Positions 1-36,823 of a stretch of 36,823 bases of DNA are shown here, piece by piece. The stretch is from Bacteriovoracaceae bacterium. GTDB lineage: Bacteria > Bdellovibrionota > Bacteriovoracia > Bacteriovoracales > Bacteriovoracaceae. Under the pieces are notes generated by a model that made no database searches, was not told where the DNA came from, and saw nothing but the letters and a program-made list of their open reading frames with translations. Position 1 is the stretch's first letter; each line of letters begins with the position of its first letter. Position numbers and translations under genes: made by a program. The DNA lies in contig JAGLPP010000116.1 in the NCBI GenBank assembly GCA_023137315.1, positions 1-36,823 of the forward strand, in the 5' to 3' direction.

Positions 1-593
1 GGGGCAATCCGTTCTTCCTTAAAGCCCAGTTCCTTACACGCCATCAAGGCTTCGTCCATAATTTGAAGATCAGATATAGGCATACAAATTTGTTCTTCCT
101 TGTTTTGACACGAAGATACATTTTCAATATCGGCCGTAACAATTTCAAAATCGGGCATCTGCTTGAACTCCAATATATTTTTATAATCCGAGTACATCTT
201 AACCTTATGAATCCTGTCTGAAAGATCCAAAATTATTTGGGCCGCAGATTTGGCACCTACACCCGGTGCCTTTGACAGGATTTTTTTATTTCCCATGGAA
301 ATTGCTTCAATAACCTGCATTGGCCCAAGAGCAGTTAAAAGGGAATAGGCTGACTTTGGCCCAACTCCTTTAACCTTGGTGAGCATTTCAAAAAGCTTCT
401 TTTCTCTTAAGCTTTGGAACCCATAAAGATCTTGACCATTCTCCCTGATCTTGTGGGATATATAGAGGAAAACTTTACTTTCTTCAATCAAAACCTTGTT
501 ATAAAAAACCTGATAACCAACACCCGAACTGGTTCCAACAATAACCTCCGCCCCATCGCTAAATAGAACTATTCCCTGTATGTATCCAATCAT
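1..593 (-). CDS. ruvA: Holliday junction branch migration protein RuvA (3' end outside window)
   Basis: RuvA is the DNA-binding tetramer that holds the Holliday junction and recruits the RuvB motor. Reading the minus strand from the ATG at 593 gives a start MIGYIQGIVLF, the OB-fold beginning typical of RuvA. Two helix-hairpin-helix motifs follow, around VKGVGPKSAYSLL and APGVGAKSAAQII, and then a variable linker and the start of the small C-terminal domain that contacts RuvB (DEALMACKELGFKEE). About 197 codons are visible and RuvA is usually near 200 residues, so only a short tail is missing at the window edge. Its ATG overlaps the ruvC stop as ATGA (590-593), pointing to translational coupling. 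No ruvB is in view; it could lie beyond position 1. Confidence 0.95.
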   Translation of the reverse strand, partial: MIGYIQGIVLFSDGAEVIVGTSSGVGYQVFYNKVLIEESKVFLYISHKIRENGQDLYGFQSLREKKLFEMLTKVKGVGPKSAYSLLTALGPMQVIEAISMGNKKILSKAPGVGAKSAAQIILDLSDRIHKVKMYSDYKNILEFKQMPDFEIVTADIENVSSCQNKEEQICMPISDLQIMDEALMACKELGFKEERIA

Positions 594-1138
594 ACCACCC
601 TCTTACATCGAGCAAGATCCTTCATGCTCCGTTTTTTGGAAGTCATTTTTAAATTCAATCCAGTATCGGTTCCTTTGCACAATCCGTGACATAATGCTAT
701 GGCCAATGCATCGCTCTCATCATTCGTTTTAAAAATACGCTCTCCAAAGATCATTGAAAGTGATTTTTGCACCCCATCCTTTCCCAGATGACCATATCCT
801 GTAACACTGGATTTCACCAAATTAGGTGAATATTCAAAAACCTTTTCCTGATATTTTTCCATAAAAGCTGCGAGCATTGCACCACGCGCCTGCGCCAGTT
901 TCATAATTGAAGTGGTACCCTTTACATACACCAGGGATTCGACGGCAATTTCATCAGGATTATACCTGACAACCAATTCATGACACGAACGATAGATCAA
1001 ACCCAGGCGATCAATAAAATTTTTTATATGACCGTATTTCATTATACCGGAATCGATGTAACTGAATTTTCTTCCTGAAGACTCAATTACAGCATAACCT
1101 GCCGTTATAGAGCCCGGATCAATACCAAGAACAACCAT
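590..1138 (-). CDS. ruvC: Crossover junction endodeoxyribonuclease RuvC
   Basis: RuvC cuts Holliday junctions after RuvAB migration. The protein starts MVVLGIDPGSITAGYAV, the classic first strand with its catalytic Asp. The second acidic site lies in DEIAVESLVYVKG, and the C-terminal acidic cluster is visible in NDESDALAIALCHG. A longer reading from an ATG at 1159 adds seven residues (MLRYDPV) that have no match to the family start, so the ATG at 1138 is preferred; neither has a strong Shine-Dalgarno. Length is about 182 residues, normal for RuvC, although the tail is rich in basic residues (TSKKRSMKDLARCKR). It is the first gene of a ruvC-ruvA unit, divergent from folD. Confidence 0.95.
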   Translation of the reverse strand: MVVLGIDPGSITAGYAVIESSGRKFSYIDSGIMKYGHIKNFIDRLGLIYRSCHELVVRYNPDEIAVESLVYVKGTTSIMKLAQARGAMLAAFMEKYQEKVFEYSPNLVKSSVTGYGHLGKDGVQKSLSMIFGERIFKTNDESDALAIALCHGLCKGTDTGLNLKMTSKKRSMKDLARCKRVV

Positions 1139-1173
1139 CACTGGATCATACCGCAGCAAGGACGGGATAGTCC

Positions 1174-1179
1174 ATTATA
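1174..1179 (-). promoter_or_regulatory. Candidate -10 box for ruvC-ruvA
   Basis: On the minus strand a perfect TATAAT lies at 1179-1174, about 35 bases before the ruvC ATG, which would give a leader of about 29 bases. The -35 partner is poor (TTCCGT at 16 bases), so this is only a plausible vegetative promoter. Confidence 0.35.
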
Positions 1180-1215
1180 AGACAGTAAAAATTTGACGGA
1201 ACATCCTATTATAAA

Positions 1216-1243
1216 TTAACTTTCAAAACACAATTAGTATAAT
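1216..1243 (+). promoter_or_regulatory. Candidate sigma-70-type promoter for folD-gcvT-gcvH
   Basis: TTAACT at 1216-1221 and a perfect TATAAT at 1238-1243 are separated by 16 bases. Transcription would begin near 1250, leaving only about a dozen bases before the folD ATG at 1262, just enough to include the strong AGGAGG at 1252-1257. The leader is too short for a riboswitch. Confidence 0.35.
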
Positions 1244-1261
1244 CAAATCACAGGAGGAATA

Positions 1262-2122
1262 ATGGCAATACAACTTTTAGCAAAACCACTTGTGGAAAAA
1301 ACAAAAAAACAACTTGAAGCGAAATGCAAGGTTCTAAAAGAGAAAGACATAATTCCAAAGATGCAGGTCATTTATATAGGAGACAACAAGGCAAGTCGCC
1401 TTTACACCAGAAAAAAGAAAAAATTTTGTGAGAATTTTGGCGCAATAGTGGACATCATTCATCTCCCCTCAGAAACAACAGAAAAAGAATTTCTAGAAAC
1501 AATCAACAATATAAATTTAGATAAAACCACTCATGGATGCTTTATTCAGCTACCGGTTCCAACACAACTGGAACATTTGGATATTGGTGAATTAATTTCT
1601 CCACAAAAGGATGTGGACGGCTTTCACGCTGAAAATTTACGACACCTGATGAGAAACAGCAATGAGGAGTTATATTTCGTACCATGTACGCCTGGCGGAA
1701 TTATGGCCCTTCTCTCCCACTATCAAATTCCTGTTGAGGGTAAAAATGTTGTCATCGTTGGAAGAAGTATGATCGTTGGAAAACCACTTTCTCTTTTAAT
1801 GACAAATCACAATGCAACTGTCACAGTTTGTCATTCCAAGACAAACAATCTCCGGGAAATAACACGCTCTGCAGATATAATTGTTTCCGCTGTTGGAAAA
1901 CCACGTTATCTTGACGCATCCTACATAAATAATGAGAAAGACCAGGTTGTTATTGATGTCGGAATTAATCATGATCAGGATGGAATACTGTGCGGTGATA
2001 TCAATTTTAATGAGGTTGAGCCATTGGTTTACGCAATTACCCCAGTGCCTGGAGGAGTAGGCCCACTGACCGTCCTTTATCTGGCCCAAAACCTTTTACA
2101 AGCGGCTGAAAAAAACATATAA
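1262..2122 (+). CDS. folD: Bifunctional methylene-THF dehydrogenase / methenyl-THF cyclohydrolase
   Basis: FolD interconverts 5,10-methylene-THF, 5,10-methenyl-THF and 10-formyl-THF in the cytoplasm. The sequence has every family signature: YTRKK (catalytic Tyr48 and Lys52 in the YxxxK motif), QLPVPTQL, KDVDGFH, PCTPGGIM, the nucleotide-binding GRSMIVGKPLSLL, and ITPVPGGVGPLT near the end. At 286 residues it is full length. A strong AGGAGG sits five bases before the ATG. It leads a three-gene unit with gcvT and gcvH, which fits well: GcvT makes the methylene-THF that FolD then oxidises or hydrolyses. No sign of truncation or unusual composition. Confidence 0.98.
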   Translation: MAIQLLAKPLVEKTKKQLEAKCKVLKEKDIIPKMQVIYIGDNKASRLYTRKKKKFCENFGAIVDIIHLPSETTEKEFLETINNINLDKTTHGCFIQLPVPTQLEHLDIGELISPQKDVDGFHAENLRHLMRNSNEELYFVPCTPGGIMALLSHYQIPVEGKNVVIVGRSMIVGKPLSLLMTNHNATVTVCHSKTNNLREITRSADIIVSAVGKPRYLDASYINNEKDQVVIDVGINHDQDGILCGDINFNEVEPLVYAITPVPGGVGPLTVLYLAQNLLQAAEKNI

Positions 2123-2170
2123 AAGATTGGTAAAAAATCGCGTTTTACAATACAGACCAAGGAGAAGTTC

Positions 2171-3247
2171 ATGGGTTTGAAAAAGACCTCCCTTTATAAT
2201 GAACACATTAAATTAAACGCAAAAATGGCACCTTTTGCAGATTATGATATGCCATTGCAATATTCATCCGCCAAGGATGAAGTGTTAGCAGTAAGAGAAG
2301 GTGTGGGCATCTTTGATGTCAGCCACATGGGGGAATTTTTTGCAGAGGGACCAGGGGCCCACGATTTTGTTGATTTCATAATGACAAACGATTTTAAAAA
2401 TGCCGGCAACAATAAGGCCGTTTACTCTCCTATCTGCAGGGAAAATGGAACCATTATTGACGATCATATTTCCTATAAAATTAATGACCAAAAGGTTTTA
2501 ATCTGCGTTAACGCTGCCAATATCGAAAAAGATTGGAACTGGCTAAAATCACATGTCGGAAAATTTAATTGTACACTTACAAACAAATCCAATGATTACT
2601 CTCTATTAGCAGTTCAAGGTCCAAAATCAGAAAATGTTCTTAGAAAATTACGCCTTATATCAGCAGAAGATTTTCCATATTATTCTGTATTGGAAAACAC
2701 CAGGGATAATGAACAATATATAATTTCACGCACAGGCTATACTGGTGAAGATGGAGTTGAGATTTTTTGCTCCCATGATTTTGCCAACAAACTGTGGAAA
2801 GAATTTTTAAATGAAGGAGTAACCCCCTGCGGTCTCGTTTCCCGTGATATTTTAAGATTGGAGGTTTGCTTCCCGCTGTATGGCAACGAACTTACCGATG
2901 ACATTACGCCACTGGACAGTGCTCTCAAGTGGACAGTAAAACTTAAAAAAGACAATTTTGTCGGACGCAATTTTCTGGCCGAATACAGTCCCAAATTTCG
3001 ACTTGCCAAACTTTCGATTGAAAAAGGAATTCCAAGACCGGGATATCCTGTATTAAATAAAAATAATGAAGTCATTGGCAACGTAACCTCTGGAACAATG
3101 TCTCCAACCCTGAATAAAGGGATCGCACTGGCCCTGATTGAGAAGGAAAAATTTCCAGAAAACAAGGAATTTGTCATCAACATCCGAAACAAGCAATTTA
3201 ACTGCACTTATCACGCCAAGCATTTTTATAAGGGAGGACATAAATAA
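2171..3247 (+). CDS. gcvT: Glycine cleavage system T protein (aminomethyltransferase)
   Basis: GcvT releases ammonia from the aminomethyl-lipoyl arm of GcvH and passes the carbon to THF as 5,10-methylene-THF. Family landmarks in order are the N-terminal FADYDMPLQY, FDVSHMGEF, the catalytic aspartates in GTIIDDHISYK (residues 97-98), SRTGYTGEDGVEIF, LRLEVCFPLYGNEL, and the C-terminal barrel with VTSGTMSPTLNKGIAL. Its 358 residues are the usual length. An AAGGAG lies a few bases before the ATG. It starts 48 bases after folD, which leaves no space for the glycine riboswitch often found before gcvT, and its stop overlaps the gcvH start by one base (TAATG). Confidence 0.97.
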   Translation: MGLKKTSLYNEHIKLNAKMAPFADYDMPLQYSSAKDEVLAVREGVGIFDVSHMGEFFAEGPGAHDFVDFIMTNDFKNAGNNKAVYSPICRENGTIIDDHISYKINDQKVLICVNAANIEKDWNWLKSHVGKFNCTLTNKSNDYSLLAVQGPKSENVLRKLRLISAEDFPYYSVLENTRDNEQYIISRTGYTGEDGVEIFCSHDFANKLWKEFLNEGVTPCGLVSRDILRLEVCFPLYGNELTDDITPLDSALKWTVKLKKDNFVGRNFLAEYSPKFRLAKLSIEKGIPRPGYPVLNKNNEVIGNVTSGTMSPTLNKGIALALIEKEKFPENKEFVINIRNKQFNCTYHAKHFYKGGHK

Positions 3248-3636
3248 TGGAACACAAAATAATGGAAAACCTCAAATATACTCTTGATCATGAATGGGCC
3301 AAAATTGAAAATGAAACACTAACATTTGGAATTACCGATTTTGCACAATCAAGTCTTGGCGACATAGTATTTGTGGAATTGCCCGAGATTGGAACTACTG
3401 TTGAAAAAGGTACCTCATGCGGTGTTATTGAATCCATCAAATCAGTAAATGATATTTTTCCGCCAACATCTGGAGAAATTCTTGATGTTAATCAGGATGT
3501 CATTGACTCTCCTGAAAATCTCAATAATGATGCTTACGATTCGTGGCTTGTAAAAATAAAACTTTCAAATGTCGAACAGATTGATGAATTATTAAATTCA
3601 CAAGAATATCTCGAGCACTGCAAAAAAAATTCTTAG
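3247..3636 (+). CDS. gcvH: Glycine cleavage system H protein (lipoyl carrier)
   Basis: GcvH carries the lipoyl arm that shuttles the aminomethyl group between the P, T and L proteins. The motif GVIESIKSVNDIFPP places the lipoylated lysine at residue 65, and LKYTLDHEWAKIE, ITDFAQSSLGDIVFVELP and LNNDAYDSWLVKI are all standard. At 129 residues it is normal. The start at 3247 is supported by GGGAGGA about eight bases upstream and by one-base overlap with gcvT; a second ATG at 3262 (MENLKYTLD) is also possible. The glycine decarboxylase gene gcvP, commonly next in such operons, is absent here. Confidence 0.96.
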   Translation: MEHKIMENLKYTLDHEWAKIENETLTFGITDFAQSSLGDIVFVELPEIGTTVEKGTSCGVIESIKSVNDIFPPTSGEILDVNQDVIDSPENLNNDAYDSWLVKIKLSNVEQIDELLNSQEYLEHCKKNS

Positions 3637-3879
3637 CCTGAAAAAGAAATTTAAAAAATCAAGAAAAAAAAACATTTATTTGTGTTTTTTTTCATTATTT
3701 AATTTTCCAAACCTATAATTTAGTTTTTTTGTTTACCCATAATTAAATAAAATGTTTTTTATTCGCCGATACACCATAAAAAAAGTATCTAAAATTAAAT
3801 TTTTCTTTACGAATCCCAATAAAAAATTCATACTTCATTCCCACTAATCAACAAATACAAAGACTCGCCGGGAAGTGTA
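3637..3879. other. Very AT-rich gap after gcvH; possible weak terminator
   Basis: No gene is visible in these 243 bases. The stretch is dominated by A and T runs. At about 3664-3692 an A-tract ending in ACA, a TTTATT loop and TGTGTTTTTTTT could fold into a weak A/T hairpin with a U tail and may end the folD-gcvT-gcvH transcript. A promoter for the next small gene must also lie here, but several AT-rich boxes are possible and none is convincing. Confidence 0.3.
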
Positions 3880-4182
3880 ATGTTCGAAAACAAGGAATCA
3901 ATCCGACTAATAAATACTGCCATTATTAAAAGCAAAGAAAAAAAAATTGATGTCTCCTACCAAGAAAAACTTTCTGATATTTGTCAGACATCATCAATAA
4001 AAGCACTTTCCGTTGCCATCTCACACCTCGCAGAAAACGACAACATTTCACGAGATCAAGCTGCTCTGCAATTGGTCGAAACAATTCGAAATTTGGAATC
4101 AATTTGGCATGACTATGTTCTAATGGAAGGGATGGAAAAGTTAAAGGAAGTTTTAAAAAAACAGACCACTCACTCTCACTAA
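3880..4182 (+). CDS. Small hypothetical helical protein
   Basis: A 100-residue protein that I do not recognise. It has no signal peptide or membrane segment and looks all alpha-helical, with alternating charged and hydrophobic residues throughout (for example LVETIRNLESIWHDYV) and a His-rich end (TTHSH). A weak GGAAG precedes the ATG. It stands alone between a 243-base AT-rich gap and the convergent TonB-like gene, with which its 3' end overlaps by four bases. The open frame and composition suggest a real gene, but nothing here indicates its job. Confidence 0.6.
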   Translation: MFENKESIRLINTAIIKSKEKKIDVSYQEKLSDICQTSSIKALSVAISHLAENDNISRDQAALQLVETIRNLESIWHDYVLMEGMEKLKEVLKKQTTHSH

Positions 4183-5144
4183 CCTCTTAATACAAAACCC
4201 CACTCGATTTTAATAAAACCGTTTTTTAACATCCCCTGCGGAGGATTTGGAAAGGGACCTGCTTTGTTGAATGAATCAACCGCAACATTATCAAGTTCCG
4301 TAATACCACTGGTATCCTTAACGAGAATATTTACAATATTTCCCACATCATCCAAAGTAACAGTCACAGAGGTTATTTTGTGTCCTCCACTTGCAACGAA
4401 TCTCCCCTGCCTGTACAACTGACGCGCGACCTGATCGAGTGATGTTCCCCAATATTTTTCAAGTTTTCTTTTTATCCTCTCATAAAAACTAAAATATTTA
4501 AATTCAACCGTATTGAGATGAGTCGTATCACCCATCGGAACATCTTCAATAAAATCGCTGGACTTTGCCAGCCCTGTCAGATTCTTATCTCCACTTCTTA
4601 GCCCTTTAACAGGCATATTTGGAGCGATAGATGCAATCTTCCTACTGCTCTCAATATTATTCAAGGACAAATCATCAAGTGATATTCTTCGTTTTTGCTT
4701 CCCCTTGTTTTTTTTGATTTTTCGAATATTTTTGGAACTGGCAACCTTCTTTGGAACCATCATTTTTCTTGCATCATCACTGCCATCAATCTTTCCCCTG
4801 CCTGCCTTTTTAAAACTTCCTATCGTTCGTGCAACAGTTTGTCGGTCATATTTTTGGTCAACTTTTCCCAAAAATCTGCTATCGTTTGGTTTCTTTTTGC
4901 TTGCATCAATCTCATTATCAACTATCTGTCTTCTTTTTTTCTCCTCAAATCTTTTCTTCCTCTCGAGGATTTTCTTCTTGTCCTTCTCATCAAGTAATAC
5001 GACTCTTATTGATTTTCTTTTTTTATGGGATGCAATCTTTGACTTCCAATCAACCTGCCAGGAAAGAAGAACCAGGTGGATCAAAACAGATATTATTAAC
5101 GCCCCAAAAAACCTATTTTTAAATTTTCTCTTTGCATTTCTCAT
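4179..5144 (-). CDS. TonB-like protein with C-terminal energy-transducer domain
   Basis: The 321-residue product has a short basic N-terminus, one membrane anchor (about residues 12-30, FFGALIISVLIHLVLLSW, with the His found in many TonB anchors), a long Lys/Arg-rich periplasmic linker to about residue 210, and a C-terminal domain (about 225-321) with FYERIKRKLEKYW, VTVTLDDVGNIVNILVKDTSGITELDNVAVDSF and FPNPP, matching the TonB/TolA C-terminal fold. The linker is basic rather than the Pro-rich type of classical TonB. Such proteins couple inner-membrane motor energy to outer-membrane partners, but no exbB/exbD or receptor is nearby. It lies 169 bases downstream of the PBP1A gene and could be cotranscribed or have its own promoter. 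AGGGTGA precedes the ATG. Confidence 0.8.
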   Translation of the reverse strand: MRNAKRKFKNRFFGALIISVLIHLVLLSWQVDWKSKIASHKKRKSIRVVLLDEKDKKKILERKKRFEEKKRRQIVDNEIDASKKKPNDSRFLGKVDQKYDRQTVARTIGSFKKAGRGKIDGSDDARKMMVPKKVASSKNIRKIKKNKGKQKRRISLDDLSLNNIESSRKIASIAPNMPVKGLRSGDKNLTGLAKSSDFIEDVPMGDTTHLNTVEFKYFSFYERIKRKLEKYWGTSLDQVARQLYRQGRFVASGGHKITSVTVTLDDVGNIVNILVKDTSGITELDNVAVDSFNKAGPFPNPPQGMLKNGFIKIEWGFVLRG

Positions 5145-5313
5145 AAATCACCCTGTACTTGATTCCTACAGGCTTATCGGTCTAAAGAATTTCTTTATGC
5201 AAATGACAGTTTTTTTTTATACCTAGGGCAAAAAGTTCACCCGAAATGAATTAATAATGGATTTTTAGTCAAAAAATTTAAAGAAGAAGGAATGTAAATT
5301 CAAGAAGTTGCTA

Positions 5314-8088
5314 TCATTGTTGATTGAAGTACTCATCCTCAAAGAAATACTTTTTATCCAGTAATTGCCCTTTTTCACCAGAAGCACTCGTCTCCATTCG
5401 ATTTATACCGGGCTCAGTACCAATAACGAAAGCTTCCATAAAAGCATTTGGATTTGATGCATCAGCCAGTTGACCTGTTTTCTTATCAACCCGAACATTA
5501 ACTATATCCTGTGGAGCGGTAAAATCATTTTCACCGTATTTTTTTAGTCCGGAACGCATAAACTCCCTCCAAATAGGCAGTGCCGATTTTGCTCCTGTTT
5601 CACCCCACCCCAATGTTTTATTGTCATCGAATCCTGTCCAGACACCTGTCGCAATATTCGAGGAAAATCCGATAAACCATGCATCCACATAATTATTTGT
5701 TGTACCCGTTTTTCCTCCAATGAAATGACTTATCGATTTCGTAGACATTCCTGTTCCATGAAGAACCACGCCCTTCAATAAATTGGCCATAATAAACGCC
5801 AATCTGGGATCATAAACCTGTTCTCCACCAAGAGCAGCATGGTATGGATTAACTTCCGTCTCCTCCTTTATATCATCAATATTTTCCACGCTGGCCGTTT
5901 CTGTAAGCATAATTTGTTTCAAAATTGAAGTATTCATCTCCGAAATATCCACTGAGTCTTTTGATTCCTGCTTTTCCAATATTCTTTTTTTCTTAATATT
6001 TTCATCAAGAACGTAAAGATTATTATCCTTGTCTGTAATGGAAATTATTGATTTGGGATCAACAATTTTTCCGCCGTTTGGAAATATTGAATATGTGGAG
6101 ACTATCTCCATTAAATCAACTCCGAATGAGCCAAGGGCCAGACTCAAATCCGGCTCCAAGGTTACATTAAATGATATTCTGTCCACAAAATCCAAAATCC
6201 TCGACACGCCAAGCTTGCTGGCTATTTTTATTGTTGGAACATTTCGACTTTTTTCAAGTGCTTCCCTGAACGTCATCGGCCCCCAAAATTTACCGTCATA
6301 ATTTTTTGGTTTCCAATTAATACTCTGATCGACTCCTCCAAGTGCCTCGGGAGAATCAATAATTATCGAAGACGGAGTTAGACCATTTTCAAGCGCAGCT
6401 GCATAAAGAATTGGTTTAAAGGAAGAACCCGGTTGTCTCTTAGACTGAACGACCCGATTAAACTGTGATTTTCTAAAATTCGATCCTCCAACAAAAGCAA
6501 TAATTTCCCCGTTATGAGGATTAATGGAAATTAACGAGCCTTGAACATCCGGCTCCTGATCCAAAAAACACAGCAGATATCTCTGCTCCCTTACTTCCTT
6601 GAAATACTTTAATTTATCGTAGACCTTTCTGGCACTCTTGTTGATGTATGGCGAGATAGGCACAGACCGCTTCTTGAGTTCAACCCAAACAACATCCCCT
6701 GATTTCACTATTGAGGACGGTTTTGTTATCGGCCAATAGTTCTGTCTCTTTTCCGAAATAATCCTTTTATGTGCCCAGTTAAAATTCTCGTATGGAATTA
6801 TTCCCGGAACGCCTCCGAGCGTAACATAAATTAACCTGGCACGATCATCTATTTTTGTGACAATAGCTTCATAATTTTTATTGATTTTTAATTCAGATAC
6901 AAGACTATCATTTTTATTCATGCCACGAATAAATCTGTAATCATTTATTTTCGATTGCCACTCTTTCCGTGATTTTAGTACATCCTCAAATTCTTCCTCT
7001 GAAAATTCCAGCTCGTAAATTCTTTTATTATCATCACTTAATGTAAAGAAGTTTGAATTTTCCTGAAATATTCTCTTTCTGAATTGAATTTCTTCATTCT
7101 CCTGTTCATCTTTTGTCCCAATATACCTTAACGGCCCTTTGTAACCCTGCCTGCGATCAATTGACCTTAGTCCATTCCTTATTTCCTTCTCTGCAACTTG
7201 TTGCATATCCCAATCAAGCGTTGTCATTACTCTGAAACCTTTTGATAAAAATTTCTCTTCATCAACAAGTTCAATTACTCTCTGCCTCACCCAATCCGTA
7301 AAATATGCCGCTTTAAAATATTTCTTCTTGCGAATTCGAAATTTAATTTTCTCTTTTATGGCATCATCATATTGTTCTTTGGATATCTTTCCAGTTTCAA
7401 GCATTCTTCTCAATACATAGTACTGTCTTCTTTTTGCAAATTGTGGATTAATATATGGAGAATATCTTCCTGGAGCCACTGGAAGACCTGCCATCATTGC
7501 AGTCTCCGCAATCGTTGCCTCCGACAGCTCTTTACCAAAATATCCACTGAACGCGGCTTTTACCCCATAAAAACCGCCACCAAGATAAAACTGATTCAAA
7601 TAGAGATAAAGAATTTCTCTCTTGGAAAACTTCTTTTCAATTCTTTGCGCCAGAAGAATGTCCTTTATTTTCCTCATATAGGAGCGTTCTCTCGTAAGAA
7701 GCAGGGATTTTGCCACCTGTTGTGTAATGGTACTACCACCCTGAACCACCCTGCCTGATTTTAAATTCACAAGCATCGCTCTAAAAATACCAACATAGTC
7801 CACACCCTCATGCTGATAGAATGAATCGTCTTCCGCAGACAAGAAAGCATCCACGATTATCTGTGGGATTTCATCAAAATCAACAATTTCGCGATTTTCT
7901 ATTCCTATTTGGGCCAGGATTGTTCCATCTCTAGCCAATATCTGTGAAGGTACTGGAGGATTATAATCAGCCAGCGTATCAATCCGTGGAAGATCAAAAG
8001 AAAAATAAACAACAAGCCCTGTCGCCAAAAAAACGCCTGCCAATATCAACACAAAACTGGCAACAATAAAATTCCAAATCTTTTTCAT
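5314..8088 (-). CDS. Class A penicillin-binding protein 1A (glycosyltransferase/transpeptidase)
   Basis: A bifunctional peptidoglycan synthase anchored in the inner membrane with its enzymes in the periplasm. After one membrane helix (about 7-29) the GT51 domain shows SAEDDSFYQHEG (catalytic Glu near 86), GGSTITQQVAK, and YLNQFYLGGGFYGVKAA. A long linker with an OB-like section (about 400-500, containing VTLGGVPGIIPYENF) follows. The transpeptidase has QPGSSFKP (nucleophile Ser near 556), KSRNVP as the SxN box, and GGKTGTTNNY near 792. At 924 residues it is somewhat longer than E. coli PBP1a, mainly in the linker. It starts 19 bases after the patatin-like gene, behind GGGTGA, so the two are probably cotranscribed. 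Confidence 0.96.
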   Translation of the reverse strand: MKKIWNFIVASFVLILAGVFLATGLVVYFSFDLPRIDTLADYNPPVPSQILARDGTILAQIGIENREIVDFDEIPQIIVDAFLSAEDDSFYQHEGVDYVGIFRAMLVNLKSGRVVQGGSTITQQVAKSLLLTRERSYMRKIKDILLAQRIEKKFSKREILYLYLNQFYLGGGFYGVKAAFSGYFGKELSEATIAETAMMAGLPVAPGRYSPYINPQFAKRRQYYVLRRMLETGKISKEQYDDAIKEKIKFRIRKKKYFKAAYFTDWVRQRVIELVDEEKFLSKGFRVMTTLDWDMQQVAEKEIRNGLRSIDRRQGYKGPLRYIGTKDEQENEEIQFRKRIFQENSNFFTLSDDNKRIYELEFSEEEFEDVLKSRKEWQSKINDYRFIRGMNKNDSLVSELKINKNYEAIVTKIDDRARLIYVTLGGVPGIIPYENFNWAHKRIISEKRQNYWPITKPSSIVKSGDVVWVELKKRSVPISPYINKSARKVYDKLKYFKEVREQRYLLCFLDQEPDVQGSLISINPHNGEIIAFVGGSNFRKSQFNRVVQSKRQPGSSFKPILYAAALENGLTPSSIIIDSPEALGGVDQSINWKPKNYDGKFWGPMTFREALEKSRNVPTIKIASKLGVSRILDFVDRISFNVTLEPDLSLALGSFGVDLMEIVSTYSIFPNGGKIVDPKSIISITDKDNNLYVLDENIKKKRILEKQESKDSVDISEMNTSILKQIMLTETASVENIDDIKEETEVNPYHAALGGEQVYDPRLAFIMANLLKGVVLHGTGMSTKSISHFIGGKTGTTNNYVDAWFIGFSSNIATGVWTGFDDNKTLGWGETGAKSALPIWREFMRSGLKKYGENDFTAPQDIVNVRVDKKTGQLADASNPNAFMEAFVIGTEPGINRMETSASGEKGQLLDKKYFFEDEYFNQQ

Positions 8089-8107
8089 TTTTCACCCGCC
8101 ACAAACT

Positions 8108-9100
8108 TTAATCCAAATTCTCTTTATTCATTTTTTCAAGGATTTTGTCTGTCATATCCACTGATACTTCATAACTTTTAAGCAAACACTCAGGAACTTT
8201 ATCTATTGAATCCAGTGCCATCATGTCTGTCGGCAGCCCCAAATAGAAATCCGGCAAATCCTTCTGTCTGCGTATATTTTCTGCCATTTTGGAAAATATT
8301 ATATTTAGATCTTTATTCATATGCTTGAAGAATATTCCACTATCAATAACATTAGCACCAACAAGAATATCCACTCCAAAACGCATAAAACAAGACTTCT
8401 CAAAAATTTTCATATTGAGTCGCCTTTTAACAATATCATCGCCCTCTCCAGGATCAAAAAATGCCAAATTGAATATCAGTGCCTCACTGAGAGAACCTCT
8501 GTTCGTAAATATAATTCTCCCCGTTTTTTCGTCCAAAACAGGAAGAACAAGGGTTTTCGAAAGATTTTCAATCCTTCTGCCCTTGAATTCCATAATGAAA
8601 TATTTTTCAGTCATATTACGCCAATTTTTGGAATATGGTTTTGTTTTTCTTGTTTCGTTGAAAAAATTATGAAAAATCCATTCAATTCTGGTTGTTGTAT
8701 ATCCGGATGCATAAAATGATGCAATTACGGCCCCCATACCAACCCCGGAAATTACATGTATTGGAACTTTGTTACGCTGAAAACTTTTTATCAAGGAAAT
8801 ATGTGCAATCGTCCTGTTTAGTCCTGGCCCCAAAACAACGCCGATAGCCTTGGTCACATCGACATCAGATGTATGCTTATAGATCACCTTTCGTTTCAGC
8901 GTCGGCCCGTAGTCCTTGCCGGGATTTTTTTTTACATCAATGTCAGCGGTACCATCTTGATTATATTTTGGAACAGAATCCATGGAAACACCGACAGGTC
9001 TGGCCAACTCCGTCTTACCATGCCCTAAAAACGAACAACCACAAAAACAAAAAAGCGAAAAAACAATAATCGACAGCTTTATCCATGAAAAAATACTCAT
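8108..9100 (-). CDS. Patatin-like lipoprotein lacking the nucleophile serine
   Basis: A 330-residue predicted lipoprotein (hydrophobic segment ending CFCGC as lipobox) with a patatin-like core. The oxyanion-type loop is GVVLGPGLNR and the nucleophile elbow reads ISGVGMGAVIASFYASGY, which aligns with the patatin elbow GxSxG but has Gly in place of the catalytic Ser (near residue 120). The Asp motif is also altered (NVIDSG rather than DGG). It is therefore likely catalytically inactive or a structural relative. The start is the ATG at 9100 with GAAGGGGA upstream; an in-frame TTG at 9133 would overlap xseB and lacks support. It sits between xseB and the PBP1A gene at close spacing, suggesting an envelope role. 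Confidence 0.8.
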   Translation of the reverse strand: MSIFSWIKLSIIVFSLFCFCGCSFLGHGKTELARPVGVSMDSVPKYNQDGTADIDVKKNPGKDYGPTLKRKVIYKHTSDVDVTKAIGVVLGPGLNRTIAHISLIKSFQRNKVPIHVISGVGMGAVIASFYASGYTTTRIEWIFHNFFNETRKTKPYSKNWRNMTEKYFIMEFKGRRIENLSKTLVLPVLDEKTGRIIFTNRGSLSEALIFNLAFFDPGEGDDIVKRRLNMKIFEKSCFMRFGVDILVGANVIDSGIFFKHMNKDLNIIFSKMAENIRRQKDLPDFYLGLPTDMMALDSIDKVPECLLKSYEVSVDMTDKILEKMNKENLD

Positions 9101-9119
9101 GAGACAAATATCCCCTTCT

Positions 9120-9344
9120 CTAAAAATCCTCAACCTTGAGATTTTCCTTGAGTAGATTAACCTTCCTTTCCGCCTGACCTAAATAATCCTTGCAGCCTTT
9201 GTACAATTCAACCCCTATCTCAAATTTCTTCAGACTTTCTTCCAGATTTAATTTACCTGACTCAAGTTCACCCAAAAGTTCTTCAAGTTGCTCAAGTTTT
9301 TTTTCAAAATCTTTTCCTTGAATCTGAATCTTTTTTTTGCTCAT
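9120..9344 (-). CDS. xseB: Exodeoxyribonuclease VII small subunit
   Basis: The 74-residue product has the XseB pattern FEKKLEQLEELLGELESGKLNLEESLKKFEIGVEL, a helical hairpin that binds several copies per XseA large subunit to form the single-strand exonuclease VII. Length and composition are typical. The large-subunit gene xseA is not in the window. It is the first gene of a minus-strand unit leading into the patatin-like and PBP1A genes, with 19 bases between its stop and the next ATG. The Shine-Dalgarno is weak (GGTGG). Confidence 0.92.
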   Translation of the reverse strand: MSKKKIQIQGKDFEKKLEQLEELLGELESGKLNLEESLKKFEIGVELYKGCKDYLGQAERKVNLLKENLKVEDF

Positions 9345-9368
9345 AAAACCACCATGAAGTTACTCTTA

Positions 9369-9396
9369 AAAATAGATGACAATCAGGGTACGTCAA
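9369..9396 (-). promoter_or_regulatory. Candidate sigma-70 promoter for xseB unit
   Basis: On the minus strand TTGACG (9396-9391) and TATTTT (9374-9369) are 16 bases apart, 25 bases ahead of the xseB ATG. The -35 is good, the -10 is moderate. Confidence 0.4.
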
Positions 9397-9601
9397 AAAT
9401 ATGTCAGGATCGTGCGAGAAATCTACCTCTTATGCAAAATATCTTAGTTCCACGGTCTCTCAATGTAAATAAGATTACTTTTTTGATCAACCATTCTCCT
9501 TGCTATGAATTCAACCTGTTGTATGGCGCAGGATCCTGTTTTTACCGCAAACAAAGCACAATCCGGACATAACAGGACTAATTTGCCTGGTGTGGAACTT
9601 T

Positions 9602-9616
9602 TGGCACCCTGCTTGA
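9602..9616 (+). promoter_or_regulatory. Sigma-54-like promoter before flgF
   Basis: TGGCAC at 9602-9607 followed after five bases by TTGA at 9613-9616 matches the -24/-12 sigma-54 layout (GG, ten bases, then GA in place of the usual GC). Transcription would start about 9628, just upstream of the flgF leader hairpin. The -24 half is perfect; the missing C at -12 lowers confidence. The rest of the 310-base gap between xseB and flgF (9345-9654) holds the xseB promoter on the other strand and no gene I can support. Confidence 0.4.
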
Positions 9617-9636
9617 TAACATTAACTATAACTGCG

Positions 9637-9657
9637 CAACACCAGGAGGGTGTGTTG
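9637..9657 (+). promoter_or_regulatory. Leader hairpin presenting the flgF Shine-Dalgarno in its loop
   Basis: A perfect six-base stem CAACAC (9637-9642) with GTGTTG (9652-9657) encloses the nine-base loop CAGGAGGGT. The loop contains the whole AGGAGG and the stem contains the TTG start codon. A GGA in the loop of a short hairpin is the preferred shape of CsrA sites, and csrA is encoded downstream in this cluster. The hairpin is read directly; the CsrA role is inference. Confidence 0.5.
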
Positions 9658-10482
9658 AACAACTTATGGGTTTCAGTATCAGGAGCAATATCTCAACAAA
9701 AAAATGTTGAAACCATCGCCAACAATGTGGCCAACGCAAACACACCGGGCTTCAAGCGTGATCAACTCTCATTTAAAGAACATCTAACAGCTCTCACAAA
9801 AAATATCGATGACGTTGATTTACCACGAAAAGAATGGAAACCTGAAGATTTCTACCGCAGTTACGGCGCAGAAAATTCCTTCGTAAAAGTAAGCGGAAGC
9901 TACACCAATTTTGAACAAGGACAACTTTCACCAACGGGAAATCCTCTTGACCTTGCCATCAAAGGTACCGGATTTTTTGAAGTCCTTACACCAAATGGAA
10001 TTCGTTACACACGAAGAGGCACTTTTACTCTCGCAAATGATGGAACACTCGTAAATGACAAGGGATATCCCATCCTGTCTTCGTTTAATAAAGAACAACT
10101 TAAGGCAAAGAATGCTGAAATTCCGGAAGCAACACAAAGAACAATAAAAATACCGGACGGCAAGTTGGATGTTAATATGCGTGGAGAAATTTTTAGCTCT
10201 GGAAACAAAATCGCAGACCTGTCTCTGTTGGAATTCAAGGACATAAAGGCACTCAAAAAAGAGGGTGGATTGATGTTTATAAACCAGGACAGGGATAACA
10301 TTGTACTATCGACTGCAAAATCACAAATTCATCAGGGATTTGTTGAAAGTTCCAATGTAAATGCCGTCAGCGAAATGGCAAAACTTATAAAAGCACATCG
10401 CCATTTTCAAACAATACAAAAAGTAATAAAAACCTATGATCAGATAACAGGAAAGGGTGTCAATGAAATATCCAAATTCTAA
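9655..10482 (+). CDS. flgF: Flagellar proximal rod protein FlgF (FlgF/FlgG family)
   Basis: A rod protein of the flagellar basal body exported by the flagellar type III system. The start MNNLWVSVSGAISQQKNVE uses TTG at 9655, chosen because AGGAGG lies five bases upstream and because the FlgF/G family begins there; upstream codons are open but show no family match. Landmarks are ETIANNVANANTPGFKRDQ (rod N-terminal motif), GNPLDLAIKGTGFFEV, IRYTRRGTF, and the C-terminal VESSNVNAVSEMAKLIKAHRHFQTIQKVIKTYDQ. About 275 residues. It is the first of two FlgF/G-family genes, hence FlgF rather than FlgG. It heads the flagellar run and overlaps flgG. Confidence 0.88.
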   Translation: MNNLWVSVSGAISQQKNVETIANNVANANTPGFKRDQLSFKEHLTALTKNIDDVDLPRKEWKPEDFYRSYGAENSFVKVSGSYTNFEQGQLSPTGNPLDLAIKGTGFFEVLTPNGIRYTRRGTFTLANDGTLVNDKGYPILSSFNKEQLKAKNAEIPEATQRTIKIPDGKLDVNMRGEIFSSGNKIADLSLLEFKDIKALKKEGGLMFINQDRDNIVLSTAKSQIHQGFVESSNVNAVSEMAKLIKAHRHFQTIQKVIKTYDQITGKGVNEISKF

Positions 10483-11332
10483 AAGAGGGTCAGCTATACT
10501 TGTAATTCTTTTCATCTGCAACCTATGTGCAGTTGATGCTTTCGGCATGATCAAGGCACTTAATACTGCAGCAACCGGCATGTCTGCACAGGAAGCCGAG
10601 GTAAATAACATTTCGAACAATATTGCCAACATCAATACAATTGGCTTTAAAAAATCGAGGACCGAAACAGAGGATCTTCTTTATAATACAATCCAATCGC
10701 CTGGAGCACGTTCCACCGCATCAACAAGATATAGTGTAGGAGTTCAAGTAGGATCTGGAACAAAAATTTCTGCCACCAGAAAGGAGTTTACCCAGGGAAG
10801 TTCAAAAATCACCAATAATCCGTTTGATCTTATGATAAATGGAGATGGATTCTTTGCAGTCATACTTCCAAACAACGAGGTTAGATACACCAGGGATGGT
10901 GCATTCAACGTTGATGAAAATGGAAATATGGTCAATAAACGCGGTTATAAACTATTTCCAGGTCTTGTAATACCACCTAATGTAAAATCCATACACATTT
11001 CCACAGATGGAAAGGTCGATTGTTATTTTACCAACACTCCGGAAGCAACTAATCTCGGTACAATACCGGTATTTATATTCATAAATCCCGTCGGACTCCA
11101 GTCAATGGGCGAAAACATGTATCAAATAACACAGTCAAGCGGCACCCCACTACAGGGTATTGCCGGAACAGAAAATGTGGGCATCATTCAACAGGGTGCG
11201 CTGGAAGCTTCCAACGTAAATATTATGAATGAAATGACCAATTTAATTCGCGCCCAGAGGGCATATGAAATGAATTCAAAAGTAATGGGGGTCGCAGATC
11301 AAATGTTACAAACAGTAAACAATATAAGGTAA
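10463..11332 (+). CDS. flgG: Flagellar distal rod protein FlgG with signal-like N-terminal extension
   Basis: The core from residue 29 (MIKALNTAATGMSAQEAEVN) to the end (QRAYEMNSKVMGVADQMLQTVNNIR) is a clear FlgG, including NNISNNIANINTIGFKKSR, NPFDLMINGDGFFAV and VRYTRDGAFNVD. The usual FlgG start is that internal ATG at 10547, but it has no Shine-Dalgarno. The ATG at 10463 has AGGAAAGGG five bases upstream and gives 28 extra residues: a basic stretch, a hydrophobic core (SAILVILFICNLCA) and a small-residue end (VDAFG), much like a Sec signal peptide. Rod proteins normally leave by the flagellar type III route with no cleaved signal, so this extension is odd. The preferred start overlaps flgF by 20 bases. 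Confidence 0.88.
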   Translation: MKYPNSKRGSAILVILFICNLCAVDAFGMIKALNTAATGMSAQEAEVNNISNNIANINTIGFKKSRTETEDLLYNTIQSPGARSTASTRYSVGVQVGSGTKISATRKEFTQGSSKITNNPFDLMINGDGFFAVILPNNEVRYTRDGAFNVDENGNMVNKRGYKLFPGLVIPPNVKSIHISTDGKVDCYFTNTPEATNLGTIPVFIFINPVGLQSMGENMYQITQSSGTPLQGIAGTENVGIIQQGALEASNVNIMNEMTNLIRAQRAYEMNSKVMGVADQMLQTVNNIR

Positions 11333-11338
11333 AAAAAC

Positions 11339-12277
11339 ATGTTAAAACCTCTTTTTATGATACTCATACTTATAGCTGTTGTTCATGCTGGAATAACTCA
11401 TGCCAAAAACGTAGATATAACCAACCATTCAACAAAAACCTGTTATATTGTTGTTCCAGATTTCATATATCATACCAATGAGCCAAACAAAGTTGCCAGC
11501 AACGAACTTATCACCAAATCCGACTGCCCATCAATAATAAGAAATAAATTTAAAGAAATTATCCTCGAATTTGACAACGCCGTAAGAGCTGATTATCTGA
11601 AAAATATTTTTCAAAATGAGTTTGGTGACTATCGACTACACATTCATCCTGATACTATTCGTGTCACAAATCTACAAAGCAGACTAAGAAATGATTTTAA
11701 TTTAAAACAGATTCATCATATAGATCAAATTTCCATTCTCAACAGCAGTAAGATCATCACTCACAAGAATAACGAATCCATCGAGTTTCGTTGTAAAAAT
11801 TGTACCTTTACCGGCAATAAAAACATCAAAACGATAATCAAAAACAAACAATTCGGAAATAAAAGAACTGAATGGATAAATGCCACTATAACTGTTGGAA
11901 CGCGTGTTATGACTAATCATAATCATATGGCCATTACGAATCAGGCACTTTCACCAAAACAATTCAAATTTAACAATATAAATACAACCCGTCCCGAACA
12001 ATATTTTACCGATATAAAAACGCTGCCGTTTTACAAAATCAACAAACCCATGCCCAAGGGAACCCCTCTAAAATATTCCGATTTAACTCCAATTAATCTT
12101 GTTAAATTCGGACATCCGGTAAAAGTTGTCATTAAACAAAAATCTCTGGTACTAACAAGCACAGCAACACCAAGAAGGTCTGGAAAATATAACGATTTAA
12201 TACAGCTTCGAACCTCTGCAAATAAAATCATAACAGGTAAAGTCATTAATTTTAACAAGGTGATCATGGAACTATGA
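11339..12277 (+). CDS. flgA: Flagellar P-ring assembly chaperone FlgA
   Basis: FlgA is a periplasmic chaperone for assembly of FlgI into the P ring. The protein begins with a signal peptide (about 1-22, hydrophobic core FMILILIAVVHAG, likely cleavage after THA). The C-terminal third has the SAF/ChapFlgA pattern: KINKPMPKGTPLKYSDLTP, LVKFGHPVKVVIKQKSLVLTS, and a final GKVINFNKVIMEL. The N-terminal 200 residues are poorly conserved and rich in Asn and Lys, as is usual for this family. At 312 residues it is longer than E. coli FlgA. Six bases separate it from flgG, and its stop overlaps the flgH start as ATGA. Confidence 0.85.
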   Translation: MLKPLFMILILIAVVHAGITHAKNVDITNHSTKTCYIVVPDFIYHTNEPNKVASNELITKSDCPSIIRNKFKEIILEFDNAVRADYLKNIFQNEFGDYRLHIHPDTIRVTNLQSRLRNDFNLKQIHHIDQISILNSSKIITHKNNESIEFRCKNCTFTGNKNIKTIIKNKQFGNKRTEWINATITVGTRVMTNHNHMAITNQALSPKQFKFNNINTTRPEQYFTDIKTLPFYKINKPMPKGTPLKYSDLTPINLVKFGHPVKVVIKQKSLVLTSTATPRRSGKYNDLIQLRTSANKIITGKVINFNKVIMEL

Positions 12278-13035
12278 GTATTTTAAAATTACTGCTGGTC
12301 TTTTCCCTTCTGTTTAGTGTCTCCTGCGCCAGCTATATCAACCGTATTCACAAAGAAATGGACAGGGATTCCAGGAAAACCATCAAAAGACAAAAAAGGG
12401 ACAAGTTCGCTCTTTATCGAAAAAGAAGTCGTTATAAGGACAGATATCGCAATCAAAAACGAATTAGCTCAAAAAAATTTCAACACCTGTCACCTTCAAT
12501 AAAAAGAAATTACAGATCAAAAAGTGAAACAAAAAAACGTTATACCGCTCATGATCTTGACGACAACTCTGCAAGTGGCAGCCTATGGGCAGGTTCTGGC
12601 AAGGACAGTTATCTGTTTTCCTCCGAACAAAAAAAACAAAATGGTGACATTGTAATCATTAATGTACTGAAGAATTTAAAAGACCAAATCGCTGTTGAAC
12701 TCAAAAGAGCATTTCCCGTCAGCAAAAGGAAAAAGAAGGACGCTAAAGTAGGGGCTGCCAAGGTGGCCACGACCACCACACAACCGAAACCGGTAGCTGA
12801 AAAAACTGATGGTGAGAACAAAAATGAAACCCAGGTGTTCGACAAAATTTCCGGAATTGTCATTGAACAAATAAACAGGGAGCATCTACTGCTTATGGGA
12901 AGAAAAGACGTCATCTATCACAACAAAAAAAGAACAATCGGAATCCAGGCCCTGGTTGCCAGAAATTCAATTACCAACAACAATACGGTTAGCTCAAGCC
13001 AAATACTCGAATCACACATTGAGGTCATAAGGTAA
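12274..13035 (+). CDS. flgH: Flagellar L-ring lipoprotein FlgH with basic insert
   Basis: FlgH forms the outer-membrane L ring around the flagellar rod. A lipoprotein signal ends at FSVSC (Cys18). The conserved core is recognisable from GSLWAGSGKDSYLFSSEQKKQNGDIVIINV to the end, including GIVIEQINREHLLLMGRKDV and an end close to the family pattern. Between the lipid anchor and the core, residues about 22-90 are very basic, with about 28 Lys or Arg in 68 positions. A second insert about 145-185 (KKKDAK, ATTTTQPKP) interrupts the core. Both are unusual for FlgH. ATGA overlap with flgA; flgI follows four bases later. Confidence 0.85.
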   Translation: MSILKLLLVFSLLFSVSCASYINRIHKEMDRDSRKTIKRQKRDKFALYRKRSRYKDRYRNQKRISSKKFQHLSPSIKRNYRSKSETKKRYTAHDLDDNSASGSLWAGSGKDSYLFSSEQKKQNGDIVIINVLKNLKDQIAVELKRAFPVSKRKKKDAKVGAAKVATTTTQPKPVAEKTDGENKNETQVFDKISGIVIEQINREHLLLMGRKDVIYHNKKRTIGIQALVARNSITNNNTVSSSQILESHIEVIR

Positions 13036-13039
13036 CAAT

Positions 13040-14050
13040 ATGAAAAATTTAATTTTTATCATTACATTCCTTGTTTTAGCTTCCGGTGGACATGCAAGCC
13101 CAAACCGACTAAAGGATCTGGTTTCCGTTAAGGGAGTACGCAGCAATCCGATCATTGGATACGGTCTTGCTATCGGTCTGAACGGAACAGGTGACGGTGG
13201 TGGCGAAATTACAAATAATTCGCTACGAAAGATGTTTCAGAAACTTGGACTCAATCCACAAAAGGAGATTTCATCAAAAAATGTTGCGGCCGTAATCGTT
13301 ACCGCAAAACTTCCACCTTTTGCACGATTAGGGCAAAAAATTGATATTAACGTTTCATCAATTGGAGATGCCAAATCATTGGCGGGAGGAACTCTTCTTA
13401 TAACTCCACTGAAGGCCGGTGACGGCAAAATTTACGCCATGGCCTCGGGACAAATATCCATTGGTGGTCTTAACGCAGGCAAAAAATTCCCCACCGCTGG
13501 AATCATTCCAAACGGTGCAACAGTAGAAGAGGAAGTTATAATCAATTTTGATCAAAAAAAATCACTACGATTAAGTCTCAGAAATCCTGATTTTACAACC
13601 GCTGCAAGAATCGAAAAAACATTAAATCAGGAACTTGGTGGAAAATATGCCACAGCAAAAGATGCGACCACAATAGATCTTGTTATCCCGGTACATTACC
13701 AGCGAAATATCGTACAACTACTTGCTATTATTGAAAATTTCAAAATCATTTCCGACAATGCCGCCAAAATTATCATCAATGAAAGAACTGGAACAATTGT
13801 CGCCGGAGGTGACATCTCGTTAAAACCCGTAGCAATAAGTCACGGTGATTTAACCATAGAAATTGGTGGAGAGGGTGCCGGAGGAAATAAAAAAGGTGGG
13901 CACTCGATGGTCTTTTTTGACAAAAAGACTACACTAAATGATCTTGTTAAAAGTTTAAACGCAATTGGGGTAAAGCCTGAAGATTTAATTCCAATATTTC
14001 AGGCACTTAAAAGAAATGGTGCCTTGGTTGGGGAAATTGAGCTTATATGA
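13040..14050 (+). CDS. flgI: Flagellar P-ring protein FlgI
   Basis: FlgI forms the periplasmic P ring in the peptidoglycan layer. A signal peptide (about 1-19, ending GGHA) precedes the mature start SPNRLKDLVSVKGVRSNPIIGYGL, the hallmark of the family. Further matches are GLNGTGDGG, VAAVIVTAKLPPFARLGQKIDINVSSIGDAKSLAGGTLLITPL, and the C-terminal ARIEKTLNQ, NERTGTIVAGGDI and LNAIGVKPEDLIPIFQALKRNGAL. At 336 residues it is near the normal size. The gene starts four bases after flgH. The 144 bases after it carry two hairpins and separate the ring genes from flgJ-M-N-K-L. Confidence 0.96.
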   Translation: MKNLIFIITFLVLASGGHASPNRLKDLVSVKGVRSNPIIGYGLAIGLNGTGDGGGEITNNSLRKMFQKLGLNPQKEISSKNVAAVIVTAKLPPFARLGQKIDINVSSIGDAKSLAGGTLLITPLKAGDGKIYAMASGQISIGGLNAGKKFPTAGIIPNGATVEEEVIINFDQKKSLRLSLRNPDFTTAARIEKTLNQELGGKYATAKDATTIDLVIPVHYQRNIVQLLAIIENFKIISDNAAKIIINERTGTIVAGGDISLKPVAISHGDLTIEIGGEGAGGNKKGGHSMVFFDKKTTLNDLVKSLNAIGVKPEDLIPIFQALKRNGALVGEIELI

Positions 14051-14115
14051 TGTGTAAAACCGTCTCATGACTGGATTTTTATGTACCAATGATGTTAAAA
14101 TAAACTTGTCAACTT

Positions 14116-14144
14116 ATCCGGCACACCACTTACAGGCGCCGGAT
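14116..14144 (+). promoter_or_regulatory. GC-rich inverted repeat downstream of flgI
   Basis: ATCCGGC (14116-14122) pairs perfectly with GCCGGAT (14138-14144) around a 15-base loop. There is no U tail, so it is not a simple terminator. It could be an mRNA-stabilising or leader structure between flgI and flgJ, or an operator. Confidence 0.35.
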
Positions 14145-14151
14145 TAGGAGT

Positions 14152-14188
14152 GTTAATCAAGGAATGATTAACCTAAACTCAGGAAGGG
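14152..14188 (+). promoter_or_regulatory. flgJ leader: GGA-loop hairpin plus GGA Shine-Dalgarno
   Basis: GTTAATCA (14152-14159) pairs perfectly with TGATTAAC (14165-14172) and the five-base loop is AGGAA. The flgJ Shine-Dalgarno AGGAAGGG at 14181-14188 holds a second GGA 21 bases further on. Paired GGA sites, one in a hairpin loop and one over the ribosome site, are the usual arrangement for CsrA repression. CsrA control is inferred from this layout and from csrA in the same cluster. Confidence 0.5.
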
Positions 14189-14194
14189 TTATTA

Positions 14195-14632
14195 ATGATA
14201 GAGATTAAAAATTCTCACCAACCTGTTCCGATTTCCCAAAATCGTTCAAAAAACGTGAAGTCCGATCTTCAATATATTCCTGATGAGTACCGTGAAGTTG
14301 CAAGAAATCTTGAAGGTGAATTTGCCAAGTACATGGTTGATCAAATGAACAAAACAGTTGAACGAAACCATGACAATACAACGAATAAAATCTACAGGGA
14401 TCTTCTGGACACGGAACGAGCGAATATGATGACAAAAACCAATAATGGGTTGGGACTTCAAAAAATTATTTTGGACCAGATATATCCAAAAAGACTAAGA
14501 AATAAATTGAGCCATCAAATATATCAACAACACATGAAATCGCAAAATCAAAGATTTCACAGATCAAAGCAGCCGGAAATGCTCTCGAATCCAAACACGG
14601 CGATATCGACCAAGGAGACTAGCAATGAATAA
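14195..14632 (+). CDS. flgJ: Rod-binding FlgJ-like protein without muramidase domain
   Basis: Residues about 30-100 match the N-terminal rod-capping domain of FlgJ: ARNLEGEFAKYMVDQMNKTVE, then KIYRDLLDTERANMMTKTNNGLGLQKIILDQIY. This domain scaffolds rod polymerisation. The C-terminal peptidoglycan hydrolase domain of enterobacterial FlgJ is absent; the remaining residues are polar and look disordered. Single-domain FlgJ proteins are common outside the gammaproteobacteria, and a separate hydrolase must then open the wall. AGGAAGGG lies seven bases before the ATG. The gene overlaps flgM by eight bases. Confidence 0.78.
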   Translation: MIEIKNSHQPVPISQNRSKNVKSDLQYIPDEYREVARNLEGEFAKYMVDQMNKTVERNHDNTTNKIYRDLLDTERANMMTKTNNGLGLQKIILDQIYPKRLRNKLSHQIYQQHMKSQNQRFHRSKQPEMLSNPNTAISTKETSNE

Positions 14633-14945
14633 CATTCAAAAAACAATTGACAACAATAACAAGTTTTTTCCAAATTCAAAAAAAACCAACAGGGGACAAA
14701 TATCGCCCATTAATCACAACGATCCTGCCAGAAGAAAAAGACTTGAAGGTATTATAAAAAACGATGCCAAAGTACAAATTCCAGACGCAGTAAAAGACTT
14801 TGCAAAGATTAAAAGAGCTGTTGACAAGGCACCGCCAATTGATAATTCAAAAAAGGTTGCCGATTTAAAAAAAATGATCGGGCAGGGGTCATATAAAATC
14901 GATTATGATGCTCTTGCTGACAAGATGCTTGCAACAGAATTTTAA
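14625..14945 (+). CDS. flgM: Anti-sigma-28 factor FlgM
   Basis: FlgM holds the flagellar sigma factor FliA inactive until the hook is finished and FlgM is exported. The N-terminal half is polar and Asn-rich, as expected for a largely unfolded protein. The C-terminal half has the family pattern: NSKKVADLKKMIGQGSYKIDYDALADKMLATEF, with the GxYxVDxxxLAxKML motif. At 106 residues it is normal. AAGGAG precedes the ATG, and its start overlaps flgJ by eight bases, so the two are probably coupled. Its presence implies a FliA sigma factor elsewhere in the genome. Confidence 0.85.
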   Translation: MNNIQKTIDNNNKFFPNSKKTNRGQISPINHNDPARRKRLEGIIKNDAKVQIPDAVKDFAKIKRAVDKAPPIDNSKKVADLKKMIGQGSYKIDYDALADKMLATEF

Positions 14946-14973
14946 TATGTCATTTAATCATTGGTGATTGAAT

Positions 14974-15501
14974 ATGAATAAAGACCAAACAAAAGAAAAA
15001 AACAAACTTCAAATCTTTTATTTCCAAATTGTGGATATCTGGCACAGGCTGTGTAAAGAACATACAAACCTTCTGGATCTCACATGTGAAGAATATTCTC
15101 TTTTACTTTCAAATGATATTAACGACCTCGAAAAAACCATACACAAGAAACGATTGGTAATGGCCCAAATCGATAATCTGGACAAATTAAGATCGCAAAC
15201 CATTGAAAATATCAACGAAGCTGAAGGCTCTCAAATCAATTCAGTAAGTGAATTACTGGAAACCATGAATCAATTTGAAGAACATGAAAATCAAAAACAT
15301 TTATGGCGTTTCAATCAGCTTTTAACAGATATAATTGAAAAAATTCAGGAACAAAATAAACGAAATCAAATTTTTATCAGTAAGGCTTCCCGGGCCCTTC
15401 AGGAAATTAAAAATGAAATACTCGGGGAGAAAAATTATGTTACATATACTGCAAATGGAATCAAAACATCTTCCACAAATAGCAGAAATGTAACCAAGTA
15501 A
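14974..15501 (+). CDS. flgN: FlgN-like export chaperone for FlgK/FlgL
   Basis: About 175 residues, almost entirely alpha-helical and coiled, with the FlgN-like opening FQIVDIWHRLCKEHTNLLDLTCEEYSLLLSNDINDLEKTIHKKRLVMAQIDNLD. FlgN keeps the hook-junction proteins FlgK and FlgL competent for export. Position between flgM and flgK supports the call as much as sequence does. The ATG at 14974 is chosen, with GGTGA six bases upstream; an in-frame TTG at 14968 is too close to that site. The stop lies 13 bases before the flgK start. Confidence 0.72.
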   Translation: MNKDQTKEKNKLQIFYFQIVDIWHRLCKEHTNLLDLTCEEYSLLLSNDINDLEKTIHKKRLVMAQIDNLDKLRSQTIENINEAEGSQINSVSELLETMNQFEEHENQKHLWRFNQLLTDIIEKIQEQNKRNQIFISKASRALQEIKNEILGEKNYVTYTANGIKTSSTNSRNVTK

Positions 15502-15514
15502 GGAGGCTAATTAA

Positions 15515-16981
15515 TTGGCTGATTTGTTGGGTATAGGAAAAACCGGTCTGTTCGCCTCCAAAAAGGCCATGGAGACGACCGGACACAATATCGCCAACGT
15601 GAATACGGAAGGATATTCACGTCAACGCGTAAAGCAGACGACCGGTATTCCGATTACACAACAGGGTCTCGTCAAGGGAACAGGCACACGAATTCTCAGC
15701 GTCAACCGTTTTCATGACGAATTTATTGAACGCAGATTAAATAAGGAACTGACAAATAGCGAATTTCTAAAACAAAGAGTAAATCACCTGAATCAGATTG
15801 AAGGTGTCTTTAACGAAATTGATACCGACGGACTAAACAACCTTCTTAATAAATTTTTCAACTCATTCAGGGAACTTGCCGGCCAACCGGAAAATGAAAC
15901 CATGAGAATGGTTATTCGTGATAATGCACGCATGGTTGTCAGGGATTTTAGAAGAATCCATAACACACTAACAAATATCGCCAAATCAATTGACCAAAGT
16001 TTTCAGTCGAACGTACAAGATATCAATGCCCAACTCAAAAGTATTGCAAATCTTAATAAGGAAATTTTGCGAATAGAACAGCTCGGTGGTGGCGAAACCG
16101 GAGATCTTCGAGATCAAAGAGATCAATCTGTGCGAAACCTGTCCAAATTATTCGAAGTCCATACTTATATGGATAATAAAAATAATTTTGTCGTATCAGC
16201 CAAAGGCGTCGGCACCCTGGTCGCTGCAGGCGAGTATTCTGAATTAATTGCAGGTCCTGCGACAAAAGAAAAATCAACAAGCGGAATTGGTGGTTCTGTT
16301 GAATTATATTACAAGGAACGACAAATAGTTCCCATCACACACAGGTTTAAAGGTGGCGCTCTTTCTTCATTGGTAAAAATTCGTAACGACGATATTAAAA
16401 AGCTTAAACATGAAATCGACCAGTCTGCATTTGAATTTGCCAATATGGTAAATGCCATTCATCGAAGGGGCCATGTTTCACGTCAAATACCAACTGATTC
16501 CCAGGGTAATCCCGCCTCCCATGATGACCGTGGTCCAACTAGCGGTATTAATTTTTTCAAAGAGCCGATCATGGTTGAGGATGCTTCAATAAATCTCTCA
16601 TTAAGCGGTGACATTATGGCCGACATGACAAATATTTCAACTGGATTAAAGGCAAACAGCCCTGGTGACAACCGGATCGCACTGGCCATATCAAAAATAC
16701 AACATGAAAAGATACTAAACAATGGAACGGCAACAATTGAAGAACAATATCTTCATACTGTCGCCCAACTTGGAATGGAAACAGGTAAGGCAAGGTTTGA
16801 TTTTGAACAGGCAGAGGGGCTCCTGGCACAGGCAAAATCAGTTAAGGAACGACTGGTGGGTGTTTCTCTCGACGAGGAAGCCGCCAATATGATGAGATAC
16901 CAACATGCGTATTCTGCTGCAGCAAAGGTTATGAAATCAGCAGAGACTATGTTTGATACCATTTTGAACATTAAGAGATAG
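15515..16981 (+). CDS. flgK: Flagellar hook-associated protein 1, FlgK
   Basis: FlgK forms the first ring of the hook-filament junction. The N-terminus LLGIGKTGLFASKKAMETTGHNIANVNTEGYSRQRV is diagnostic, followed by NKFFNSFRELAGQPENETMR, LGGGETGDLRDQRDQSVRNLSKL, and the C-terminal EEAANMMRYQHAYSAAAKVMKSAETMFDTILNI. The 488 residues are shorter than in enterobacteria (about 550), with a reduced central variable region. The start is TTG at 15515, supported by AAGGAGG eight bases upstream. It is followed nine bases later by flgL. Confidence 0.95.
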   Translation: MADLLGIGKTGLFASKKAMETTGHNIANVNTEGYSRQRVKQTTGIPITQQGLVKGTGTRILSVNRFHDEFIERRLNKELTNSEFLKQRVNHLNQIEGVFNEIDTDGLNNLLNKFFNSFRELAGQPENETMRMVIRDNARMVVRDFRRIHNTLTNIAKSIDQSFQSNVQDINAQLKSIANLNKEILRIEQLGGGETGDLRDQRDQSVRNLSKLFEVHTYMDNKNNFVVSAKGVGTLVAAGEYSELIAGPATKEKSTSGIGGSVELYYKERQIVPITHRFKGGALSSLVKIRNDDIKKLKHEIDQSAFEFANMVNAIHRRGHVSRQIPTDSQGNPASHDDRGPTSGINFFKEPIMVEDASINLSLSGDIMADMTNISTGLKANSPGDNRIALAISKIQHEKILNNGTATIEEQYLHTVAQLGMETGKARFDFEQAEGLLAQAKSVKERLVGVSLDEEAANMMRYQHAYSAAAKVMKSAETMFDTILNIKR

Positions 16982-16989
16982 GAAATTTA

Positions 16990-18030
16990 ATGACAAGGGT
17001 TTCGGAAAATTCCAACGCTGCTTCGATAAAATACGCCATTAACAAGGTGAAGAAAAAAATGGAAAACCTGCAATTGCAGGGAACCACACTCAAGCGCATA
17101 TCCAAACCCTCCGATGATCCCATGAGCTGTTTTCAGGGGATGCAACTTAAATCTGTTAATTTGGATAACAATCAGTATCTAAGAAGCATAAGCTACTCCC
17201 TAAGCCAGTTGAATACCACCGAAAAAACCCTGGAACAACTCACAGAAATCATGGGCAAAGCCAAGGATATTGCCATCCAACAGTCATCTGATTTTTACAG
17301 TGGTGAAATTAGAAAGAATGTCTCCCATGAATTAATTCAGCTTCGTAATCAGGCCCTCGCCATGGCCAATAAGAGAATTGGAAATCGCCATATTTTTGCC
17401 GGCTTTAACACTTTACAGACACCATTCAACATAAATGGGGAATACCTTGGCGACAAATCGCATATTCAAATTGAGATTGCCAAGGATTTTTTCATACCAA
17501 TTAATCTCCACGGGGAAGAAGTATTTTTTTCCGATGATCAGGTAGAGTATCCAGAAAATCCGCTTAATAAATTTGATGAGTTACCTCATAATAAAGAAAA
17601 TATTGAACGAGTAAACCCAACCCAAAACAGAAGGGAGCTTGCATCCACGGACAAAACTCCCAAAACAGATCAGCCAGATGATGGTTATCGAAAAAGGGAC
17701 AATATTTTCAACCAATTAACAACACTAATCACTGCCCTGGAGAATAATGATACTGGTGTCATCCAGGATATTCTTGAGAGAATTGACACCTCGACGCAAC
17801 GCCTAATTACAATGCGCACCAGATTGGGTTCTCTGATAAATACCGCCGCAAACACACAACAGATGATTGAGGCGGAAATTGTTGAAAATAAAGGGCTAGA
17901 AAGCAACATGGTGGATGCCGATGTTGCAGATATTTTCTCAGACCTGATAAAGCAACAAACAGTCCTAAAAACTGCATACCAGACAGGCCAAAGTCTCATG
18001 AGTAAAACATTAATGGACTTCCTGCAATAA
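16990..18030 (+). CDS. flgL: Flagellar hook-associated protein 3, FlgL
   Basis: FlgL is the second hook-filament junction protein, related to flagellin. The N-terminal helix region MTRVSENSNAASIKYAINKVKKKMENLQLQ, KRISKPSDDPMSCFQGMQLKS and the flagellin-like YSLSQLNTTEKTLEQL agree with the family, as does NKRIGNRHIFAGFNT. The C-terminal helix contains DVADIFSDLIKQQTVLKTAYQTGQSLMSKTLMDFL. The central part (about 180-250) is polar and variable. At 346 residues it is typical. AGGAAA precedes the ATG. It ends the structural flagellar run, followed by an AT-rich hairpin and then csrA. Confidence 0.92.
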   Translation: MTRVSENSNAASIKYAINKVKKKMENLQLQGTTLKRISKPSDDPMSCFQGMQLKSVNLDNNQYLRSISYSLSQLNTTEKTLEQLTEIMGKAKDIAIQQSSDFYSGEIRKNVSHELIQLRNQALAMANKRIGNRHIFAGFNTLQTPFNINGEYLGDKSHIQIEIAKDFFIPINLHGEEVFFSDDQVEYPENPLNKFDELPHNKENIERVNPTQNRRELASTDKTPKTDQPDDGYRKRDNIFNQLTTLITALENNDTGVIQDILERIDTSTQRLITMRTRLGSLINTAANTQQMIEAEIVENKGLESNMVDADVADIFSDLIKQQTVLKTAYQTGQSLMSKTLMDFLQ

Positions 18031-18073
18031 AAGGGAAAATTAAATCAAATGCATACTATATTACTAATTAATA

Positions 18074-18103
18074 TAAAATTTTTTGATTTTATTGTTTTTT
18101 TTC
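18074..18103 (+). terminator. Possible AT-rich terminator after flgL
   Basis: TAAAAT (18074-18079) can pair with ATTTTA (18086-18091) and is followed by TTG and a run of eight T. An overlapping ATATTA/TAATAT repeat lies just upstream. All-AU stems make this a weak terminator at best. Confidence 0.35.
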
Positions 18104-18132
18104 TTGCAATTCACGTATTAAGATAATATATG
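18104..18132 (+). promoter_or_regulatory. Candidate promoter and leader of csrA
   Basis: TTGCAA (18104-18109) and TATATG (18127-18132) are 17 bases apart, about 50 bases before csrA. The leader between them and the ATG contains two GGA triplets (CACGGAAAC and TCAGGAAGT), possible autoregulatory CsrA contacts, but no clear hairpin holds them. Confidence 0.3.
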
Positions 18133-18185
18133 TCACGGAAACTCGCATCAGGAAGTTCTATAAACTCATTGATGAGGTTAGATTT

Positions 18186-18416
18186 ATGCTAGTATTAACA
18201 AGGAAGCTTGGTGAAAGTATTGCCATCGATGACCACATAAAAATTGTTGTGGTTCAGATTAAAGGCAAACAAGTCCGTCTTGGAATTAAAGCTCCAAAAG
18301 AAACAAAAATTCATCGTGAAGAGGTCTATAAGACCATTCAAGAACAAAATACCGAGGCAGCACAAGCCGGTATGGATCAAATTAAAAATCTTGCCAAAGA
18401 ACTCGGTAAGAAATAA
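18186..18416 (+). CDS. csrA: Carbon storage / translational regulator CsrA
   Basis: CsrA is a small dimeric RNA-binding protein that binds GGA motifs, often over ribosome sites. The start MLVLTRKLGESIAIDDHIKIVVVQIKGKQVRLGIKAPKE contains the Leu4 and the GIKAPKxxxIHREEVY strand-and-turn with the RNA-binding Arg (IHREEV). At 76 residues with a short helical tail it is typical. It sits between flgL and fliW, the usual setting in bacteria where FliW sequesters CsrA and links flagellar assembly to translation. The Shine-Dalgarno (GAGG) is weak and rather close to two GGA triplets upstream. Confidence 0.96.
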   Translation: MLVLTRKLGESIAIDDHIKIVVVQIKGKQVRLGIKAPKETKIHREEVYKTIQEQNTEAAQAGMDQIKNLAKELGKK

Positions 18417-18425
18417 TTTTCCCCC

Positions 18426-18455
18426 TTGCACTTTTATATTTCGTACTGCTACAAT
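18426..18455 (+). promoter_or_regulatory. Extended -10 promoter for fliW
   Basis: TTGCAC (18426-18431) and TACAAT (18450-18455) are 18 bases apart, and TGC immediately before the -10 makes an extended -10 element. Transcription would start near 18462, giving a leader of about 34 bases. A small palindrome GGGTA-ATG-TACCC lies in this leader. Confidence 0.55.
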
Positions 18456-18495
18456 CGTAGAGAGGGTAATGTACCCATATTTTAGGAGGACTGCA

Positions 18496-19068
18496 GTGAA
18501 AATCAACACAACTAGATTTGGTATTTTGGAAGTTGATAAAAAAGATATAATCACATTTAAAGAGGGACTACTTGGTTATGAAAAACTTAAGAAGTTTTTC
18601 GTTGTAGATCCTGGTGATCAGACTCTTATCCTCTGGCTACAATCAGCGGAGGACAAAACCACTGCATTTCCAATTATTGAACCAAAAATTTTCAACCCAA
18701 ATTATATTGTAAAGCTACTACCGGCTGAATTAAACAGCCTGGAACTCGAAAATCTGTCAGATGCCTGCATCTATACTATTTTGACTATTCCACAACAGGT
18801 TACAGATATGTCTGCTAATCTCAAGGCCCCAATTATAATCAACAATAAAACTAAAATGGCCAGACAGATCGTTCTTCAGGACAACAAACTGGAAGTTAAA
18901 TCCCAAATGTATATGGATTTAAAGAAATATATTGTCAATTACTCATCCGATGATTCCAAGCGTACAATGGTTGAGATTAAAGAAACGGAAGATCTATTGC
19001 CATCGACAAAACAAGAAATTCCTCTTGGAAATACGACAAAAATCCAATCTCCAACACTCGAAAGATAG
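18496..19068 (+). CDS. fliW: Flagellar assembly factor FliW (CsrA antagonist)
   Basis: FliW binds flagellin or CsrA and so ties CsrA activity to flagellar export. The family pattern is visible: RFGILEVDKKDIITFKEGLLGYEKLKKFFVVDP, ILWLQSAEDKTTAFPIIEP, and ILTIPQQVTDMSANLKAPIIINNKTKMARQIVLQD. The GTG at 18496 is the start, six bases after AGGAGG; the frame is open much further upstream but overlaps csrA and has no support. About 190 residues, longer than the usual 150 by a polar C-terminal tail (about 145-190). It is adjacent to csrA but has its own likely promoter. Its stop is 22 bases from the convergent TPR gene. Confidence 0.93.
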   Translation: MKINTTRFGILEVDKKDIITFKEGLLGYEKLKKFFVVDPGDQTLILWLQSAEDKTTAFPIIEPKIFNPNYIVKLLPAELNSLELENLSDACIYTILTIPQQVTDMSANLKAPIIINNKTKMARQIVLQDNKLEVKSQMYMDLKKYIVNYSSDDSKRTMVEIKETEDLLPSTKQEIPLGNTTKIQSPTLER

Positions 19069-19090
19069 AATAAAAATAATTCAAATACTG

Positions 19091-19822
19091 TTATTGAAGT
19101 GATGTTTCTGTTGCTGTTTTTGATAGATTCAGATACATACTGGCTTCAGTGTTATGAGGTTCTTTTGCCAACACCCTTTTCCATTCACTTTGAGCTTCAA
19201 GCACCTTTCCGGTTCCATAGTAAAGTATACCAAGCGCAACCCTTGCAGATAAATATGCTGGATACTCATTCTTAAGTCTTTTTAACTCATCAAATGCTTT
19301 TGACATAAAACCTTTTTTCGCATAAACCTTTGCCACTTTTATTCTTGCTTCAAGATTATCAGAATTAAGAGCAATTACCTTATTATATTCAAAAAGAGCT
19401 TCGTCAAAACGATTATAAGTCATATACATTTCTGCAAGCTCATAATGTCTTTCAGAAAATTTACGATTAATGTGTTTATCCTCTACTCCGCTACGATTCT
19501 TTTTCTGTTTGATTCGTTCGTTTGTAATATCGAAAATTCGCTTCCCATCCTCATATCGACCAACATCATTATACAAAATGGAAAGACTGATTGATGCATC
19601 TGTATGACATGGGTCCAACTCAAGGACTTTGTTAAATGCCTTGATGGCCTTGCCGATCTCTCCTTTTAAATGAAAAATATTACCAAGACAAAAAAATGCT
19701 TCAGAACTTTCCCCGCCACCTTCAATAACCTCATTAAAGAAAAGTTGGGCCTTCCTATATTCACCACGGTTAAAGCATTCTTTACCTTTACATACAAGAT
19801 CAGCTATTCGTTGATTAATCAA
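19091..19822 (-). CDS. Tetratricopeptide repeat protein
   Basis: A 243-residue protein made of TPR helices. Repeats are visible at about residues 6-38 (ADLVCKGKECFNRGEYRKA), 40-73 (AFFCLGNIFHLKGEIGKAIKAFNKVLELDP), 74-100, 125-160 (YELAEMYMTYNRFDEALFEYNKVIALN), 160-195 and 195-230 (ALGILYYGTGKVLEAQSEWKRVL). No signal peptide is seen, so it is likely cytoplasmic or membrane-peripheral. The start is TTG at 19822, supported by TGGAGG six bases upstream. It is the last gene of the minus-strand envelope operon, 42 bases after the BamD-like gene. Function unknown; TPRs indicate a scaffold role. Confidence 0.8.
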   Translation of the reverse strand: MINQRIADLVCKGKECFNRGEYRKAQLFFNEVIEGGGESSEAFFCLGNIFHLKGEIGKAIKAFNKVLELDPCHTDASISLSILYNDVGRYEDGKRIFDITNERIKQKKNRSGVEDKHINRKFSERHYELAEMYMTYNRFDEALFEYNKVIALNSDNLEARIKVAKVYAKKGFMSKAFDELKRLKNEYPAYLSARVALGILYYGTGKVLEAQSEWKRVLAKEPHNTEASMYLNLSKTATETSLQ

Positions 19823-19864
19823 GACTGGCCTCCAGAAAAATATTACTTAATTATTTTAACCTGA

Positions 19865-20629
19865 TTAATCCGCTTTGTGGACTATTTTGTTCTGACATTT
19901 TTGTTCGAAGTCATCTATTTCACGGCGAATTTCGTCAGATACCCTTGATTTATAAAGTTTTGAAACCTTCACACAGCCAACAAAATCCTCCATTTTGAAC
20001 GAAGCCTCAACAATTCTTTTCATCGAATGTTCCAATAAAGATCCAGTATCAAACTTGTTCAAAATATACTTATATCGAAATATTGCAGCATCATAATCAC
20101 CTGTTTTGTAATAAAAATCAGCTACATACTTCTCATGCATTTCAATCATATTCCTGCAATGACGAATCCTATCCTGTGCTTTTTGTTTATATTCTGAATT
20201 CGGAAAATGTTGAATAAGATAACTATAATGCTTTATCGATTCCTGCCCAGAAGACAAATCACGATCGTAAGTCGAAGGAAGTTGGTTAAAGAATGATTCC
20301 GATATCCTCCATACGACATATGCCAATTTTGGATGTTTTGGATGAAAATCCTTAAACATAATATATGCCGCCGCAGCTTCAGAATAATTATCCTGTGAGA
20401 AAAGAATGTCTGCATGAAGAAGTTCCGCGTGCGTTGCATAGTAGCTATATGGATATTTGGAACGAATCGTATTTAATTTTTCCGTCGCAAGTAAAAAGCG
20501 ACTCTTATCGGCCAGTTGCTTGGCCTCTTTAAATAGTATCTCTGCCTGGGTCTTACCGGAAGGGCGCTCTGTACTACATCCAAGCATAATTGAAAAAAAT
20601 ATTATTTTTAAAAATAGAATTTTAAACAT
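19865..20629 (-). CDS. bamD: BamD-like outer membrane assembly lipoprotein
   Basis: BamD is the essential lipoprotein partner of BamA in outer-membrane beta-barrel assembly. The protein starts MFKILFLKIIFFSIMLGCS, a lipoprotein signal with lipobox MLGC (Cys18). TPR-type repeats follow: ILFKEAKQLADKSRFLLATEKLNTIRSKYPYSYYATHAELLHADILFSQDNYSEAAAAYIMFKDFHPKHP, then YDRDLSSGQESIKHYSYLIQHFPNSEY and VADFYYKTGDYDAAIFRYKYILNKF, the arrangement and spacing typical of BamD (YfiO). At about 254 residues it fits. The ATG at 20629 has GTGGAG upstream; an in-frame TTG at 20683 is not supported. No other bam genes are nearby. Confidence 0.78.
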   Translation of the reverse strand: MFKILFLKIIFFSIMLGCSTERPSGKTQAEILFKEAKQLADKSRFLLATEKLNTIRSKYPYSYYATHAELLHADILFSQDNYSEAAAAYIMFKDFHPKHPKLAYVVWRISESFFNQLPSTYDRDLSSGQESIKHYSYLIQHFPNSEYKQKAQDRIRHCRNMIEMHEKYVADFYYKTGDYDAAIFRYKYILNKFDTGSLLEHSMKRIVEASFKMEDFVGCVKVSKLYKSRVSDEIRREIDDFEQKCQNKIVHKAD

Positions 20630-20698
20630 AGACAATATCTCCACTAATTTACGCACTTTACCATCCCGTAATATGATCGTCAAAATGGCATCTATCCG

Positions 20699-21751
20699 TC
20701 ATTTGGACTTTGCAAGATAAATTTCATTATAAATCTGTAAAAATATTAATTTTAATGCTGTGGCCAATGGAATGGAAATTACCATCCCCACAACTCCCAA
20801 ATAATGCGAACCCAAAATTACACTTACTACAACAACGATGGGATGCAAATTAACTATTTTGGAAACCAGTATCGGAAAAACCAGTGAAAGATCGATAATG
20901 TTTGCAACCATGAAAAGGATGACAATGCCACCAAATATCGGACTGGCAGGACCATACTCAACCAGACCCCATATCACTGCAGGTATCATTCCCAAAAAAG
21001 GGCCAATGTATGGAATAATATTTGTCACAGCTGCAATTATTCCAAGTAAAAATGAAAACCGTACCCCCATAAAAAGAAGACCACTTGTGGTAATAATTCC
21101 AATAATACTGGCCTCAACAAATTTTGCGAAAATATAGTCTCCAATTTTTTTATTAAATTCGTTAAATAAATAATAAAATCTTTCAAAGACAAAATTCGGA
21201 GTCAGACGTAGCAAACCCGATCGAAATTTTCTTCCGTCCTTTAAAAAGAAAAAGAGAAACAGTGGTGCCACAATACTCCATTCCAAAATTGACGCCAGGA
21301 TCTGTGGAATACCAAGAAGAATTTTTTTTGAACTGGATGTTGCATAAACAAGAACATTTCCCAAAAGCTCATCTTTCAGCTCCAGACCTGTACGCGTTTT
21401 GATTTCATACCTGAATTCATGATATTTTTTCTTTAAATATCTTTCCACCTTGGGAAAATTGTATTGTAAATTTTCAGCTTCAGTTTTAATTACAGGAACA
21501 ATTTTTACAATTGGATAAACTGAGAATCCGGCCATCCCAAGAAAAATTACTGCAATAGCCAGCCACCTCCTCATCCCAAGTTTCATTATCTGCGGTACAA
21601 CAGGATTTATTATCAAAAAAAAGATATAGGCTATTACCACGGGTATTGAAAGACGTGGAAGTCCAAGTAGGAAAATACAGCTTACCGCTATAACCAGACA
21701 GAAAAATGTCAATTTTCCCTTCTCGTAAAATTTACTTATCTGCCCTATCAT
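20699..21751 (-). CDS. AI-2E family (PerM-type) membrane permease
   Basis: An inner-membrane protein of about 350 residues with seven or eight hydrophobic segments, beginning around residues 10-60 with two adjacent helices and ending with closely packed helices. Family marks are VIAYIFFLIINPVVPQ near the start, APLFLFFFLKDGRKFR, LGIIAAVTNIIPYIGPFLGMIPAV, and the C-terminal LHPIVVVVSVILGSHYLGVVGMVISIPLATALKLI. Members export varied small solutes or act as Na+/H+ antiporters, so the substrate cannot be read here. The ATG at 21751 has AAAGGAAAAAG just upstream; the gene overlaps the cNMP-domain gene by 20 bases. Confidence 0.87.
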   Translation of the reverse strand: MIGQISKFYEKGKLTFFCLVIAVSCIFLLGLPRLSIPVVIAYIFFLIINPVVPQIMKLGMRRWLAIAVIFLGMAGFSVYPIVKIVPVIKTEAENLQYNFPKVERYLKKKYHEFRYEIKTRTGLELKDELLGNVLVYATSSSKKILLGIPQILASILEWSIVAPLFLFFFLKDGRKFRSGLLRLTPNFVFERFYYLFNEFNKKIGDYIFAKFVEASIIGIITTSGLLFMGVRFSFLLGIIAAVTNIIPYIGPFLGMIPAVIWGLVEYGPASPIFGGIVILFMVANIIDLSLVFPILVSKIVNLHPIVVVVSVILGSHYLGVVGMVISIPLATALKLIFLQIYNEIYLAKSK

Positions 21752-22376
21752 CAACTTTTTCCTTTTTCGCAAGTTTATATTTTAAATCCCTTACTTCACG
21801 CGTCAGTGAGAATAATCGTTCCGCAATTATTTCTGAAACACATTGCAAGAGCTTTGTTGCCACAACTGGATACGTTGAGATTAATTCATCCAAATCAGGT
21901 TTAAATATACCCATTAAACGACATGCATTTTTTGCAACTGCTGTTGCACTTCTAATGCTGTTTGACTGCAAAAGAGCAAGCTCACCGAAATAATCAAATT
22001 TTTCCAGAGCAATCACCAGATTATATTCTGATAAATTTCCACCTGTCTCTAAATCAGACTTGTCTCTCTCAACAATAATTTCAACATTGCCTGAATAAAT
22101 AAAATAAAAACCAATTCCTAAATCCCCCTGTTTGAATATTGGTTCCATATCCTGAAAAATTCTCTCATGAAGAAACTTGGAAAGAATTCTAAGCTCATTA
22201 TCAGTAAAGTTTTTTAGAACCCCTATATTTCTAAGAAAACGCGGAATATTGTCCTTTCTGGATGCAGCAAACGGACTTATCTGCCAAAAATATTTCATCA
22301 CGCCTATATCAATTTTTCTCGGCAATTCCCCGCCTTGATTGACCATATCCTTTACTTGTTTTTCATAACTCGTCAT
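21732..22376 (-). CDS. Cyclic nucleotide-binding domain protein (no DNA-binding domain)
   Basis: A 214-residue protein with one cNMP-binding domain (about residues 48-170): FLRNIGVLKNFTDNELRILSKFLHERIFQDMEPIFKQGDLGIGFYFIYSGNVEI and the phosphate-binding cassette YFGELALLQSNSIRSATAVA, with both the Glu and the Arg that contact the cyclic phosphate. There is no helix-turn-helix, so it is not a CRP-type regulator. A charged helix closes the protein (LTREVRDLKYKLAKKEK). AAGGGGAA precedes the ATG. Position inside the envelope operon, overlapping the AI-2E permease, suggests it gates or localises an envelope process in response to cAMP or a similar nucleotide. That last step is inference. Confidence 0.82.
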   Translation of the reverse strand: MTSYEKQVKDMVNQGGELPRKIDIGVMKYFWQISPFAASRKDNIPRFLRNIGVLKNFTDNELRILSKFLHERIFQDMEPIFKQGDLGIGFYFIYSGNVEIIVERDKSDLETGGNLSEYNLVIALEKFDYFGELALLQSNSIRSATAVAKNACRLMGIFKPDLDELISTYPVVATKLLQCVSEIIAERLFSLTREVRDLKYKLAKKEKVDDRADK

Positions 22377-22402
22377 TTCATATTCCCCTTACGATCCAGC
22401 AC

Positions 22403-23068
22403 TTAATAAATACCCAGCACTTCCCTTTTTACCCATCCATTATATTTCTCCGGAGCAACAATATAAAACCATCCTCCATGTGATTTCCCGACAATAATTT
22501 TTATTCCAGGGTCAATATGGTTTGTAACCGAATAAATCCCGGATGGCCCCTGATAAACATTACCTTTTTCGAAAAAAATTGCCTGATCAAATTTTTCAAA
22601 ATAAAAAAACAGGCTTGCCAGCGGAATTAAAGAAACCGCTATTCCGACTAATAACAATTTAATCCTTTTAATTACACCTGTGATAAAAAGGATCAGAAAA
22701 AACAGAAGCAAACTCATGGAAAGCAGAACAAAAACACCATCTGGTATGCCTTTGACTGTCATGAAAAAATTGTCATGTGCAGTCAGTGTAATCCCTTGCG
22801 CATCCAATCCCATTCTATGTTTCACTATTTCAAGATTATGCAATACCTTCTTGTCCCGATAACCCAAATACAAGGATTTCTCAAAATGATAGCGCGCGGC
22901 GGCATCGCCGCCCTGAAGAGCATAAACCGTACCTAAATTATAATGGAAAATATCTGGAGAGAATTTTTTTTTTGCCTGAATCAAACCATCTATTACTTGC
23001 TCATAATCACCATTCAGATATGCCCCTTCTAGTGACTTCGACGTACCTGATGTGATAGTGTTTTTCAT
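22403..23068 (-). CDS. BatE-like TPR / transmembrane / SH3-domain protein
   Basis: A 221-residue product with an N-terminal TPR pair (about 10-80: AYLNGDYEQVIDGLIQAKKK, FHYNLGTVYALQGGDAAARYHFEKSLYLG), two membrane helices (about 105-130 and 135-155), and a C-terminal bacterial SH3-like domain (about 165-221) ending in GGWFYIVAPEKYNGWVKREVLGIY. This order resembles BatE proteins of the Bat aerotolerance cluster, although batA-D are not here. The ATG at 23068 is chosen over longer readings that run into the divergent aminotransferase leader. It is the first gene of the minus-strand envelope operon and likely places its SH3 domain in the periplasm. Confidence 0.75.
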   Translation of the reverse strand: MKNTITSGTSKSLEGAYLNGDYEQVIDGLIQAKKKFSPDIFHYNLGTVYALQGGDAAARYHFEKSLYLGYRDKKVLHNLEIVKHRMGLDAQGITLTAHDNFFMTVKGIPDGVFVLLSMSLLLFFLILFITGVIKRIKLLLVGIAVSLIPLASLFFYFEKFDQAIFFEKGNVYQGPSGIYSVTNHIDPGIKIIVGKSHGGWFYIVAPEKYNGWVKREVLGIY

Positions 23069-23144
23069 TGATTTATTATCTTCCCTGAAAATAAATAAAT
23101 CAAGAAAAACCAATCCTTGGCAACAATTTGAAAGGATCATTAAA

Positions 23145-24509
23145 ATGACTTACGGGGTACACACCAGCGATATTGAGAATCTTATTAATAGACTTTTTTC
23201 TTCAATCATATTGGAACAACGAAAATATAATTCAATCAAACCTGCAGACAGTAATAGACGACAAATACAGAATGATATTCTGGATATATTTAAAAAAAAC
23301 AGAGGTATTGGCCTTTATTACGACTACATCTCAACTGGGCGGGGACATGGCCCGTTTACGGAACTCGTTGATGGTTCTGTCAAATATGATCTTATTGGAA
23401 GCATGGGGATAAACATTCTGGGCCATTCACATCCGTTGGTTATACGATCTCATCTTGAAACAGCAACATGCGACACAACCATTAGTGGAAATCTTTTACC
23501 TCACTCAAATCAGGCCGTATTAACAAAACGACTTCTTGAAACAGTAACAAAATCACGATTAAAACACTTCTGGTTTGCCGGTTCCGGCAGTTTTGCCAAC
23601 GATCTTGCACTCAAGCTGCTCTGGCAGAAATCCGCCCCACGCAGAAGAATTATCGCTTTTGAAAAAGCATTTGCAGGACGAAGTATTGCCAGTCAAAACA
23701 TCACGTGGAATACCTCCTATCGTGAGGACATGCCTTCGCTGATAGATGTTGATTTCATTCCACATTTTGATCAATCAAACCCGGACAAGGCAGTTTCAAA
23801 AACATTAAGAGCACTTGATAAACTATACAAACAACATTCCGATGAATATTGTGCTCTGATAATCGAACTCGTTCAAGGAGAGGCTGGGTTTGTTTTTGGC
23901 ACGAAGGAATATTATCGCAAAATATTTGAATGGGCCCGCCAGAGGAATATTTTTATCTGGATTGATGAAATACAGACCGTTACAAGAACCCACGAACTAT
24001 TTGCATTTCAAATGTTTGAACTTGATGATTATGTGGATGTCGTAACAATTGGAAAAACCCTCCAATGTTGTGGCGTGTTTTATACCTCCGAACTAAACCC
24101 AAAACCCGGTTTAATCGGAGGAACTTTTGCCGCCCCGATTGTCTCATTAAATCTTGCACATAAAATGTTGGAGTATTTTCAAAAAGGAAACTTCCATGGC
24201 CCCGAAGGACGGGTGGTGGAGCTGGAAAAAATTTTTCTAAAAAAAATTGAACACCTGTCTGGTGGAACATGTAGTGGTAAAATATCGTATTTCGGAGGTA
24301 TTGGTACCATGATATCTTTTGAAATTGGAGATTCATCCGAAAAAACAACATGGAAGTTTTTAAGTCAACTATTCAATAATGGAATTATTGCTTTCTCGGC
24401 AGGAAAAAATCCCACTCGTGTAAGATTTCTTCTACCACTTTCGTTGACGAAAACACATATTGATGAGATTTTTACAATAATTGAAAAAACAATTAATCAA
24501 GTTATATAA
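23145..24509 (+). CDS. Class III (fold-type I) PLP-dependent aminotransferase
   Basis: A 454-residue PLP aminotransferase of the ornithine/lysine omega-aminotransferase class. Seen are FTELVDGSVKYDLIGSMGINILGHSHP near the start, the phosphate-cup FAGSGSFANDLALKL, the family core ALIIELVQGEAGFVFG, FIWIDEIQT with the Asp that contacts the PLP nitrogen, TIGKTLQ with the Schiff-base Lys, and a C-terminal RVRFLLPLSLT. The usual Glu after SG is Phe here, a small deviation. It sits 12 bases upstream of an ALDH-family gene; the pair resembles the astC-astD order of arginine succinyltransferase catabolism or lysine aminotransferase plus semialdehyde dehydrogenase. The ATG at 23145 has AAAGGA upstream. 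Substrate not assigned. Confidence 0.85.
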   Translation: MTYGVHTSDIENLINRLFSSIILEQRKYNSIKPADSNRRQIQNDILDIFKKNRGIGLYYDYISTGRGHGPFTELVDGSVKYDLIGSMGINILGHSHPLVIRSHLETATCDTTISGNLLPHSNQAVLTKRLLETVTKSRLKHFWFAGSGSFANDLALKLLWQKSAPRRRIIAFEKAFAGRSIASQNITWNTSYREDMPSLIDVDFIPHFDQSNPDKAVSKTLRALDKLYKQHSDEYCALIIELVQGEAGFVFGTKEYYRKIFEWARQRNIFIWIDEIQTVTRTHELFAFQMFELDDYVDVVTIGKTLQCCGVFYTSELNPKPGLIGGTFAAPIVSLNLAHKMLEYFQKGNFHGPEGRVVELEKIFLKKIEHLSGGTCSGKISYFGGIGTMISFEIGDSSEKTTWKFLSQLFNNGIIAFSAGKNPTRVRFLLPLSLTKTHIDEIFTIIEKTINQVI

Positions 24510-24521
24510 GGGGCCCAATAC

Positions 24522-26054
24522 ATGACATTTACAATAAAGGGTGACTATTTTCACAATAACTTTTATCTCCCACCAACAACCGGTCTGGATAGTTCATATA
24601 AACTCCTGACAAAAACAAATCCGGCTAACAATGATGAAAAACTATGGGAGTGTCCAATAGACTCAAGACACATTACCCCTGTCGTGGAATCTGCAGAAAT
24701 AGGTTTTAATTCATGGAAAAAGACTTCCTGGGCAGACAGATGTAAATTCATTGAAAAATTCCTGGATATCGTGCAGGATAAAAAAGATCAAATAACACGT
24801 GCTATTTCCATGGAAACCGGACGACCTCTTTGGGAAACACAATTTGAATTAAAGCAAACAATTCAAAATATTCGTTTTTCCATTCCAAAGTCAGATTCCA
24901 TTATCTCATCACAAAAATCACACGAAATTGATCAAGATGATTCTCTTGGCATACAAATGGCTACTACAAGGTATCGTCCAATAGGTCCAGTTCTTATCAT
25001 CTCGTCTTTTTGCCATCCATTTTTAATACCTGTAGTAAATATTATAAATGCCATGCTTTCCGGCAGTTCAATAATTTTAAAGCCATCACCCTATACTTGT
25101 TATACAGCTCAACTCATTATCGAATGCTTTCACGAAGCACAATTCCCGCTGGGAGTAATAAATTGCATTAATGGCAAGGACGATATCAGCAGAAGACTGT
25201 TAAATGAAAAAAATATAAAGGGAGTCTTGTTTACTGGAAGCAAAGAAGTTGGTCTGAAGGTTCTTGACACCACTCATCAGGATCTCTCAAAAGTCGTATC
25301 GCTGCAGCTTAGTACAAAAAATACTTCCATTATTCACGAAGATTGCAATATTGACTTCGTATTAAACGAACTCCTTACTTCCGCATTCCTGTCAAGCGGA
25401 CAAAATTGTACCTCAACATCTCTTGTCGCTATTCATAAAAATATCCAGGATGAATTCATTTCACGTTTTCACCAACTCGCAAAAAAAATAATTATAGACC
25501 ATCCGATTGATTATGACATGGAACCATTCATGGGACCGGTCATTGATAAACAATTTGTTGATAATTACATACTATACATAGGCATGGCGAAAAGAGAGGG
25601 GATTGAAGAAATCATGCGTGGAAAACAAATTGATAAAAAATTCAAGGGTAACTATGTAACTCCATCAATCCATTTATCAACAACTTTTAATAAAAATAGT
25701 CGTTTCATGACATCCGAAATTATCGCACCAACATGTACATTTATACCTTACGACGATATTGAGGAGGCAATTTGCATCTCCAACAATACTGAATTTGGAT
25801 TAATCTCCTCCGTATATTCACAAAATGAATCTATCATCGAAAAATCATTAAGCGAAATTCAGTGCGGATTAATTAACATTAATATTCCAACCACCACAAC
25901 ATTGTATCATATTCCATATGGTGGAATTAAAAATTCCGGTAATCATAGACAGGCTGCCATAAACACCGTCTCCGATTGCATTTATCCAATATCTTCTCTC
26001 AGTCGTGGGCAAACTGAAAACAATGGAACTCAATTGATTGGATTATCAAAATAA
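24522..26054 (+). CDS. Aldehyde dehydrogenase superfamily protein with altered active site
   Basis: A 510-residue protein clearly of ALDH fold: ETGRPLWETQFELKQTIQNI, GSSIILKPSPYT, GVLFTGSKEVGLKVL, the catalytic Cys in SSGQNCTST, and the C-terminal IPYGGIKNSGNHRQAA. Its overall pattern is nearest to succinylglutamate semialdehyde dehydrogenase (AstD). However, the general-base Glu of the LELGG motif is Gln (VVSLQLSTKN), the oxyanion Asn of the P(W/Y)NFP motif is Cys (SSFCHPF), and GxFGP reads EIIAP. The Cys is kept. It may be inactive, or act in an acylating mode as some ALDHs without the Glu do. AAGGGG lies before the ATG; the stop abuts the convergent charged gene with no gap. Confidence 0.82.
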   Translation: MTFTIKGDYFHNNFYLPPTTGLDSSYKLLTKTNPANNDEKLWECPIDSRHITPVVESAEIGFNSWKKTSWADRCKFIEKFLDIVQDKKDQITRAISMETGRPLWETQFELKQTIQNIRFSIPKSDSIISSQKSHEIDQDDSLGIQMATTRYRPIGPVLIISSFCHPFLIPVVNIINAMLSGSSIILKPSPYTCYTAQLIIECFHEAQFPLGVINCINGKDDISRRLLNEKNIKGVLFTGSKEVGLKVLDTTHQDLSKVVSLQLSTKNTSIIHEDCNIDFVLNELLTSAFLSSGQNCTSTSLVAIHKNIQDEFISRFHQLAKKIIIDHPIDYDMEPFMGPVIDKQFVDNYILYIGMAKREGIEEIMRGKQIDKKFKGNYVTPSIHLSTTFNKNSRFMTSEIIAPTCTFIPYDDIEEAICISNNTEFGLISSVYSQNESIIEKSLSEIQCGLININIPTTTTLYHIPYGGIKNSGNHRQAAINTVSDCIYPISSLSRGQTENNGTQLIGLSK

Positions 26055-26786
26055 TTATTTTTGACGTTTGTTAACGAGAATACCCTTATTGCCAACACCG
26101 TTTACGGAAAAGTCCTCCTTTTCATCACGGTGCGGTTCAATGGCTGAGTTATCACGATACAATTCATAAATTTCTTTTTTCTTAAGTTTCCTCTGGCAGT
26201 CCTTAAACTTCTCTTTTTGTCTTAGAATAAATTCGCCGACATTCACCTTCTCCGCTTCTTTTTTCTTTTTCTCCTCTTCCGCTTCATGATCACAAATATC
26301 AAAACTCCCGTCCTCATGAAGTTCTATGTCTGTTTTTTTATCAAGACTCATCTTTCGCACGTCACCTTCATCTTCCTTGCGATTGTCAGAATATGCGGAT
26401 TTTTCAGGCGAACCATTTCCTTTTTCCGGTTTTTCCGAGAATGGAAGAATTTTTGCTTTTCCATCTTTTCTTTGTATTTGATGATCAGAATAACCAGACT
26501 GACGCGACTCAATGCCTCCTTCATCCTCATCCATTTTTTCTTTCCAGACCGATTGATCTTCCACTTCTTCCATTATCTCATTCTCAATCAATTTGGTTAG
26601 CGAAACTATGGCAGCGGTATCGGATATCGAACAAATATCACATATCTCATCCCACGTTAAAATTCTTAAGATTTTGAAAAAAATCGATTTCGTTTTTTTT
26701 TCTTCAACTTCCACATTCCCTTGAGGCTTATTTTCCTCAAAAGAATTTTCATTGATCTGCCCTGATAACTTCTTTTGCTCTTCCAT
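26055..26786 (-). CDS. Highly charged hypothetical protein
   Basis: A 243-residue protein dominated by Lys, Glu and Asp that I do not recognise. A short ordered segment at about 37-75 (ILRILTWDEICDICSISDTAAIVSLTKLIENEIMEEV) looks like a small helical or winged-helix unit; the rest (SRQSGYSDHQIQRKDG, KKKKEAEK) reads as disordered or coiled, with a second helical stretch about 180-215. No signal or membrane segment. A perfect TATAAT ends seven bases before the ATG, and no Shine-Dalgarno lies closer than a GAGG overlapping the -10, so the mRNA may be leaderless. The gene ends exactly where the ALDH gene ends. Confidence 0.65.
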   Translation of the reverse strand: MEEQKKLSGQINENSFEENKPQGNVEVEEKKTKSIFFKILRILTWDEICDICSISDTAAIVSLTKLIENEIMEEVEDQSVWKEKMDEDEGGIESRQSGYSDHQIQRKDGKAKILPFSEKPEKGNGSPEKSAYSDNRKEDEGDVRKMSLDKKTDIELHEDGSFDICDHEAEEEKKKKEAEKVNVGEFILRQKEKFKDCQRKLKKKEIYELYRDNSAIEPHRDEKEDFSVNGVGNKGILVNKRQK

Positions 26787-26792
26787 ATACTA

Positions 26793-26822
26793 ATTATACC
26801 TCATTCACGTATCGGTAATTAA
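26793..26822 (-). promoter_or_regulatory. Promoter giving a possibly leaderless mRNA for the charged protein
   Basis: On the minus strand TTAATT (26822-26817) and a perfect TATAAT (26798-26793) are 18 bases apart. The expected start site is within about one base of the A of the ATG at 26786. Confidence 0.4.
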
Positions 26823-26909
26823 CGGAAAAACTTGATCTTTTCACTTTGCCACGACGTATTTTCGGGAGGTTAAGCCACATTCACAACATACCAAATATGC
26901 AATTTTTTG

Positions 26910-26938
26910 TGGACAAATGAACCACATATCTCTATAAA
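26910..26938 (+). promoter_or_regulatory. Sigma-70 promoter of tRNA-Asn
   Basis: TGGACA (26910-26915) and TATAAA (26933-26938) are exactly 17 bases apart, each one mismatch from consensus. Transcription would start near 26945, about 13 bases before the mature tRNA. Confidence 0.7.
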
Positions 26939-26957
26939 ATTAATATCTTTATGATAC

Positions 26958-27032
26958 TGGGGTGTGGCGCAGCGGTAGCGCAGCGGACTGTTAATCCGTT
27001 GGTCGTGGGTTCAAATCCCTCCACCCCAGCCA
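26958..27032 (+). tRNA. tRNA-Asn (anticodon GTT)
   Basis: The acceptor stem TGGGGTG (26958-26964) pairs perfectly with CACCCCA (27022-27028), followed by G and an encoded CCA (27030-27032). The D arm is GCGC...GCGC with AGCGGTA in the loop. The anticodon loop CTGTTAA gives anticodon GTT, and the T loop is TTCAAAT. The T stem GTGGG/CCCTC has one T-T mismatch. The gene is monocistronic, with a good promoter upstream and a terminator directly after. Confidence 0.96.
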
Positions 27033-27033
27033 T

Positions 27034-27070
27034 AAAAAAAGCCTGATAGTTCACCTATTGGGCTTTTTTT
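27034..27070 (+). terminator. Rho-independent terminator after tRNA-Asn
   Basis: An A-run and GCC, then GATAG, a short TTCAC loop, CTATT, GGGC and seven T. The stem pairs AGCC..GATAG with CTATT..GGGCT, allowing one G-U and one mismatch. It begins two bases after the CCA and looks able to work in either direction. Confidence 0.85.
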
Positions 27071-27134
27071 ATTAATAAGGTTGAATACAAGTGGATATTC
27101 TGGACCCGGCCCCTCTCTCAACAGGATAACATAT

Positions 27135-30100
27135 ATGAACAAATGGTTTGAAAAAATACTTAGCAACAACAAAGTCCTTAGTTTTTTATTCATCATAATA
27201 ATTATATTTGGCATTAAGTCAGTAATTGGACTCAAAAAAGATGTTTTTCCCCTAACTGATATTGATACGATGATAATACATATCACTTCACAAGGTAGTA
27301 GTGCCAAGGATGTTGAAGTAAATGCCGTAATACCAATAGAACAAAAAATTAAAGAAATAAGTGAAATAAAAAGTTATAACTCGATTTCAAATCCCAATGG
27401 AGCACTTATTTATTTGTATCTTGACCGCAACAGAGATAATCCACAACGAGTAAAAAACGAAATTTTTCGCACAATAACGTTGGACAACATTGAAAATATT
27501 GGGCCCGATGTTGATGAGATTAAAATCATTGATGCAAACCCCCGGCTTATGCCCGTTATTAATCTTGCGCTTACCTCAAAAAACCAAAGCAGCATGCTTG
27601 ATCAATTTTCAATAGCAAGAAAAATTAGAAATTCTTTACAACGAATTCCAGGCGTCAGTGAAGTTAGAACAACCGGGCTGGAAGATCCCGAAATTCACAT
27701 TGAGGTTAACCCCAAATTACTGGCTAAAAACTATATTGCCATCGAGGATGTTTGGATAGCACTCAAAAATAGAAATGTTCATCAAAATGGAGGCAGCCTA
27801 CAATCATTAAAATCGAACAAAACAATTATTACTGTAAATCGTTTTTCAAATTTAAAAGAAATCGAGAACGTTGTTTTAAGGAGTAATTTCTCTGGTCAAG
27901 AAATTCAAATCAAAGACATCGCTTCTGTGAATCGCAAATACTCAAAAGAAAAAACAATTTCAAGAGTTGGCGGAAAAAGAGCTGTTATTTTTCAGGTAAC
28001 CAAAAAAGAAGCTGCTGATGTTTTGACAGTTGTTAAGCAGGTAAGAAAATGGCTGGACAAAAATAAAGGCAAATCTTTTTTGAAAAAATATCAATTAGTT
28101 ATAGTAAGCAACAAGGGTAAGACAATAAAGTCAATGCTTGGGGTAGTCACCTCTAACGCCTTAATTGGTTTTATTCTGGTTTTTCTCTGTCTGCTTTTTT
28201 TCCTGGATCTGAAAACAAGTTTTTGGACGGCAACAGGAATACCCGTGAGTCTTCTTCTGGTGACTATCGGAATGGACATTTTTGACATTAGTATCAATGT
28301 TATTACTCTTGGAGCAATAATAACGGTGCTGGGTATGTTAGTAGATGATGGAATTGTTGTTGGTGAGACAATGTTTAATTCCAGAGAACAGAATCTGGAC
28401 AAAAGTCAAACAGCACAAGAACTTGCAAGGTTATTTTGGCCTCTAAGTGTAACAATTGGCACCACCATCGTTGCATTTCTTCCGTTGGCACATATGGGTG
28501 GGCTAATGGGTAAATTTATTAAATTCTATCCAGTGGTTATCTCTCTAACTCTGATTGCCAGTCTATTTGAATCATCAGTTCTTCTTCCACATCATTTACA
28601 AAGCAATAAACCCGCCAAACAAAAGAAATGGTTCATTTACTTTAGAAAAAAATATGAATTATTACTAACATCTTGTCTAAAACACGCAAAATTAACAACA
28701 TTCGTTTTTATTGTTTTTTTAATTATTGCTTCTTTTTTGGGAGCCAAGTCATTCAAAAAGTTTATCTTACTATATGATGATAGTTCTGAGGGGATATATG
28801 TTAATGTTGAACTACCTGCTGGTGAAACCATTACCAGAATGGATAATGAACTGGATAAGCTCAGACTCTTTGTAAGTAAAAATATTTCAGATCATGATCT
28901 ATTAAACATTCAAACCTTTGCTGGACATCATACCGTTAAAAGAATCAGGTCAGAGGGATACCATGAAAACTGGGGACAACTCCTGGTGACATTAATTCCA
29001 AGAGCTGAGCGAAAAAGAACTGCAAAAGAAATTATTAAAAAGTTAACAAAAAAGATCAAAAGCAGGAAATGGTCATTTTCATCTCTTGTATTGGAAGAAC
29101 AGGCCCTTGGCCCCAACCCCGGAAAGGGAGTCGAGGTGGTCATATCTGGAAAAAAACACCAGAATCGACTAGAGCTATTGGGCGATCTGGAAACATTTGC
29201 TTTACAGCAAAATGGTGTTGCCTTTATTGACAAGAGAGGGGTCTCCTCTACAAATGAGATCAAGCTTGAATTTAATTTTCAAGAAATGGCAAGATTGGGT
29301 ATTAATGTTACCCAAATATCTCAAACTATTAGAGCAGCTTTTAACGGTGTCATCGCCACAGAAGACCCTTTACTTGATTACACATTAAATTATCGAGTAC
29401 TGCTTCCAAAAGAAAAAAGAGGAAGCGAGGAAATTCTTAAAGACCTGTTAATTCTAAATAACGAAAAACATCTTGTCCCACTAAAGAAATTTACCAAATT
29501 TAAGTCTCAAAAAGGTGTAGGACAAATCCACCACACAAGAGGACTTCCAAATTTGTTAATGAAAATACAAACACAATCATCAAAATTAACCCCTCGTCAA
29601 ATGGCAAAAAAAATCAAAACATGGTGGGTAAATAATAAAACGAGTTATAAAAATATGACTCTAGCTATAAAAGGAGAAGCAAAAGAGACGAAGGATTCCA
29701 TGGTTGATCTATTTTTTGCAATGATAATCAGCATCGCTCTTATATATATGATCCTGGTAATTTTATTTAACTCATACTCAATTCCTTTTATTATCTTTTC
29801 AGTATTGCCGTTTGGTGTTTCAGGAGCAGTAATTGCTTTTGTCTTGCATAGTATTCCGCTGAACTTTATGGGACTGGTTGGGATCATTGGTCTATCAGGA
29901 ATTCTGGTTAATGATGCTATTATTCTCGTTAATACCTTTCTAAAAAATAAAAGTATTGATGCTAAAAAAGCGGCTACATCCAGATTTCGTCCCATCCTTT
30001 TAACAACTGTTACAACAGTTGTCGGCTTACTGCCCAGTGTTTATGGTATAGGGGGAGATGTAAAAACCCTTGTTCCTGTTGTAATTGCCCTCTCTTTTGG

Positions 30101-30182
30101 TCTTATTTCCGGAACTATTGCAAATCTGGTTCTGCTGCCATTGCTATTGAGTAAATTCAGGATATCAAGTAGTCTGAGATAA
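27135..30182 (+). CDS. RND-family (AcrB/HAE1-type) efflux transporter
   Basis: A 1015-residue proton-driven inner-membrane exporter of the resistance-nodulation-division type. It has the two-fold layout: helix 1 (about 13-31), a large periplasmic loop with DVEVNAVIPIEQKIKEI, helices 2-6 starting around residue 340 including the proton-relay GMLVDDGIVVGETMF in helix 4, a second periplasmic loop, and helices 8-12 with GLSGILVNDAIILVNTF. The loop section EDPEIHIEVNPKLLAKNYI matches HAE1 pumps. Start at 27135 has AGGA eight bases upstream; a longer reading to a TTG at 27081 runs back to the tRNA terminator. No membrane-fusion or outer-membrane partner is adjacent. Substrate unknown. Confidence 0.92.
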   Translation: MNKWFEKILSNNKVLSFLFIIIIIFGIKSVIGLKKDVFPLTDIDTMIIHITSQGSSAKDVEVNAVIPIEQKIKEISEIKSYNSISNPNGALIYLYLDRNRDNPQRVKNEIFRTITLDNIENIGPDVDEIKIIDANPRLMPVINLALTSKNQSSMLDQFSIARKIRNSLQRIPGVSEVRTTGLEDPEIHIEVNPKLLAKNYIAIEDVWIALKNRNVHQNGGSLQSLKSNKTIITVNRFSNLKEIENVVLRSNFSGQEIQIKDIASVNRKYSKEKTISRVGGKRAVIFQVTKKEAADVLTVVKQVRKWLDKNKGKSFLKKYQLVIVSNKGKTIKSMLGVVTSNALIGFILVFLCLLFFLDLKTSFWTATGIPVSLLLVTIGMDIFDISINVITLGAIITVLGMLVDDGIVVGETMFNSREQNLDKSQTAQELARLFWPLSVTIGTTIVAFLPLAHMGGLMGKFIKFYPVVISLTLIASLFESSVLLPHHLQSNKPAKQKKWFIYFRKKYELLLTSCLKHAKLTTFVFIVFLIIASFLGAKSFKKFILLYDDSSEGIYVNVELPAGETITRMDNELDKLRLFVSKNISDHDLLNIQTFAGHHTVKRIRSEGYHENWGQLLVTLIPRAERKRTAKEIIKKLTKKIKSRKWSFSSLVLEEQALGPNPGKGVEVVISGKKHQNRLELLGDLETFALQQNGVAFIDKRGVSSTNEIKLEFNFQEMARLGINVTQISQTIRAAFNGVIATEDPLLDYTLNYRVLLPKEKRGSEEILKDLLILNNEKHLVPLKKFTKFKSQKGVGQIHHTRGLPNLLMKIQTQSSKLTPRQMAKKIKTWWVNNKTSYKNMTLAIKGEAKETKDSMVDLFFAMIISIALIYMILVILFNSYSIPFIIFSVLPFGVSGAVIAFVLHSIPLNFMGLVGIIGLSGILVNDAIILVNTFLKNKSIDAKKAATSRFRPILLTTVTTVVGLLPSVYGIGGDVKTLVPVVIALSFGLISGTIANLVLLPLLLSKFRISSSLR

Positions 30183-30206
30183 AGTACTGCAGAAGATTTT
30201 AATACT

Positions 30207-30713
30207 ATGAAATATTTTTATATATCAAAAAATAATATTTTAAATAAAGTTGCACATAATGATGACAGCCATTTAAAAATATCCAATTGTGTAAAATTAG
30301 AAAATCAATCTTCCTTTGCCTTGATTATGTGCAGTGCATTTGGCGGTGATTATCCTGTAAGTGACGTTGAACCAGATTCCAGACAACCAGGCTCATCATT
30401 AAAAAGATTTCTTGTACTTTATAGCAATAATCAAGCGGTAGCTTGCGCAAGATACCTCAAGTTAATAAATAACTCAGGAGAATCTTATATTATTCTTTGT
30501 GATCTGGGAGTAAAAAAGGAATTGCAGGGAAAGGGACTTGGACAAAAAATGTTTTCCCGAAGGATATTATATATTATCAAAAACGAAGAATTTTCTCATG
30601 TTTTTTCAGAAATAGAAGATGATAATTACGCCTCTATTGCCATATCTAAAAAATTTGGACTTAAAAATGTTACTGATTCTAAATTTATATATCAATTTCC
30701 AGAAATAAATTAA
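30207..30713 (+). CDS. GNAT-family N-acetyltransferase
   Basis: A 168-residue acetyltransferase. The acetyl-CoA-binding motif A is VKKELQGKGLGQKMFSRRI (about 107-125), with the Q/RxxGxG/A loop present as QGKGLG, and the beta strands before it (YIILCDLGV) fit the family. Motif B follows as SEIEDDNYASIAISKKFGL, where Asn and the aliphatic helix are typical. The N-terminal 50 residues are less conserved and include NQSSFALIMCSAFGG. It lies 24 bases after the RND gene without a strong ribosome site and may be cotranscribed. Substrate not evident. Confidence 0.82.
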   Translation: MKYFYISKNNILNKVAHNDDSHLKISNCVKLENQSSFALIMCSAFGGDYPVSDVEPDSRQPGSSLKRFLVLYSNNQAVACARYLKLINNSGESYIILCDLGVKKELQGKGLGQKMFSRRILYIIKNEEFSHVFSEIEDDNYASIAISKKFGLKNVTDSKFIYQFPEIN

Positions 30714-30835
30714 TTGAACCATTGTTTTTTATGGAGAAAATATAAACTTTCTGGCGTGGCGGCAGATAAATTATTTCAAAAAATAATAATGAGCAATCAA
30801 CATGTCATGTGAAACTTTTCTAATCTATTTTTTGA

Positions 30836-31051
30836 TTACTCTTTTAGCCGTCTTCGCGTAAAAATGTGATATCCGGCGATATGATACATAATCAAGAACA
30901 GAAAAATACTTTCTTGAATATCTTTTTCAAAAAATCTACTGACTCTAAATGCCAACTCCAAAGACGGGTTGTAATTCCCTTTCCCTATGGAAACAATTGT
31001 CGCTCTTGTTACACCAATTTCAGTGTCCAAACTTATGAGTTCATGCGGATA
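30836..31051 (-). pseudogene. Remnant of a small Xre-type (YozG-like) regulator
   Basis: The minus-strand frame contains HELISLDTEIGVTRATIVS, IGKGNYNPSLELAFRVSRFFEKDIQE, the second half of the widespread 65-70 residue Xre regulator whose usual form is GVTRxTIxxIEKGxYNPSLELAFKIA. The first helix of the helix-turn-helix is missing: a stop lies at 31052-31054 and no ATG precedes. The conserved EKG reads GKG, and the end runs into unrelated residues (FLFLIMYHIAGY). It is therefore read as a decayed gene. The rest of the 430-base gap 30714-31143 carries nothing else that I can support, apart from the leader of the next gene. Confidence 0.6.
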
Positions 31052-31143
31052 CTATGTAAAAAATACTATGTATGTTTATCCTGTCGCGATGCGTCAACCA
31101 GCGTGTTATCCTCTCTTTGTTTATTAACGTATAGGAGCAAATC

Positions 31144-31587
31144 ATGAAATATAAAATTGTTTTTTCACTATTAGTTTTATCCATTATTAATTATTCATTG
31201 CTAGCTTCACCAGTAACAACTTTTGATGGAGAAATACATATTCAAGGGGAGTCTAAAATCCATAACATGGCCTTCGATTTAACCAGAGGAGAACAAAGCG
31301 TGGTTAGTCTAAATGACGGTGAGGACATGAGAATACCCACTGGTAACTTTTCTCATGATTTCCCTTTAATGAAAGAAAATGGCACTACGACAGCAACTCA
31401 TCTTGCGTTTATTTCTTGGAAGGACAAAGTTCGCTTGGATGTTGTTATGTTCCAAGATGGTGTTAATCGTTCAAATATAGAATGTGAGAGACCTAATCCA
31501 AAGGGTGTTGGGCGAATTTATGGAAATGTAAGAATAGAAGAAAAAGGATTGAAGTGGGATTCGATTGCTCTAATCTGTATTTATTAA
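31144..31587 (+). CDS. Small secreted hypothetical protein
   Basis: A 147-residue protein with a clear signal peptide (Lys-rich start, hydrophobic core IVFSLLVLSIINYSLL, probable cleavage after LAS). The mature part has alternating short strands (for example GEIHIQGESKI, LAFISWKDKVRLDVVMFQDG, RIYGNVRIEEKGLKW) and looks like a beta-rich periplasmic or exported protein with two Cys near the end (IECERP and LICIY) that could form a disulphide. AGGAG lies seven bases before the ATG. I do not recognise a family. It stands alone between the decayed regulator and the convergent large lipoprotein. Confidence 0.7.
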   Translation: MKYKIVFSLLVLSIINYSLLASPVTTFDGEIHIQGESKIHNMAFDLTRGEQSVVSLNDGEDMRIPTGNFSHDFPLMKENGTTTATHLAFISWKDKVRLDVVMFQDGVNRSNIECERPNPKGVGRIYGNVRIEEKGLKWDSIALICIY

Positions 31588-31689
31588 GGCATAAATTATA
31601 CTCTACAAAATTAGCTCTAGATATTGAAACCACTCAATTTTCTGTATGATTAAATCAAGTCTATTAGTTCAGAAGTTTACAACCAGTCA

Positions 31690-34600
31690 CTAGTTAAAAT
31701 GCAAAAAATGTTGAATAACATTAATACAATTTTTTTTTGAAGTATAAGATGTATTGAAAGAATTATGTGTATATCCAATGATCTGTTTGTCTTTATCGAG
31801 GAGTATCTTTATTTGCCTGTTGTTTACATTTTTTCTTTTTAAAACATAAAATGGTTTTGCTTGATTATCAAAAAGATCAGGCGAGGTATGGATAAGGACA
31901 TTATATTTTTCAACTGCATAATGTTGTTTGTCAGCAATCATTGATTGGATTTTATTTTTTATAGACAACTCACCAATTTCATCCCAAGACAATAGTGTTG
32001 GTGGTGCTCGGTCTCCAAGCAATGACCGCTGTAGATGTTGTCGTATATTAACATCGGCTTGTTTTTTCATTAACTCTCGTTCTTCTCGAGTAATTAATCC
32101 ATGAGATGCCATTTGTATAATAAATAAATCAACGATCTGTTTTTTATAAAAGTCTCTTACTGAGACAAATGATTGATTCATGCTAAGCTTTGTTTTTAAA
32201 TCATCAAGAATTATTTTATCTAACGAAATATCAAGTCCCCTGGATGTTCTCTGAACAATATCAAAAATTGCTCCTCCCAGATCTCTGTAGGCAAACTTAC
32301 CTGTTAATTTTCTATCTTGCTCATTGATTTGAATTAAAAGGTTCTGACTATGCATTTCAAAAGTAATTCCTTTTTTAACATGCCATTCATCGATAATATT
32401 ATTAATATTATCGATTATATTTTTCTTTAACCATTTATAAGGCATTTGTTTATCATGTTTTGACATGTATCGAAAAAAGAGAGGTTTCTGCGTTGAACTT
32501 TCTGTACTTAAAAAACTAAACATTGGAACATAACGATTCGATTTATCGTAAAATTTAGAAGGTATCTCGCGAACAATAAAACCACCAAGGTTTTTATCTT
32601 TTTTAGGAAAACAACCATATGTCTCTGGAAAAACAAATCCCATTTTACCTTTATTTTTAATGTCACTTTGTTCAATTATATTTGTCATATAAATACTTCT
32701 ACGTATTTCTTGTTGCCATACAGCTCTTTGATTATTATTAATTTCAAGTGGAATAGATAATTTTGCCATATGAACAGAAGCATCTGGAAATGCAGAATCA
32801 ACCATTAAAAGTGTTCTGTCGCTACTGGTTGGAATAGCAATTATTGTACTCTCATTTGCATCAACAAATTGCGCATCTTTAAATACTGACTGATAATAGT
32901 TGATGGCGGTAGGATGAACAGGAAACCTAAAATATTTTTTACCATCAATTATAAGTGAATAATGTTTTTTTATATTATCTGATATATTGACACTCTCTAA
33001 TCGTTCCAAGGAATTATTTGTTTCAGGTATAAGATAATATGGAACTTTGAATATCGCGCGGCTATCTGCGCTGAATTGTTTCGGCAAGGAGCTATCAAAC
33101 ACTCCTTTTTGATAAATTTCTTTAATATTTCTAGTCTGTTCGTAATCAATTAAATCTAAAGCTTTTTGAAGTTTTTTTGCTGCATTATCTTCTAATTTGA
33201 AATTATTATAATGATTACCAATATTACCCTTAAGCATTTCTACTACATCAAGATTGTCTTTTTTTATTATTGTATTACCTAGATTCAAAACAGTTTTAAA
33301 AACATCTGCCTCTTGAATGTTTTTTGCGATAGTTTGAAATAACTTCTCTGCATCCCCTGGATTGTCAAGCATATGTTTTGTTGCAGAAAGATGTTTTGGC
33401 TCTCTAGGATTATATGCAGTTGAAACATTATTTAAAAATTCTTCACTTAATGAATTATCCCCTTTGAGGTGATGGATATAACGTTTAACATTTTCCATGG
33501 ATGGTTTATTCCATTCAACTCTTGTCATTACAAATGGTCTACCGAGAGATAACGCATCACCAAGGGCATTGTCCCCAGCTACAAGATTTGGAATATTTTT
33601 AGAAACAGACAATAGTTTTAAATAGCTATCCTGTGGCAAATTACCTGTCATAACCATAACTGTTTTTCCCGGCGGAATTTTTTCAGGAATCTTTCCTCCG
33701 TTTAACAGATCGACTATTTCAAATGATTCAGAAGTAATGCTTCCCATTTCTTTAAGATGATTTGTTAGTTTCGTTGCAGTTTCCTCGGTAAATACCGTTG
33801 GCCCGAATAATATTGTGCTCGAATTAGTTTTTACATTAAACTCATTAACGGTTTTGAGATAATCTCCAAAATCGTACCACGTTTCCTTAAGTCCAATACC
33901 ATATATCGTTGCACGATTTGTTTTTTTATTATCATTAATGTTTAAATAATTAATAAGCTTTTCATTTCTAGATTTTAATAATTCGACATAATCATGATTA
34001 TTCTTTTGAAGATACTCATTGTAACTGACTAAATCATTTTGCAACGAATTTATAAGAGCTTCTTGTTTTTCTTTTTTATTAAGCTCTGACAATTCGTGAG
34101 CAAGACGATTATAATAAATACCCAAATCATCTTTTCCTGGCCCAACATCCGGTAAAAATACTTGTTGTCCTTTATAAACGACCTTGTTTAAAATCTGATT
34201 ACTGGTAGGTATTTTAGATAAATTATAAACACCAAGGAAAAAAGATACTTTTGCATCTTTAATATTATTAGCGGCCCTTATTTCAGATGGACGAAGAGCA
34301 AATCTGATACCAATATCATGTGGAAAATCGTCCCTTACTTTTGTAAAATCACCATAATTTCTATTGATTTTTATATTATTACCAATAGTTAGAACTGTGT
34401 CTTGTAAATCAGCCTTTGTGCGATATTCCAACGACAATTCTTTCAAAACAGAATTTCCGGCCGAATCATTTATATAAACAGTAATTTCTCCAGTATATCC
34501 CATTTTTCTAAAATTCTTTGCCGCTGCTAATGCTGGAGCGACATCTCCACGTCCTGCACGAGTATAAGCAGCATCAAGAGCAATCGATTTTATCTCCTGA

Positions 34601-34740
34601 TTTATAGCAATTCTTCCAATAAGATCACTTACTTTGTTTTCTACTGACGAAATACCCCTGTAATTTCCAACAATTGAGGAACAAGAACTAAATAATATTG
34701 AAAAAACTAATAATAAAATAAGAATTATTCTACGGGCCAT
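31690..34740 (-). CDS. Giant lipoprotein with GT-B-like N-terminal region and IucA/IucC siderophore-synthetase-like C-terminal region
   Basis: A 1016-residue predicted lipoprotein: RIILILLLVFSILFSSC gives a signal and a lipobox-like FSSC. Residues about 50-430 contain GRGDVAPALAAAKNFRKMG at the start, and MVMTGNLPQDSYLKLLS with LVAGDNALGDALSLGRPFVM near 375-400; these resemble the acceptor- and donor-side loops of GT-B glycosyltransferases (tentative). From about 590 the IucA/IucC pattern appears: FPVHPTAI (609), PTSSDRTLL (SxRT, Arg near 642), KLSIPLEINNNQRAV, FVFPETYGC, the ATP-site EMHSQN (near 797) and YRDLGG (near 819). All key NIS-synthetase residues seem kept. The ATG at 34740 follows AAGAAGGACAA. 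Such ligases are normally cytoplasmic, so the lipid anchor is unexpected. Confidence 0.7.
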   Translation of the reverse strand: MARRIILILLLVFSILFSSCSSIVGNYRGISSVENKVSDLIGRIAINQEIKSIALDAAYTRAGRGDVAPALAAAKNFRKMGYTGEITVYINDSAGNSVLKELSLEYRTKADLQDTVLTIGNNIKINRNYGDFTKVRDDFPHDIGIRFALRPSEIRAANNIKDAKVSFFLGVYNLSKIPTSNQILNKVVYKGQQVFLPDVGPGKDDLGIYYNRLAHELSELNKKEKQEALINSLQNDLVSYNEYLQKNNHDYVELLKSRNEKLINYLNINDNKKTNRATIYGIGLKETWYDFGDYLKTVNEFNVKTNSSTILFGPTVFTEETATKLTNHLKEMGSITSESFEIVDLLNGGKIPEKIPPGKTVMVMTGNLPQDSYLKLLSVSKNIPNLVAGDNALGDALSLGRPFVMTRVEWNKPSMENVKRYIHHLKGDNSLSEEFLNNVSTAYNPREPKHLSATKHMLDNPGDAEKLFQTIAKNIQEADVFKTVLNLGNTIIKKDNLDVVEMLKGNIGNHYNNFKLEDNAAKKLQKALDLIDYEQTRNIKEIYQKGVFDSSLPKQFSADSRAIFKVPYYLIPETNNSLERLESVNISDNIKKHYSLIIDGKKYFRFPVHPTAINYYQSVFKDAQFVDANESTIIAIPTSSDRTLLMVDSAFPDASVHMAKLSIPLEINNNQRAVWQQEIRRSIYMTNIIEQSDIKNKGKMGFVFPETYGCFPKKDKNLGGFIVREIPSKFYDKSNRYVPMFSFLSTESSTQKPLFFRYMSKHDKQMPYKWLKKNIIDNINNIIDEWHVKKGITFEMHSQNLLIQINEQDRKLTGKFAYRDLGGAIFDIVQRTSRGLDISLDKIILDDLKTKLSMNQSFVSVRDFYKKQIVDLFIIQMASHGLITREERELMKKQADVNIRQHLQRSLLGDRAPPTLLSWDEIGELSIKNKIQSMIADKQHYAVEKYNVLIHTSPDLFDNQAKPFYVLKRKNVNNRQIKILLDKDKQIIGYTHNSFNTSYTSKKNCINVIQHFLHFN

Positions 34741-34778
34741 TTGTCCTTCTTTATTTTTAATCTTGAACAATATGCTAA

Positions 34779-34991
34779 TTAGTTTTTCGGTGTTTTGTCG
34801 GGTTTTCTTAACGGTTTTGTCACACTATGTAGTATCTTTGGATTAAAATAAGAGGGCGACTTCACCTTGAAGCTGGTACTCAATCTTTTTTGTGAAATTC
34901 CCAATTCATTGAACAAATTAAAAATATTCTCGGACTTGTTCTCATAATTCTCGGTTTTCTCGCAAATTGTTCTCAGAAGTATCTCTTTCAA
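34779..34991 (-). CDS. Doubtful 70-residue reading frame before the giant lipoprotein
   Basis: An open frame from TTG at 34991 with AAGGA three bases upstream. The peptide is Lys- and Asn-rich, has no signal or motif, and ends PLRKPDKTPKN. It would lie 38 bases ahead of the lipoprotein gene. It may be a small gene or simply leader sequence. Apart from this frame, the 300-base gap between 34741 and 35040 holds only AT-rich promoter-like sequence for the two divergent genes. Confidence 0.2.
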   Translation of the reverse strand: MKEILLRTICEKTENYENKSENIFNLFNELGISQKRLSTSFKVKSPSYFNPKILHSVTKPLRKPDKTPKN

Positions 34992-35040
34992 ATATCCTTA
35001 AGTAACGATATTCTCTTTTTATATAAAGGTAATTGTTGTT

Positions 35041-36000
35041 ATGATGTTTGAAACCATAGATTTTTCAGATCAACTTCAAAGTAAAATAAGAGAGCATTCT
35101 ATCGATGATGCTTCCATTTCTTTTTTGCGATATTCTGTTAACAGTAACTACAAAGCAACAATAGGTGGGCAATCATATTTTGCCAGGGTCTATCGTCCGA
35201 AAAAAGAATCAATTAACTCAATTTTGGCGGAACATGATTACTTAACACATCTAAAAAAATGTGGTGTTTCTGTATCTTGCCCCATTTCACTTATAAATGA
35301 CTCTACTGTTGCTAAATTGAATCTTAATTCTGATGAGTATTATTTTTCATTTTTCGAATATATAGAAGGCGAACATATTCGCTCGGAATTTTGGGATATA
35401 GACTTTATCTCTTCCTGGGGAAGTCTGCTCGGTCAAATTCATAATGCTTCAAAGAGTTACCTTCATAAAAATACAATTAATCGTCATGCATGGGATGAAT
35501 TGCCGTGGATTAAGTCATTCTCTCCTTCTGATTTGAATCTTGAAAAATTAAAACTGGGTATTTTGCAAAAAGAGTGGGATGACGTTTTTATATTTTTAAA
35601 TAAACTACCTAAAGATAGCGAATATTTTGGACTCATCCATTATGATTTTCACCCTGGAAATTTTATAAAGTCAGAAAATGGTCTAACTGCAATTGATTTC
35701 GATGACTGCTGTAAAGGTTTTTATGGGTGGGACTTTGCCATGCCATTGCATCGAATGAGCAAAGGACACATGGGAACAATAGAGATTGAAACTCTGGATT
35801 CTTTTATCAAGGCATACAAGAAAGAAACCTCCTTACCAGAAAATATTGAAAACAACCTTAGAACTTTTGAGCGAATTAGACATATTTTCATGCTTGCATG
35901 GTTAAATAAAAGAAAAGCTGAGCAAAAATGGAATCAAATTTTCCCAAGATATTTAGATACCCACATTAAATACCTTTTGGGGAATACAAGTTTGTTTTAA
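35041..36000 (+). CDS. APH-fold phosphotransferase (small-molecule kinase)
   Basis: A 319-residue kinase of the aminoglycoside phosphotransferase / choline kinase / SrkA group. The catalytic loop is GLIHYDFHPGNF (Asp near 202 and Asn near 207) and the metal-binding Asp lies in TAIDFDDCCKGFYGWDFA (near 219). Upstream, YKATIGGQSYFARVYRP supplies the ATP-site Lys/Arg strand, and FEYIEGEHI is the hinge. The C-terminal section with IRHIFMLAWLNKRK is typical. Substrates in this family range from homoserine and choline to antibiotics and Ser residues, and cannot be told apart here. Two adjacent ATG codons open the gene; AAAGG lies somewhat far upstream. It diverges from the lipoprotein gene. Confidence 0.85.
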   Translation: MMFETIDFSDQLQSKIREHSIDDASISFLRYSVNSNYKATIGGQSYFARVYRPKKESINSILAEHDYLTHLKKCGVSVSCPISLINDSTVAKLNLNSDEYYFSFFEYIEGEHIRSEFWDIDFISSWGSLLGQIHNASKSYLHKNTINRHAWDELPWIKSFSPSDLNLEKLKLGILQKEWDDVFIFLNKLPKDSEYFGLIHYDFHPGNFIKSENGLTAIDFDDCCKGFYGWDFAMPLHRMSKGHMGTIEIETLDSFIKAYKKETSLPENIENNLRTFERIRHIFMLAWLNKRKAEQKWNQIFPRYLDTHIKYLLGNTSLF

Positions 36001-36283
36001 TGATCTTAAGTTCGATGAGAAAAAAAATGGCGGAGAACATGGGAGCCTCTAGGATCCTTTCTACTGCGTGTATAAATGCAACAACAAATCACTCTAAAGC
36101 TCGATAGATATTAGGCTTTGGTCATTTTAGGTCCTACATATTTTGTGCACCATTAAGCTCTAAAATGAGCTATTTTCTTCTATCATAGCCCATTTTTAGC
36201 CCATCGAAATACCAATGATTCAAACAGGCCAGCCTCACAAACACTGACATAATCTTGATTATTTGCTTCTATGTTTGTATGGA
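36001..36283. other. Non-coding gap with short repeats
   Basis: No gene is supported. The stretch has a short inverted repeat AGCTC-TAAAAT-GAGCT at 36156-36171, a related CTCTAAAGCTC about 60 bases earlier, and two adjacent copies of TAGCCCAT. A 30-codon ATG frame near 36016 has no ribosome site. It could be decayed sequence. Confidence 0.3.
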
Positions 36284-36634
36284 CTAAGATGCAAGCTTGT
36301 TGTGATCTTCCATGAAGCTGTCAAAAACACCCCTGAAGCTATTACCTGATTTCATCCCAAGTACCAATGTTGGCCACATAAGTTTATGTATAAACTCAAG
36401 ATTTTGATCAAACGCTTCCTTGGATATTCTTGAACCCTGTCTTATGCGTATTCCTTCTGTCAGGCTACTTAAAACCACAACTACTTCAGGACGATTATCT
36501 TTAATATAGAATAAAATATTATCAATATCACTCGAGGATATTGTAGGGTGATTTACAAATTCATGAATGAGTCTTACCGAGTAATATTCACTTACCAAAT
36601 CAATAGTATTTTTTTTGAAAAAACCAAACATCAT
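36284..36634 (-). CDS. Small hypothetical protein behind a sigma-54-type promoter
   Basis: A 116-residue soluble protein of unknown family, mostly helical, with MMFGFFKKNTIDLV at the start, VVVLSSLTEGIRIRQGSRISKEAFDQN in the middle and LMWPTLVLGMKSGNSFRGVFDSFMEDH near the end. No signal peptide or membrane helix is evident. Two adjacent ATG codons lie directly after a GGGGG Shine-Dalgarno, so the start is secure. A close match to the sigma-54 -24/-12 sequence lies about 36 bases upstream, implying activation by an enhancer-binding protein. It is the last gene in view; the 189 bases beyond contain only this promoter. Confidence 0.7.
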   Translation of the reverse strand: MMFGFFKKNTIDLVSEYYSVRLIHEFVNHPTISSSDIDNILFYIKDNRPEVVVVLSSLTEGIRIRQGSRISKEAFDQNLEFIHKLMWPTLVLGMKSGNSFRGVFDSFMEDHNKLAS

Positions 36635-36669
36635 GACCCCCTTCGTCGATTAAGTATGTAAAATAAACT

Positions 36670-36685
36670 TGCACATCTTGTGCCA
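36670..36685 (-). promoter_or_regulatory. Sigma-54 (RpoN) promoter
   Basis: On the minus strand TGGCAC (36685-36680) is followed by six bases and TGCA (36673-36670): GG and GC are separated by exactly ten bases, as sigma-54 requires, and only the T before the -12 TGCA is changed to G. Predicted start near 36660, upstream of the GGGGG ribosome site of the 116-residue protein. Confidence 0.6.
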
Positions 36686-36823
36686 CTTATAGATTGTTAT
36701 TTCGGGGGGTTATCTTGCAATAATTGTGATTTTGTTAAATTGTGTTAAACATTTATACGAAGATCATACCAATACCGTTTCCTTGATTTAAACAGTTACA
36801 AATAACCACAAGTTCTCCGGAAT

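Follow-up and report, generated by a model that had tools for sequence, protein, structure and literature searches.

NIS synthetases and GT-B glycosyltransferases are the closest described systems to the protein analysed here. In the NIS synthetase AcsD, R305 is crucial for adenylate formation, and an ATP-site role of H444 is likewise described (PMC3323832); S279, R281, T282, K293, N447 and D464 are further ATP contacts. In EarP, a GT-B arginine rhamnosyltransferase, D13, D17 and E273 are essential (PMC5615199). ATP-dependent ligases are taken to work only inside the cytoplasm. Here we analyse P0001, a 1016-aa protein of a Bacteriovoracaceae bacterium (phylum Bdellovibrionota), encoded on contig JAGLPP010000116.1 within a 36,823-nucleotide stretch of DNA, hereafter the window. 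In P0001 a predicted GT-B-like domain and a predicted NIS-synthetase-like domain follow an export signal. The NIS fold itself is known; neither an exported NIS-like clade with the conservation reported below nor a GT-B/NIS fusion turned up in the libraries and papers that we searched.

The P0001 gene starts with an export signal

As defined by open reading frame and start analysis, the P0001 gene (31690-34740, minus strand) is uninterrupted across its 1016 codons, and the ATG at 34740 is its sole plausible start. Read directly from the sequence, the ribosome-binding site AAGGA (34744-34748, minus strand) lies a few nucleotides upstream; the second in-frame ATG is codon 80, within the first domain, and initiation there would remove this domain's first strand-helix. 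Because a ribosome-binding site backs the ATG at 34740 and no other in-frame ATG occurs until 79 codons later, the hydrophobic N-terminus MARRIILILLLVFSILFSSC belongs to P0001, and the n-region, h-region and Cys of a lipoprotein-type signal peptide are all present in it.

Signal peptide and lipobox were judged by consensus reading of the sequence. The signal peptide MARRIILILLLVFSILFSS and a putatively lipidated Cys20 (lipobox FSSC) occupy 34681-34740 on the minus strand; as compared to the consensus [LVI][AST][GA]C, Phe at -3 and Ser at -1 deviate, and the lipobox also varies among close relatives of P0001 (e.g. LIAC, IVGC and LQNC). The signal sequence is thus plainly present. Sec export, which we infer from sequence alone, is firm on these grounds, and lipid anchoring, also inferred, is likely but not shown, given that FSSC is off consensus. 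An earlier note, made without database searches, had proposed a lipid-anchored protein: its export claim held, with the supported start directly before the signal and no plausible start downstream, and the lipid anchor remains its weaker part.

The C-terminal half is predicted to have the NIS fold

The NIS-synthetase-like domain spans about aa 517-1016 (31693-33192, minus strand). The Pfam family IucA_IucC (PF04183) matches aa 593-742 of P0001 with 32.2 bits (cut-off 25, E 1e-7), the sole PF04183 match within its own 3.15 Mb genome. Two more exported NIS-like paralogues are encoded in this genome outside the window (L070:357-1715, minus strand; L071:3939-5630, plus strand), both below the PF04183 cut-off. 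The FhuF-like C-terminal part (PF06276), which the earlier note had suggested checking, scored 13.2 bits in P0001, under the 25.2 cut-off; this cut-off is passed by the relatives L156 and L164.

Single-sequence searches with P0001 were too weak, returning no meaningful PDB match, no GTDB-wide match and no NCBIfam family, and the alignments A2 and A3 were required as queries. Profile-profile comparison (hhalign) of a P0001-related profile with canonical NIS synthetases of the same phylum gave 98.1% probability (E 1e-13), and a profile of P0001-related proteins aligns to AcsD across the ATP-site motifs. The AlphaFold2 model of the C-terminal half has a pLDDT of 80 and a pTM of 0.80, and all 50 of its top 50 Foldseek matches in the PDB are NIS synthetases, including IucA (E 8.9e-15), NcdF, AsbB, DesD and AcsD. 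The TM-scores are about 0.5, which we attribute to the divergence and reduced length of the protein and to its poorly modelled tail. The similarity to NIS synthetases is far above chance level. That this half has the NIS fold is, as a model prediction, very likely, and the IucA/IucC-type identity claimed by the earlier note held. None of the outcomes that would have refuted its reading of the protein (no IucA/IucC match, a non-NIS fold, or a negative signal prediction with a downstream start) was met.

The ATP-site residues are retained

Conservation was counted across 43 exported NIS-like sequences with about 20% identity to P0001, and correspondence to AcsD was taken from the alignment. The HP motif H609-P610 lies at 32911-32916 (this and the following features on the minus strand), with H in 35/43 and P in 40/43 sequences; in one large exported subfamily the H is replaced by N. 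S639-S640-D-R642-T643 (32812-32826) corresponds to AcsD S279/R281/T282, S640 being found in 36/43, R642 in 40/43 and S or T at 643 in 42/43. K660 (32761-32763; AcsD K293) is present in 42/43. At R672 (32725-32727; AcsD R305), R is found in 30/43 (70%) and K in 9/43, R or K together accounting for 91%. E795-M-H797-S-Q799-N800 (32341-32358) matches AcsD E442-P-H444-L-Q-N447, with H in 41/43 and Q and N each in 42/43, and R819-D820 (32281-32286) matches R463-D464, with R in 35 and D in 42 of the 43. E706 is invariant.

With the R672 position excepted, the ATP-pocket residues are 84-98% conserved, and counterparts of AcsD S279, R281, T282, K293, R305, H444, N447 and D464 are all found in P0001. 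The NIS motifs read in the earlier note (HP 609-610, S640-D-R642-T643, K660, R672, E795-H797-Q799-N800 and R819-D820) are thus all where it had placed them. Since the full set of ATP and metal residues is retained despite such divergence, we favour a nucleotide-using function outside the cytoplasm.

P0001 belongs to an exported NIS-like clade across Bdellovibrionota

We looked for relatives of P0001 in 129 genomes from its family and in 369 from the phylum. Matches, part of them canonical NIS synthetases, were found in 43/129 and 106/369 genomes, respectively, on contigs including Bacteriovorax, Halobacteriovorax and unclassified Oligoflexia, and yielded about 78 distinct exported-type NIS-like and 18 canonical NIS proteins. 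As judged by a strict pattern, a Sec or lipoprotein signal is carried by 56 of the 78 exported-type proteins, as compared to none of the 18 canonical proteins and 95 of the 334 genes in the neighbourhood. Exported-type proteins were scanned over 100 codons and the controls over 40; with the limit set at 40 codons, 52 of the 78 still score. Among the 22 without a pattern match, several show a signal on visual inspection (e.g. L146 and L091) or are incomplete. A looser signal scan let through 188 of 368 background frames and was therefore discarded.

In the tree, which has 87 rows, a branch with 100% support separates the exported from the canonical NIS proteins; P0001 groups with 11 exported relatives (96% support) on a long branch. 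An exported, signal-bearing NIS-like clade thus exists across Bdellovibrionota, and P0001 belongs inside it. The earlier note had treated P0001 as a single odd protein; a phylum-wide family was found instead. A second, GTDB-wide scan returned Bdellovibrionota records only, but its peptide patterns were drawn from one subfamily, and restriction of the exported proteins to the phylum is therefore not proven. One member (L146:3485-4897) is carried by a genome that is probably that of B. bacteriovorus HD100; in the papers searched there was no mention of exported IucA/IucC proteins or of this HD100 gene. Paired copies of a short NIS-like subfamily lie within a few kb of each other at L085:4601-5962 and 10310-11680, and at L165:4456-6165 and 6220-7779.

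These results bear on the possibility that P0001 is a conventional cytoplasmic siderophore synthetase, with its start misread or its hydrophobic N-terminus unused. The NIS-family fold and motifs would fit. Against this stand the start backed by a ribosome-binding site, dozens of signal-bearing relatives, the separate clade and the lack of siderophore genes seen nearby, and we regard the explanation as very unlikely. The last point, made already in the earlier note, held for the window genes scanned, among which there were no siderophore genes; some window reading frames were outside the scan. The neighbours of P0001 are an APH-like kinase, a GNAT protein, an RND pump, an aldehyde dehydrogenase and flagellar genes.

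The N-terminal half is GT-B-like at fold level only

The GT-B-like domain covers about aa 50-480 (33301-34593, minus strand). Its model reaches only a moderate pLDDT of 69.5, and aa 105-195 fall below 50. The best Foldseek match is the GT-B rhamnosyltransferase EarP (E 2.9e-6, probability 1.00, TM 0.58 to target), followed by WaaG (E 4e-4) and then by weaker GT-B and epimerase matches. No Pfam family was matched by the N-terminal half of P0001, no glycosyltransferase Pfam family by P0001 or any of 25 GT-B-like homologues, and a PDB profile search with the GT-B-like family returned only noise, mostly coiled coils, with no glycosyltransferase beyond chance; the GT-B assignment therefore depends on fold comparison. 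The GT-B-like claim of the earlier note accordingly holds at fold level only, without a sequence-family match: the fold, predicted by the model, is likely, and glycosyltransferase activity is not established.

Stand-alone homologues in other Bdellovibrionota, mostly signal-bearing (22/29 by the strict pattern), share two loops with P0001. One is the GxG[D/H] loop G63-R-G65-D66 (34543-34554, minus strand), in which G63 and G65 are found in 26/26 sequences and D or H at position 66 in 26/26; the other is A388-G389-D390-N391 (33568-33579, minus strand), with G389 in 26/26. D66 sits where EarP D17 would, a correspondence by position made without residue alignment. D390, by position the candidate counterpart of EarP E273, varies within the family, which leaves sugar transfer by this domain uncertain. 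In two signal-bearing proteins (L007:121-2562, minus strand; L068:49-2649, plus strand) a GT-B-like half is joined to a C-terminal part with DDD motifs that resembles a GT-A glycosyltransferase and has no Pfam match.

Fusions and gene neighbours

The fusion of a GT-B-like with an NIS-like domain, for which the earlier note had proposed checking homologues, was seen in P0001 only, among all proteins collected from the 369 phylum genomes. Other fusions were found. L163:4533-6692 (plus strand) encodes an exported NIS-like protein with a C-terminal NadD-type cytidylyltransferase-like domain (CTP_transf_like, 1.8e-17); in L063 the exported NIS-like part is joined to an M91-like metallopeptidase domain (3e-5, 24.9 bits, just below the cut-off of 25), and by eye the fused domain of L134 resembles this peptidase. 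Separately, a 2118-aa exported protein (L148:919-7272, minus strand) has an NIS-like N-terminus, a weak amidoligase match and HEAT repeats.

That the P0001 fusion occurs in no other protein collected, and that the source genome is a 223-contig assembly, could point to a chimeric contig, in which misassembly joined two unrelated genes. However, the two parts are joined in frame, the base composition stays uniform throughout the gene, and NIS domains are fused to other partners elsewhere, which makes this explanation very improbable. GC3 is uniform along the gene at about 0.2 and higher (0.28-0.37) in six other window genes; for this reason the gene is possibly recently acquired or fast-evolving.

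In Bacteriovorax, a stand-alone NIS-like lipoprotein is encoded together with members of two other lipoprotein families in a conserved same-strand run (L050:6209-12005, minus strand; L093-L097). The run comprises one or two lipoproteins of ~530 aa, a lipoprotein of ~820 aa and the NIS-like lipoprotein, often with an alpha/beta hydrolase. The ~820-aa lipoprotein has a weak match to PNP_UDP_1 (nucleoside phosphorylase). The ~530-aa lipoproteins show a pattern, R...S-x-T/S...E-x-E, that is typically seen in ADP-ribosyltransferases, which use NAD; this identity rests on the pattern only and gained no support from profile searches.

It is conceivable that the family re-uses the ATP pocket in an exported transferase acting on another energy-rich external donor (acyl-adenylates, NAD or dinucleotides). 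Pocket conservation is equally compatible with this, and the neighbouring lipoprotein family of the relatives has the ADP-ribosyltransferase-like pattern, albeit without a profile match. To our knowledge no NIS-fold enzyme uses such a donor, and at SxR[T/S], K and HxxN the agreement with the ATP contacts is exact; we therefore judge this reading unlikely.

Discussion

The explanation that we consider best, though at slightly less than even odds, is that P0001 is an exported nucleotide-using, carboxylate-activating enzyme, combining a GT-B-like with an NIS domain and acting outside the predator cytoplasm, probably on prey material; its catalysis, target, ATP source and lipid anchor are all inferred. 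P0001 would be exported via Sec and probably lipid-anchored. The C-terminal domain would bind ATP and activate a carboxylate (or other acyl group) as an adenylate, which the NIS domain would then couple to an acceptor; the EarP/MurG-like GT-B domain may act on that target too, by binding a nucleotide-linked sugar or transferring it. Both domains would work outside the predator cytoplasm, on nucleotides released by the consumed prey. During intraperiplasmic growth, Bdellovibrio strain 109J takes up nucleoside monophosphates of its prey and uses them (PMC7529429), from which we infer that nucleotides are available outside the predator at this stage. We prefer an exported carboxylate-activating ligase, at work in the envelope of the predator or in what remains of the prey, because the full ATP and metal set is retained and prey is an obvious nucleotide source. 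Action inside prey, offered in the earlier note as the solution to the supply of ATP, remains a hypothesis.

Several points weigh against this explanation. The predatory lifestyle of the source organism is inferred from its family only, and a lipid anchor would tether P0001 to the predator instead of delivering it. Relatives in its clade carry Asp or Glu adjoining the lipobox Cys; by the E. coli rule, Asp after Cys means inner-membrane retention, and whether the rule applies in Bdellovibrionota is unknown. Finally, position 390 is variable and the HP motif has N for H in one large subfamily.

The main rival is a non-catalytic exported binder, in which the NIS pocket would serve to scavenge, carry or sense a nucleotide or carboxylate ligand that it binds in the periplasm, without a ligase reaction. 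ATP is normally scarce in the periplasm, donor-site conservation is lost in the GT-B-like domain, the HP histidine is missing from one NIS-like subfamily, and the Bacteriovorax members of the clade adjoin the lipoprotein with the weak nucleoside-phosphorylase match. A pure binder, however, would not need the catalytic Arg R672 and the metal-site Asp D820 that are kept alongside the ATP contacts, and the AcsD equivalent of R672, R305, is required for adenylate formation (PMC3323832). The binder remains possible.

Extending the preferred reading of an exported ligase, a bolder one is that the exported nucleotide-dependent enzymes of Bdellovibrionota have diversified into a modular set, in which NIS-fold ligases either stand alone or carry a GT-B-like, nucleotidyltransferase or peptidase domain and are powered, outside the predator's cytoplasm, by ATP and activated sugars from prey; here we find the balance tipping against. 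If a whole clade indeed leaves the cell with a conserved ATP pocket, either predators use ATP from their prey to fuel biosynthesis outside the cell, or the NIS fold has taken on an unknown exported role. Both alternatives are directly testable, since the probable genome of B. bacteriovorus HD100, a laboratory strain amenable to genetics, carries one member.

Comparison with known systems

NIS synthetases (IucA/IucC, AcsD, AsbB and DesD; PF04183) share with P0001 the predicted fold and, in the same order, the ATP contacts S/R/T, K, R, H, N and D; P0001 differs by its export signal, an FhuF-like part below cut-off, the lack of siderophore genes seen, its own clade and the N-terminal GT-B-like domain. 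With EarP (6j7k/6j7l/6j7m) and MurG-like GT-B enzymes P0001 has the predicted GT-B layout in common, and its GxG[D/H] loop lies at the place of the catalytic Asp/His, the residue correspondence being inferred. Unlike these enzymes, it has no sequence-family match, is exported, as inferred from its signal, contains a long, poorly modelled insert (aa 105-195) and has an unconserved E273 candidate. DfoC (acetyltransferase-NIS, 5o7o) resembles P0001 in joining an NIS domain to a second enzyme, but belongs to the desferrioxamine pathway, and its partner domain is a different one. The other exported NIS-like proteins of Bdellovibrionota (e.g. L004, L098, L146 and L164; unnamed in the libraries searched) have a signal and an NIS core with the same pocket as P0001, but lack the GT-B-like domain, some carrying other fused domains instead.
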